This document shows positions 1 to 64,000 of a DNA stretch of 64,000 nt, piece by piece. Source of the DNA: Tenrec ecaudatus (taxonomy: Eukaryota > Chordata > Mammalia > Afrosoricida > Tenrecidae); assembly GCF_050624435.1 (NCBI RefSeq), contig NC_134542.1, forward strand, positions 14,196,997 through 14,260,996, in the 5' to 3' direction. Each line of letters begins with the position of its first letter. Within the stretch, counting starts at the first letter, position 1. The notes under the pieces are model-generated. The model was given only the letters and a program-made list of their open reading frames with translations, was not told the DNA's origin and did not search any database. A program made the translations under genes and the position numbers.

Positions 1-7
1 ACTACTC

Positions 8-200
8 CAGCATCTCAGCCTGTGGGTCACAACCCCTTTGGGGGTCGAAATGACACCTTTCACAGGAGTCATCCAATTCATAGCAGTAGCAAAATGACAG
101 TTAGGAAGTAGCAACAAAAATAATTTTATGGCTGCGGGGTCACCACCACATGAGGAACTGTATTAAAGGGTCGCGGCGTTAGGAAGGGTGAGAACCACTC
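8..200 (+). mobile_element. SPIN-like non-autonomous hAT transposon, copy 1
   Basis: Both ends carry the short hAT-type inverted termini of the SPIN family: a left end reading like CTCAGCCTGTGGGTCACAAC and a right end closing with GTGAGAACCACTC. Between them lie the family's internal landmarks, a CCCCTTTGGGGGTCGAAATGA block and a GGTCGCGGCGTTAGGAAGG block. It is about 193 bp, so it has no transposase and would depend on one supplied elsewhere. The left target duplication cannot be scored because only 7 bases of flank are in the window. Family assignment is from memory of SPIN/URR1-type elements. Confidence 0.85.
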
Positions 201-1251
201 CTACACACCTCTTGGCTGGACGTATTAGCTTTGCTCTGGTGGGCAGTGTGGCCAGGCAGTTATGCCAGGCTGTTTCCGGTCCTTACTCGGTGAGTTTCTT
301 CTGGAAATTAGCAGAAAGACTCAGGATTAGCCTTTCCAATCTGGCCAATGATCCGAATTTTCAGTCCAATATAGAATGTGTTTTGAACAACAAGGCACCC
401 TTTTGCTGATCATGTGCCTTTGAATGCCAGGCGTTGACTCACCTTCCAAAGAGGCTCTGGAAATGGAACCTAATCTCTCTCATCTTCCAAATCGGAGCTC
501 CAATTTTTCCTCTGAGCAGCAGGCTAGGCAGCAACATATAATCAAGCGGAAGCACCATTTCTAACCCTGTCCTCCTTTCAGCTTCTCAGCCAGACCTCTT
601 TACACTTCAATATGCACACAAATCACCTGGGGATCCGGGTGAAATGCAGAGGCTGAGAGAGTGGGCGCTGCATTCTGCACTCACAGGAACCTGCAGGCTG
701 GGCGCTCTTAGAATAGCAAAGCTAAGCATCAGCCAGCCAACTCCCCGCTGGATCGGGAATAGGCAAGACACCCAGCTCTCCCCAGTAAGGGATGAAGTCA
801 AATCACAAAGGGGTTTCCATGGAACCTCTGTGCGCGATGCGCTTCGATCCCTGGCCCCGGTGGAAGTGCTTCCTTGACAGGGCTCCCACTTGTAGCCAAA
901 GGGCGGTCTGCTGCCGTAAACATCACGGCCTAGGAAACCCTATAAAGTACTTCTAATCTGTCTCAAAGGATTATGGGTCTCTTCTTTTCATTGGCTTTCC
1001 ATAATAGAGCTTTTGCAGGTTGTTTTTATTGATGTTCTAATGGTTAGGATCATTAATTACACTATTAACTACAGAATCTTCCTAATGTATTCAGAAGTGT
1101 GTCGACACTATCAAATTAATCAGCCCGTGTTTTTGAGTACCTGCTATTGCTCAAGTTATTGATAGGTGAGGAAAAAAAACAACCTGTTCCTTCCCTATAA
1201 CACAGGTCCACGCTGGACGCTTGAAGTGCGTTTCTCTTGGCGCTTGATATC
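201..1251. other. Unassigned, no gene seen
   Basis: No repeat family or coding exon is recognised here. Short frames on both strands have no recognisable domain and overlap each other, as expected by chance. Confidence 0.5.
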
Positions 1252-1345
1252 ACCTTTCTCCCACGCACAGAGCAGCTGGTGGATTTGAACCACCAATGTT
1301 TTCATTAATGGGCTGACACTTAGCCCATGGTGCCACTGGAGTTCC
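1252..1345 (-). repeat. AfroSINE 5' half, antisense
   Basis: Read on the minus strand, the stretch begins with the GGA(G/A)C(C/T)CCAGTGGC-type tRNA-derived head and includes the B-box-like TTCAAATCCACCAG segment, ending in the CTCTG/GGGAGAAAG spacer of AfroSINEs. The 3' RTE-like tail is missing. Moderately diverged. Confidence 0.7.
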
Positions 1346-1354
1346 TTATCCTCC

Positions 1355-1480
1355 TTTGAGGTGTGGGGAAACTGGGATGTAAAGACAATAAACGATTCCT
1401 CCGAGGTGACCCAGCCAGTCAGTGGTAGAGTTGAAAGCGAAGTCCACGGTCTGACTCACAGCCATGTTCTTAAGCGCTGC
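1355..1480 (-). repeat. MIR fragment
   Basis: The plus strand reads GGGGAAACTG, then GTGACCCAGCCAGTCAGTGGTAGAGTTGAAAG, then TCTGACTCACAGCCATGTTCTTAAGCGCTGC. This is the antisense of the MIR core (a tRNA-headed ancient mammalian SINE). Strongly diverged, as expected for its age. (Segments here are quoted in separate short pieces: GTGACCCAGCCAG and GTGGTAGAGTTGAAAG.). Confidence 0.6.
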
Positions 1481-2639
1481 ACTGGCTGAAACCACGGGTG
1501 CAGAGTCTGCGCAGAAATGAGAAGGTGGAGGCCAAATCCGCCTCTCTCTTCGCTGCATTCCACTCGCATTTCCCCGTGTGTTTTACACTCGACTTTGTCT
1601 TTGCCCAGTGCTGCCTTTCCCTTCTGGGTGATAAACTTCCTGATGGGAGACTGAATCTCTTTGAATTCTCAGTGCCCTGGATTCAGGAAGCCCTGTGTTA
1701 TCTGTGAAAGGAGGAGTAAGCAAATGATTGGGGGTGGGTGGGGGGCAGAATAGGAGCCGTCAACAGGACTAGAGAGAAAGATCTGGAATCCGTTTGAACG
1801 GATAGAACAGTTCTCATAGCCATAAAAAGAAAACCAACGAGAATGTACTAATGGTGATAGAATGGCATCAGGGAAAGAAGCATTCACAGGAAGACACCTC
1901 CTTAGACGGTGCGCCATTGCTCTTTCTATTTCCCTGGGCTCAACTTTTCGTGATGATATGAACTCTCTCTGTGCTTGTCACTAAGACCCGTGAGAATCGA
2001 GGGTGTGGGAAATGCCCAGCAGGTCAAGGTGCCTGATTTGCAACCATTATTTCTCTCATTTTTTTTTCAACATCTGCTTTGTCTTTCCAAACAGAAAACT
2101 TGCAATGATTCTGTGATATTTGAGCTTTCAGAGGGCTACTGGGAACATCAGCCTTCATTCACTGACAACTGCCCTCTTTCTATTCAGAATTAGAGTGGAG
2201 GAAATAATTGAATCCATTTTTACTGCACTAAAGATCACTTGGAAGCTAAGGAGAGACCATGCGGCGGAATGGGAAAGTAGACTTTTTTATTTGCACACTG
2301 CAGATCTTTACATTCCTCAGTCTGCTCAGTGTTAACATCCGCTTTTGTTTTACACCAGGATATAGGAAGAAGACTCAGGGAGAACATGGCGTTTCCGGAG
2401 GAGTCCTCGATGGAAATTTGACGTGGAGCCCAAGCTGCCTGCTTTCCGGGGGCTTACTTATCAATCATTTGAGTAGATCTGGACCAAGTTTCCTCTTCAA
2501 CTCAGGCCTTTGCTTCTAAAGACTCTAACCGAGAGAAGAAGAAGAAGAGAAATCATTGGCAACAAACAGGTCATTCCTGAGGAGCAGACGTTGTTCAACA
2601 GTAGGATTCCCACCTCCTGTGCAGGACGCCCACGTTCCA
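1481..2639. other. Unassigned, no gene seen
   Basis: Several short overlapping frames (for example 2120-2335 and 2259-2519) show no recognisable domain, splice-site logic or codon bias. No repeat family recognised. Confidence 0.45.
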
Positions 2640-2745
2640 TTACCGGCCAAGGCACTTCATGCATAGACACCATATGCCATCCGTAGAGGCTAATGTGTTT
2701 CTGGATGCTGATCAGGCTTCAGCAGAGCTTCTGGACTAAGCTAAA
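2640..2745 (+). repeat. Diverged SINE tail module (second AfroSINE-associated type)
   Basis: The segment CAGCAGAGCTTCTGGACTAAG resembles the sense strand of a module seen better preserved in antisense near 5580-5755, 25640-25700 and 56540-56580 (CTTAGTCCGGAAGC / CCTGCTGAAACC). Only the module is recognisable; the tRNA head is not. Confidence 0.35.
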
Positions 2746-2854
2746 CTTTGAAAGCTTGGACATCTACTTCTAAAAAGTCAGCTAATGCAACCCAATGAGT
2801 CACAGAGGTCTGATACTGTGCAGATAACACTGGAAGAAATCATTTTCATTCCAC

Positions 2855-2925
2855 AGTGCATGAGGTCTCCGTGAACTGATGGCCGACTCCATGGTAGCTA
2901 ATAGTAACACCAATCATTTATTAGC
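2855..2925 (+). repeat. RTE/AfroSINE 3' tail fragment
   Basis: Contains the degenerate tail motif GGTCTCCGTGAACTGATGG followed by GACTCCATGGTAGCTAATAG, equivalent to the GGGTCGCTATGAGTCGGAA...CTCGACGGCA tail shared by AfroSINEs and the RTE LINE. The body is not recognisable. Confidence 0.5.
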
Positions 2926-3547
2926 AAAACAGTCACTTGCCAGCAAGAACACTGAGGACTCCAGAGAGACCTGCCTTTCCAGATTACTTCCTCAGGGGCA
3001 TGAAGGGGCTACTGTTGACTGGCATGGGGCTGGCTGGAAATCCCATGGTAGTCACTCTTTTGGCCTAGAGGACAAATGCTATGCCTGTCCAGGATCATGA
3101 CTCAGACATAAGTCACTTGGATGGACTAGAGGATTCTGTTCCTGTCCTTCTTTCTAGATTAAACATGTTCTGTTATGAGAACCCAGGCCCCTGAGGGGTC
3201 AGCACGCTGTGTACCATGTTCATGTTGGGTTTCCAACACTTTGGACAGCGCACGCAATGAGGAGGTCTTCAAAGAAGAGTATAGAATGAATGCATGTGGA
3301 CGGCACCGTGAATATGATACTGCATTGGACGCACCTTCACACCATCTGGTACATACCGTGTAGTGACGAGCGTGGCTGATTTTAAGAGAACAAGTCCCTG
3401 GAAATGGACGTTGTACTTGGTAGACAGTGAAAGAGCGGAAGAACCTCAGAAAGAGGGAGTGGATGAGCTCGAGGATGGCAGCCATTATGAGGTGGCACAA
3501 GACTGGGCAGTTTTTAATTTTGTTTACTGCTGCACATACTCATTCAT

Positions 3548-3705
3548 TGCCATCAAGTCAAGGGTTACCCATAGTGACCCCTGTGAGTTTCCAAGACTAA
3601 GTGTTTGTGGGAGTAGAAACCCTGTCTTTCTCCTGCAGAGCGGTTGGTGGATTCGAACTGCCGACCATTTGGACTACAGCGCAATGTGTCACCACTAGCC
3701 ATTAG
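3548..3705 (-). repeat. AfroSINE, antisense, nearly full length
   Basis: From left to right: degenerate tail (ATTGCCATCAAGTCAAGG, ATAGTGACCC), a middle TTTGTGGGAGTAGAAACC, TTTCTCCTGCAGAGCGG, then GGATTCGAACTGCCGACC and the tRNA-derived head in antisense. This is the reverse complement of the AfroSINE layout head - body - RTE-like tail. Confidence 0.8.
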
Positions 3706-3709
3706 GGCT

Positions 3710-4970
3710 AGAGCCACGGATTCAGAACCACCTCAGCAGCAACTAACAACAGTAACAACCATCCCTCTTTGCCCCTTCTCAATGCTAGAATCTTACCCTA
3801 ATACATCAAGTAAGGCCCACCCGCCAGTGCTATCCACTAGTAGACAGACCTAAGAGGCTCTTGGCTTTTGCATTTATGACAAAGATTTTTAAAAACCTTT
3901 GACAAGGAATGAAAATGACAGCACCCACACTCCTAACAAGTTCCAGGCGGCGTCTTATACATTGTTACACATGGGAAACTGTCAATAATTGACCATGAAT
4001 TCTAATACAGGTTTTAATTCCTTGCCACTAAAAGAGATTAAACGAAAACTGGACCATCTGATCAGTGTAGCGCATGTCCCTATTTGGATCCCACCTGGAT
4101 CCCATCTATGTCCGTGGATTATGTTATGTTAGTTATATTCTATGTGCTTTTGTCTTTCAGCTCCCGTCTTGCTCTAAGTCCTTGTATGTGTGATCCCAGA
4201 GCGTTTGCAGGTTTTGTTAAACTCGTAGCCAAGCTTCTGTGCCTTGTAAACCCGTCTGCAGTCTTTCTGGGCCTCCCACTGTCTGACCCAAGGGAGACCT
4301 CACCAGGGTGCTGGATACCGGGAAATGTTTGTGAGCCCTTTATAAGGAGGTGGAGAAACCACTTCCTGTTAGGATCCATCCAAGACTGCTTTGCCTCTGT
4401 GTTAATACCATGGTGTTTCCGGGGCGTCACCCTAAAACATCACTCAGTGTGAGAGGCTGAAACCTTGTTCCTTAAGCCTTTCGTGCCCAGGAGCTACGTG
4501 TGCATTTTCACCTCTTCCTCTCATCCCTGCAACCAACCCTGGGGCAACTATAATTACCCTACTTTTCAGACTGTGCTCAAAGTAAATTTTCCCTAAGTGT
4601 TCTCCAGAGCACTAGCCACCAGATGCTTCGTTTTCAAACGTTTTTAGGGTCATGCAAGTTCGGAAAAGGATGCTTGAATATCCTCAGGGCACATGGATCC
4701 TTCAGTAGAGAAACTTATTTAACTTTGCTTACCTCAGTGTCCCAAACTTTCATCTGTCTGTTCCTACCTAAGGCCTTGGAAACACGTGCTGAGATCACAG
4801 AGCAAGGGGAAAGGGGAACAGCGTGGGAATCCAGGCCCTTTGGACGTCAGCCAGCGCTGCTTTCATAGTCTCCCACCACGATCTTCTTATCAGCACAAGC
4901 TCATGAATGTCCATTGGGTCCTGAGGAGTCAGGTAGAACATCAAAGGAAGAAACTGGGCTGCTTCCTGCA
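3710..4970. other. Unassigned, no gene seen
   Basis: No repeat family is recognised with confidence; a short stretch near 4530-4575 could be MIR/L2 debris. Overlapping frames at 4084-4452 (plus) and 4140-4430 (minus) have no recognisable domain. Confidence 0.4.
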
Positions 4971-4974
4971 GAGT

Positions 4975-5075
4975 TGGCAGTTCCAAACCACCAACCACTC
5001 TGTCGGGGAAAAAGATGGAGCTTTCTGCTCCTGCAAAGAGTTACGGTCAGAATTGACTTGATGGTGGTGAGGGCG
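4975..5075 (+). repeat. AfroSINE 3' half
   Basis: Sense order is visible: CCAAACCACCAACCACTCTG, GGGAAAAAGATGGAGCTTTC, AAAGAGTTACGGTC, then AGAATTGACTTGATGGTGG. Internal segments are deleted and the head is diverged. Confidence 0.6.
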
Positions 5076-5311
5076 GTTTGGGAAGAGGACTAAATCGAGG
5101 ACCGGTTTGGTAAGAAGGAATCATAAGGACAGAGACACAGGACCGATCGGGCTTATCCCAGATCCAGGATAAGCACCCCCGTAGTGATGTAAGAAAGGTT
5201 GAGAGAACAGGATTGGTCTCACTAATGCCTTTTATATGTACACGGCACTTGAAAGTTTGCAAAGCATTGGTAAATATGCCGCCAGCCGGTCTCATGATGA
5301 ACATGGCTTAG

Positions 5312-5755
5312 TAACTGTTGTTGTTCATTGACATCAAGTTGGCTCCAGTTCATGGTTGCCCACATATAACAGAAGGAAAAAAAAATATCACCCAGCCTTG
5401 CACTCCCTTCATGATGGTCTGAGTCTGTTGGCACAGCCACAAAAATGTCAACCTATCTCATTGAAGGTTTACTTCGCCTTTTACCAAACCTAATGTTCTT
5501 CTCCCCCCTGACAATGTGGCCAAAGAGTTGAAGTCTTACACAACCCTCTCTAATTCCTGGGCTTGTCATTGGCTCTGCTTTGGAAGTATGTCTTCAGGCC
5601 TCTCTTCCTAGACCTCCTTTGTCTGCAAACACTGCTGAAACATGTCCACCACTGGTGACCCGACTGGTGCGGAATACCAGCAGGATAAGTGCTCAGAATC
5701 ACAGCAGCGTACAAGCCATTGAAGTGCAACAACCTGACAGACGGCGGAGTAAATA
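5312..5755 (-). repeat. Composite AfroSINE-type repeat, antisense
   Basis: The left end reads TTGTTGTTCATTGACATCAAG, the antisense tail. Further right are CTGGTGCGGAATACCAG and GTACAAGCCATTGAAGTGC plus GTGCAACAACCTGACAGACGG, a module repeated at 11450-11490. It appears to be a two-module SINE or two adjacent SINEs; the boundary is unclear. Confidence 0.45.
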
Positions 5756-6210
5756 TTGGTAGGGGCCATCAAATCATAGTGACCCTATGTGAAACAAAAT
5801 GAAACACTACTTGGTCCTGTGTAAATGTTACGAGCATGTATTAGGCTCCTGCTTTTATGGATGGGGGAATATTCAGGGGGAAAATGTATATAATATATAG
5901 TATGTACTATAGTTGAGCTCAGATCTTATTAATCAAAGGCTCTTTCCATAGCACAGTGGTGTGCTTGATTAGGAATGAGGATAAAATCAATAGGAAATCA
6001 AATGGAGGGACAAGGTAAGATGGAAGGAAAAGCCAAAGGATTTTCTTATTACAATGTCAAGGTTGACTGTTCATCACCAGCCCATGGTGGCAATCCCATA
6101 CAAAATGCTGACATTCTATCAGGGCATATTGGCTACTTTGTTCCAGAGATGTATAGCCTCTCCTTTATCTGAGATGGGAGAGGCATTTGGGAGTGTTAAA
6201 ACTTGAATTC

Positions 6211-6695
6211 TGTGGTAGTTACATAATCTGCTGTCAATTTGAGACTGAAGAGTGAAGGGGTGGAGTTGAGCCTGTCAATCAGGTCGCACCTTGATGACCT
6301 CATTTGGAGGCGCTAAGGATATAAATAGCTCACTGAAGGTGGGACGCATGCTGACTCCCTGGAGACTTGACAAGACACAGAGCGACACTAGAGCCCTGGA
6401 GGTGAAGGAGCCACATGGACACCCCTGCCAGCACTGAAAGGCCTCTACTGCCACTGGATCCACAAGACTTTCCACCCACTGGCCTGTGATCTTCCTACAT
6501 TTCGCCTCATTGCATGTGTTTCGTGAGTCTAAAGAGGAATTTATAGATTGGTATCAGATATATGGGCTAATATTGGACTTATGGACTTGATCTGGACTGG
6601 GCTGGGATATTTTCTCAGTGTTCAAGTGCTCTTGAATACAAAACTCTTTCTTATACACATATGAATGAGTATCTATGAATTTGTTTCTCTAACAC
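6211..6695 (+). mobile_element. LTR family A copy 1 (solo LTR)
   Basis: Starts TGTGGTAGTTACATAATCTG and ends near TTTCTCTAACACA, like the copies at 28257 and 55031. It contains the shared ATATAAATAGCTCACTG block (a plausible TATA box) and the CCACTGGATCCACAAGAC block. The terminal TCTACCCAGACT piece before the end is deleted. No internal retroviral sequence flanks it, so it is solo. Class is probably ERVL/MaLR-like, judging from 5-bp target duplications at other copies. Confidence 0.75.
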
Positions 6696-6699
6696 ATTA

Positions 6700-7800
6700 T
6701 GGTATCAGGAGTCAGGTGGCTTAATCAACTCTAGGGGCTCAAAATCCTCCTTTTCTGGATCATCAGCCCATATGCGCCCATGGACTTAGGATTTACACCA
6801 TTTGAGATACTCCCCTACAGAGCTGGCTTGGGGGTTTAGGAAAAATTGGAGAGGCTGGTGAGTCATGACAGGTAGAGTTACTAGGCAGTAATTTCCTCTC
6901 AGAAAAGGGGGATTTGAGGTAATGTTGGATGAAGGGGAAAGAGGCAGTTTAGAAAGAGGTATTGGTATATAAAAGAGGGAGAATTGCTTAAAAACAATTC
7001 TAAGAAAAAATTCAGCTATCCACAGAAGGAAATATTTTTAGGTGGGGAGGGAGTCTTAATTAAATCATGACAATTGAGTCACACATTAATTCCTCGGGAA
7101 CATATAATGCATTTCCTTTTTCTCTCCTGCGCCATTTTCTTAGAATTTCTCTTGTGCGCCTTCTCCTAAACCCCCAAACATTGTGGTGAGAAGTAAGTAG
7201 TGGTTCATCCCACAAACCATTTGGTGAGATGAAGCACCCTCTCTGAGCTCTTTTCACGGGGAGAAAGAGTCATGATGGTTCCTGCCTAGATCGCCTGTCT
7301 CCTACATGCCCTCCAAATATATAGGCACCTTCCTACCTTCTTAGAATATCCTAAACTTCTGGCTTTTGAAATAGAGATAAAGATTTCCCTTTATTAGTTT
7401 TAGCCTAATCACTTTACCTCTTCAGAGCTGAAAATAAGAATCCCTCCAATCTTTTCTATCTGAGGGCAACCTGATTTCAGGACTCGAAGTCCTGAAAATG
7501 TCCTGACCTGAACTTGCTTAGAATACGCATGCCCTTTTGAACACAGGTCACCTCTGCTCCTGTCTCTGATATAACACCGAACACGTCAACAGTTGCACTA
7601 ACACCTTCTGTGTAAGATCAAAACTTTTCAGCAGGACACAGGAAGTATTTTATGATGAATCACATGTCAACTCCCCTCTTCACCATCTAGGACTCAGTTA
7701 AAGTGTCCTGTCCAGCATTCCTTTCCTATATCCTGTCTATCACATGACCCACTCTATTGTAAATGTACTCCAGTATTTAGAACAGCACAGCAATTGAACA
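6700..7800. other. Unassigned, AT-rich, no gene seen
   Basis: No recognisable repeat or exon. Confidence 0.45.
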
Positions 7801-7804
7801 CGAA

Positions 7805-7890
7805 CTATCGGTGGCCTAAGGGTTGTGCACTGGACTGCTAACCACAAGGTCGGTGGTTCAAACCCACCAGCCAATCTGTGAGAGAAAAAC
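7805..7890 (+). repeat. AfroSINE head fragment
   Basis: Reads CGGTGGCCTAAGGGTTGTGC, then ACTGCTAACCACAAGGTCGG and TGGTTCAAACCCACCAG, the tRNA-derived head with a good B-box. The element stops shortly after the spacer. Confidence 0.75.
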
Positions 7891-9223
7891 ATTCAATGGT
7901 GAACATAAGGGAGACTCATCTCAAGGGGGGGGGGTTACAATACTCAAAGCATCACATATAAAAATAAAGCACTGATTATGCTGTTATTATGAGCAAGAAA
8001 GATATTACGGGAACATGAAACTATGGGTTTAAGAAAAGTTCTTTGAGGAACTAAACTGATTTAAAATATGAATTGTATTAGTTAATTGAACAAGAGAGGA
8101 ACCATTCTAAAGGGGGAGAGCGAGATTTATGTCTATCATCTATCAGCAGTGGCAACAAGTAAATTTCAATGTCTGGAGAGCCTTTGTGTCACAGAGCAGA
8201 ATTGCATTGCAGGATTTGTACAGTTTTCTTGGATACAATCTTTTTTTTTCTTTTGTCACGGCGTCTTTAATGCAACCTCAGTAAGAAAAATCGTTCTGAA
8301 CCACAATCCTATTTTAGGAAACACAATGGTTTAAAAGGAAGAAAGAGGCAGCTTCCAGGTAAGAGGGCATATACATGCACTTTCTCTAAGTCTGTATCCA
8401 TTCATTTTACCTTTTTATAACTCAGTCCTGCTTAATCTAAAAATTAACCTGGCACTTGCAGCTAATATATTGTCGGCCTGCATTTTCCCCCAAAGTGTTT
8501 TGTTATGTATAACCTCTGAGTGCAATTTTAAAACATTTTCTTTTCCCTTCTCTTAAATTCCTTCCCTTGTCAATTTATAAATACCTCACCTTGTTTTCCA
8601 CCATATTGTTTGCATTATCTATTATTATTTGCACATGTTTACATCATAGTTACACCTTGGCCAGTACACCGAATCCTGAAGTATAAATATCTCCATATTC
8701 AGCCCTTCAAAAGCTATCAGATGTGTGCAAAGGTTTCAAGCATAAATAAATGGGCCTGGTTTTAAGAATTTAGTTATAATGGATGAGACTATTCCCACTT
8801 AATATAGTCCCTAACTGAGCAAGAGAACATGTAAAATGAAAAGGCGGTCCCTTGGGGACTTGGAATTCTGCTGCTGCACCATCCAGTCTTTTTAATTTAA
8901 GAAGCTCATGGTCATTTTCATAAGTCGAATGGGAAGACAACCGCTTCACTTAGATGAAGGAAAACGAGTCAGGGCATAAAATGCACGACATACAGCACCA
9001 CGTCAAAGAGGAGGAGGAGCCAGAGGTGTAAGCAGTAAGGGCATCTTAGACTCTCCTTCCTCCTGCTCCTGCCTCCAGGCCTCACACAAGCTTCACCGCT
9101 CTCACCAACTGTCCTGACCACCCCCAGCCTCTGCACCTCCCTCTGTCACCCTTCCGCTACCACACGGAAACCCTCTTGGATATCATCTTTATGGAAGCAT
9201 ATTCCCAGGCCTCTCTCTCTCCT
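7891..9223. other. Unassigned, no gene seen
   Basis: No repeat family recognised. The frame at 8086-8334 has no recognisable domain. Confidence 0.4.
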
Positions 9224-9292
9224 ATTGTGCCCCTGGAGTGGATTCAAACTTTGAACGTCTTAATTAGTAGCCAAATGCAAATCATCACCTAG
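9224..9292 (-). repeat. AfroSINE head fragment, antisense
   Basis: GTGGATTCAAACTTTGAACG and TTAGTAGCCAAATGCAAATC are antisense to the SINE B-box and head. Directly abuts the RTE copy to its right. Confidence 0.5.
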
Positions 9293-9421
9293 CTAGAATT
9301 TCTGGCAGCTCCCAGTCAATGTACTGCTGCAATTGTTTTGGGATTCTTTTCAGAAAAATTTTACATCTATGTGATGTTAATATGCTGTTTGATAATTTCC
9401 ACATTATATTAGGTCACCTTT

Positions 9422-10155
9422 TTCATTAAACATTTTTATTGGGGGGTTTTACATCTCTTATCACAATCCCTTCATTCATCCAGTGTGTCAAGCACATTTG
9501 CACATATGCTGCCATCATCATTTTCAAAGCATTCTCTTCCCACTTGAGCCCCTGATATCCGCTCCCCATTTCTTCCCTCTCCCTCCCCTTTCCACCCTCC
9601 CTCATGAACTCTTGATAAGAAATAGATTATTGGGGGAGCGGGGAGGAAGGGAAAAAATGAGGAGCTGATGCCAGAGGCTTAAGTTGAGAGCAGATGTTTT
9701 GAGAATGGTGATGGCAGCAAATGTGCTTGACACGATGTATGGATTGTGATAAGAGTTGTATGAGACCCCAATAAAATGATTTTAAAAAGAAATAGATTAT
9801 TACTTTCATATCTTACATTGTCCTCTGTCACTTCTCAGCCACTTTTCCATTACTTGTCCCCCTGGGAAGGGGTTCTAGGTTGATCCTTGTGATCAACTCT
9901 CCCTTTCTCTCCCCACCTTCCTCTAATCCTCCTGGTATCTCTATTATCATTGTTGGCCCTGAGGGGTTTGTCTATCCTGGATTCCCTGTGTTGCAGGCTC
10001 TTGTCTGTAGCCGTGTGCATGCTCTGGTCTAATCCGATTTGTAAAGTAGAATTGAGGTCATGATAGTGGGGGGAAGGAAGCACCAAAGCACTAGAGGAAA
10101 GTTATGTGTTTTATCGGTGCTATTTTACACCCTGACTGGCTCATTTCTTCCCTGG
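9422..10155 (-). mobile_element. 5'-truncated L1 (3' UTR only), inside RTE
   Basis: Begins with the antisense L1 terminus (TTTTTATTGGGGGGTTTTAC, reverse of the AATAAA end). It runs through the TTGAGCCCCTGATATC block and the GGTAT..CCTGGATTCCCTGTG block to CACCCTGACTGGCTCATTTC. A 10-bp duplication GGTCACCTTT flanks it (9412-9421 and 10156-10165). It is itself interrupted at 9632-9786. Confidence 0.85.
9632..9786 (+). mobile_element. Short L1 3' end nested in an L1
   Basis: A 155-bp piece in the opposite orientation to its host, ending GAGACCCCAATAAAATGATT plus A-tail. It is flanked by a perfect 15-bp target duplication, AAGAAATAGATTATT (9617-9631 and 9787-9801). Only the last ~150 bp of the L1 3' UTR were copied. 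Confidence 0.92.
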
Positions 10156-11379
10156 GGTCACCTTTCTTTGCATGGAACACAACTACGAATTTCTCCCAGT
10201 CAGTTGGTCATTTAATTGCTTTCAAAATTTTGTGTCATAGATTCATAAGTGCTTCCAGAGCTGCAACAATTTTATAAACCTTTTGATTATTATTCTGCCA
10301 ATTCCTGGAGCTTTGTTTTCACTAAAACTCCTAGAACAGCTTGGACTCCTTTCTTCAATACCATCAGTCCTTGAAGTGGTTGAATGCTGACCATTTTAAA
10401 CTTTTGTTGGGACAGTAACTCCATGTATTATTTTCATCTTTGATGCCAACGGCATCCTCCAACATCTGGCAAGGCCTGTGCAGACAGTCTTCATTTCTGT
10501 TGTTGAAAGCAGGAGTTTGCAATGAAAAAGTCATTGGTCTTGGACAATTCATTTTGAAATCTCCAATTTGATTTCTATCACCAGGGTCCTATTTTCTAAT
10601 TCTTTATCCTTTCTCTCTGTTTGCAACTTCTGAATTCTGATCACCAATAATTGCCAATGCACCGTGTTTGCTTTATAATCAACTTCAGACTAAAGAAATG
10701 GGTAAAATTCTTCAATTTCTTCATCATTGGCTTTAGTGGTTGATGGGGAAATTTTAATTAACGTTGTGTTAATGGGACTTCCTTGTAGTCATATAGATAT
10801 TATTCTATCACATCTAACATTGTATGTCAAGATGGATCTTGTAGTGGTCTTTTTGGTGATGAAGGTTACATTATTCCTCTTGCATTTGTCATTTCTGGAA
10901 GGGTAAACCACATGATTGTCTAATTTAAAATGGTCAACGTCAGTCCATTGCAGCTCAATTGAAGACTGATGACTCCCGATTCATGTCTGGGATACTGATC
11001 TGAATACATTCTCTTCATTTGCGATGATTTCCAATTTTCCTAGATTCACACTTCATACACTCCACCTTCTGATTGCTAAAGGATGTATTCAGCTAGTCCC
11101 TGCTTATTCTAAGTCTGCCCCATCAGTAAATGAAGTGTCTGAAAGTTTGGGCTGCATTCACATCCTTAAGGTCAATTGTACTTTGAGGACAGGGTTCTTC
11201 CTCAGTAAAATTGTGAATGATTCCAACTTGACTGGTACCTGGTACATCTTCCTGCATTATATCAGATGATGCTCTACTGCTGCTCAGAAGGCTTTCAGTT
11301 GCTAATCTTTCAGAAGTGGTTTGCCCCCTTTGTTTTTTCTGAGCCCTTCATAGTCTGGAAGCGCACCTAAAGTCTGCTC

Positions 11380-11500
11380 ACTATCAGTGACCCTGCAGGT
11401 ATCTCAAATAGCAATGGCATGATTTCCATGATCCCAACAACATGCAAGCCATTCTAGTACAACAACCTGGGAGATGAGTGAGGTAGGTCCTGACAAATAA
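11380..11500 (-). repeat. SINE tail module
   Basis: Carries GTGACCCTGCAGGTATCTC, CATGCAAGCCATTCTAGTAC and ACAACCTGGGAGATGAG, the same module as 5640-5755. Head not visible. Confidence 0.45.
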
Positions 11501-12812
11501 TGCCATGAAAGACAGCTATTGGGAAATTAAAGGCATTAATAAATACTTCGTTTCACGAACACATCTTATCACTGTGTTGCCTGCCAGAGAACTGCTTCTG
11601 AAAGTCAAGCAGCTTGCTGATGAGCTTGATGCTGCCGCCTACCTACTGCCCTCAGGGGAAGGAGAGTTGTCTTAGTCTCAGGACCCCCTGCTGCACAAAC
11701 AAGGAACAATAGGAAGTCAGTAAGAAAGCAGCCTCTCCCAAGTGGAGACTGAAAGTCTGGGACTAAATTAACTGGAAAATGAGAGCAAAGAAAGAAGAGG
11801 GAAGGAAGCAAGATGAAAGAAGCTAGCAGGAATCATGGAAAGATACTTCTGGCTAAAGAAAAAGCCGAGATTGAATTCTTTAGTTTGGTCAGAAGCCAAG
11901 CATGATTAAGGGAAAAATCTGATTCTAGAAACGGTGAGAGGAAACCTAAACCCATGAGCTCTGCATAAGTAAAGTTTGTTTATTTTCCCAGCCCAAAGTG
12001 TGTATTTGCTCCCAGGCTTTCGGGTTATTTGTTGCTGTCAGAGTTCTGGGGGCGGAGGGAGGTGTTTCCATGGAGAACCCTCTCAGTCCCAGGAGTCCGG
12101 GCTGGTCCCAGTTCCTTGTGAAGAGCCTTCTCTAAGGGAGGAACGTGTTTATATTTTTGATAATAAAAATGGGGTCCTTGTTACCCCGCCCCATGAAAGC
12201 ATCGTTTTTTCCCCTTTATTTTTCTAACTCACTTTTCAGAGTTTAGTAATTAATTTTCTTTTTTCTCCAACCTGGAAAGTGAAGCCCCAAACAGAGATCC
12301 AGTTTCTCTCAAGAGAGAGTCTTGCCTTTCCACTCAGGAAAAGCATAAGGGATCAGGGCCCCAATCGCGTTTCAGTCAAAGTTGACATCACTAGTGTAAT
12401 CATAAGTGGTTCTGGAAAAGATTGACAGTCACCCTGTTTGAAAGAAGCAGTGTCTTCACACATCTACCTTTCAGTCTGTTCGGGCCTCAATTATTAATCA
12501 GTAAGTCCTTATTTGACTCTCTAAAGGAAATACCAACACCTACAAGAAGCAATGGTATGTAGCACTCCATGGTAGGAGATAAAGCTTTTGGGATTAGAAT
12601 CAGCTACACACACAAAAATAAAATAAGGAATCAGCCTCGCCAATGCACATAAGGAAAGTGGGACCAATGGCAAACATACCTCGCTGCTATCCAAAGGCTG
12701 GAATTTCCAGTCCACCTCCAAAGAAAGAGCCATGTTCTACTTTGATGTACGTGAGATTGCCAAGTGTTGGAGTCGACAGCAACTGGCGGTGTATGGGGGT
12801 AGAAGGCTTTTT
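11501..12812. other. Unassigned, no gene seen
   Basis: Apart from a possible SINE tail near 12755-12785 (GAGTCGACAGCAACTGGCGG) nothing is recognised. Frames at 11605-11811 and 11976-12227 have no recognisable domain. Confidence 0.4.
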
Positions 12813-12826
12813 TTAAAGGTGAGGAG

Positions 12827-13220
12827 GGTCGATAAGAGCTGGAAACACAGGTAATCCAGGACAGATAAACTCCTTGGGACCAATATTGAGAGTAGCCATG
12901 CCAAGAAGGGAAGGGGAAGGTGGGGGGAGAAAGGAGGAACCGGTCACAATTATCTACCTATAACCCCCTCCCAGGGGGACGGGCAACAGAAACGTGTGTG
13001 AAGGGAAAGATCAATCGGTGTGAGACATGAAAAAATAATAATTTAAAAATGATCAAGGATTCATGAAGGAGGGAGGGTGGGGGGAGGGAAAAATGAGAAG
13101 CTTATATCAAGGGCTCAAGTAACAAATGTATAAATGTGCTTGACCCAATGCATGGATGGATGGATCGTGATAAGAGTTGTATGAGCCACCAATAAAATAA
13201 TTAAAGAAAAGAAAATTCAG
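12827..13220 (+). mobile_element. 5'-truncated L1 (3' UTR only)
   Basis: Sense-strand L1 3' UTR: AACACAGGTAATCCAGGAC, the GGGGGACGGGCAACAGAAAC block, GGATCGTGATAAGAGTTGTA and CACCAATAAAATAATT plus A-rich tail. Flanked by a 14-bp duplication with one mismatch, TTAAAGGTGAGGAG (12813-12826) and TTAAAAGTGAGGAG (13221-13234). Confidence 0.9.
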
Positions 13221-13234
13221 TTAAAAGTGAGGAG

Positions 13235-13859
13235 TATGGAGAAGCAGTGAAAGCCAGGAAATAAAAGTTTCCCCAAGTAGCCAGGAGTAATAGTGTCAGC
13301 TTCCTGAACAGAGTCTTCCACATATTACTTTGAAAACATACACTTGTAGACTCCATAGAAACAAGAGAGCACCAACACTGCAGCTACGTGGACCTTGGTT
13401 CAGGGGTGGGAACGTCATTGATACCAGTTGACACCGCACAAGAAGCAGTTCCCACCATCACATGAAGGGTACGTTGACTACATGTGGGACCCAATATAAC
13501 AAGCTAAATTTTCAGTTGATAATTTTATATGCTCTACAAATGATGTTATAAATATCCAAATGGTCCTGCGCACACCCCAAAATATTCCTCATCCCTGCCT
13601 TGTTCAATTTGTGTCCTTTATTCTAATCAATCCTGAGGACTTAGGCAAATTTTGGTAAGAGAATGCTTCCTAGACTTCATATTCTCCATCTATAAGTGAG
13701 AAATATGTGAGTGAGTTCAAGGAATGGCTGATATAATTAGAAATAACAAAATTTGTTCTCAACAGTCATTCTTATGTAAGTATCGTTCATTCCAACATAA
13801 ATTACTAGGTGCAAAAACAAATCATATCTGACTTCCTCTGGCTCCCTTATTGCCATGAG
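13235..13859. other. Unassigned, no gene seen
   Basis: No repeat or exon recognised. Confidence 0.4.
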
Positions 13860-14330
13860 ACAGCAGTCAGACATCTCTCCACCCTTGACACCAAGCATTC
13901 CTCTCACTGTACTCTACTCCTATGCCGAGCTTGAAAATTCCTTGCAATAGCCCCACAGAATTCACAGACAATATTCACAATTAAGGAGGTTTATTATTAG
14001 GGGAGTTAATACGTTACCACAAGTCAAAATGAGTGAAACAGTCAGGATATGGTCATTGGCCCACAGCAACCTCTCTCCTCAGCCATCAGTCAAGTCTGCT
14101 TCTCTAGTCTTCAGCCTATCATCATTTGGGCCCTTGGCCTCTGGTTCTGTAGGCCAAGAATCCAGCCCACTACTCACCTCAGTCTCATACTCAATGAACT
14201 GCTCCTCTGTTCTGCCTCATGGTCTCCTTGCTGCAACCTCTGTGCTTCTGGTCTCAGCCCCTTCATTTCAGACAGAAGCACGGCACTGGTAGCTGTTCTT
14301 CCAATGGATCTGCTATTTCTCTCTCCTCCT
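13860..14330 (-). mobile_element. LTR family B, probable copy 1 (antisense)
   Basis: On the minus strand, CCCCTAATAATAAACCTCC is followed by TTAATTGTGAATATTGTCTG and GGGGCTATTGCAAGGAATTT. The same order, AATAAA then GTGAATATTGTCTG then GCTATTGCAAGGAAT, occurs on the plus strand at 17796-17862, and a weaker match lies at 20780-20880. The AATAAA placed before a conserved stretch suggests a polyadenylation signal at the R/U5 border of an LTR. Ends not defined; other repeat classes are possible. Confidence 0.45.
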
Positions 14331-14804
14331 GCTGAGATTTCTTCAATTTCTTCACCACTCGCTTTGTTGTTTGGTGCATTTCTTTGAATAATAGTTGTAC
14401 TGATTGAATTTCCTTGAAGGTGAATAGATGTGATCCAATCACAGGTCGCATTGGACTTCATGATGCATTTAGCTAGATCTTTTCTGACAATGAATACCAC
14501 GCCATTCCTCTTGATTGTATTATTCTTAGTAAATCATAAATTTTTCTGATTCAAAATGGCCAATACCAGTTCATTTCAGCTTACTACTGCCTAGGATGTA
14601 GATCTTCGTGTGCTTCCATTTCCCTTTTGACCACTTCCAATGTTCCTAAATTCAATACTTCACACATTCCAAGTTCCAATCATTCGAAAAATTTTGCAGT
14701 TGTATCTCTTTACCTTGAGTCATGCCCATCAGCAAATGAAGACCCCAAAGGCACCAGTCCCACAAGCTCTGCCTGACTCACATCCCCATGGTCAACTCCC
14801 TTCC
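14331..14804 (-). mobile_element. RTE LINE, inverted 5' half with endonuclease remnant
   Basis: The minus-strand frame over 14500-14330 reads VFIVRKDLAKCIMKSN...ITSIHLQGN...TTIIQRNAP, the pattern of the RTE endonuclease domain. The right part (14530-14800) is the 5' region, with TTGGAACTTGGAATGTGTG on the minus strand. It joins head-on to the RTE 3' end at 14805. No usable frame across the domain. Confidence 0.8.
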
Positions 14805-15235
14805 AAGAAATCATCATATGCGCGTTGATGTTGGACACTGAAGAAGGAAGCCCCTAGAAGAAGCGATGCATTTGAATTGTGATCCTGGAGGAGACTATTG
14901 AAAATACCAAGGGCTGTCAAACTAATCTTAATTGGAAGAACTAAGGCCAAAGGGCTCCTTAGAGGCAAGGATGGCAAATTTTCCTCTTACATTCTTTGGG
15001 CATATCGTCAGAAGAGACCCGTCCCAGAAGAAGGACATCAGGTTTGGTAAAGCGGAGGGCGGTGAAAAAGAGGAAGACCCTCCAGGAGGTGAATTGACAT
15101 AGTGGCTGCGCCAATGGTTTCCGGCATAGGATCAATGATGAGGATGGTGAAGGACCAGGCAGTGTTTAATTCTGTTGTGCATAAGGTCACCATGTGGCAA
15201 AGCCAACTCGAAGGCACCTAATGACAACCACCTGC
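14805..15235 (+). mobile_element. RTE LINE 3' half, sense
   Basis: Continues with the RTE C-terminal region in sense: AATCATCATATGCGCGTTG, AGGCAAGGATGGCAAATTTT, CTTTGGGCATATCGTCAG, AAAGAGGAAGACCCTCCAGG, ending GTCACCATGTGGCAAAGCC and a CACCTAATGACAACC tail. The central reverse-transcriptase part is missing between the two halves. Confidence 0.85.
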
Positions 15236-16169
15236 CAAGATGCCTCATCCTTATACCTAATAATCTCCTCCATTATTGTTGCCCACAGCCTATTTGTATA
15301 GGCCCATGCAATCATTTAGTGGGAGTTACAGAGACAAGGATAGAAAAATCATATGATGAAAATTCCCTCCACCACATCTTTCCTTCTTTGAACTTCCCAA
15401 GTCCACCACAGAGTAGACGGAGACTAAGAAGCCACATGTTCTCTAAGCAGCCGTGAACCAGACTTCTGATCAATTACTATCAAAGAAAAAGCTGACACAA
15501 AAAGTCAAGTAGTACATAAGCCTGGAATCTTTGGGTTGTGATTGTTGCCATTGAATCAGCAGAACAAAACATCGGCCAGTCCTGCCCCATTTCTGTGAGC
15601 ATTGGCTTGCCCTTCGCTCCTTAACCCAGCCCTGAAGGCACTATTACAACTCAATAAAATGAGAAGAGTTCAATATGACAACCTCCAAATTTCGCTTTAA
15701 GAAAGCAAGAAGTAAGAATTATTTTGGAAGTAGTCACCCATGATTTGTACGGTTTTATCCATTTAACATCCACTAAATATTAAATTTAACTTAATAATTT
15801 AAAGCAGACAATGTCCTCTAAGGCTTTCATTTAGACACAAAGAGAGACAGAGATAATAGCTGATGACTATAGTAAAGAAGTAAAGAATATAGTCGATTAT
15901 CAAGTGCTAAGTGTGATGAAAGAAACTAAGAGCTGGCTGAGGTCAGACGAGGTGGAAAAGGACAAGAGACAGGTTGTGATTTAAAACAATCAAAGAGGTC
16001 TTTTTCAAGAAAAAAAGTTTCACTAAAAAGAATTTCACTAAAAAGAATTCCTTGCAAAACCCCAAAGAAGGCTGATTCTTAAGAAAGTTAAGAAATCATA
16101 ACATCTCTGTTACTTAACTTTTTAATTAAAATTTACCTTTTTCCATTTCTCCAAACCAAACCAAATCAG
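15236..16169. other. Unassigned, no gene seen
   Basis: AT-rich sequence without recognisable repeat or exon. Confidence 0.4.
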
Positions 16170-16320
16170 ATGCTGTCATGTCCTTTCCGACACACATGTC
16201 AACCCTACATCTTCCGGTGTAAAACTGTGCTCCATCGGGTTTTTCCAAAACTGTGATCTTTGAGTGGGTCTGAACCTCTAGCCTTTCCACCAGTAGTTGA
16301 GCACTTTGTGTGTCCCCCAG
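16170..16320 (-). repeat. Diverged AfroSINE, antisense
   Basis: GCTGTCATGTCCTTTCCGAC looks like the antisense tail and CCTTTCCACCAGTAGTTGAG the antisense head. Heavily diverged. Confidence 0.4.
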
Positions 16321-17113
16321 GGACTCTTGTCATTGCCCAAGTAGACCTTAAACTCTTGGAGAATTGATTCTGATGTAGCCACAGTGCCTAGAATGCTAAC
16401 AGAGGTTTCATTGCTCAAGCTATTTTGATGAAGCAATGAAGAATTGAGTGAATGAGACAGTCTCTTCTGAGCTATCACAGCTTTGTTCACTCCAACCAGC
16501 TGAGCAGCTAACAAGCTCATTTTACGTCTTCATTTTCTGTCTGTGTAAGTCTCATTTTCTGTCTTCAGGCCAATGCCTTTCTTCTCTTGGGCATTGGATT
16601 TTCTATGGCTGTGCAGGGCAGTGAATAATTTAATGTGGCTCTACCAAGCACAGTCTCTGTACATTGCACTAAGTGACCTTTTCTTGAGGGTCTGGGTAGG
16701 AGAAGGTGGGAGAAGATACAGAGAAGATGCAGTTGTCAATGTTTGTGAAGAGGATTCACTGTGATTGCCATCTGGTGCCTACACAATAAGCCCTATCAAA
16801 AGAAGGAGGGAGATATCACTACTAGCGAGAACCAGGAGTTGAGCACATCCCCTGTATGCTGAGATCCCTGTGCAGGGAACCTCCTGATCTAGAAGACATC
16901 TTTAACATCTGAGGAGGGACAGAGGAACAGCCGCAGAAGAAGAACAACCGGGAGGCAGAGCATGAGACAGAGGGGTGGACTTCCCAGCCCACAGAGCAAG
17001 TAAAGCAGATTGCTTTAGGGTAGGAGGCTAGCTTATGGAACAGGGTGCCTCTGGTGACTTAATAGGGGGAGCTAGGGAAAGCTGGATGTACTGGCCCACG
17101 GAGCTGGAGTGAG
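16321..17113. other. Unassigned, possible outer part of an LTR B copy
   Basis: No gene seen. If the L1 at 17121 inserted into an LTR B, its left part would lie in this stretch; no sequence similarity proves that. Confidence 0.3.
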
Positions 17114-17120
17114 TGCCTTT

Positions 17121-17696
17121 TTAAATCATTTTATTGGGGGCTCATACAACTCTTATCACAATCCATTCATGCAGCCATTGTGTCAAGCACATTTGTACAT
17201 CTGTTACCATCATCATTCTCAAAACATTTTCTTTCTACTTGAGCCCTTGGCATCAGCTCCTCATTTTCCCCTCCCTCCTGCTTTCCCTCTCATGAACCCT
17301 TGATGATTTATAAAGTATTAGTATTTTGTTATATCTTACACTGTCTGATGTCTCCCTTTACTCACTTTTCTGTTGTCTATCCCCCAGGGAGGAGGTCATA
17401 TGTAGATCCTTATGATCGGTTCCCCCTTTTCACCCCACCCTCCCTTGACCCTCCTGGTATTGCCACTCTCACCACTGGTCCTGAAGGGATCATGTGCCCT
17501 GGATTCCCTGTGTTTCCAGTTCCTATCTGTACCAGTGTACATCCTCTGGTCTACCCAGATTTGTAAGGTAGAATTGGGATCATGATAGTAGGGGGGGAGG
17601 GGAAGCATTTAGGAACTAGAGGAAAGTTGTATGTTTCATCGTTGCTACTGTACCCTGACTGGCTCGTCTTCTTCCCGTGACCCTTCTGTAAGGGGA
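17121..17696 (-). mobile_element. 5'-truncated L1 (3' UTR only)
   Basis: Antisense terminus TCATTTTATTGGGGGCTCAT, then the TTGAGCCCTTGGCATCAG block, the CCCAGGGAGGAGGTCATATG block, and CCCTGACTGGCTCGTCTTC at the 5' truncation. A short duplication TGCCTTT (17114-17120, 17697-17703) may be the target site. Confidence 0.85.
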
Positions 17697-17703
17697 TGCC
17701 TTT

Positions 17704-18060
17704 GGACACTTATTAGCAGGCCCGAAAGAACTCTAACATGTCCCGACTAAACAACTATCTCCTGAACATTCCTCAACTGCGTTTTATCCTGTTAATTTCC
17801 CTAATAAACACTTCAATCGTGAATATTGTCTGCCAGCGCTGAGCAGCTATTGCAAGGAATGCGACCGTCTGGATGAACAAGAGAGAAGGTTGTGAGCGAA
17901 CAGGCTGCTTCCTGCTCAACAGAGACCCAAGGCCCAGGTCCTGGGGAGAAAGGGGTAGGCTCCGAGGCAGCAAGCAGAGCAGCACGTCACATTGAACCTC
18001 CCACCATATTTCTCCCCAGACAACTGCAAGAAGGGTAAGCACGCACAATTTTGTGAGCCA
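17704..18060 (+). mobile_element. LTR family B, probable copy 2
   Basis: TTTCCCTAATAAACACTTC, then ATCGTGAATATTGTCTGCC and GCTATTGCAAGGAATGCG parallel the copy at 13860-14330 in opposite orientation. The AATAAA is at about 17799. No internal retroviral genes follow. Confidence 0.45.
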
Positions 18061-18064
18061 TCAA

Positions 18065-18679
18065 ATCCACGAAGTTTCAAGAACAAATTAGAAAATGGGA
18101 AAAGTGATACTGAGGTTATTAGATAAGCCTCTGACTTGCCGTGTAAATCCCCGTGGCTTTAATATTGATTCATTTCACTGCAAGAGACAGTAATAACCTG
18201 AGCAGGCTCATGCAGCTAACAAAGACTGGTCCCCAGCAGGGAGACCGGGAAAACTCTAAATCCCCAAATGTCGATGCCTCTCATTACATATGTTTAGAAC
18301 AAAAGCCTTCTTTTCCTATTTAAGCACCTCAACTTCTTATGCCTTACCACCCAACTCAAAAATCTCAAAAGCGAAGAATCCGTATCATAAAAAAAGTATT
18401 GGGACAAAGTCATATTTCAGGAAATTGGTCCAAACGAAAATGAAAACATCAGTGAGTTTTACGGATGATGTTGCTGTTACATGAGTCTGAGCCCAAAGTG
18501 GTCCTCACACACCTGAACTGCATCCCTCTTTAACTTTCTCTGTGGGGAGACACCTTTTAGGATAAGCCATGCTTCCGGTTTCCTCTTTGTTACTGGAAAA
18601 AGCAAACAAATGAAGGTGGAATCTGATCGCCCATAACTTCAAAAGGCGTAAGGAAACTCAACTCCACAACAGCATTGCG
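18065..18679. other. Unassigned, no gene seen
   Basis: No repeat or exon recognised. This is the left flank of the next L1 insertion, whose target duplication starts at 18680. Confidence 0.4.
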
Positions 18680-18758
18680 CAAGGCCAATTTCTTTCTTTT
18701 TTAATCATTTTTTGGGGGCTCTTACAAATCTTAGGACAATCCAACATTCAGTTGTATT

Positions 18759-19120
18759 TTTTTAATCATTGTATTGGGGGCTCATACAATTCTTATCACA
18801 ATCCATACATCCGTCCATTGTGTCAAGCACGTATGTCCATTTGTTGCCATCATCATTCTCAAAACATTTGCCTTCCACTTGAGCCCTTAATATTGGCTCC
18901 TCATTTTTCCCTCTTCCTCCCCACTCCCCAGTCCCTCATGAACCCTTCATAATTCATAAATTATTATTATTATTTCATTATATGTTACACTGTCCGACGT
19001 CTCCCCCTGCCCTCCTCTCTGCTGTCCATCCCCCAAGGAGGAGGCCATACATAGAAACGGTTCCCCCTTTCCACCCCACATTCCCTCCACCCTGCAGGAA
19101 TCACCACTCTCCCCAGGACC
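18759..19120 (-). mobile_element. L1 3' end nested in an L1
   Basis: A second antisense L1 terminus (ATTGTATTGGGGGCTCATAC) begins inside the host L1. It is bracketed by a perfect 13-bp duplication ATTCAGTTGTATT (18746-18758 and 19121-19133). The host sequence resumes with AAGCAGCCCTGTACATATG right after the second copy. Confidence 0.92.
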
Positions 19121-19250
19121 ATTCAGTTGTATTAAGCAGCCCTGTACATATGTTGCCAGCAACATTTCTGAAACATTTTCTTTCTACTTGAGCTCTTGGT
19201 ATCAACTCCTCTTTTCCTCTCCCTCCCTCGTGAGTCCCCTGTCAATTATA

Positions 19251-20133
19251 CGGTAGATCCCGGTACTCGACCGCATCGGTACTGACATAATCGGATTCCG
19301 ACGCGAAATGCAGAGTCAATTTTGCATCGGAGCTCGAATGAAACCTCGGAAACCGACCCAATCCACGGGGTTTTTGTAGGCAAAAGCAGTTCGTGTTTCA
19401 GTCACTCGGTGTTAGTTGGCCTTGTTAATTCGAGTTGTTTAAACCTTTTGGAACTGCTTTCCAAGCATTTTGCTACGATTTTCTTAGTTTTTGTGGCTTT
19501 TTGTACTGGTTTTAGATTAAAAACAAAAACGTGGGTCCTAAGAGATTTTTGAAAAAAATCATAAGGAACAAGTTAACCATGTTATCGATATTGTTGATGA
19601 TAATTTAGTAAACCCTTTTAGAAACCAGTTAAGGAAACACCAGCAGCAGACCACGTTAGACAGATGTTTTTGTTGTTGTTTAGAGAAAGCCAGCCAGGTC
19701 CCAGTGGATAAAAGGGGGAAGAAAACAAAAACTTACTCCTGAAAAGCAGCTACCGGTTGATTTTATGAAAGAGAATTCTCCTTCCACACAGTGACTCTCT
19801 CTCCACATCTCCTCTCCACATCCCTGTCCGCAGATCCAGATCCTCATCCATCTCAAGGTACGGGCCACACTGTAGTTGTTGAAACTTTTTAAATGGTATG
19901 TTTCTTATTTAAATTAGACTATTTAACTCTGAACTTATTTACTTTGAAATTTCTGTGTAATGTTTTGTATAAAAAGGCAAGGTTAGGGTAGAAACTTGGT
20001 GGTCGAGAACAGATTAATCCGTTTTCAGTTTTTGTTTGTTTTTTTTGTGGGAAAAATTGATTCGGAAGTCGACTGCATCGCATCTTGACGCTCCTTCTAG
20101 AATGGATTAGTGTCTAAGTCCAGGGTTCTACTG
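19251..20133 (+). mobile_element. Tigger/pogo-like DNA transposon, internally deleted
   Basis: Inverted ends pair CGGTAGATCCCGGTACTCGAC (left) with CAGTAGAACCCTGGACTTAGAC (right, reverse complement), with further similarity inward (GATTCCGACG versus GACTTCCGAA). TATA on both outer sides (19247-19250, 20134-20137) fits TA-target use by Tc1/mariner/pogo elements. Near 19641 the sequence translates to QQQTTLDRC, and after a one-base shift TPEKQLPVDFMKE ending in a stop near 19790, which resembles the C-terminal tail of Tigger transposases. The catalytic and CENP-B-like parts are absent. It interrupts a lineage-specific L1, so it is younger than that L1. Confidence 0.75.
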
Positions 20134-20774
20134 TATATTATTATTGTTATTTTGTGTCTTACATTGTCTGTTGTCTCCCTTCACCCACATTTCTGTTATA
20201 TGTTCCCCTGGGGGGCGGGCTATATATCCAACCTTGTAATGGGTTCCCCCTTTCTCACCTTCTCCCCTCTACCCCCCATCATCCCCTACCCTATGATCTT
20301 GCTACAACCACTACTGTTCCAGAGGGTTTTATCTGTCCTAAATTCCATGCGTCGAGATCTCTTATCTGTACCAATGTGTGTACTCCAGTCTAGCCGGATT
20401 TATAAGGTAAAACTGGGTCATGGTAATCAGGGGAGGAAGCATTCAGGAACTAGAGGAATGATGTGTGTTATATCAGTGTTATACTGCACCCTGGCTGAAT
20501 TGTCCCTTCCTTGTAACCCTTCTGTTGGGGGCATGGGCTTTGGTTCTCTACTCTAACACCCCTCTTTTACATTGATATAAGTGTTTGGGTGTGAAGTTAA
20601 ACAAGCAGTCACGTAGCATGGAAGAAAATAAGCCTACATGGAAGAAGCATACCACCCTGTGTGATCATGAGGTGTCCATGGGATCAGGAATCAGGCATCA
20701 AAAGATTCAAGGCCAATTTCTGAGGCTTAGTTTAGACCTGCCTTACTAGCCAAGCTTCCTCCCAAACCTGAGAC

Positions 20775-21370
20775 CCATGTCCCTCCCACAGTGCTCTCGA
20801 CTTGTCAGCTGAGTGCAATACTCACTGCAATGGTCACACCGAAATAATAGCCAGTATTCTCAATCGTGGGCTTTATTAGGGAAGTGGACAGTTACTCAAT
20901 CTCAGGAAACAATTACACACCCAGGATTGCCTCTCCTAAGCTGTGCCTGAAGGCTAGTGTCTCTGGCCTTTGACCTCAGCCACAAAGCCTATTACCTCTG
21001 CCTTGTTTTGCCATGTTACAAAGCTCTCTCGGGGCTGCCAATAAGTGCTTAATGGGCACCCAGTTCTGGCTACCTGGGTCAGCAAGCCTAGCTTCTCTTA
21101 TAAGTGCCTGGAGGCATCCTGTTCCTCAAGGCAACCACCTCCTCAAAAAGAGCTTTGACTTGCTCTGTGGCCTGAGAAGTCCCCAGTTCTTCCTTACTGT
21201 ATATTATTCTGCCTTACTCTCTGGTTCTTGGTTCTGCAGCTACCACTCCTCTGCTGTTCCTCAAAGCTGTCTTATGGGTGGAGGGTCAATGCCCATAAAT
21301 CTCAGGGTCCAAGGCCAGGTTCCACCTCTGGCCCTTCTCTCTTGTTGGTAATGAGATTCCCCAATTCCTA
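20775..21370 (-). mobile_element. LTR family B, probable copy 3 (antisense)
   Basis: On the minus strand, CCCTAATAAAGCCCACGATT is followed by GAGAATACTGGCTATTATT, the same spatial plan as the other two family B pieces but more diverged. The plus-strand frame at 21013-21351 shows no domain and is treated as chance. Confidence 0.4.
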
Positions 21371-21539
21371 CTTTTGAGATGGCTCATTTGATACCCCACG
21401 AAATGACCATCAGACTTGAGTTAATCACAACTGAAGCCTATCAGTGTCTTCCCCCGCCATCTCTTACCCAGAATCATCAGGGAAAAGTCATTTGGTGGGA
21501 GTGGGAAGGACAATGGCTAGAAAAGCCGTATGAAAGAAA

Positions 21540-22918
21540 TCATTGCCCTGAAGTCAGGAACCCAAGATTCCACTATGCATTGGGCAAAACAGCAGCCTGA
21601 CACAAGCTCACCAAGAAAAGGAACAGTTCAGAGGTTGGAAATCAGCCCATTTAAAAAGAAGATACATACCAACTACTTTTAAGACTAATGTGTGTCCGGC
21701 CCAGGCCATAGTATTTTCAGTTGCCTCATAGGCATGTGGCAGTCAGACATTGAACAAGGAAGACTAAAGAAGAACCAGTACATTTGAATGGCAAAAAAAT
21801 ATTGAAAGCACTGGATGCATAAGCAAATGTGGTGAAGAAAGCTAATGGTGCCCAGCTATCGAAAGATATAGCATCCAAGGTCTTAAAGGCTTGAAGGTAA
21901 ACAAGTGGCCATCTAGCTCAGAAGCAACAAGGCCCAAGTGGAAGAAAGGGTTAGGGATAAGGCATCATCAGATAAAAAAAATCATATCATTGTGAATGAG
22001 GGGGAGTGCAGAGTGGAGCCCCAAAGCCCATTGGTAGGCATTTGGACATCCCCTTATGGAGGGTTGCGGGAAGGAGACGAGCCAGTCAGGGTGCAGTGAT
22101 GAAACACAGAGTGCAACGATGAAACATACAACTTTCCTCTAGTTCCTAAATGCTGCCCCCTCCCCCCCACTATCATTATCCCAATCGTACCTTACAAAGC
22201 AGGCTAGACCAGAGGATGTACATTGGTACAGTTAGCAACTGGAAACACAGGTAATCCAGGGCGGATGATCCCTTCAGGACCAGTGGTGAGAGTGGCCGTA
22301 CTGGGAGCGTGGAGGAAGGGTAGGGTGGAAAAGGGGAACCGCTTACAAGGATCTACATGTAACCTCCTCCCTAGGGGACAACAGAAAAGTGGGTGAAGGG
22401 AGACGTCGGACAATGTAAGATATGACAAAATAATAAATTATGAATTATCAAGGGTTCATGAGGGATGGGGAGCAGGGAGGGAGGGGGTAAAAATGAGGAG
22501 CTGATGCCAGGGGCTTAAGTGGAAAGCAAATATTTTGAGATTGATGAGTGCCATGAATATACAAATGTGCTGTACACAATGTATGTATGTATGGATTGTG
22601 ATAAGAGTTGTATGAGCCCCTAATAAAATGATTTTTTAAAAAGACTCAAGGATGGCAAGATTGTGTCTTACACATTTTGAACATATTGTCCGGACAGACC
22701 AGTCCCTGGGGAAAGACATCATGCTTGGTAAAGCAGAGGGGCAGTGAGAAAGAGGAAGGCTCTCAGTGACATGGATTGCTACAGTGGCTATAACAATGGG
22801 TTCCGGCAAAGGAACAATGGTGAAAAATGACACAGGAACAAGCAGTTTGGTTCTGCTGTGCAGAGGGTGGCTCTGAGCCTAAACCAACTCTATGGGACTT
22901 GACAACAACAACAACTAC
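21540..22918 (+). mobile_element. RTE LINE 3' half, split by L1
   Basis: The left part (21540-21808) carries GCATTGGGCAAAACAGCAGC, GCCATAGTATTTTCAGTTGC and GAACAAGGAAGACTAAAGAAG. The right part (22645-22918) carries CAAGGATGGCAAGATTGTGTC, AAGACATCATGCTTGGTAAAG, AAAGAGGAAGGCTCTC and a final (CAACAA)n. About 60 bp of RTE expected between the parts is missing, lost at or after the L1 insertion. Confidence 0.8.
21815..22640 (+). mobile_element. 5'-truncated L1 3' UTR, inside RTE
   Basis: Starts about GCATAAGCAAATGTGGTG, passes AAAGGCTTGAAGGTAAAC, AAATCATATCATTGTGAATG, and CCAGTCAGGGTGCAG, and ends GCCCCTAATAAAATGATTTT plus A-tail. No clean target duplication found, consistent with a small target deletion. 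Confidence 0.85.
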
Positions 22919-23076
22919 CCACTTTCATGACTCGTTGTTTAAGGTTTGGTGGTGAAAAGGGGCTATTTGTCTGTTAAGGGGATCGGTGTGGCTCCCTCAC
23001 TAAGGATAAGTAGCTATATTCTCTGCCACTTACTAGAGGAAAATCAAAGAGGGTGGACGCTAGCATACTGATACTT

Positions 23077-25455
23077 TTTAAAAATCATTTTATTGGGGGC
23101 TCGTACGACTCATCACAATCCATACAACCATCCATTGTGTCAAACACGTTTGTATATTTATTGCCATCATCATTTTCAAACCATTTTCTTTCTACTTGAG
23201 TCCTTTGTATCAGCTTCTCATTTATTTCCCCTCCCTCCATTCCCCACCTCCCTCCCTCGTGAACCCTTGATAATTTATAAATTATTATTTTTCATGTCTT
23301 AAACTGACCGATGTCTCCCTTTACCCACTTATCTGTTGTCCATCCCCCTGGGAGGGGGTTTTAGATAGATCATTGTGATCTGTTCCCCTTTCTCCCCCCA
23401 ACTTCGCTTTACCCTCCTGGTATGGCTACTCTCAATATTGGTCCTGAAGGGGTTATCTGTCCTGGATTCCCTGTATTTCCGGCTCTTATCTGTACCCGTC
23501 CATGTACACACACTGGTCTAGCCAGATTTGTAGGGTAGAATTTGGGTCATGATAACATGGGGAGGGGGTTCAGGGGAGGAAGCATTAAAGAACTAGAGAA
23601 AAGTTGTGTGTTTCATCAGTGCTCTACTGCATCCTGACTGGCTTGTCTCTTCCTTGTGACCCTTCTATTAGGAGATGTCCAGTTGCCTACAGATGGGTTT
23701 TGGGTCTCCACTCCGCAATCCCCCTCATTCACAATGATATGATTTTTTGTTCTGGGTCTTTGATGCCTGATCACTGATCCTATCGACACCTAATGATCAC
23801 ACAGGCTGGTGTGTTTTTTCCATGTGGGCTTTTTTGCTTCCAGATAGATGGATGCCTATTTATTTTCAAGCCTTTAAGACCCCAGATGCTATATATTTTG
23901 ATAGCTAGGCACCGTCAGCTCTCTTCACCACATTTGCTTTGTCTTCAGCGATCTTGTCGGGAAGGTGAGCATCATGGAATGCCAGGTTATTAGAACAAAG
24001 TTGTTTGAGCTGGGCCCAGACCAAGGCAGCCCCTTGTACCAGCTTCTTGAAAAGACAAATGACCTGGCTTCAAAGCACCTGCCTTCAGTGTTTCACAGAG
24101 CTTACCTCCCTGGACCGAACACAGTACCCCTCTCCCTAACATTGTTTCCTAGGAACCACATGATTTACTAACAAGATGTCACCTGTCCCAAAACTTGCAA
24201 TCACAGCACAAAGAACTTCCCTTCCCCTTACCGGCTCATATGCCTTTAAGCTCACACCCTATATAAGTTCCACTGCCTCACTTCCAGGTGCGACTTCCCT
24301 GACCTAACCCCTTGGGTCACGGAACCCACCTGGGGACTCAATATGCCCCCATCTCTTTCTCTGCCCTCCCTTTCTGCCCGGGACTTCTTTCCCTGCCTCA
24401 ATTAAATCTCAACTTCATATTCTGGGCTAAATTCTATCTCTGTTCCGCACCTCCATCTCTAACCTTTCAAAAGTGTTCTTGCGTTATGAGAGTTCTTGAG
24501 TAGAGGCCCAATGTCCATATGCTACCTTGATACTTAACATATAAATATATATACATAGATCTATTTCCCTATCATTATATTTAAGTATATTTACATATGT
24601 ACATGCCTGTATTTAAACCTCTATAAATGCCCTTTGCCTCCTAGTTCTTTCCTTTATTTCCCTTTACTTTCCTCCTGTCCCACTGTCATGTTCAGCCTTC
24701 ATTTGGGTTTCAGTAATTCCTCTTGGTTACATTGCCCTTCATCAAGCAGAGGACAACACTGACACTACAGCTCAGGGAGAGGGACATGTCTGGAGAGCAC
24801 TCAGAGTACGCAGGAGAAAATGAAGGGGGAGGGAGAGAGAGTGGAGCACAACCTGGCCCACCAAGCCCCAAGGAGGACAATGTTCCTGCTTAGAGCCCCC
24901 AATGCACAGAGAGGACCATAGGACTGGCCCCACCACAAGACACGGTGTCCCTCACTGAACCATAGTGCTATGGGGACAACATTGGAGACACAGTGTGGGA
25001 ATTGTGCCCTATCAGACCCCACCACACCGAGGCAAAACACTAAAGGAGTGTAACAGAACAACAAGGGGAGAAGAGCAATGAAATGCCCTAGGAATACCAA
25101 AAATAGACTGTGGGACCAGGACATGGCACCCCATCAGACTCGACCAGAAAACATTTGTAAAAGTCAACAGATCTTGGACTATTTATAGGCTTTATTTGGT
25201 CACTGGTTTGTTGTTGTTGTTTTATTTTATTTGTTGCTTTGCTTTGCTCCGTCTTATTTTTGTGCATATCAGCTCTGCATGTCTATCTAGATAAGATAGA
25301 AAGACTAAACAATCTGGAGGGGAAAACAACAGGACCGATGGTTCTGGGGGGTCATGGGAGAGGAGAAAGCGGTGGAAAGGAAGTGGGGACAAGGAAACAA
25401 CACGTGATCTAAAATCAATGGTGAGGAGGTGTAGGAGGCTTGGTAGGGCTGAATC
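23077..25455 (-). mobile_element. L1 3' UTR insertion with 5' inversion, holding a solo LTR
   Basis: Antisense L1 3' UTR runs from TCATTTTATTGGGGGCTCGT to about 24745. From about 24750 to 25455 the sequence is sense L1 3' UTR (CCTGGCCCACCAAGCCCC, GAGACACAGTGTGGGAATTG, ATCTAGATAAGATAG), comparable with 52290-52870. This inverted arrangement is typical of twin priming. A 9-bp duplication CTGATACTT (23068-23076 and 25456-25464) flanks the whole unit. The solo LTR at 24002-24469 interrupts the antisense part. Confidence 0.88.
24002..24469 (+). mobile_element. Solo LTR, 468 bp, inside L1
   Basis: Begins TGTTTGAGCTGG and ends CCTTTCA, the TG...CA termini of integrated LTRs, with a 5-bp duplication AAAGT on each side (23997-24001 and 24470-24474). 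Removing it restores the L1 reading AGAACAAAGTGTTCTTG. A TATATAAG box lies at about 24260 and an ATTAAA signal at 24401, spaced as U3-R-U5 would be. No viral genes are present. The 5-bp duplication fits ERVL or some other ERV classes; I do not recognise the family. Confidence 0.88.
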
Positions 25456-25484
25456 CTGATACTTGACTTCCAATCTACTCTCTA

Positions 25485-25760
25485 TCTTTGTTGTTAGCTG
25501 CCACCAAGTCAGTCTCCAATTCATAACAACCCCGTGAACAATGTAGCCAAACACTGCCCTGTCCTGTGCACTCCCCATGGTGGGGTATAGATTGGAGTGT
25601 TGTGACCCCTAAGTTTGTCATTGGTTTTCAAAAGTAGATCATCAACTCTTTCTTCTTAGTCCATCTTAGTCCGGAAGCTTTTCTGAAATACGTTCCATCA
25701 ATCACATGCTATCCTCCACTCGTAGGCAGGTGGTAGCAGGGTACTAACGTGTTCTATGTG
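25485..25760 (-). repeat. AfroSINE-type repeat, antisense
   Basis: Starts with antisense tail TTGTTGTTAGCTGCCACCAAG and AATTCATAACAACCCCGTG, then CTTAGTCCATCTTAGTCCGG of the second tail module. The head is not clear. Confidence 0.65.
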
Positions 25761-25764
25761 GAAG

Positions 25765-26104
25765 GCAAGAATTCTGCCACAGAACCTCGACTGACTCATA
25801 CCTGGCTTTTAGAGTTGACCCAATGCACCCTCCTTTGAGAACATTACTAATTTTGTGACTCTTCTCCCAGTCAATTGGTGACCTGTTTCCTTTATAGCAA
25901 CACAAGTTTTTCTCACAATATATATATAAATGCACATTACATCTACAAATAGTTACGACACTCTAAACAATGACCCATATATTTATAATATATTGTACCA
26001 GCTACATTTCACACATCCATTAGCAAGTATGTATAAATCTCTTGATGGTCAGATCAAATATTTATTCTTCTGCTCAAATCACTGGCGTTCCAAATGGAGC
26101 AAAA
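25765..26104. other. Unassigned, AT-rich
   Basis: No repeat family or exon recognised. Confidence 0.4.
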
Positions 26105-26315
26105 AGAAATGAAGCTATGGTCTTTGGCAGGGGAGGCCAATCCCTGGTAGAGTGATGGGACAGTGAGAAGGAGGAAGACCTTTGATATGCTGGTCTGGCA
26201 CAGTGGCCACATCGGTGGCCTCAGACATAAGAACCGTTGTGAGGATAGCACCAGACCGGGCAGTTTCATTCTGTTGTACGTAGTTGGCACTGACTCAGTG
26301 GCACCAAACAACAGC
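26105..26315 (+). mobile_element. RTE LINE 3' end
   Basis: GTGAGAAGGAGGAAGACC corresponds to the basic RxRGRP-like stretch. It is followed by GGTCTGGCACAGTGGCCAC, CCAGACCGGGCAGTTTCATT, CTGTTGTACGTAGTTGG and a CAACAGCAGC tail. Diverged. Confidence 0.65.
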
Positions 26316-26319
26316 AGCC

Positions 26320-27544
26320 ATGTCTGGCATTCCTTTGATGGATATGAACCAGGACTTGCTCCCTGAGGAGTCAGCAGCAAAGGGCTAGGAGTGGCGATCG
26401 ATGTGGTGTCAGGGAGTACACAAGCCTCCAAATCTCCCTGTTTAGTTTGGATGGAACCTGCCTTCTGACCCGCACTTAGGAAACCTGAATACCAGATCCA
26501 AATTTCTCAGAGGCTTCTTTCTCTGCCTGGGTTCCGAGCTACTCTTTCAATCGAGTAACTAACTCCCAGACAAAACTGCAAGCCAAACGTTCCCCAAATG
26601 GTGACTCCCTTGGACCCATGGCATCGTTCCCTCTACTATATCTTTTCTCTTTTCCAACAGCTTCTTTAACAGAGGCTGAAGGCTAAAATATTTTTGTTTG
26701 TTTAAGAGCAAAATAAACCACGTGTTATTTATTTCATTTCACTTCTGGACACTCATACTTTAGGGGTAATTTTGTTGTTGTTCGCTGCGAGTTTTTGTTA
26801 TTGTTTATATAATGAAACCCAGGCTGAAGACAGAGTGGTGTCCCCAAGGCACTGTCTCCAGGCTCTGGAATTTTCCTTCAGCCCTAGCCAGCCACACCCT
26901 CAGCTTCCTGTGGACCCAGGCCAGAGAGCCCCCACAGCTGGAAGAGTACTTGACTCACATAATAGCCTCCTGATTGAAGAAGATCCCCACTTGGCTTTCC
27001 TGAGAACCATTAATACCCCAGTTCCCATACTTCTCCCCAACCACTCTCAGACCCCCTGGTGGTCTAGGAAAGTGTTTCCTACCTTTATTTCCAAACACTT
27101 CATAATTTAAATAGATCATTTTTCTAGGGAGGTGCAATTCACGTCTTTGGAAATCAAAAGCTTCTGGGAATAATCTACAAAAAGAAAGCTCTTGAGACAT
27201 ATTTATCTTACTTTCCTCTGGTATTTATTTTTATTTTTCCCTTAAAGTACGAGATGTTTTCACCAACACAGAATATCCTTAGAGATCAGGGATTTCTTTG
27301 GATTTAAATGAAGCCCCTAATGGATGCTGATGATAAACTCACCTGATTACTAATGAGTTTGAGTCCAACCTTGCCTCTAAAGACACAATTGACGATCGAC
27401 GTCTGAGAAAGGATATCAGCCATGGAAAACCCTGTGGAACACAGTTCCTACAGTGAACCTAAGAGATCGCCATGAGTCACAGTCCGTTCAGCAGCAGCTG
27501 GGTGTGGGTTTCAATACGCTGTAATTCAGGTCCCCAGACACAGG
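26320..27544. other. Unassigned, no gene seen
   Basis: No repeat or exon recognised. Frames at 26054-26431 (minus) and 26772-27110 (plus) have no recognisable domain. Confidence 0.4.
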
Positions 27545-27625
27545 ACTTTTTGTTTTATTTCCTGATGTATCCCAAGTGCTTAGCATTTAATAGGCACTCA
27601 ATGACAATTTAACTGAACGGAAGAA
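27545..27625 (+). repeat. MIR or L2 3' end fragment
   Basis: CCAAGTGCTTAGCATTTAATAG then GGCACTCAATGACAATTTAAC resemble the common end of ancient mammalian repeats (…TAGCACATAGTAGGCACTCAATAAA…). Short and diverged. Confidence 0.4.
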
Positions 27626-27934
27626 AAGTCTCCTTATTTAAGAACCATTCTTGTAGATGAGGAAATATATGAGTCATTGACATAGTTCATTAAGCATAAA
27701 CATTTAAATGGTCTAATCTATACCCCAGACGCATGCCAAGAAATAAAGCTTTCTTTTCCATCTGGAGTTCCATTATGAACCTAGGTTATTTTAAAATCGA
27801 TCTCCTTTTTTTTATTTTACTGAATTTCAAGTAATCAAGATAACCCTACAAACAAAGATCAACCCACAAGAATTCAAAAGCAAGGATACCGATCTTCAGT
27901 CTGAGCATTAAATTCTCTCTGTTGTATGCTCCTC

Positions 27935-28885
27935 AGGTTTGCCTGACCCCAGCCAGGTTATTTTCACTTGCCTCCGCTGCATGGGAAAGGTAGACATTAA
28001 ATAAGGAACACTAAAAGAGAATCCATGCATTTGAATGATGTGCTGGCAAAGAATGTGGAAAGTACCGTGGATTGGCAAAAGAACAAGCAAATTCATCTTG
28101 GAAGGAGTACAGCCAGATGCTCCTGAGAGGCAAAGATGGCAAGACTTCATCTCCTGTACTTTGGACGTGTTGTCTGGGGCTACCAGTCACTGGCGAAGGA
28201 CATGCTTGGTAAAGTACTGGGGTAGTGAAAAAGACTCAGAAGATAGACTGACACGGTGTGGTAGTTACATAATCTGTTGTCAATTTGAGACTTTAGAGTG
28301 AAGGGTGGAATTTAGCCTGTAATCAGGTCGCAGCTTGATGACGTCCTTTGGAGGCACTAAGGAGATAAATAGCTCACTGGAGGTGGGACACATGCTGACT
28401 CCCTGGGACACATTGTAGCTGACAAGACACATGGAGTTATGCTAGTGCCCCGAGCTGGGAGAGTCACGTGGAGACCCCTGCCAGCACTGAGATGCTTACA
28501 ATACCACTGGATCCACAAGACTTCCCACCCACTGGCCTGTGATCTTCCTGCATTAGGAATCATTGCATGTGTTTTGTGAGTCTGAATAGGAATTTATAGA
28601 TTGGTGTTGGACATATGGGTTGATATCTGACTTATGGATGTGATCTGGACTGGGCTGGGCTGGTTTCTTAATGTACATTTACTGTTTGTGTAAAGCTCTT
28701 TCGTATGCACATACGAGTGTCTATGAATTTGTTTCTCTACTCAGACTAGCACACCGGGTGGCTGCACCCAAGGGCTCACACATAAGAACCATGAAGAGGA
28801 TGGCACAGGACCCAGTGGTGTTTCATTCTGTTGTACACAGGGTCGCTATGAGCCGGAACCGACTTGACAACACCTAATATCAACT
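27935..28885 (+). mobile_element. RTE LINE 3' half, split by LTR A
   Basis: Left part to 28256: CCCCAGCCAGGTTATTTTC, AAATAAGGAACACTAAAAG, a frame reading KRTSKFILEGVQPDAPER, and GGACATGCTTGGTAAAG. Right part from 28754: GGTGGCTGCACC, ATGAAGAGGATGGCACAGG, then a frame reading QDPVVFHSVVHRVAMSRNRL, the conserved RTE C-terminus, and a short CACCTAATATCAAC tail. The LTR sits in the GATTGACAC|GTGGCTGC motif. Confidence 0.85.
28257..28753 (+). mobile_element. LTR family A copy 2, inside RTE
   Basis: TGTGGTAGTTACATAATCTG to CAGACTAGCACA, 497 bp, with GATAAATAGCTCACTGG as a TATA-like block. Flanks CACGG and CCGGG could be a decayed 5-bp duplication. This copy lacks the ~100-bp insert seen at 55031 and 61591. 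Confidence 0.82.
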
Positions 28886-29581
28886 GCTCCTACCTCCAAT
28901 ATCCCAGAAGGGTTTCTAAGAACAAGCAACTGTTCAAAGAGGGGTGTAGCTCGTTGGTTGTGCGATTAAGGGTAGAAGTGAGACGCTCCGATATTTACCT
29001 GCTGGTGCAGTCTTTGAGACAGCAACTTCCACAACAAGAGCTGGAAATGTCTTGACTCATCATTCCATTTTAAAGAAAAGATCTGTCCTTACTGCAGGTG
29101 TAAACTCCAGTCTGATGAGCACCTGGTCCTTGGGGAACGTGCCATTTAATATATAGACTATCTTCTTACCTTATTCCCCCATTCATCCCAGTGACTGGCT
29201 CTGGCCTTCGGTGATCCCCAGACTTTTCCATTTTTCAACCTCTCCTGTGATTCTTCACAGCAGAGCATCCTGCTTTTTGATGCCGCCTTATCTGTACCTC
29301 TTCCTGACCACAGTTTTCTCCACTTGGATCGTTCACTACACCTGCATCCACATTCCATTGTTCTACATGTTGATTGAAACCTGGACTTGACTAGGGATCC
29401 TCCCTTTCCTTTGTTCACTATGAGTGTGTGCTTTCAGTATGGTTCCCGAGTACTGTGAATGGTCTGTGTGCCCCGCTGCAAGCTGAAAGGGAGGAGGTTT
29501 GAGTGCATCCAGTGACTCCTTGAGAGGAAAGCTTGGGAATTTCTTCCTTAAGACTGAAAAGAAAAACAAAACCAACAACAA
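28886..29581. other. Unassigned, no gene seen
   Basis: A weak SINE-head-like GGTGTAGCTCGTTGGTTGTG near 28946 is the only hint of structure. Confidence 0.35.
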
Positions 29582-29765
29582 ACCCACAAGCCAGTTGCTG
29601 TTGCATCAATTCTAATGCATGGTGACCCCATGTACTACAGACCTTGCTATAACCTTTAGGAAGAGGATTGCCAGGCCTTTCCTCCGAGGCATCCCTAGGT
29701 GAGTTTGAGTCCCCAACCTCTGGATTTTCCACTGAGTGCTTAGCCATTGGCGCCACAGAGGGATT
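29582..29765 (-). repeat. AfroSINE, antisense
   Basis: CCAGTTGCTGTTGCATCAATTC (antisense tail), GGTGACCCCATGTAC, then CCAGGCCTTTCCTCCGAGGC and TTAGCCATTGGCGCCAC (antisense head). Confidence 0.7.
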
Positions 29766-29769
29766 CCCT

Positions 29770-29950
29770 CGGGAAAAGAGTTGCTGCTGTTGCTCTCAGC
29801 TCCAGGTAGACTCACAGTGACCCTGTGTGATGGAGGAGAGCTGCCGCAAGATTTTCTAGGAAGGAGCCGGTAACTCAACAGTGAAGTAGTTTGCTGGTAA
29901 CCAAAAGGTTGGCAGTTTGAACCCACCCAGAATTTCCAGGGAAGAGATGA
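29770..29950. repeat. Two abutting AfroSINE fragments
   Basis: 29775-29865 is an antisense tail (TTGCTGCTGTTGCTCTCAG, CACAGTGACCCTGTGTG). 29866-29950 is a sense head (GGAGCCGGTAACTCAACAG, GCTGGTAACCAAAAGGTTGG, AGTTTGAACCCACC). Confidence 0.65.
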
Positions 29951-30244
29951 TCCAGTGTTCTGCTCTGATATAGATTATAGCCTAAGACATAGACTCCCAG
30001 ATTTACCTGGCACCCCCCAGAAATTCAAAACTTCTGTACTATGATCCATCATCCAGAATAAAGTTTATAGCCCCCCTGAATCATACCAGTGCCCCCCACG
30101 GAGCAGTAGGACGTACACCAGGAAACACTGGGCCAGGAAAATTGCTGGGACAGTTCTACTGTGTCATGTGGGGCGCCTTGGTGTCACAAGGAATTCAGCA
30201 GCACACAACAGCAATAGCCATCTTCATGAGAGCGGACCATCGGG

Positions 30245-30330
30245 TCACCTGAGAAGCTACCGGGTAGGTTCAAACCCCAGCTGTGTTGGTTCTCAGCCGA
30301 GCGCTGAAACACTGACCCACCAGGGCTCCT
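30245..30330 (-). repeat. AfroSINE head, antisense
   Basis: GGTAGGTTCAAACCCCAGC, TTCTCAGCCGAGCGCTG and CACCAGGGCTCC are the antisense head. Confidence 0.65.
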
Positions 30331-30644
30331 TTCCACGAGATGCCCAACATTGGAAACCCCCTGGAATGCAGTTCCATCCTGCAACTCTTGGGATGCCCAG
30401 GGGGCACAATGGACTCGAAGGCAACCAGTATTATTTATTATTATTATTAATTATTCCCTTCAAATAATTCTGGAGCACATGTCATCATGGTTTCTTTCCA
30501 TGACATTTTTGAAACACCTTTGTACATTTCAGGGAGTCTCGGGTGAGAGAGGAGAGATGGGCACACCAGTCTAGCTCTCCTTCTTGAACTGGAAGTTATT
30601 GAAAAGTTAATAAGTCCAGTTATCACGGAGTCTCTCTGGACCGT

Positions 30645-30775
30645 TGGAAACCCTCTGTGGGTCAAAGCAGAATGGTCCACCGTAATGTTGACCTTTCTCC
30701 CAAGGTGCCTCTGGGTAGAATCTAATTGTCAACCTTTCAGCTTGCAGTCAAATACTTAGCCATTGGAACTCCCCA
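30645..30775 (-). repeat. AfroSINE, antisense
   Basis: GGAAACCCTCTGTGGGTCAAAG, CTTTCTCCCAAGGTGCC, AACCTTTCAGCTTGCAGTC and TTAGCCATTGGAACTCCCC follow the SINE body and head in antisense. Confidence 0.6.
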
Positions 30776-30779
30776 TGGA

Positions 30780-31196
30780 TTCCTGGACGTTCCCTGCTGA
30801 TTGTAAGTGTCCTTGGTTACCGATTTGATCACGGACACAGCCTATACATTGTATATAAGAGGACATGCCTGTTCTACTACGGGATCAAAGGAAAGTATTA
30901 TGTGTTTGCAAAATGTCTTGACAAAGAAAAAAATAGAACGAAAAATGCCAGAGTGTTAGAGTTTCCTTTAGATTTTCAGTCCTTTGCCATCTGCAATACA
31001 GATAGTTCACCACATAACCTGGGGCACAGTGGAGGTTTCTCAGAAAATTAAGATTCTTTCCGTTGAAACCCATTTCAATGCCAAACAATATTTCTAAAGG
31101 TCAAGCAAAGTTGTTCAAAGAAGGATTACTTTTTGAATCACCCTTATTTTCTTTTAAAATGGCAGAAATCCTATGAGATATTATAATACATGAGAT
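30780..31196. other. Unassigned, no gene seen
   Basis: No repeat or exon recognised. Confidence 0.4.
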
Positions 31197-31206
31197 CATG
31201 CCAGGC

Positions 31207-31749
31207 TTTGTTACTTTAATAAATTATTTTATTGGGGGCTTTTAAAGCTCTTCTAATAATCCACACATCAATTGCATCAAGCACATTTGTACATATGTTG
31301 CCGTCATCATTTCCAAAACATTTTCTTTCTATTTGAGTCCTTGGTATCAGCTCTTCTTTTTTCCCCCTCCCTCCCCCAGCCCCCACTTTTGTGAACACTT
31401 GATAATTCATAAATTATTTTTATTCTCATATTTTACACCGTCTGCTGTCTCCCTTCACCCACGTTTCTGTTGTTCATCCCCCTGATGGAGCGAAGGGGGG
31501 GGGGTTGTTGTATGTCGATCATTGTGATCAGTTCCTCTTTTCTCTCCCATCTGTCCCACCTTCCTCTTCCCCTCGTGGTGTTACTGCTCTCATTCTTGGT
31601 CCTGATGGGGTTATCTGTCCTGGATTCTGTGTGTCGAGAGCTCTTATCTGTATCAGTGTGCATGCTTTGGTCCAGCCAGATATTTAAGATAGAACTGGGG
31701 TAGCATTAAAGAAATAGAGTAATGTTGTGTGTTTCGACGTAGCACCCTG
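31207..31749 (-). mobile_element. 5'-truncated L1 (3' UTR only)
   Basis: Antisense terminus ATTATTTTATTGGGGGCTTT, the TTGAGTCCTTGGTATCAG block and CTGGATTCTGTGTGTCGAG. A 10-bp duplication CATGCCAGGC flanks it (31197-31206 and 31750-31759). Confidence 0.88.
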
Positions 31750-31944
31750 CATGCCAGGCATTTTTGTCACCTGTAAAAATACATATTCACTTATAAAAGG
31801 AGGGGGGGAAAGTACTTGCGAAATCTCAGCATCAATGTGCTCATTGAATACAATTGTTCTCTTCTGTTATCAGATGTATTATTGTTGGAGAAAAAATGTG
31901 ACGTTTCTGGAGCACCCTGACATCAGTGTCCTCACTAGATACAC

Positions 31945-32045
31945 CCAATCCAACTCAACCCATGACTGTTGAGTGAATTCCAACTCATGGCAGACCTAGA
32001 AGGCAGAGTAGAACAGGCCCATGGGGTTCCCAAGATTGTAAATCT
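31945..32045 (-). repeat. AfroSINE tail half, antisense
   Basis: GACTGTTGAGTGAATTCCAAC, TCATGGCAGACCTAGAAGG, AGAGTAGAACAGGCCCATGG are the antisense tail and body. Confidence 0.65.
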
Positions 32046-32049
32046 TTTT

Positions 32050-32300
32050 TAAATTTTTAACACTTTTTACTGACATACTTCGTATACCACACAATTCAAT
32101 AAAGTAAATATATTTAAGAGTTGTGCAATCATTACCAAAATCAGTTTTAGAACAGATCCTTCTCTCTGGTGCTCACTATTATTAGCTCCCCATTTCCCCA
32201 AGCCCCCTTGCCATAGGCCTAGGAAACAATTAGTCTAGTTACTGCCTCTGTACATTGATCTCTCCTGGATTTCATATAAAGAAAATCATACAAAACCACA
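32050..32300 (-). mobile_element. Older L1 3' UTR, antisense
   Basis: TTACTGACATACTTCGTATAC, CACACAATTCAATAAAG, GTGCAATCATTACCAAAATC, then the CTCCCCATTTCCCCAAGCCC and CCATAGGCCTAGGAAAC blocks match the 3' UTR of older placental L1 subfamilies. This is not the long-UTR L1 found elsewhere here. Confidence 0.65.
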
Positions 32301-32504
32301 GCAACAAAACAAAGACAGCACAGATAATCCTCAATCCAAAGTAAATCAGAAAAGAATAGAAACTAGAACACATTAGAAGTGGATGAAAAGAGAAAAATGA
32401 TGAGATGTTGCATGCTAACTGAACTAACTCTGACAGCTAAGCGATTCACATGCCTGCTCAGTGGTCAGAGGGGATTCTCCAGGGACTCTGAAAATGGGTT
32501 TGGG

Positions 32505-32652
32505 GGTTTTATTGTCGTCCACAGCCTTCTGCACACTGTACATCTTTATGGAAGCAAATCCCCACATTGTTCCCCATGGAGTGACTGGTGGATTCAAGTC
32601 ACTGACCCGGTTAGCCGGGGCGTGCTTAACAAGTGTACCACCAGGGCTCCCT
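32505..32652 (-). repeat. AfroSINE, antisense
   Basis: TTTATTGTCGTCCACAGCC (tail), ATCTTTATGGAAGCAAATCCC, GGTGGATTCAAGTCACTGACC and GTACCACCAGGGCTCCC (head). Confidence 0.75.
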
Positions 32653-32699
32653 TATCTTTCTGATAATGCCTTAGGCTGGGTGTAAATTAAAAGTAATGA

Positions 32700-33010
32700 A
32701 GATAATTAAGAGCAAGCAAATCTGCCTTGGCACAACCAGAATGCTCCTTAGATGTGAGGACGGCAAGACTTTGCCTTCCCTTCTTTGGGCATGCTATTGG
32801 AGACAAGCCCCCGGAAAAGGACATCATGTCTGATGAAGTCGAGGGAGGGACAGGAGGACTATCAAGGAGATGGATTGACACTGTGGCTGCAAAAATAACA
32901 ACAGTTGTGAGGACGTGTAGACCTGGGCAGTGTTTCCTTGTTCTGTTGAGCAGAGGGGTCGCTGTGAGTCGGAAGTGACTTGTTGATGCTCAGTAGCCAC
33001 AACCACAAGA
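32700..33010 (+). mobile_element. RTE LINE 3' end with readable C-terminus
   Basis: A frame at 32727-32978 (83 codons) reads AQPECSLDVRTARLCLPFFG, then GGLSRRWIDTVAAKITTVV and GQCFLVLLSRGVAVSR. This parallels the C-terminal FGH...RGRP..RWIDTVA...FRSVVHRVAMSR region of afrotherian RTE proteins. It is a fragment kept open by chance, not a gene. Confidence 0.85.
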
Positions 33011-33014
33011 CCAC

Positions 33015-33837
33015 CTGCCGTGTACTGGCATAGGGATTCTTGCCTGGCCACCGAGCCGTTAACCTGGAAACAACAGCAATGGACAATAAACATTCATATC
33101 AAAAACCAATGTTGTTATACTGGGATTGGATGGAGTGCAGAGTGTGTCCATGGGTAGAGGGTAAAGAATGCTGGAACTATGCATTTGAAAATCATTACAG
33201 TACCATAGGTTTTTATTCTAGGATTCACAAAAAATAACAATCACTCTTTGCATTGTAGATCAATGCTGGCTTCATTTGTAAGGCTGGGGAACTGGCAAAC
33301 AGAATATTTTAGAAAACGTGTGATAATCAGACATACGAATCCCAGTGGTTATATCTGTAATCTAATTCCCAGACTCCCAGGAGGTTATAATTCAGGATGG
33401 ATAGTTTAGCAGCTTTCAGTGAATTATTTTAAGTTATTCAAGTTTATAGAGATTTTCCCTAAGTATACGAGGATAAATAAAAATTATTGATTGGGTGGGG
33501 TTCAATTTATGCATGAATAGGTTTATTCAAAACAAAATATAGAGTAATATACTTATCGTAGACTTACAAAGGCAGTTTTCTTTTTTAAGGCCAAATCAAA
33601 ACACTGGCTTCTGAGAGAATCTGCCGGGCCAACTAAATTCAAGGTAGAGCTATCAACTCAGAAGGTTAAGATGACTATTTGCAGGGGGGCAGGAAAAGAG
33701 GTAATTTTGATATATTTTCTCAAAGGTTACAGGATGATCACTGAGGCTTATTGTGAAGAAGTTTTAAGAAAATTGAAAACTGGGTTGGTTAAAAAAACAC
33801 ACAAAACACACAAACAAAAAATTGCCAAAGTACGGTG
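33015..33837. other. Unassigned, no gene seen
   Basis: No repeat or exon recognised in this AT-rich interval. Confidence 0.4.
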
Positions 33838-35045
33838 TGTAAGGGGAGGAAATGTTCAAGGAATAGAGGACAGTTCTGTGGTTCAACAGTGCCATGCGGC
33901 ACCCCGAATTCATCATCCATTCCTGTGGCCCTTCTGAGAGGGGCTGACCAATTATCTTACAGGTGGGTTTGGCGTCTCCACTACATCCATGCCCCTTCAC
34001 ATCAATTTGGTTGTGCGTTTTGTAACTTCTGATACCTCTTCCCATTGACACCTCATGATCACACAGGTTGGTGTGCTTCTTCCATATGGGCTTTGTTGCT
34101 TCCCTGCTAGGTGGCCACTTGTTTCACTACAAGCCTTTAACTCCTCAGACACTATAGCTTTTGATAGCTGGGCACCATCAGCTTTCTTCGCCACATTTGC
34201 TTGTGCACCCATTTTAGCGACTGTATCAGAAAGGTATCATCAAATGCCACGTTATTAGAGCAAACCGTTCTTGGACTGAGACAAGATTTAAATAGAGGCC
34301 CAAAGTCCATCTGCTTCCCTGTTGCGTATATATAAAGATAGGAACTCTTATCCACCGCTGGTCATCATGCAGATATGTATAGCCACTGTGGAAAAGCGAT
34401 TGCTGATACCTAGAACAGGTGGCAATGGAGTTGCCATACGACCCAACAATTCCACTACTGGGCATATACCCAAAAGAAATAAGAAGTAGACTGCAATCAG
34501 ACATCTGCTCTTCAATGTTTGTCACTGTGCAGCTTACAATGACAAAACTTTGGAAACAGCCTAAATTTCCATCAGTAGATGAATGGATTGAAAAATATAT
34601 GATACATATACACAATGAAATACTATTCATCCCTAAAAAAGTAGCGATGAAACGATGAAATACCTCATCTTGTGGAAAGAGTCGGAGGATATTATGCTAA
34701 GTGAAGTTAGCGAAGCACAAAAGGTCAAGTACAACATGAACCCACTGAGGTAAATTCAAACAGCAGAATGGGCTTAAGGGAAAATGCGCACAACACACAA
34801 TCCCCGGGCTGAGGACCAGATATTCTGGCAAAAGCCAGACAAAACCCAATGAGTCATACGTCATCAACAGCAGATTCACATAGTACCTGAACTTAAAGGC
34901 ATCTTTTTCCTCCCGCTCATATGCCTTTAAGAAGAGAGACAGCAATGGGGCGGGGTGGGGTGGGGGTGGCGACGGGGGGGGGGGGGTGAGTTTTGTTTAT
35001 ATTTCCACAGGAAAGAGAGAGAGTAGGCCTCATTCCAGGGTGCCA
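33838..35045. mobile_element. Rearranged L1: antisense 3' UTR joined to sense ORF2 end
   Basis: 33838-34335 is antisense L1 3' UTR (GATCACACAGGTTGGTGTGC, GATAGCTGGGCACCATCAG, CCACGTTATTAGAGC). 34345-34735 is sense L1 ORF2 C-terminus; a frame reads MELPYDPTIPLLGIYPKEIR and WKQPKFPSVDEWIEKYMIH. 34736-35045 continues into the sense 3' UTR start. The order fits a 5' inversion, with about 1 kb of UTR missing at the junction and the extreme 3' end lost. More diverged than the other copies. Confidence 0.8.
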
Positions 35046-35189
35046 GTTCATAAATTCATACTTTTATTGAATTCTCTGTCGTCTTATAGAACTACCATTT
35101 ATATTTACAATTTCATATAAATTGTATCCTCTTTACATTTTTCCTGATGTATTTTAAAAAAACAACAACCACATGCACACATACATACA

Positions 35190-35450
35190 TACAAGGGGGT
35201 ATCCCCCCCCAAGAAACCCCAGAAAATATTTTCAAAGCTATGTATTTCAATTTTTTTACAAAAGAAAGTTAACACCTTCAAAGGCCTCTCCATTCCACTT
35301 CATACATTTGTCAAATCTGCGATTGCATTCTTGGAAATTATTTTCACACTCGCCTATTTGGGTGGCTGCCAGCATCTCCCTCTTTGTTTTTTTCCCTTCA
35401 CCTCTTTGATGTCATCGACTTAATGCCCTTTCCTTCCTCTTTCACAAGAA
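35190..35450 (-). mobile_element. Mariner-like transposase relic, antisense
   Basis: On the minus strand a frame reads VDDIKEVKGKK and, further on, FQECNRRFDKCMKWNGEAFEG, then a stop. This resembles the C-terminal end of mariner transposases (…FQ.C...W..C....G.YFEG). The stop is followed by an A/T-rich stretch and a terminus near TGTATGT/GATACCCCC. The catalytic DD(D/E) region and the other end are not recognised. Confidence 0.5.
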
Positions 35451-37867
35451 TGAATTAGGTCCACTCCTGTCCTTCTCGACATGCCCTTTTGCTGTTCACC
35501 CATTCTTAGTGTCCTCTTGCTCATTCAACTTTTAGTCCATGATCTTTAAAAAATAGACACTTCCTGGAGAGCTCCATGGGGGTCAGTTGAACTTTTTGAA
35601 AGGTTTAGGGTTTTAGAATCTTTTCTTCTTTGTGCATTTTCAGAAACTCTATTCTTCTTGAGTTATATTCCTACTGAGAACGTTTTCTTTATGCTTAAAA
35701 ACTATCTGATTGAGGAAAATCTTGTACGCATGCCTGACTCTGTCCAGAATTCCTTCCAACGCGGGTCATCAAGGCAGATCAGGAATTGCCCGGGAGGCCA
35801 CAATATTCCATCTTCTGAGCACAGTCCATTTCCCAAGATACGTTATAGAAGCATCTGCTCATCTGCAAGTGAGTTTTTTTGGGCAACGATCAAGGCGCGC
35901 GTTTTGGGATGCCAGGGTTCCCTTCCACCGCTTCGGGTGAGCGCTGCCTCCCTCACCACCTGGCCAGCCCGCAGCTCTCTGCTTTCCTCTTACCTCTGTG
36001 CTCCTGAGCTGCACCTGTGGAAAACCCTGAAGTCCTCCTCCAGGCACTCGGAGGGTCGCAGAGAGCACGGTTCCCCCGAGTCGCACCCCCACCATGGTGG
36101 GTACACACCATTTTGACTTCATTTTCCCATCAAACTTCCCACCTGCAGCTGAGAAACAGTCGATACTTGCAGAGTGCTTGCAGATGACCCAGGTCCCTCA
36201 GAACACATTTACGTTCCTAATGCCCTGTCCTTCCCATTCTTTGCTCCGCTCCAATGACTGCACCAGGGTGAACCTGCCTTTCTCAGTGGCCGGTGCTGCT
36301 GTGCCCCAAATTTCACATGCGAGCACAGGTGGCTATACAGAACAGGAATTTCTCTCTTCACAGTTCGGGACACTAAAAGGAGCCCTGGCCCTTCCTTGAG
36401 TCCTTGGTAATTCCCACATGGCATTTGCCTTGGCCTGGACCTGCATGCCTCTGTGTCTCCTCTTGGGCTGTTATAACTCAGGAGTGATCTGATTTAGAAC
36501 CCACTCTACTCGGCTGTGCTCCAAGTCGCAGAGCAAAGGAAAAAACCCTAGTTCCAAACAGGATTGCACCCACAAGTGTAAGGATGATCATTCCAATGTG
36601 CGTTTTGAAGAGACAGAATTGAATCCATAACGCTGTCCACTCTACAGCTGAGTGGTTATCCACCCTGTGAGTAGATACTGGTCATCTCCAGCCCAACCCT
36701 TAGGAGATTTTAGCATCTGTTAACGGGGCAGGCTGGTACTGGGGATGAAGGAAATCATTCTCCACCATTACGTGACCGCTTACCTCTCCTCTCCATACCT
36801 ATAAAACCCATCCGACTCTGCAGGCAACGACCAAATCTGCTGCAGCCACTTAGTTAGACCAAAGGGGGATGGCAGACCCAGATTTTCTTTCTTTCTTTTT
36901 AAAGGATCTATGGGTAGGCAGTGTTTCATTTGTCCAAAGTATTGAGCCTAAGTCAACTATTCAAAAATAATAGACAGGGTCTCAGTTAACGACAGATTAT
37001 AAAAGGAAACATATACTATAGTAATCTCAGATCGTTCAAGGGTTACATCGTAAAAAAAAAAAAAAAGCAAAGTAGGGCAATGTGGCCGATAGTGATGGGG
37101 AATCGCTGCATTTGTGACTGTTCAGGGACAGCCTCTCTGAGGAGGTTGTACTCGAGTAACCGCCAGAATGACAGACACTGCCTCGCTCTTTGCATATCCG
37201 TGAAAAGAACATCCCACTAGAATGTTGACTAACGTCCGGCCTTCTGAATATCTGGGGAAAGAACACTCCAGGCAGAAGAAGCTTCGTGTACAAGACACGG
37301 TGGAATAAGCTGTTTCTCAACTGGAGCAACAGAAAGACAACCGGTGTTCTTCCCAATTTGCACTTTGTCTGGGGAGAGGCAAGACTATAAACACCATCCC
37401 AGTCTCGCCCCAATAACATTCATTTCTCAATGAAATTACAGTGCAGCATCTCCCCAGTGATAAAGAGAAGTGAGAGGTGATTCTCGAAGAAGTTATCCAT
37501 ATAAAGCGCTATCTAGAAGTTACTTTGACCTAACCACATAATTAAATTGTGGGTTCCTAGATGCCACCCAGGTAAAAATCCTTAATGTGTACTTTTATGT
37601 GATATCTAGTCTTCTGTTAATTATCCTCTGGTGATATCTGGACAGCTTTTAAAATGAAGTAACTAATCCAGGTCTTGCTAAAAGTCCCTGGTGCCCTGGA
37701 GGTAGCTGTTTACAATACAGAGTTATATCATCATGAAGGTTTTAAAGAAATGGATGAATCAGACAAAGAAAAATGCTTCCTGGTATCTGCGCTATCAGCA
37801 ACAAAGCAACATGAGTTTGTAAGCATTCCACCAAAAGTTCTAGGAATAGAAATGGCAAAATATGTCT
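35451..37867. other. Unassigned, no gene seen
   Basis: Contains a relatively GC-rich stretch at 35880-36090 and an oligo-A run at 37051-37064. The frames at 35658-36116 (152 codons) and 37036-37419 (minus) show no recognisable domain. I can neither show nor exclude a non-coding conserved element. Confidence 0.4.
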
Positions 37868-37925
37868 AGTAGTAAGAGTGTTGCTGTTATTGTTAGGCGT
37901 CATGGTACCGGTTCCTACTAAGAGT
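37868..37925 (-). repeat. RTE/SINE tail fragment, antisense
   Basis: GTTGCTGTTATTGTTAGGCG then TCATGGTACCGGTTCC are the antisense tail shared by RTE and AfroSINE. Confidence 0.5.
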
Positions 37926-38339
37926 AGCAAAATGGAAAATATTGTTCCCCCAGCACCAATCCCAGAGGCAGTGTTTAGAGAGCCCAATCAATTAAGAAAT
38001 CAATCAGTACAAAGCAACAGTTCATGGGTGACAGCTCGCAGTTGGACTGTCTCACATATTCTCCTCATATCAACAGTATCAAGTTCTATGTCATTGTAAA
38101 AAATATTGATGTTCTCAAAGCAATCGCCTTATACTCCAGGAGAATGATTGACGATGGTTTTCTTTGTTTGTTTCTTTGTTCAGATGGTTTTTTTCGGCCT
38201 TTTGTTTGTTTGTTTGTTTTGGTTTTGTGTGGTGGTGGTGGTGAGGTTTTGTTTTTGCTGTGATCCAACAGCCAAAGTAAACCAGAGTCGGTCATGACCT
38301 GTGGACAAGCCGATGGACTCTGGGCTCCCACTTAACTCT

Positions 38340-38740
38340 AGCCCCAATCCAAGAACTCTTCATTCTTATAACATAGCCCTGCTCAATACTCACCTTGATG
38401 AAATGACCACTGAAGAGATGGGTGCTACAGCAAAGTGTGACGAGGAAAGCAGATGGTGCCTGGCATCAGCTGAGTCTACACAGAAGAAGCACACCAGCCT
38501 GTGTGATCCAAGGATGACAATAACAAAATCCAAATATGACGAAGAGAAAGTATCAGCACTTAAATTGTGAACACCCACTTTGTAGAAGGCTCTGGAAGAC
38601 CGTGGGAGCCCAGAACCCATCTGCAGAGCACCTGGTCAGGTTTAGCCAGCCTCTGGCAGATTCCCCTCTAGCCACAGGGGAAGGATCTCAAACAACTTTA
38701 CTATCAGACAGAGATTATTGTAAACCTGATGATGGTGGAG
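38340..38740 (+). mobile_element. Diverged L1 3' UTR fragment
   Basis: GGAAAGCAGATGGTGCCTGG, AGAAGAAGCACACCAGCCTG, TGTGTGATCCAAGGATG and GAGCCCAGAACCCATCTGC correspond in order to the block at 53220-53460 of the best L1. More diverged than the other copies. Confidence 0.5.
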
Positions 38741-38817
38741 CGAATCATGATGTAATATGATACTTTGTCAGTTGACCTCTCTTAGGACCCAACCTGAATT
38801 TCCTCTAGGCTCCAGTG

Positions 38818-38939
38818 TTTATTTATTTATTTATTTTTGCTTGTTCCATGACAGAAACTTCTTCTCTGAGCTTTTAAATACTGATGGTGCTCTTTTCTTT
38901 CTAACTCTATATTTGTATATATATATATATATATATATT
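38818..38939. repeat. Simple repeats (TTTA)n and (TA)n
   Basis: A TTTA tract at about 38818-38838 and an alternating TA tract at about 38916-38939 in an otherwise T-rich interval. Confidence 0.85.
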
Positions 38940-39134
38940 ATTTTCTTCTTGTTATTTTGTTTTTCTTATAGTTTCAGTTGGTTTTCCAGTTTGTGAAGCA
39001 CAGAAGGAGTGAATGCATAGAGACAATAACCGATACAAAGGATGCAGAAGGGGAACAAGTGGGGAGGGTGAAGGGATTTGGGGGAGCAAAATGAATGTAG
39101 GAGGGGGAGGGAGCACTATAAATGATTGTGATGA

Positions 39135-41300
39135 TGTATATACCACTCTTTCTAAAATTTTTATTATTAATTTGGAGTTAATGCATATATCATTCCATAG
39201 TCCCATCACATCACACAGAATTGTATAATTACCACCACAATCAATTTCCAAACATTCTCTTTCTTCCTGGAAACCTTGACATTGTCTCCCTTCCCCCCAC
39301 GATAGTTTATTGTGCCAGCCTGGCCGATAAACACAAGTGGGATTAATTGAAGGGCTGAGAGATAAATGGTTCGGCGAGCCTCACCTTTCTTGTCTCTCAC
39401 TCTTTAATCATCGGAAAAGTGTGTGGCTGCCTTGCTTGTTCTGTGCCTTATTTTAAAGGGGTACACTACCTGTGGGAAGCCTAGCCTGTGGACTCTGTCG
39501 CTGTAAGTTGAGTTCCTTTAAGCCCACACGATTGGAATGTACATCTCTGGAGCTGGGGACCGACAGTTGGTGACCTGCCTTGCTGTTTGCTGCCTGGGTA
39601 TATATAGCCCAGCTCTCTCTAAAGAAGGGGACTGGCGACCCTCAAGAGTAAAAGGACTATTAGTGTCTCACAACTCTCTCAGGGGAGTGAGTTGCACTGG
39701 GCCATTTGTACTGCTTTATAATTTAACTGCTCATTTCTTGTATTATCTATCTATCTGTATATAATTTAACAGTTCATTTCTTGTGTTATATATCTATCTT
39801 TATAAATATATATAGAAAATTACTAGCAATATGGTTTTGTCTCTCTAGAGAACCCTGTCTAATACCCCCCCCACCATCACCCCTGTGCCCTGTCCCTCCA
39901 AAAATATCCCTTATTCTAATGGCTGTCCCTATAGGTTCACCAATCCTGGGTTTCATTTACCGAAAAAGAGGTAAAAACCTAACACAACTTCAAGAAGGTG
40001 ACCCCCAAGGACATAACACCTCTGAGATATACCCTACTATGAACAAACAAAAACAAAATAAAACAGAATGTCCATCCACAGGTTTGCTGGAATAATGCAC
40101 ATCTTAATACAGCATATGGGGCACTGATGTGATAAGACCATGTTTGTCCACCTACAGTCTCAGCACAGCTCTCTTCCACTGCCTCAGACACCGTGTATTT
40201 TCTGACTTAAGTCTTCGGGTTACAAGTATATCTGAGAAAGAGTCCAAGTTCATCCAGTGGAGTTTGCACATGGTATCTCACTGATGCAGCCTCTGGAGCA
40301 TGCTGTGTGCCTTGAAGATCCGGGATTCAGTGTCCCAGCATTCCAAGGCACACGGCCCATCTCCAGGAAGCACCCAGAAGCCTAGGTCAATGTGACCTAT
40401 TCAGTGCATACCATACTCTCTCCCAACCCTAGTGTCCCCCAAAGCATTTTCAGCCATTCTTCACCCCAACTGGAGAACAATCCTCCATATTTTCCTACCA
40501 ACACACAGGTGTTTGTGCCCCTTCACATGTGTTTTCTCCCTTTCCCCTCTCCTGCGTTGTTTGTCCCATCAGTATCCTTCATCCCTCTGCTAGGGATGTC
40601 TACCTGTCCGATGGGGACCTCATCATAGATCGACATGGCAGCTGCTCAGCAGACAATGCCCCCTTCCCCTCCCTTGACCATTGACCTCAACTGTCATGAG
40701 GCACCCTCTGCAAAGTAACCTTCAAAATACTTACCTACAGTAATGGTGTATGGTTCATTGGCCCCAGTCAGGTTCTCTGACTGACCCCCAACCAGCAGAC
40801 TGGGTGCCCTACAAGTCTGAGCTTGTGCCCCTTCTGCTCCTTGTACCTACAGCATTGAACTCATACAATGTTTGTCATGCCTTCTAGGTCCCTCCACGTC
40901 TTGAAGTATTTCATGGTTTCATCGCTTTTTTAGGGATGTTAGTATTCCATAGTGTATAAACCAGAATTTATTTTACCCGCTCTTCTACTGATGGGAATTT
41001 AGGCTGTTTCCAGCGTCTTGCTATTGTGACCTGTGCTTCAGTGAACATGGGGGAGCACACATCTGTTCGCGGTCTGTTTCTTAATTCTTTAGGGTATATG
41101 CCCACTTAGGGTATTGCTGGCTCATATGTTATATCAATTGCCATCTGTTTTAGGTATCGCTGTATCACCTTCCACCGTGGCTGTGGGTATTTACCAGCCC
41201 ACCAGCAGTGGATAAGTGTTCCAGTCTCACCACGCCAGCAGCTGTAGTTCGAGGTTTGGTTTGGTTTTCACTGGGCTACAGAAACGGACATTAGAAGGTG
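39135..41300 (-). mobile_element. Older L1 3' region, antisense, split by an LTR
   Basis: 39150-39300 is an old L1 3' end (TTAATGCATATATCATTCC, AATTACCACCACAATCAATTTCC). 40870-41230 is antisense ORF2 C-terminus, with TTAGTATTCCATAGTGTATA, GGGAATTTAGGCTGTTTCC, GGGTATATGCCCACTTAGGG and CACCAGCAGTGGATAAGTG as landmarks. The interval 39867-40860 is taken as its 3' UTR by position only. An LTR-like element at 39306-39866 interrupts it. Confidence 0.65.
39306..39866 (+). mobile_element. LTR-like insertion, ERVL/MLT2-like
   Basis: Starts around TATTGTGCCAGCCTGGCCG and ends TCTCTAGAGAACCCTGTCTAATA, the end style of ERVL-related LTRs. GTATATATAGCC (about 39598) is a TATA candidate. The flanks (CCCTTCCCCCCA and CCCCCCCACCATC) join into a plausible old L1 3' UTR. 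Exact ends and target duplication are unclear because the flanks are C-rich. Confidence 0.55.
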
Positions 41301-42289
41301 TCTCATGATTGTTCTCACTTGTGCTTACTGGATGGCCAGTGAACAGGAGCATTTCCTGACATGTACAACTCTTTTTTTCAGAGAGAGTTAACCATGCAAG
41401 TGTAGGATATGTGAAGACTCTATCAAGAAAACTACTTTAAAAGAAAGAAAGAAGCGAAGCTTGAGCAATGGTTACCACGGGTGACAGAGAGAGAATTATT
41501 GCTGAGGAGACATTGAGTTTATGTTAGTGGTGGTGGAATAATTTGGGGAAAGATGTCAATAAAGATTGTACAACATGAAGCGCATAATCAATGACGCTGA
41601 ATTATACATGTAGAAGTTGAGGAATTGGAGAATGTTTTGTTGTTTATATTTTTGCCCCAATTAGGAAAAAACAATTACTCAAATAACAATGAGTACATGG
41701 AAGGAGAAAATGTTCTAGAATTGAAGGTGGTGGTAACTGTACAACTCTTCTTGACATGATTGAATTGTTGAATTGTACGACATGTGGATGAAGTGCTATT
41801 AAAACTAGTTTTTAAAAAAAGAAAACATGGCACCTTCTCCATTTATACCAAGCATTATTAAACACCATGAATCGTTTTCTAAAAATAAAATTTTTGTTTT
41901 CAAAATTACCCTTTTATCTCCCAAGTGCCAAACTATGTCTAGCATCCATTACCCCAGACACACCTGATCCCTCCCTGCCCAGCGCCCTCCCCACTGGGCT
42001 CTCCCTCCTGGGCTCTGCACTTCTCGCCCGGAGGCCACAGTGGAAATGTACATGCAACACCACCCTGTCCCCGCACTCTAGTGGTCAGAGCCAATTACAA
42101 GGCCAGCCCAGACGCAAGATCAACAGTGCCCTGAGTTCTCCCGCTTGATGTGAGCACTGGTGCGCATGTGCAGGTTGGGGAAGATTTTTTTTTTTTTTTG
42201 TAGACCTTGGAAACCCACTACCCCAGGAAACAGGACAGAGAAAAAATTCACCCTCCGTCCCCGCTTCTGCCCTTGCTGCCTTTCACAGA
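41301..42289. other. Unassigned, no gene seen
   Basis: No repeat is assigned with confidence; a T13-16 run is at about 42186-42199. Confidence 0.4.
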
Positions 42290-42815
42290 AGCCAAAGTGC
42301 TCCTTCTCAAACTTATATCAGATCACGTCACCCCACCCCTCAGTTTAAATCTCCCGTCTCTCTCTGGAAAGTATGCTTTGAACCTTGAGCGTCTCCACCC
42401 TGATCCTTGTGCTCCCTCCTGGCTCTCCTGTATCCGGTGCCCCTTAGTCTCCTTGCTAGCTGTTTCTCAAACACCCCAAGCACATGCATACCTCAGGGAC
42501 TGCACCTTTGGGCTTTCAGCTGTCTGGAAAATGTTCTCTCCCGGTCCCCAAGGCTCCTTCCCTCGCTTTGTTTTGGCTCTCACATCCAATGTCAGGGAAG
42601 CTTTTTTTTTCCTGGGCAGCATGCAGCCCTCGCCACCTCCATCCCCCCTCTGCCACCTTCTCCTTCATAAACCTTGCTCTCCCCTGGAAGAGTATGCATT
42701 GATATTTGCATCTTGTCAGTATCTCCCCACCAAGCTGCAAACTCCACAGTGACCACATCTCGGGTACCCAAGAGAGGCTCTCCTGGAATACTTGCTGAAC
42801 GAATTGAAAGAAGGA
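42290..42815 (+). mobile_element. L2 LINE 3' end
   Basis: Sense L2 landmarks in order: ATATCAGATCACGTCACCCC, TGATCCTTGTGCTCCCTCC, CAGGGACTGCACCTTTGGGC, TGTCTGGAAAATGTTCTCTC, CCAAGCTGCAAACTCCAC, and GGAATACTTGCTGAACGAATTG near the end. L2 is an ancient mammalian LINE. The 181-codon frame at 42207-42752 is an accident of C/T-rich L2 sequence. Confidence 0.85.
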
Positions 42816-43649
42816 ATACATGGGGATATTATTCTGTGCAAATTGGAATTTTATTGATTGAGTATAAATCAGGACAGTATTGATTCATAAAAGGTGATGG
42901 GATAATTTAGGAATGGCTAAGGATAGCCGTTGAATGACGTGATGACCACAATTCCTGTCACGGAACGGTGCACGTAAAGGCTGTTGAAATGTTTTGTTAC
43001 CTACATATTTATCACCACAAAGAAGGCATAGGACAACATCATTTCCTCTCCAGCTGAAAGCATAATATTTCTCCTCTTCCCTAGCAAAGATGTTGTCAAC
43101 AGGCCGCCCACGTGAACGACTGCAGAGATAACAAGGCATTGGGGCGCTATGAGAACAAAGTGCCACAGGACAGAAAATTGGATGGGGAGCCTGGTGATTC
43201 TGATTTGGTGGGCGTGGTTTCATCTTCATACCTGTTCCTGCCGGTAATGTATATTTGAATGCGTCTTATTCCCAGGACCTGTCAGATTAGCGTAGGCTAG
43301 GTAGAGCTAATCACTGGGGAAGACAGACCCACGGCGTGTGTTTTGAATCTGTGGCAATAGGCAAGACATATCTCAGAGCATCTTCTAGAAACCCCAGGGG
43401 GTTGTTGCCATAGCAGGCTTGCAGCTGGTGCCCACTGAGACATTGCCTCACGAGTTGGAGATGGAACATGGTGATGTCAGCACATTAACCCTTGGTGGGA
43501 ATCATCCCTGACACGCTCACCCCAGAGAACTAGTCCGCAACAAGCCCTAGGAGAGGAGAATGTTTCCCAAGCTAATTGCATCTCACGCTGCATTTCTTGA
43601 ATGCAGACTACTTAGTCTTTCCAGCCAGTGGTGGTGGGAAGGAGCTGAT
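42816..43649. other. Unassigned, no gene seen
   Basis: No repeat or exon recognised. The minus frame at 42885-43229 has no recognisable domain. Confidence 0.4.
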
Positions 43650-43790
43650 GCTGCTGTCCCGGTTTACCGACCAGGAAACCAATATTGAACAAACTGTTTG
43701 AGGTCAGGTCACAAAAGGGATGAGAGCGTTGAAATAAGGATGCGAAGGATTCAAACTACTGATCTGTGTTTTAGGGCCAGTTCAGACAAC
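43650..43790 (-). repeat. Probable MIR fragment, antisense
   Basis: ACCGACCAGGAAACCAATATTG, GTTTGAGGTCAGGTCACAAAAG, GAAGGATTCAAACTACTGATC follow the antisense MIR order. Diverged. Confidence 0.4.
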
Positions 43791-43987
43791 GTACGGTGCA
43801 GCGAGGACATAAAAAACGACCACCTACGAGGCCAAGTGAAGGGACATGTCTCTACTTCCACATCCCTGAGTGCCCGGCTCAATTGCCCCTTACGACGCCA
43901 TTTACTTGACAACGCAGCACGAACCCCTGGGGAGATCTTGAGAGCGATAGAATGTTGATCCTCAGAAACAAATTGGACAGACCTTCT

Positions 43988-44455
43988 ATTCGCTTACCAG
44001 AGCTGTTGTAACAAATTGGCAGAGACCTGCTGGCTTAAAATAATAGAAGTTAATTTTCTCATACTTCTGGAGGCCAGAAGGGTGAAGCCAAGACTTCAGC
44101 AGAATTTGTTCCTTCGGCAGGCTTGGAGGGGGCACCCTTGTCTCCCTCTCTCTTAGTCCTGGTGGCGCCAGCAACTCTCTTGGAGTTTTTTTTGTTTTGT
44201 TTGTGTCTATAGACAAAAATCCACTACCTCGATCTTCATATGACTTAGCCCCAGAGTCTCTCAGCGTCTTCTCCTTTTCTGTCTCTTGTAAGGATGCTTA
44301 GTCATTAGATCTAAGGCACATCCGAATTCAGGGTAATCGCTTACCCTAATTACATCTGCAACAACCTTATGCCAAAGAAGATCACATTCTGAGGAGCTGG
44401 GACTTGGACAAACTTCTTGGGAAATATTATTTAACCCACTAGACACTCTTAATCC
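43988..44455 (-). mobile_element. MLT1-type MaLR LTR, antisense
   Basis: TACCAGAGCTGTTGTAACAAATT, GCTTAAAATAATAGAAG, TTCTGGAGGCCAGAAGGG, CTTGTAAGGATGCTTAGTC, CCCTAATTACATCTGCAAC, GATCACATTCTGAGGAGCTGG follow the reverse complement of MLT1 LTRs, ancient mammalian ERVL-MaLR elements. Confidence 0.8.
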
Positions 44456-44699
44456 CAGCTCTCGGCAGGTTCTCGGTCTCATCTGAGTCATAACACCGTC
44501 ATAAGCACCTCCTCTGGGTCATGGCTTCATTTTAAAGCAGATGGAAGTTTGGATGGCCCGGGTCTTTTTCTATTCTCCAATGCCCTCATCTCTCTCTAAA
44601 GCCCTATTTCATTATTGCTTCAAGGCTCTGCTCGATGTACACATTCCTAAACAGAACCCAGTAATTTCAATACATTCCCAGTATGCCTGCCGACAAGCC

Positions 44700-45065
44700 C
44701 GCGTGGTCCTTAGACATCTCCAGTTCCATAAAAGCATATTGAGTTACGGAGTCTGTTGAAACATCTTTGGGGTTAGATCTACCTTCCTCATGCCGTGACC
44801 CTTTAGTACAGTTTCTCATGTTGTGGGGATCCCCCAACCATAAAATCATTTTCATTGCTACTTCATAACTGTCATTTTGCTACTGTTATGAATCAAGCAA
44901 CCCCTGTGAAAGGGTTGTTCGACCCCCAAAGGGGTCACAACCCACAGGTTGAGAACCACTGGTTTAGATCCAAGCCCTGCCATGCATAGTTCTGTCAGGT
45001 CACCTTGGACAAAGTGCCCACCCTCTCAGAAACCCCAGTCTGCTCACCGATCAAAGAGGGCAGCT
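44700..45065 (+). repeat. MIR split by a SPIN transposon
   Basis: Joining the flanks of the SPIN copy gives GGGGTTAGATCCAAGCCCTGCC, then TTCTGTCAGGTCACCTTGGAC, ACCCTCTCAGAAACCCCAG, which follows the MIR order (…GGTTCAAATCC..CTCTGCC…TGTGACCTTGGGCAA…CTCAGTTT…). The left part before 44771 is weak. Confidence 0.5.
44779..44961 (-). mobile_element. SPIN-like non-autonomous hAT transposon, copy 2
   Basis: Right end GGTTGAGAACCACTG, with CGACCCCCAAAGGGGTCACA inside it. The left end (CTACCTTCCTCATGCCG) has lost part of the terminal repeat. It aligns with copy 1 along its whole length in reverse. An 8-bp duplication with one mismatch, GGTTAGAT (44771-44778) and GTTTAGAT (44962-44969), has the hAT size. 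Confidence 0.88.
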
Positions 45066-45699
45066 GTCAGAAACAATGGCAGCGGGTGCAAACCACTCAG
45101 TCCAGCGCCTTGCTCACATGCAGCAAGGGCTCAGTCAACATCAGTCAATATTTATTATTCAGGGAGGAACACATCTGGTCTCTCTGTGTTACTGGGACCT
45201 ACTCCAGGCAGGACAGAGTATCAGTTGCCATGAGAGTTTTACCAAGGCCAGAGAAGCAAGATCGTTGCCCTTAGGGAACTCATGACTGGATTTTCCCAAA
45301 TGTGGAAACTCACGGAGGAACAAGGTTTAATGGTGCCGGTGAATCAGATAGTAGCCTGCATGGGTCATGACTATTCCTGTATCTAGGAAGGCATGCACTT
45401 TCGCCATTACAGTGATGGTGGGCATTTATTCTCATTTAAAACTCTTCTCTAAAAAAATTCCCTCTCAGTAACAACCTTGTCCCTTCTTTAAGCCTATTTC
45501 CTATAGTTTCCTGTCTATTCTTGTAAGCTGTATACGCCCATTTCCTCAGTTTCCCTGTGACTACTACTGGTTTTCAATGACTCAGTCGTGTTCAGCAAGC
45601 TTCTGTAGGTCTAAGTCATGACCACTTCAATTGGGCAGCAACTTCTACAGGTCCAGCCTAACCTCAGCAAACTCTATATAAGCCCCAATTCAACCCAAT
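45066..45699. other. Unassigned, no gene seen
   Basis: Three overlapping plus frames between 44949 and 45285 have no recognisable domain. Confidence 0.4.
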
Positions 45700-45760
45700 G
45701 AAGACTCTTCCTTATGACCTTGACAGCAGTGAGTTTGGTTTGGTTTGGTTTGGATAGTTC
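45700..45760 (+). repeat. AfroSINE 3' tail with (GGTTT)n
   Basis: TGACCTTGACAGCAGTGAG then (TTTGG)n is the AfroSINE end …GACGGCAACGGGTTTGGTTTGG. The body is missing. Confidence 0.55.
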
Positions 45761-47221
45761 TTCTTGGAGAATACTAAAGATTCTAAAATATGACCATAAA
45801 AAGCTACTTGCCTATATGTATAAGAGAGGGTTGCCCACTGTATTTGAGCCAGAAATCTTTACTCCACAGACTACCCAGCAACCCAAGCAGATCATGGTTT
45901 TTGAGTGGGAAAGACTGCTGTCTGATGCTTGCTTCCCCACCCAAACACACACTCCTTGGGACACTCTCAACTTTGTCCTGGGTGTCTTTGGCCACCTTAG
46001 AAGTTATTTAAAGTTCTACATTGAAAAACAAAATATTCCATTGCAGGAAAATTTCCGGCATAATGCTTCTTTTATTTTCATAGCACAACTTGGGAAATAC
46101 CAAGGTTCGGTAAGTTCTTGAAATTTAACAAGTGGTTGTTGGACTCAAACAATCTGACAATTAATTGTCTGAGTAAGCTTGGATTGTGAGTCAGGATGAC
46201 CAAGACAGCGCTGTACGGGTGTGTCTGACTGGCCACAAGCCATTAGTAACCCAACGTCGGCTCATGAGCCAATATGACTGCACCTCTCCCCGTGAAATTG
46301 CCAAAGACAATAGAGAGGGATATGCTGGCTCGAGGGCAGACACGGGTTAACTTGGGGGAAGTCAAAGGCAATATACAAGAGGGAGGCTGGCAAAAGATGA
46401 TGGAAGCAGGTAAAGACACTGGAAGAAGTGAAAGAGTTAACAGCACCAGGTAAATACTGTTATGCACATAATCCTGTAATAACAGTCATTTATGAGTCAG
46501 TGCATGGGAAGATACACAGGCTGAATGGATGTGGGAGGGAGAGGGGAAGTCTCTTCACACCTATGTATATATTGGGCAGATGTTTGTGCATGGGTATTTA
46601 CTTTGCTGGAAATATATCCATTAACACGGAGCATACAGAGGACAAAGCTATGAAGCTTCCTAGACATAATCACCTTGCGGAAATGAATTGGTAAGCCTGA
46701 GTGCCCAGAGGACACCAAAGCCAAGTGACATAATCTGCTTTACAAAGAGAATGTCCTCCATCTGACTTTGGTAGTAGCAACTGGTGTCTTACAAGTCTGC
46801 CCGCAACCATCTAAGACATAGCTCTTCAATGATCGGTCCCCCTGGGTCTGGAGAAAAGAACAATGAAGAAAATTTAAGACTGGTGCCAGTGGACTAATGG
46901 ACCCCACCAACGTCAGTCTGCATGATCCTTAGACTAGAAATAGATGATGCATGGCTACTGCTCTGAATGCTATCACATTAGAATCTGAATACAGAAAAGG
47001 GAGAAAAGGCTGAACAAAACTCGAAGTCATGAAAAAGGCCCGACTCACTGGTCAGATAGAGATGGGTGGAACCCCTGATGATCTGCTCAGGTTTCTAGGC
47101 AGTCCATGGAGGAAGGGTGGGTGGGTCAACTATATTGGGCGCCCCTGTCTTATAAATTTAGGTAAGTAACTTGTTATGGTCGTACTTTATAGTCGTTAGT
47201 GTGCTCCAAGAAGACTGACCC
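45761..47221. other. Unassigned; a repeat-like stretch at 46740-47120
   Basis: 46850-47110 (GACTAGAAATAGATGATGC, AGAAAAGGCTGAACAAAAC, AAAAAGGCCCGACTCACTGG) reads like an interspersed repeat I cannot name. The frame at 45714-46121 (135 codons) starts in SINE tail and has no recognisable domain. Confidence 0.35.
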
Positions 47222-47345
47222 AAACCAAACTCACTGCCGTCGAGTCGATTCTGATGACAGGAACCTTAAATAGGGTTTCTAAGGCTGTTACACTTTATGG
47301 GAGCAGATGGCTGCATCTTCCTCATGAAAGAACTCCAGTACATAT
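47222..47345 (-). repeat. AfroSINE tail half, antisense
   Basis: CCAAACCAAACTCACTGCC then GTCGAGTCGATTCTGATGAC and TTTATGGGAGCAGATGGCTG: a clear antisense tail and body. Confidence 0.75.
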
Positions 47346-48667
47346 TCCTCTTCAGGTTCATTTGCCTATCAAACTGTTTTGATACAGGACCTTTATTCAT
47401 TACCATGCCAAGGAGCACCCTTAGAGCAAGGCTGTTGGGCAGAATTTGTGAGAAATAATTCAGTGTGATCCTGGTGATTGAACCACCAACAATCAACTGG
47501 CAGAGTTATGTCAAGCCCCCGGGCAAGGCTCAAGGCCACTCTCAGTCACTCCTATCATAGACGAAATGGGTAGCTTTTGTGCTCAACTCTAAGCGTTTCT
47601 GATTTGTCCCAGAGCTGTATAATACTGTCCCTGGTCACTTCCACTGAATGACCAGAGGGGAAGAGACTACTGCTCTGCAGAATAGACGTGCCAAGATTTT
47701 CTAGCCCCACGTGACTTTGCAGAAATGTGGTCAGGTTTGCAGTCAAGTGGTTTTCATTTTCCTTCAGCCTTACCGCATTTTCCTTAAGTGGGCGGGGGGA
47801 GGGTTGTAAATCTTGAAGGGTTAAGCCTTTAAGAGTTAAGATCACTAAAAGATAACTGCTGTTCGTTGCTTCCTCCATTCTTTTTTTTCTCCCTTGGAAC
47901 TATCCCCATCTCTGTCAGATATCCTTATTTGAGTAAGGAAATAATGAGATATTCAAGAACATTATGATCCACTTTCTTAGCCTGGCTAGAGTTGGTCTGA
48001 AATGATGACCCCCAGGAATTTCGGTTCAGCCGTGTGATTGGGTTTTCTTTCTTACTGCGGTGAATGAGGACAGAAAAAGGGGTCAAAGTCTGATCTCTTG
48101 TTCTTCTAGGTCTTCACTTCCTGGGGTTTCAATCTGATGACCAATCTTCGGAAGTGGTTCACATGGTGTGGCAACAACCCTGTGATTTTCCACGACGATT
48201 TGTCTTTTGATGGTTCAGGGAGAGGTGGGAGCTGATTGTACAGGTTGTAAATACAGGCCATCTATCTCCCCAATTTATAACTTTTTTGTAATCCAAGAAA
48301 AATATAAAGATGTCAGCTGTGTCTCCATCTAAGAACAATAAGATGAATCAGAACAGAGCATTGCCTGAGAATAATATGACCAATTGGGTAGTGAAGTTCT
48401 CAAACAGTACATTCAAAACGAGAACTAATTCCCATTGAGAAACTCATTTTAGCATTGCTCATGCTAAGATCACAACTGTAAACATGTGCTTTGACTTTTT
48501 TTCTAGATGACCATCTACGCTTGAAGTATTGAAAGTATTTGAGTGGGCCAAGAAATACAATCCACGTGTTCTATATGAAAAATTACCCATACTTAGTGAT
48601 TAGAAAATACACAGGAACTGTTTTTCTCCCAAGTTTTGGTAGGGATTGTATTAATCCAGAACTATTG
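47346..48667. other. Unassigned, no gene seen
   Basis: No repeat or exon recognised. Minus frames at 47266-47496 and 47555-47878 have no recognisable domain. Confidence 0.4.
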
Positions 48668-48728
48668 GCTGTATAGGATCACGATAAGTCCGAATCAATT
48701 CAGTGGGAGTGAGTTTGGTTTGAGGTGT
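48668..48728 (+). repeat. AfroSINE 3' tail
   Basis: GCTGTATAGGATCACGATAAG then GTCCGAATCAATTCAGTGGG and GAGTTTGGTTTGAGG. Confidence 0.6.
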
Positions 48729-48779
48729 GGATGTTGGGTATAGGGTATTGGAAACCTGACTCAAATTAGCTCATAAGTG

Positions 48780-49210
48780 GCAAAGGTAATGTGTTGGTCA
48801 GGTCGTCTGCTGCTTGGTATTGGTAAGATCTGGACCCAGTTTGTACTGTTTGGCCTTAGGTTTTAGCTCCATCTCTTCATTCACCTCGGTTCGGTCGTAA
48901 TCTCGGGATTCCATCGTCACCTGGTAATAAGATGTTGGCTCCACACCCACTGTGTCCCAGCAGCTCCTCTCTCTTGCAGGTTTCAAGTACCAAATCTCAT
49001 GGGCAAACTCTCTTGGGTCTAGCTTGAGTCATTCATTCTGTAGTTGAACCAATCACCATGCCCCCAAATAATGGGCTATCCTAATTGGCCACTCTTGTGT
49101 CATGTGCCCACCCCTGGTGTCAGGGTAGACAGGTCAGACAGGTCCAAGTCTGACCATCATTGGGGAAAACCAGTTTTCCAAAGGATAAGAGGCTGGCACT
49201 CAAGTAAGAG
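48780..49210 (+). repeat. Ancient interspersed repeat, probably an old L1 3' end
   Basis: ACCAATCACCATGCCCCCAA, CTAATTGGCCACTCTTGTG, TCATGTGCCCACCCCTGG and CATTGGGGAAAACCAG form a series I recognise from an ancient mammalian repeat related to old L1 3' ends. The exact family is uncertain. Confidence 0.45.
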
Positions 49211-49779
49211 TTGGCTAGTGCCCAAACCCATGAACTTCTGAAACTGCTGAACTTCTGAACTTCACCCCAAAGCTGAAGGGAATCTCAAAGAGCTCAGCTT
49301 GCCTCTTCTTTCCTCTAAAAGGTATTGTTGGGGACTTGGACACTGTGGTGGCCCAGAACACATTTCATAAACCTCTTTTTTCCAAGCTATTACTTTCTCA
49401 GGGATACCTGCTCAAATAAAACTTGAAGTCTCCACCATCAAATATTTGATAAAAATTAAAAGATCAGTGAAACAAAGCACTTAGATCCAAAGAAAATCAG
49501 TTTTTTCCTTACTTATCGGGATTTGGTATTTGCCGTAGACTTTAGAAGTTTGATAACTTTGCCTTTGGGTGAGTTCCCCTCTTCCCTTTTCAGTTTGAAA
49601 TAGTTTAAAATAAGGTCAGAGACAAAATTGAAAAATACTATGCTGCTCAAATGTCCCCAACGTCCATAAACAAGGCAGCTGAAATCAGACCTATAAAACA
49701 TGAGTGATTTTACCCATTGCCTAGAAAAGTTTCCTGAAGATTCAGGTGTAATAAAAAACCCTGTATTTTAATATTTTTC
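49211..49779. other. Unassigned, no gene seen
   Basis: AT-rich left flank of the long L1. Confidence 0.4.
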
Positions 49780-50081
49780 TTGAAATTTGGGCTTACTGGA
49801 GGGCTTGCTGTACCTGACTTTAGCACCTACTCTACAACCACAATGATCAAAATAGTGTGGTACTGGTATCATGACAGATATTCAGACCAATGGTAAAGAA
49901 CTGAGAACCCAGAAATGAAATCATCAGCATACAGACAACAGATCTATGATAAGGGCCTAAAAAACATCAAATGGGAAGCAGTTGCCCTCTCCAACAAGTG
50001 GTGCTGGGAAAAAATGGATATCTACATGCAGAAAAATGACACAAAACCCTTACCTCACTCCATGCACAAGAATAAACTCAA

Positions 50082-50230
50082 CCTGATGCAAAGGGCTTAA
50101 GTGGAGAGCAAATGCTTTGAAAATGATTAAGGCAAAGAATGTACGGATGTGCTTTATACAATTGATGTATGTACATGTATGGATTGTGATAACAGTTGTA
50201 TGAGCCCCTAATAAAATATTTTTTAAATAA
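50082..50230 (+). mobile_element. Short L1 3' end nested in the long L1
   Basis: 149 bp, ends GAGCCCCTAATAAAATATTTT plus A-tail. Flanked by a perfect 14-bp duplication AAGAATAAACTCAA (50068-50081 and 50231-50244). ORF2 sequence resumes directly after it. Confidence 0.92.
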
Positions 50231-50982
50231 AAGAATAAACTCAAAGTGGATCACAGACCTCAAGGTAAATCCCCAAACTATTAGGGCCATCAATGAGGGA
50301 ATTGGGACAAACTGAGAAACTTTGATGCGGGGGATACATAGGCTATCAGAAATGGGGAAGGACACAAACAGGAAGCGCAAGTTGAAAAGTGGGCATACCG
50401 AAGATATGTGCATCAGACGAATTCACCAAGAGAGTAATAAGACATCCCACAGACTGGGACAACATCTTCAGCAATGACACATCAGACAAAGGCCTTATTA
50501 CTAAAATCTACAATACTCTGCTAGCCTACCATAAAAACATAACAAAGCCCATGGAGGAGAGGGGTAAAAGACCTGAACAGAAGTTTCACAAGAGCGGAAA
50601 TCCGACTGGCCAATAAACATTTGAGAAAATGTTCCTGGTCACTAGCCATGAGGGAAATGCAAATTAAAACAACTGTGAGATACCATGTAACACCCTTGGA
50701 GATAGCCCAATTCAAAAATCAGAAAGCAAAGTGTTCAGGAGGGTGTGGAGAGATATGTGCAGCTGTTATGGAAATTGATTTGGTGAGACTTAAGTGAAAA
50801 TCGAGCCACCATATGACCCAGCAACCCCCCTACGGGGCATATGTCCAGATGAGATAAGAAACAGACTATGGCTAGACAGCTGAGCTCCAATGTTCATTGA
50901 AGCACAGTTCACAATCGCAAAGAATTGGAAACAAGCTAAATTTCCATCAACGGACCAATGGATTAAAAAACTCTGGTACACA

Positions 50983-51650
50983 GGTGTCGGGCATCAAAGA
51001 AAAAAAATCATATCATTGTGAATGAAGGGGAGTGTAGATCGGGGACCCAAGGCTCATCTGTAGGCAACTGGACATCCCTTTGCAAAGTGGTTGGGGGGAG
51101 GAGACAAGTTAGTCAGGGTGCAATGTAGCAACGATGAAACACACAACTTTCCTCTAGTTCTTAAATACTTCCTCCCCCTGCTATCATGATCCCAATTCTA
51201 CCTTACAAATCTGGCTAGAACAGAGGATGTACACTGGTATAGATAGGAAGTGGGAATCCAGGGCAGATGATCCCTTCAGGATCAGGGGTGAGAGTAGTGA
51301 TATCGGGAGGGTGGAAGGTGGGGTAGAAAGGGGGAACCAATTACAAGGATCTACATATAACCTCCTCCCTGGGGGGGGGTGGACAACATAAAAGTGGGTA
51401 AAGGGAGATGTTGGACAGTGTAAGATATAACAAAATAATAATAATTTATAAGTTATCAAGTGTTCATGAGGGAGGGGAGAATCGGGAGGGAGGGGGAAAA
51501 TGAGGAGCTGATACCAAGGGCTCAAGTAGAAAGCAAATGTTTTGAGAATGATGAGAGCAACAAATATACAAATGTGCTTGACACAGTGGATGTATATATG
51601 GATTGTAATAAGAGTTGTAAGAGACCCCAATAAAATGATTAAAAACAAAC
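50983..51650 (+). mobile_element. 5'-truncated L1 3' UTR nested in the long L1
   Basis: Begins GGTGTCGGGCATCAAAG and ends GAGACCCCAATAAAATGATT plus A-tail. Flanks AAACTCTGGTACACA (50968-50982) and AAACTCGGGTACATA (51651-51665) match at 13 of 15. ORF2 resumes with ATACAATGGAGTACCATGC. Confidence 0.9.
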
Positions 51651-52212
51651 AAACTCGGGTACATACATACAATGGAGTACCATGCATCCTTAAAAAGAAG
51701 TGGTGAACGCATGAAGCACATCATCACATGGGAAGAACTGGAGGACATTATGTTAAGCAAAGTAAGCCAAGCACAAAAAGACAAGTACAACATGGTCCAC
51801 TGAGGTAAGCTTAAAAACCACAAGGGGCACCGGGGAACAGTCACTAAATGCATAAAGTTCCAGCACTCTGGTAGGCGTCAGACCCAACCCATGGATACAT
51901 ATGACAGCTAACTAAAAAGGAGGTGGGGGGGGAGGGAATGTAGATAGTGGGGGAATGAGTCACTAACCCACCCATGGGCAGGGTATTGTTTATGTCACCA
52001 CAGGAAAGGGGGAGAGGAACCAGACCTCAACCTGGTAGCCTCACCTTGAAGGAAACATACTGGCATGAAGCATTGAACTAACAGAGAGGTCTGCGGGCCC
52101 CGGCCCCAACCTCAGCTACGTCAACCCCCTCCCCGGAAGATTGCACTACAGAGGCCAGCACTGAAGATGTAACCTGGGAAGAGTGGCCGGTCTGCCCAGA
52201 CCACATGGGAGC

Positions 52213-52217
<5 letters not shown>

Positions 52218-52291
<74 letters not shown>
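52218..52291 (+). repeat. (GA)n microsatellite within the L1 3' UTR
   Basis: About 37 pure GA units. The same UTR position in the copy at 24825-24842 has only GGGAGGGAGAGAGAGTGG. Serine-leucine and arginine-glutamate frames over it are artefacts. Confidence 0.97.
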
Positions 52292-52296
<5 letters not shown>

Positions 52297-54021
52297 AAGC
52301 TGGCCCACCAAGCCCGGATGACAACACTCCTGCTTAGAGCAGCCAAGGCACAGAGAGGACCATAAGGCCGGCCCCACCACAAGACTCAATGTCACCTCAC
52401 TGACCCACTGTGCTGCCCGAACAGCACTGGAGACACAGTGTGGGAATTGTGCCCATCCTGACCCCTCCCCCAAACTGAAGCAAAACACAAAGGGAGCACA
52501 ACAGAGAAGCAAGGGGAGCAAAGCAACGAAGTCCCCAGAGAATCCCCCAAATAGACTTCAGACTCAGAGGACAGGGCTTGGCACCTCATTAGACTCAATC
52601 TGAAAACATACATAAGGGTCAGCAGACAGACCTGGAATTATTTATAGGCCCCCTTTTTCTCTTCTTCTTGTTTTTCATGTCTATCTATATAAGATAAGCA
52701 AGATAAACAATCCCGTGGAGAAAACAACAGGACCAAATGTTCCAGGGGGACAGGGGGGAAGGAGGAGGTGCAGGAAAGGGATTAGGGAGCCAACAAATCC
52801 AAGGGAACAACAAGAGATCTAAAATAAATGGTGGGGGCATATATAGAATGCCTAGTGGGGTTTAATCAAGTGCAATATACCTGAGAGGAATTACTGAGAG
52901 CCAAATGAATGTCTAACATGATAGTGGACATGAGGAAAGTAAAAGGAAATAGAGGAAAGAATTAGGAGGCAAAAAAACATTTATAGAGGTATAAATATAG
53001 ACATGTATATATGTATAAATATATTAATATATAAAAATAGGGATATAAGTCTGTGTACATATATTTATATGCTAAGTGTCAAGGTATCAGATAGACATTG
53101 GCCCTCTACTCTAGTCCTCCCTCAATGCAGGAACACTGTGCTCTAGTAAGCTGGCATTCCGTGATGCTCACCTTCCCCACATGATGGCTTAAGTCAAAAT
53201 GGCTATATAAGCAAATGTGGTGAAGAAAGCTGATGATGCGTGACTATTAGAAGATACAGTGTCTTGGATCTTAAAGGCTTGACGTTAAGCAGCCATTGAG
53301 CCATGAAACAGCGAAGCCCACATGGAAGAAGCACACCAACCTGTTGATCACGAGGTGTCAAGGGGGTTGGGGATCAAGGATCAGAAGACCCAAAACAAAC
53401 TATCATATTGATGCGAAAGAGGGGGGGTGAAGTGGAGACCCAAAGCCCATCTGTAGAGAATGGGACATCCTCTTACAGAAGGGTCACAAGGAAAGGATGA
53501 GCCAGCCAGAGCGCAGTATAACACCAACGGAACACATAACATGTAGTTCTTTAATGCTTTCTCCCCTCCCAGCCTATCATGACCCCAGTTCTACCTCACA
53601 CGTCCAGCTAGACCAGAGCCATGTACACTAGTACAAATAAGAGCTCTCTCAACACATGGAATCCAAGCAGATAAACTCCTCAGGAACAATAATGGGAGTA
53701 GCAATACCATGAGGGTTGGGGGGAAGGTGGGGTGAGAAGGGGAAAAAGGGGAAACAGACCACAATGATTGAAGTATGATGAACAACAGAAACATGGGAGA
53801 AAGGAGACATTGGATGGTATATGATATGAAAATAATAATAATTTATAATTTATCAAGGGGTCATGAGGGTGGGAGGGTGGGGGAAGGAGCTGGTACCAAG
53901 GGCTCAACCTGAAAGAAAATATTTTGAAAATGTTGATGTCAACAGATGATCTCATGTGCTTGATACATGGATTGTTATAAGAGCTTTAAGAAATCCACCC
54001 CCCCCCCCAATAAAATGATCT

Positions 54022-54508
54022 ATCTTTTTAAGTTGGACTTGCTCTCTCAGGCATGGTTTTCATACCTGTTGTGTCACTCTACCTGGAAGAGCTTGTGTGA
54101 CTGCCCCTTTCTCTCCTCAATGACCATCTGCAAAAATACTCTCCTGACCTGCCTGTAATAAAGAGCTCACTCTCAGCAACTCTTGATTCCAGAGCCCCAT
54201 TGGCTTTCTTCATACAGCTAATCACCGTGGTCTCCATGTTGGCTTGCTTACCTGGTTACTACTGCTCCTGGAGTCTGCAAGCCCTGAAGGCAGGCACCAC
54301 GGCAACCCTCTGGGTGAGAGGAGTTGGACTGTGCTCCCAGGATTGCCAGTGACTGATTTTGCAGCAGTTGATTTTTCAAGCCATCCTTGTGAGATGTCTC
54401 GGGGTGCTCTTGACCCTGCAACCTTTTGGCACCTGAGTGTGTGAACTATCTGCACCACCCAGATAGAAGTAGGGTTCAATTTTATTTGCCTAAGTCCATA
54501 CAGTAACT
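54022..54508. other. Unassigned, no gene seen
   Basis: Opposed frames at 54222-54554 (minus) and 54244-54444 (plus) have no recognisable domain. Confidence 0.4.
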
Positions 54509-54712
54509 GGGAGCCCTGGTGGCGTAGTGGGTTATGCTTGGGGCTACGAACCACAAGGTCAGCAGTTCAAACTCAGCTGTGCCATGGGAGAAAGATGAGT
54601 CTTTCTATTCCCATAAAGACTTATAGTCTCAGAAACTCACAGGGGCAGTTCTCCTGTTCTACTGGGTTACTATGAAATCGGATTTGACCCCATGACGGTG
54701 AGGTTTAGTTTA
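54509..54712 (+). repeat. Full-length AfroSINE
   Basis: The best copy in the window: GGGAGCCCTGGTGGCGTAGTG head, CCACAAGGTCAGCAGTTCAAAC with a B-box, GGGAGAAAGATGAGTC spacer, CCCATAAAGACTTATAGTC, CAGGGGCAGTTCTCCTGTTC, and the RTE-like tail GGGTTACTATGAAATCGG, CCATGACGGTGAGG. The head is tRNA-derived and would contain an internal pol III promoter; the tail suggests mobilisation by the RTE LINE. Confidence 0.92.
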
Positions 54713-55030
54713 TTGCTTTTCTTGTAACCAGCAATCAGCAGCATGGGGCACACTGCAGAGCGCCATGGCAGACTCCAGAAGAAAAGAAGAAGTCGTCTGG
54801 GACTCCTGGGTCTCTGGCCAGGCTGAAGAGCATAGAGAGGCGTCATCTACTTGGCACGGACATCTTTTTTTCTAGCAGAACTCGGGAAGGTGTTGAGATG
54901 TGTGTGAGAATATCAGATCTCTGGCTGACCTGCACTGCCCATTCCTACCTTCGCTCTGGTACCCATTCACCCTGGCAAAACACGTTCTACAGAGGGAATA
55001 TAATCCTTCTTCATTTGGGCTGTATGTGCC

Positions 55031-55618
55031 TATGGTAGTTACATAATCTGGTGTCAATTTGAGGATGAAGAGTGTAAGGGTGGAGTCTAGGCTGTCAATC
55101 AGGATATAGATAATGAGGCATCTGTGTGGGCATGACCTTCCCCTAAGGATTCTGGAATTCCTGGGTTTCCTCCTTGGATGACAAGAGAGCCTCTCTCTCT
55201 CCCTCTTTGCTCCCTGGGAGACATTGCAGCTGACAAGACACATGGAACTACACTAGAGCCCTCAGCTGAAGAAGCCACAAGGACCTACCCTGATGCAGCC
55301 AGAACCCTGGACCTGGAGAAGCCCCATGAAGACCCTTGCCGGCATTGAGATGCTTATAACGCCACTGGATCCACAAGACTTCCTACCCACTGGCCTGTGA
55401 TCTTTGTGCATTCAGCATCATCGAATTTGTTTTGTGATTCTGAAGAGGACTTTATAGATTGGTATAGGACACACAGGCTAATAATTTTGGACTTATGGGC
55501 TTGGACTGGACTGGGTTGGGATGCTTTCTTAATGTACTATTACCCTTTATATAAAATTCTCTCTTATACACATATGAGTGTCTATGAATTTATTCTCTAG
55601 TCTACCCAGACTAACACA
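55031..55618 (+). mobile_element. LTR family A copy 3 (solo, long form)
   Basis: From TATGGTAGTTACATAATCTG to CCCAGACTAACACA, 588 bp, flanked by a perfect 5-bp duplication GTGCC (55026-55030 and 55619-55623). Unlike the copy at 28257 it has an extra block (about 55105-55200, with GGGCATGACCTTCCCC and CTTGGATGACAAGAG). A 5-bp duplication suits ERVL-type integration. Confidence 0.9.
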
Positions 55619-55624
55619 GTGCCT

Positions 55625-56429
55625 AGCAAGAGTTGAATGCAGAAATATTTGCCAGTACGTTTTGAATTTTAATAGAAACCAAAGTCTCAATCTCTTACTA
55701 GATTTCAGCTGGAGGGGAGGGGGACTGGGAACCAGAAGAGATTCAAAGGGACTTTGGGGAAATTCCATTATCTTTCAAAGGAGTCCTGTGAGGCTAGCAA
55801 CATAGGCAACTGAGCAGACTAGCATCCAGAACATGCTCCATTTGTAAAGACATTGAAATGATATGATTTATGTTCTGGGCTTAATGGGCATCACAGTTAG
55901 AGGGAAAGAGTCTTTAACATACCCTTGTAGGAGATACTGGGACTAAGGGGAAAATCTATTTTCTAGAATGGAAGGAACCGTGGGCCAAGGCAAGGAGCCT
56001 AGCATCTGGATATATTTTCATAAAGGGCAAGTGGGAAATAACGAGGAGTAGGAGCAGGAGGAAGTCAAAAGAAGTCTTAATCTTCTTGAGTTTCAGGAGT
56101 GCGGTTGGAAGGAAACTTTTTTTTTTTTGGCCTGGGGTGGATTCAGCAGGATTTAAAGTGTTTACTTATATGTAGGAACCACCTTTTCCCTTTGTTCTCA
56201 CTGGGACTTGAATCTGCATTCTGAATAAATGCATCTTTTACCCATTGTGCCTCGCTCGGAGAGCTGCTCAGTCAATATTGATGGAATTCAAGTTTCTGAA
56301 GAAATTGCCTGCTTTCGGACACAGCTCATTGGTGTATAGTCTTCTTGTCACTTAAACCACAGAAGTACATGTCGTCTCTCGTTGGGTGTGGGTTCAAACG
56401 GAGAGCTAAGCCCTGCCACATGTTGTGAA
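55625..56429. other. Unassigned, no gene seen
   Basis: No repeat or exon recognised. Confidence 0.4.
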
Positions 56430-56730
56430 GTGCCTGCCCGGGTCCTGGTGGTCCCTGAACTGCAGAATTAGGCTACTGTGACTCGGAGGATATTCACTGG
56501 ATGATCTGGGGAAGTGTACTTCCAGGCCTTTCTTTCCAGTCCATTCTAGTCCAAACGCCCTGCTGAAACCTGTTCAGCATCGTGTGCGACCAAACATCCC
56601 TCTATGGACCGATGGGTGGTAGCTGTGAATGAAACGCCTCGGCTGAGAATTAACCCCCATCTACTGCATGGAAAGCAAGTCTTTTCCCTCTGAACCATCA
56701 TTGCCCCAAAGCCCGCCATGATGTTGTCAC
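56430..56730 (-). repeat. AfroSINE-type repeat, antisense, with tail module
   Basis: GGCCTTTCTTTCCAGTCC, ATTCTAGTCCAAACGCCC, TGCTGAAACCTGTTCAGC belong to the second tail module; the right part ends CCCTCTGAACCATCATTGCC, head-like. Confidence 0.55.
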
Positions 56731-56789
56731 TGCTGCGAACAATCTAGTGACTGCATGCTAGTCAATTGCGACACTCAAGGAGAGAGCAG

Positions 56790-57148
56790 CACTTCCCCCG
56801 CTGGGTTTCCAGGGCTCTACAGTGGATGGGAATAGATCCCAAGAGTGTCTAGAAGGTTCAACCTGCCAATCTTTGGGTTCGCAGCCGAGCACTGAACCAT
56901 GGCACCACCAGGGATTACTAACCCTGTCGTGAAACCACCCCAACCAAACCTGCCACCATTGAGTCTAATCTGAGTCATAGGGACAGACAGAGGACATGGC
57001 AGAGCTGCTCCTTAGAGTTTCTCAGACCATTGAGCCCTATGGAAACAGGCAGCGCCATCTTTCTCATGCACCTAGTACCTCGTGGGTTGCGATTGTCAGC
57101 CTTGCCATTAGAAGACCCATGCTGAACCGTTAGCGCCACCAAGACTTC
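56790..57148 (-). repeat. Two tandem AfroSINEs, antisense
   Basis: 56790-56920: GGGTTTCCAGGGCTCTACAG, TTTGGGTTCGCAGCCGAGC, CACCACCAGGGATT. 56938-57148: AACCAAACCTGCCACCATTG, AATCTGAGTCATAGGGAC, GAGCCCTATGGAAACAGG, CCGTTAGCGCCACCAAGAC. Both have the head on the right. Confidence 0.75.
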
Positions 57149-57369
57149 TAATCCTGTCACAGAGCACAATAAATAAAGACATTACACGTGTGTCCCCTGT
57201 TTACACAGACACCAGGTCTACTTTTTGCACATGGCTCTCCTTTCCGCATGGGTCACTCTCAGCTGACCAAATGCTTCAAATCACCACATCTGAATTTACT
57301 TCCACCCGACTACCTACCTCTCCACCACAGCAGCTCACTCCCGGGGACAGTGAGTGTCATTGACGCTAC

Positions 57370-57535
57370 TCCCCAAAGCAAACCCACTGCCACAAGTCAG
57401 TCCCAGCTCATAGTGACGCTGTAGAATAGAATAGGATGGACTACCGCACCCTTCTTCCCCCATGAGTGACCGGCGGGGCCAAATTGTCCCTCTTTCTGTT
57501 AGCAACCCAGCGCTTAATCATTGCATCGCCAGAGC
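57370..57535 (-). repeat. AfroSINE, antisense
   Basis: AAAGCAAACCCACTGCCAC, AGTCAGTCCCAGCTCATAG, AGAATAGAATAGGATGGAC, TTAGCAACCCAGCGCTTAATC. Confidence 0.75.
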
Positions 57536-57682
57536 ATCTTATTTTGCTAAGTCAATGCAACGCAACAAAGTCTACACAAGTCAGAAGGTGTGTAAGGCAA
57601 AACCTGCCAGACATGGAAAATACAAGTATTTCCCACTAAATGAGCTACAATCATGGTAAGAACGCGCTCTGTCAAAGGTGGC

Positions 57683-58140
57683 TGTGTTAGTCCAGATAGA
57701 CTAGAGAAACAAATTCATAAACACACATATGTGTATAAGAAAGAGCTTTACATACAAGAGCAATTGAATATCAGCTCAGTCCAGATCAAGTCCATAAGTC
57801 TGGTATTATCCCATATGTCTGATACCAGTCTGTAAATTCCTCTTCAGGCTCACACAACACGTGCAATGATGAAGAATGCAGGAAGATCACAGGCCAGTGG
57901 GTGGAAAGCCTTGTGGATCCAGTGTCAGCAGAAGCACCTCAGCACAGGCAGGGGTCTCCCAGGGCTCTGGCTGCATCAGAGTAGCTCCATCAGGCTTGTC
58001 ATCAGTAATGTCTCACAGGTAGGGAGCCTATGCCCTGTCTCCAGTGAGCTACTTAGTGTCTCCAAATGAAGACCTCAAGCTGTGACCTGATTGACAGGTT
58101 AAACTCCACCCCTTCACTCTGAAGTCTCAAATGGACAGCA
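57683..58140 (-). mobile_element. LTR family A copy 4, antisense
   Basis: Begins TGTGTTAGTCCAGATAGAC (the family's 3' end in antisense), then CAATTGAATATCAGCTCAG, TAAATTCCTCTTCAGGC, GATCACAGGCCAGTGGG, CTGATTGACAGGTTAAACTCC. The right end is lost after CTCAAATGGACAGCAG. Confidence 0.8.
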
Positions 58141-59084
58141 GTGGACAACTTGTCAGACTCAGAAAAACACGGCATCCTGTTGACTTCTGCCTCTCCCAGA
58201 TTTCACTGTCTCTGACTTCAAGTGGCTTAGGAAAAGGCAGATCATGTCACTAATTCTTTTGGATGGTGGGCCAGAAATAAAGCGTCTTCTCTTTCTGGAA
58301 ACCACAAGGAGAGCGTTCAGAGCAATGAAATTCATAGGTGGGAATCCACCAAAAAGTCTTGAGTCTTGAAAAGACTTTTATGCCACTGACACCAACAGAA
58401 CCAGCTGTGCCTCTGGGGTGCTTGCACTACTTAAGAAAGTGCCACCAGTCCCCACTAAAGAGACCTGAGGCCCCTCAGTTCCAGACAGCTTATGTCAGGG
58501 CCACATGTTTCCTCCCCTCTCTGATAACCATTTTCCTGTAGTCTTTTGCTGGGCCTCAATTGAAAGAGAAAATTTAACCATAATTTTTTGTTCCTTTGTC
58601 CTCACCAGCATGACTGTTTGGGGATTTTTCCGCTTATCAATACCTTGGCACTTAGCGTGAAAGAACAAGTTAACACCTCAGTAAATACTGTCATTTCGCC
58701 AAGCATTTGAAATATCCTGATGAGATCACAGAAGCTTTGAATTTCCTGTGTCATTTGTTAAATGAACCTTAACGCTACAGTTAATCTATATTGGGGATTT
58801 CTACATGGACTGACTATATAATTCTCTCCGTAGAGTGGTTTGGGGCATCGTAAGTGCTGGAATTTAACTGCATGGACATATTTTTTCAATAAGCATTTGT
58901 GAGGTTTTACCATAGATATGCCTCGGGTCAAAACAAGCTGCTCTAATTTTCCAATCATCTGAAAAATGACCCGTTAGAAATAGAACCCCCTGCTGCCAGG
59001 CTGCAGTGTGAGCAAATGCACGTGCACAGCTCAGAACACAGAGATCGTCCCCGTGCTGTTAGGCGTTAGAAGGAGCCTCTTCTA
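58141..59084. other. Unassigned, no gene seen
   Basis: No repeat or exon recognised. Confidence 0.4.
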
Positions 59085-59185
59085 CCTTCCCACGTTACAG
59101 ACGAAGCCCCAGGAAACTGAAAGGCTTACGCAAAGTCACAGCGCTGACTAATGTCCGAGCTCAGATCGAGGTCTGTATCTTGATC
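59085..59185 (-). repeat. MIR fragment, antisense
   Basis: TTACAGACGAAGCCCCAGG, AACTGAAAGGCTTACGC, AAAGTCACAGCGCTGAC, GAGCTCAGATCGAGGTC: antisense MIR core order. Confidence 0.65.
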
Positions 59186-59491
59186 TTAAAATGAAAAGCT
59201 GCCTTTGCTCTGTGGTCCTTTTTGAGTTCAATCTGTTTGTTATCACTAATGATATTCAAATGGTGAAATAAACAATCAAATTACAAATCATTCTGTGTGC
59301 AATGGAAGAAATAGCCGAGCCGACAGCAGGGATTCTGCACTTCGGATACCGAAGCAATTACCAAACAGCAGCTCCTACCTATCTCAGAAGGGGAATTCAA
59401 AATGCAGACATCTGAAGAAGGAAAAAAAGTGATAACTGCAATAACAGTTTGGAAAAGAGAGAAAAGATACTTACGGGCTTCTAGAGAGTCC

Positions 59492-59925
59492 TTCAGGAGT
59501 CCCAGGGGCACTGCTAGGTAACCATTTGGACTGCTAACTGCAGAGTCCGAAGTTCAAACTCATCTGTAAGAGAAAGATGAGCTCCCATAAAGATTTATGG
59601 TCTCAGAAACCCCACGTGGGGGGTTATGATGGGTCAGAATCCATTCCATGGCAGTAAGGTGTTTTGTTTTGTTTTTTGTGGTGGGGCGTTTGGAAGTTCC
59701 TTCAATGTTGTTGAGCAGAAAACTAGTGTAGACTTTGCTCGGATGAAGGATATGTTCGAGATGCCTGAGATGCTCCTGGGTGATAGAAGCAGCTATTGGC
59801 TGAGAACCAAGAAAGGCCTGGCCATCTAATCCCAAAATATGGCAAGCATTAAAAATCCTACGGCGCACAGTTCTACCCTGACACGCATAGGGTCACCTTG
59901 AATTGGCATCGACTTGAATGCCCAG
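59492..59925 (+). repeat. Two AfroSINEs in sense
   Basis: 59492-59680: GGGCACTGCTAGGTAACC, GCTAACTGCAGAGTCCG, AAGTTCAAACTCATCTG, CATAAAGATTTATGGTCTC, GGTCAGAATCCATTCCATGG and a GTTTTGTTTTG tail. 59790-59925: GAGAACCAAGAAAGGCCTGG, CGGCGCACAGTTCTACCC, ATAGGGTCACCTTGAATTGG. Confidence 0.75.
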
Positions 59926-59929
59926 ATGA

Positions 59930-60449
59930 GCTGCCTAGTGCACTCCATATCTGGGGCCCGTGTCCTCATTCAAAGCAAGGCAATGCTTCTTCCCTGTATA
60001 AAAACGAGGCTCCTCTTGCTGTCAGGGATGAGGCCCACCCTCTCTTCCATCCTCTCGCCCACCGCCTCCTCAGCTTCTGCAAACAAAAATTTTAAAGAGA
60101 CCATGGCGACACCAGTTTCTTATACAAGCCTTGCTTGTGGAGACTTGGGCCCTTCCTGATTGAATTGAGGACATATCTGCTAGAGGAAAAATAACAACAA
60201 CAACAATAATAATAGGACTTAGGAACGTATTCAAATCGCTCCGGAGCTGATGAGAATTCCACCTGGTCTCGTCAGTTATATTTGTAGCACGTTGAGTACA
60301 GTTCTCCATGTTGTACACACTAAACAGATGTGTCACCAAAAAACAATGCTCGGGAAAGACAGTGGGCCACTGGTCTTCTTCCCTCGCTCAGATTCATAAA
60401 GTACCCTAGAGTCACTGATGTTCATCTTTATTAATATTGCTTATGATCT
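59930..60449. other. Unassigned, no gene seen
   Basis: A short (AACAAC/AATAAT)n tract at about 60190-60211 is the only repeat seen. Confidence 0.4.
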
Positions 60450-60530
60450 TCATTTTTAATTGGGGGCTCATACAACTCTTATCACAATCCATACATACAT
60501 CAATTGTATAAAGCACATTATTACTATTAT
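60450..60530 (-). mobile_element. Very short L1 3' end
   Basis: Antisense terminus TTTTTAATTGGGGGCTCATAC, CTTATCACAATCCATACATAC and ATAAAGCACATTA. Only about 80 bp of the L1 end was copied or kept. Confidence 0.8.
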
Positions 60531-60534
60531 TTTC

Positions 60535-61049
60535 AGACACAAATAGGAATTTTTTAAAGCTTCAGTCAGACCCCAGTCAGACTTCCTACTGTTAGACCTC
60601 ACACATGAAAATATAAATGTGTATAAATAACATGGACATGAGCCCACCGTCTCTGTTTGACTTGACCTCTTGGGTAATCTTGGATTTGATGGCTACAGCT
60701 TGCCAGAAGCCAGGTCCTCTACAGTCAGTTGGTTCAGATGGGATGGTTTTAATGAAGCTACAGATTCAGCCTCCCTGGGGACTAATTAGCTGCACACTGT
60801 GAAAGAAAAACAGTCTTCCACATTCCCCCTCTTCACTCCAGCCAATTCTTTGGGAAGTGAGTGTGCAGAGGAAAGAAGAATATTCTAGGTTACTCCCCAC
60901 CCCACCCCTGCCTGAAATTTTACAGAATCTCTCGTCTCCCCCACAGTCTCTTGCGGAAGAGATTCAGACTTGCAACTTGATCGCCTGATGTCAGCATCAC
61001 TTTTTGATATTCCGTATTTCTCCCATCTCCCCACATTCCATCGACTTAA
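60535..61049. other. Unassigned, no gene seen
   Basis: No repeat or exon recognised. Confidence 0.4.
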
Positions 61050-61169
61050 ATCAAAACCAAACTCGCCATCATCAAATCAACGCTCACTAATAGTGAGTCT
61101 ACAGGACAGGGTACCATGGCTCCTGTCAGTTTTTCTGAGACTGTTATTGGGATTTGAAAGCCCTTTCTC

Positions 61170-62473
61170 GGCTTGAAGTTAAACAAGCATCTAGCAGGGA
61201 AGCAACAAAGCCCACCTGGAAGAAGCACACTAGCCTGTGTGATCACAAGTTGTCGAGGGGATCAGGTATCAGGCATCAGAAGATCCAAAACAATCATATC
61301 AGTGTGATCGAGGAGGGTCGGAGGGAAACCCAAAGCCCATCTGTAGACAATTGTACATCCCCTCACATAAGGACCAGAAGGAAGGGACGAGATAGCCGGG
61401 TGCAGTGTAACACCAATGAAACATGCAACATTCCACTAGCTCTTTAATGCTTCTGCCCACCCCATCCCCATCAAGACCCCAGTTCTATGTTACAAATCTG
61501 GCTAGACCACAGTTTGTACATTGGTTTGTACATAAGAACTCTTGACACACAGAATCCAGAATCCAGGGCAGACAAACCCCTCAGGAACAGGGTGTTATTC
61601 TAGGTAGACTAGAGAAACAAATCCATAGAAACTCATACGTGTATGAGAGAGTTTTATATAAATAGTAATTGTACATTAAGAAAGCATCCCAACCCAGTCC
61701 AGTCCAAGCCTATAAGCACAATATTAGCCCATGTGTCCGATACCAATCTATAAAGTCCTCTTCAGACTCATGAAACACAAGCAATGATGCTGAATGCAGG
61801 ATGACCAAAGGCAAGTGGGTAGAATTCTTTGGATCCAGCAGCATTGTAAGCATCTCAGTGCTGGCAGTGGTCTCTACATAGCTTCTCTGCCTTCAGAGGT
61901 CTGGCTGTATCAGGGTAGGTCCATGTGGCTTCTCCAGCTCAGGGCACTAGTGTAGTTCCATGTGTCTTGTCAGCTGCAATGTCTCCCAAGGAGTGAGCAG
62001 AGAGAGAGAGGTGTCTCCCACCTCCAAGGAGGAAAATACAGGCATTCCCAGAATTCTCAGGGAAAGGCCATGTCCACACAGAGGCCTCACTGGCTATGAT
62101 CTGATTGACAGGCTAGACTCCACCCCTACACTCATAATCTCAAATTGACAAACGATTACATTACTACCACAAACAGTAATGGGAGTAGCGACGTGGGGGG
62201 TGGAGGGGAAGAAAGGGGGAACAGATCGCAATGACAGATATCACATACACACACACATGCCCCAGGGGGACAAACAATAGAAATGTGGGTGAAGGGAGAC
62301 AGCAGTTCACAAGAGTGGGAAGGTGGGAGAAGGAGGGGGGGAAAGGAGTTGATATGAAGAACTCAAGTAGAAAGAAAATGTTGATGGCAACAAATGCACA
62401 AATGTGATTGATATAATTGATGCATGGATTGTTATAAGAGCTGGAAGAGCCCCCAATAAAATGATTTTAAAAA
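61170..62473 (+). mobile_element. 5'-truncated L1 3' UTR, inside SINE, holding LTR A
   Basis: Starts GGCTTGAAGTTAAACAAGC, passes GGAAGAAGCACACTAGCCTG and CCCCTCAGGAACAG, is broken by an LTR, and resumes TAATGGGAGTAGCG. It ends GCCCCCAATAAAATGATTTT plus A-tail. Flanks GAAAGCCCTTTCTC (61156-61169) and GAAAGACCTTCCTC (62474-62487) match at 12 of 14. Confidence 0.88.
61591..62171 (-). mobile_element. LTR family A copy 5 (long form), inside L1
   Basis: Antisense ends GGTGTTATTCTAGGTAGAC and ATTACATTACTACCACA, 581 bp, with a perfect 5-bp duplication AACAG (61586-61590 and 62172-62176). Removing it restores L1 reading CAGGAACAGTAATGGGAG. It has the same extra block as the 55031 copy. Confidence 0.92.
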
Positions 62474-62837
62474 GAAAGACCTTCCTCCTCCGGAGCAGCT
62501 GGTAGTTTCAAACTAACCTAACAGCTTGTAGCCCAATGCATAGCCACCATGCCACAGGGCACGAGCAACATCCCATCTTCCCTGAGAGAACATTTCAACT
62601 CAATCCATTTCTCCTGGAAGGGAAATGCCATGGCAAGCCTAGCCCCACTTATGGGTGAGTCTAGTGGGTATGTGGTGGTGGTGGGTGCCACCAAGATCCT
62701 TCCCCAGCTACTGAGAGGGTTGGTGACAAAGGGCTCTCACTGTCATGTTTTGTTTTGTGAGCTACTTTCACTTTAAAGAAACGGTTTCACCCAGAGTTTG
62801 ATCTCTTCTTGGGACTAGCCAAAAAGAGCTCAAGCTA

Positions 62838-63020
62838 AGGAGCTCTGGCGGTTCTGTGAGTTAGGTATTGTGTCGCTGGTTGGTTCAAACCCACCAGCTA
62901 CTCCTCAGGAGAAGAACGAAACTGTCTGATGGCATAAAAGTTGACAGTCTCAGAAATCCTATACCTGGTCACTAGGAGTCAGGATGGCCTCAGTGGGTTT
63001 GGTTTGGGAGGTTTTAGTGA
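62838..63020 (+). repeat. Full-length AfroSINE
   Basis: GGAGCTCTGGCGGTTCTGTG head, GGTTCAAACCCACCAGCTAC with B-box, AAAAGTTGACAGTCTCAG, CACTAGGAGTCAGGATGGCC, and TGGGTTTGGTTTGGGAGG tail. Confidence 0.88.
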
Positions 63021-64000
63021 TGGCTACTATTCAGTGAGTGGTTGATGGGAAGGTGGGTATGAAGGCCAATCGTTTGTCCTCAATCAAGACAGTACTTCAG
63101 AGCCATTACTGTTGCTGCAGGGTCAACTGAAGCTTTTGGTGCTGCCTTGTTCCTGCTCTCCTATCATCCCTTGCGAAGAAAGGACCACACCATGGCAAGG
63201 TGATTCCATTGGACTCTTCCCACCATTGGTGGGTTAGTGATGGATTCTGACAGGCATTGTCACATGTTTGGGGGTATGAATTTACATCTTCTTCTCACAG
63301 GACTTCAGCCACTCTCATTATCCACAAATTTGCAAAGCACCTTGCCTACTGATACAAGCTGTACCCACGAAATGACTTGAGAGCAAACAGGTGAGTCAGT
63401 GGTCCCATGATCAGTCCTACTGGTCCCATCGCTTACCTCTTCTCCCAGAAGTTGATGGCCTCACAGAGCAATGGGGTGGAATTCTGAAGCTGCAACTAAT
63501 ATGCCAGTTTACAGATGGTGCACTATTGCTTCCAGATTACAGTGTATATGCTAAATCAGCTACCAGGATACAGTGAAAACCGTGAGTGCCAGAATTAACA
63601 AAACTACCAGGTTTTACTGTCCCGTGACCGAGCCAAGAGGGGAAAGTAGGGAGAGAGGGCTGACTTGACTCAGCTGCCATCATGTCCAGTGATACATTGA
63701 TGCTTTGGGTCCGTATAATGCAAGATTCTATATATTTAAAGATCTTGCTTTTCAGAGTGGGAATTTTAGGCTTTTCATTCCTAGAGACAAAAAGACCAAA
63801 CCATGACTCTTCATTATGTCAGGAGTGATTAATTTGATCCATCAAAAGGCATAAGGCTAATGGTGGGGACAGGTAAGAAAATGTTTGGTCTCCAGGTAAC
63901 CCACTTATATGTATCCTGGTATCCCCTCACCCAATTTTGATAGTAAATGGATGAAAACAACAACCAAAGGTGAAGGGTCAGTTGGACAAATTTTATTAAG
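63021..64000. other. Unassigned, no gene seen
   Basis: No repeat family or exon recognised up to the window edge. Confidence 0.4.

Follow-up and report, generated by a model that had tools for sequence, protein, structure and literature searches.

Insertion and host L1

The window, by which we mean the whole stretch of 64,000 nucleotides of Tenrec ecaudatus DNA that was analyzed, contains a Tigger-type transposon that interrupts an L1 element (Table 1). The unit is a discrete insertion with exactly the coordinates first assigned to it, and inverted ends with TATA flanking each side are present as initially reported, reading CGGTAGATCCCGG at the left and, in reverse complement, CAGTAGAACCCTGG at the right. 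With the borders set by the L1, the 13-bp ends agree at 10 of 13 positions, equalled by 1 of 20000 random window pairs. Because inverted-end matches of such quality are not unique among the 6852 TA pairs in 18701-20700, the borders are fixed by the interruption of the L1. When the flanks are joined with a single TA they align without gaps to the L1 copies at 17160-17600 and 51290-51660 (the other 4 of 6 L1 copies have small indels near the joined site), while joining with two TAs opens a further gap of 2 bp against each of the 6 copies, so that the target duplication is best read as TA in this AT-rich stretch.

It is in the L1 that the preliminary description has to be corrected. The perfect target duplication that it had assigned to the host L1 is a 14-bp duplication belonging to a second, nested L1 fragment and, far from being young, the host L1 is the most diverged of 13 fragments compared, with a K2P distance of 0.33 as against 0.14-0.28 for the others (rough values, each fragment having been measured against a consensus of the window's other L1 fragments, n = 13). 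Since this is an old L1 with a younger L1 nested inside, the transposon need only postdate the old one. No second copy of the element was found within the window (best other match, E 0.047), and Rfam gave no match in 17000-24000 at gathering scores. At window position 47235 there is an AfroSINE-like tail which, like the Echinops-like gene described below, agrees with a tenrec-like host among the afrotherians.

Table 1. Features of the transposon insertion and its surroundings (window positions; a dot marks features without strand)
Feature	Position	Strand	Remark
Host L1, left piece	18697..18744	-	
CATTCAGTTGTATT, first target-duplication copy of nested L1	18745..18758	.	
Second L1 fragment, nested inside host L1	18759..19119	-	
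CATTCAGTTGTATT, second target-duplication copy of nested L1	19120..19133	.	
Host L1, middle piece, transposon-interrupted	19134..19248	-	
Left TA, target duplication	19249..19250	.	Empty-site comparison; left-border TA in 21/37 copies
Tigger-type transposon copy, non-autonomous, 883 bp	19251..20133	+	Oriented as parent transposase; from host-genome matches, 40-row alignment borders and 37-copy consensus
Left inverted end	19251..19263	+	Consensus CAGTAGAACCCCGG; window copy one base shorter
Left subterminal region, CTCGAC-type repeats	19251..19370	.	Candidate transposase binding sites
TTTTAG, just 5' of former start codon	19510..19515	+	Counterpart of intact parent's TTTTTAG
Remnant of transposase codons 1-5	19531..19545	+	MGPKK in consensus; start codon changed to GTG in window copy
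Internal deletion junction	19543..19547	+	Transposase shortened by about 1.5 kb; in the parent, consensus 1-294 and 292-876 lie apart (L058, L059, L078, L079; L080 nearly)
Remnant of transposase C-terminal tail, with frameshift and stop	19546..19794	+	QQQTTLDR..., PEKQLPVDFM...
Element 3' non-coding part	19795..20119	+	
Right subterminal region, same CTCGAC motif class	20014..20133	.	
Right inverted end	20120..20133	-	Consensus CAGTAGAACCCCGG on minus strand
Right TA, target duplication	20134..20135	.	Empty-site comparison; right-border TA in 24/37 copies
Host L1, continuation past transposon	20136..20420	-	

Element structure and full-length parents

In a search of the host genome with the 883-bp unit the best 40 of 2266 candidates were scored, the window copy included; the other 39 are 78-83% identical to it, mostly over nearly the whole length, and in the 40-row alignment similarity falls off at the element borders. 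Four loci, L022, L023, L046 and L047, have a common left flank (149-150 of 150 bases), reflecting segmental or assembly duplication, and the last three were set aside, leaving 37 copies chosen by their likeness to the window copy. Their consensus is 876 bp long with perfect 14-bp inverted ends CAGTAGAACCCCGG, similarity being weaker beyond; the terminal similarity, whose disappearance from a multi-copy consensus had been named as grounds for refutation, thus rises to 14 of 14. Inverted ends of not more than 40 bp and a TA target duplication, the latter seen here by empty-site comparison, are both properties of Tigger elements, and 13 of the 37 copies retain TA at both borders. The consensus contains 7 CTCGAC motifs, counted on both strands, of which 6 lie inside the terminal 2 × 120 bp, a number reached by 0 of 2000 shuffles; the seventh, at 754-759, straddles the 120-bp line and there are none deeper inside. 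These motifs are candidate transposase sites.

The consensus also has an open frame, MGPKK EFFEKNHHDKELVNHVIDIVDDNLVNPFRKQLRKRQQQTTLDRFF...KTPEKQLPVDFMEGDSPSKQ, and in this frame MGPKK...KQLPVDFMEGDSPSKQ represents the two ends of a transposase from which the middle has been deleted. Taken by themselves the protein scraps of the window copy found no match in Pfam, PDB (first scrap only) or the protein database, and a coding frame derived from the window copy alone was rejected, its longest stop-free frame of 88 falling within the 54-116 range of 30 shuffles. The scraps become recognizable once they are compared with the 37-copy consensus and the intact parent, and they are indeed, as had been proposed, the remains of a Tigger transposase tail.

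The parents were identified in a DDE_1 search of the host genome (best 150 of 2539 candidates scored). Two loci, L058 and L059, carry an intact transposase of 597 codons, with Gly in place of the third catalytic Asp, between stretches corresponding to consensus 1-294 and 292-876 (81%), so that the intact gene which had been suggested as an object of search does exist in the same genome. The same consensus flanks, at 75-88%, enclose three decayed full-length relics, L078-L080. Because the full-length loci carry both parts of the consensus as flanks, the window element amounts to the parent minus about 1.5 kb. It retains only the two ends of the transposase and, with both element ends, no complete transposase and a full-length parent in the same genome, is an internal-deletion (MITE-like) derivative. 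The protein of L059 contains CENP-B_N, HTH_Tnp_Tc5 and DDE_1 domains above Pfam cut-offs, in keeping with the Tigger type originally proposed, and a motif search places the second and third catalytic positions 36 residues apart in Macrobrachium rosenbergii and likewise in the host, where the third place is Gly, a spacing within the DD29-36D range of Tigger. L058 and L059 lie on two contigs and are identical over 3567 bp, so that the locus was either assembled twice or duplicated very recently.

A second DDE_1 family (L063-L077) is found in the host genome as well, 14 of 14 further loci being 87-92% alike to L066 over 1.3-2.3 kb, with a likeness of about 22% to the best listed Tigger protein. 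Its motifs look Passer/POGK-like. Passer is reported from nine afrotherian species (PMC9976928).

Relatives of the transposase in prawns

The top database match of the host frame is a TIGD1-like protein, isoform X2, of Echinops telfairi (P0001), which has an N-terminal KRAB box. After Echinops the best-scoring proteins, among the best 120 of 681 matches, are TIGD1-like proteins of the freshwater prawns Macrobrachium rosenbergii (P0003) and M. nipponense (P0002), which are 75.7 and 77.6% identical to the host frame as against 61-62% for three bats; by the identities listed for these 120 matches, no protein beyond Echinops and the two prawns exceeds 60%. The two tenrec-like and the two prawn proteins are 76-79% identical over 527-588 residues. 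P0002 continues for >100 residues past the PEKQL of the tail.

In a 34-row tree, built from the host protein and 33 of the 120 listed proteins that were hand-picked for spread across named taxa, with a few unnamed ones, and covering near relatives only, many annotated TIGD1-like, the two prawn rows join the two tenrec-like ones in a single clade with support of 100/100 and a stem of 0.36. A second M. rosenbergii protein, crayfish, crab, Palaemon (another shrimp) and bats fall elsewhere. Forcing the tenrec rows together with the three nearest bats, out of five bat rows, costs 220.8 log-likelihood units and is rejected (p-AU 9.3e-5), the tested clade having been chosen after both hit list and tree had been seen. 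The transposon tree conflicts with the host tree, as horizontal transfer would lead one to expect. Contamination is unlikely, given that the prawn sequences come from contigs of 48.7 and 141 Mb and that the tenrec gene is preceded by host exons. Viral contigs yielded no confirmed relative of the tail or of the 597-aa protein and no match to the end pattern.

On this protein phylogeny the parent probably arrived by horizontal transfer, and of the two sources that had been envisaged for the element, surviving or newly arrived, it is the second that fits better, the transposase grouping with prawns and not with the nearest bats. The competing explanation dispenses with transfer and supposes an ancient, widespread Tigger lineage that has persisted in tenrecs and Macrobrachium alone, or else unsampled hosts in between. 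It draws on the patchy distribution of Tigger, on protein matches that comprise the best 120 of 681, and on a prawn-tenrec likeness judged at the protein level. Yet it has to accommodate a transposase that is so much closer to prawns than to three bats, a fully supported four-row clade with rejection of the bat grouping, and the placement elsewhere in the tree of both Palaemon and a second protein of M. rosenbergii itself, and we consider it unlikely. Tigger transfers between arthropods and mammals have been reported in sections of PMC9219625, the main text of which contains neither the word Macrobrachium nor the word KRAB.

A candidate KRAB-Tigger gene

The Echinops protein and the host frame are identical at 511 of 585 aligned residues (87.4%). 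Some 2-5 kb upstream of the host copy lie a KRAB exon and two linker exons that match Echinops residues 2-185 in the same order, with 91, 76 and 72% identity; an exon containing the KRAB start codon was not recovered. The exons have GT/AG borders at which the codons are put back together just as in the Echinops protein, PCQ/IKNMGPKK, and at the last junction, CAG/ATTAAAAACATG (slashes mark the junctions), the 3' splice site appears to be the TTTTTAG of the element's own leader.

At the third catalytic place the host and Echinops proteins both read QPMGQ (Gly), where M. rosenbergii, L078 and L079 have D, L080 has E and M. nipponense has V. The same motif in 114 listed proteins (from the best 120 of 681) has D in 99 and another residue in 15, Gly being found also in P0005 (Molossus, a bat) and P0057; since 15 of 114 proteins lack D, including two others with Gly, its loss alone is no proof of domestication. 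Changes private to L059 are distributed over codon positions 1/2/3 as 27/23/49 (p 0.0026), a bias that suggests purifying selection, although part of the third-position excess may date from the time when L059 was an active element. The corresponding counts in the relics are near equal (30/31/31, 65/58/57 and 45/40/43), and, relative to the open frame of L059, deletions whose length is no multiple of three number 11, 6 and 8 in the relics, insertions being uncounted. For the tail of L059 against the consensus we obtain dN 0.092, dS 0.347 and dN/dS 0.27 (81 codons, evolution before capture included). Taken together, the features of the host copy agree with those of a domesticated gene, some of the conservation possibly predating capture, and it seems that fusion to KRAB made a host gene of one parent copy.

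It might be argued instead that the intact copy was never domesticated, having been lucky or having inserted late, and that the KRAB fusion is an artefact of the Echinops annotation. The Echinops protein is, after all, a named isoform X2, by form a prediction; conservation of the frame could in part predate the insertion; and L059 retains its left TA and recognizable ends. This account is improbable in our view, for the host DNA has the same open KRAB and linker exons with the same splice junctions, the Gly is common to host and Echinops, and neither the open frame nor the codon-position bias of L059 is found in the three relics. We return, then, to capture of a parent copy by a KRAB gene which, with horizontal transfer, is the best reading of the sequences.

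Copy number and age of the family

The further copies for which a search of the genome had been suggested number in the hundreds. Left ends with up to 3 mismatches occur 927 times genome-wide versus 17 for a reversed control pattern, the 927 including parents and partial copies and missing gapped ends such as that of the window copy. The 37 copies have a median K2P distance of 0.112, or 0.087 without CpG sites (range 0.069-0.152). For 20 copies picked by their ends, drawn from 23 exact left-end matches with ~1 kb fetched for each, non-CpG values are 0.061-0.107 with a median of 0.084 (0.111 with CpG); 11 of the 20 match the consensus unbroken from 1 to 868-876 and 9 are shorter or broken. Because these give a similar median, the age value is no product of having selected copies that resemble the window copy. 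At the tenrec substitution rate of 2.9173e-9 per site and year given in a section of PMC4079192, the medians without and with CpG would correspond roughly to 29 and 38 My, though the rate of the host may differ. No very young copies were seen among the 37 and 20 sampled. Late Tigger activity, as claimed in the preliminary description, is therefore upheld in a relative sense, copies lying 6-11% from their consensus where the L1 fragments nearby lie 14-33% from theirs, but the activity dates to roughly 29-38 My ago and is not current. The same comparison bears on whether this could be an old eutherian Tigger common to placental orders that happens to lie in an L1. In mammals, according to sections of PMC9219625, Tigger families occur widely and are for the most part fossil, but with copies so much closer to their consensus than the L1 fragments are to theirs, and with Echinops the only afrotherian visible among the best 120 of 681 protein matches (names partly missing), such an origin is very unlikely.

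The window copy is an ordinary family member, slightly older than the median (non-CpG K2P 0.109 versus 0.087). It is rich in CpG, with an observed/expected ratio of 0.86 versus 0.29 for the whole window and 30 CpG in all, a count reached in 2 of 1263 sliding windows, each of which lies over the unit, and of the 37 consensus CpGs it has retained 22, the highest number among the 37 copies. That such richness would mark a very young copy we dismiss almost entirely, given the above-median non-CpG distance and a larger CpG share in 2 of the 20 end-picked copies (L085, 20/30; L086, 16/24). As a guide to age, the CpG richness of one copy alone can be deceptive. A related proposal from CpG content, that the window copy is younger than SPIN, was rejected, the family alignment placing the copy above the median age. 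A SPIN-like shortened hAT copy at about 44780-44960 departs from a SPIN consensus at 14 of 181 sites and keeps 2 of 9 CpGs. Local lack of methylation is a possible cause of CpG retention by the window copy (19251-19400).

Proposed history

The anatomy of the element, its copies and its parents are direct observations, and they can be joined with the findings on the transposase into the following account. A Tigger of ~2.4 kb with a three-domain transposase would have been active in the tenrec-like lineage, having probably come by horizontal transfer; its closest known non-tenrec relatives are in Macrobrachium prawns. A derivative that lost ~1.5 kb of coding sequence and kept both ends with their CTCGAC motifs would have been moved in trans, by cut-and-paste into TA sites, by the transposase of the parent, and may have reached hundreds of copies roughly 29-38 My ago. 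One copy of the parent would then have been taken up as the terminal exon of a KRAB gene, through splicing at the TTTTTAG of the element; exons, borders, frame and Gly are all seen in the DNA, and from these we infer transcription and domestication of a captured copy in which the third catalytic Asp was lost while the frame stayed open. The predicted KRAB-Tigger protein should bind the ends of dispersed copies, the window copy included, and might recruit KRAB-dependent silencing to them.

Some observations count against this explanation. Both TAs survive in no more than 13 of 37 copies. The 3' non-coding part of L059 (2641-2959) has a K2P distance of 0.208 from the family consensus versus 0.122 for the 5' part, and its divergence exceeds what is expected for the same burst. 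Nevertheless, that the window element is a non-autonomous Tigger with a prawn-related parent, one copy of which was captured by a KRAB gene, is an account of whose overall correctness we are quite confident. We put forward much more tentatively, as somewhat more doubtful than not, the fuller proposal that a Tigger crossed between the prawn and tenrec lineages, spread short copies and then yielded a KRAB-transposase repressor whose sites, the window element among them, were already scattered through the genome. If right, a phylum-crossing transposon and a KRAB capture would be combined in one lineage, and a single genome would hold the parent, its deleted copies, the gene with its altered catalytic site and the candidate targets.

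Relation to known systems

Excerpts of the open literature on tenrec Tigger, pogo and KRAB contain neither this Tigger family nor its prawn affinity nor the KRAB gene, and the gene may already stand in the fusion survey of 2021; among the literature matches listed for the end and tail letters, none concerns animal transposon families. Tigger elements, their deletion derivatives and KRAB-transposase fusions are all of known kinds. As described in parts of PMC7386202 and PMC9219625, Tigger (pogo superfamily) has, like the family of the window, a TA duplication, short inverted ends, CENP-B_N, HTH_Tnp_Tc5 and DDE_1 domains and internally deleted derivatives of a parent that is here 2.4 kb. Unlike a typical Tigger, the window family represents a late burst in a tenrec-like lineage with its nearest relatives in prawns. 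Sections of PMC9219625 count Tigger in one afrotherian species and name the manatee elsewhere.

The Macrobrachium TIGD1-like proteins belong to the same subfamily as the host protein, and that of M. nipponense has the same tail (QQQTTLDR, PEKQL); unlike the host protein they have no KRAB by Pfam, and M. rosenbergii keeps QPMDQ and is without the tail. Echinops P0001, in turn, joins KRAB to this same transposase, agrees with the host in splice junctions and in the Gly, and differs from the host protein in sequence and in its last residues, which diverge as if frameshifted. POGK likewise combines KRAB with a pogo-superfamily transposase, although according to parts of PMC7386202 it derives from Passer in an ancestor of mammals, whereas the host gene derives from Tigger and is, as far as seen, lineage-specific. 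The nearest model is KRABINER, one of the host-transposase fusions of Cosby et al. 2021, in which, according to sections of PMC8616336, KRAB is spliced to a full-length transposase whose relatives have left many cognate sites, the arrangement that we propose for the host gene. KRABINER involves a mariner in a bat and the host gene, for which binding and repression are predictions, a Tigger in a tenrec; if our reading is right, the latter would be an independent parallel to the former.
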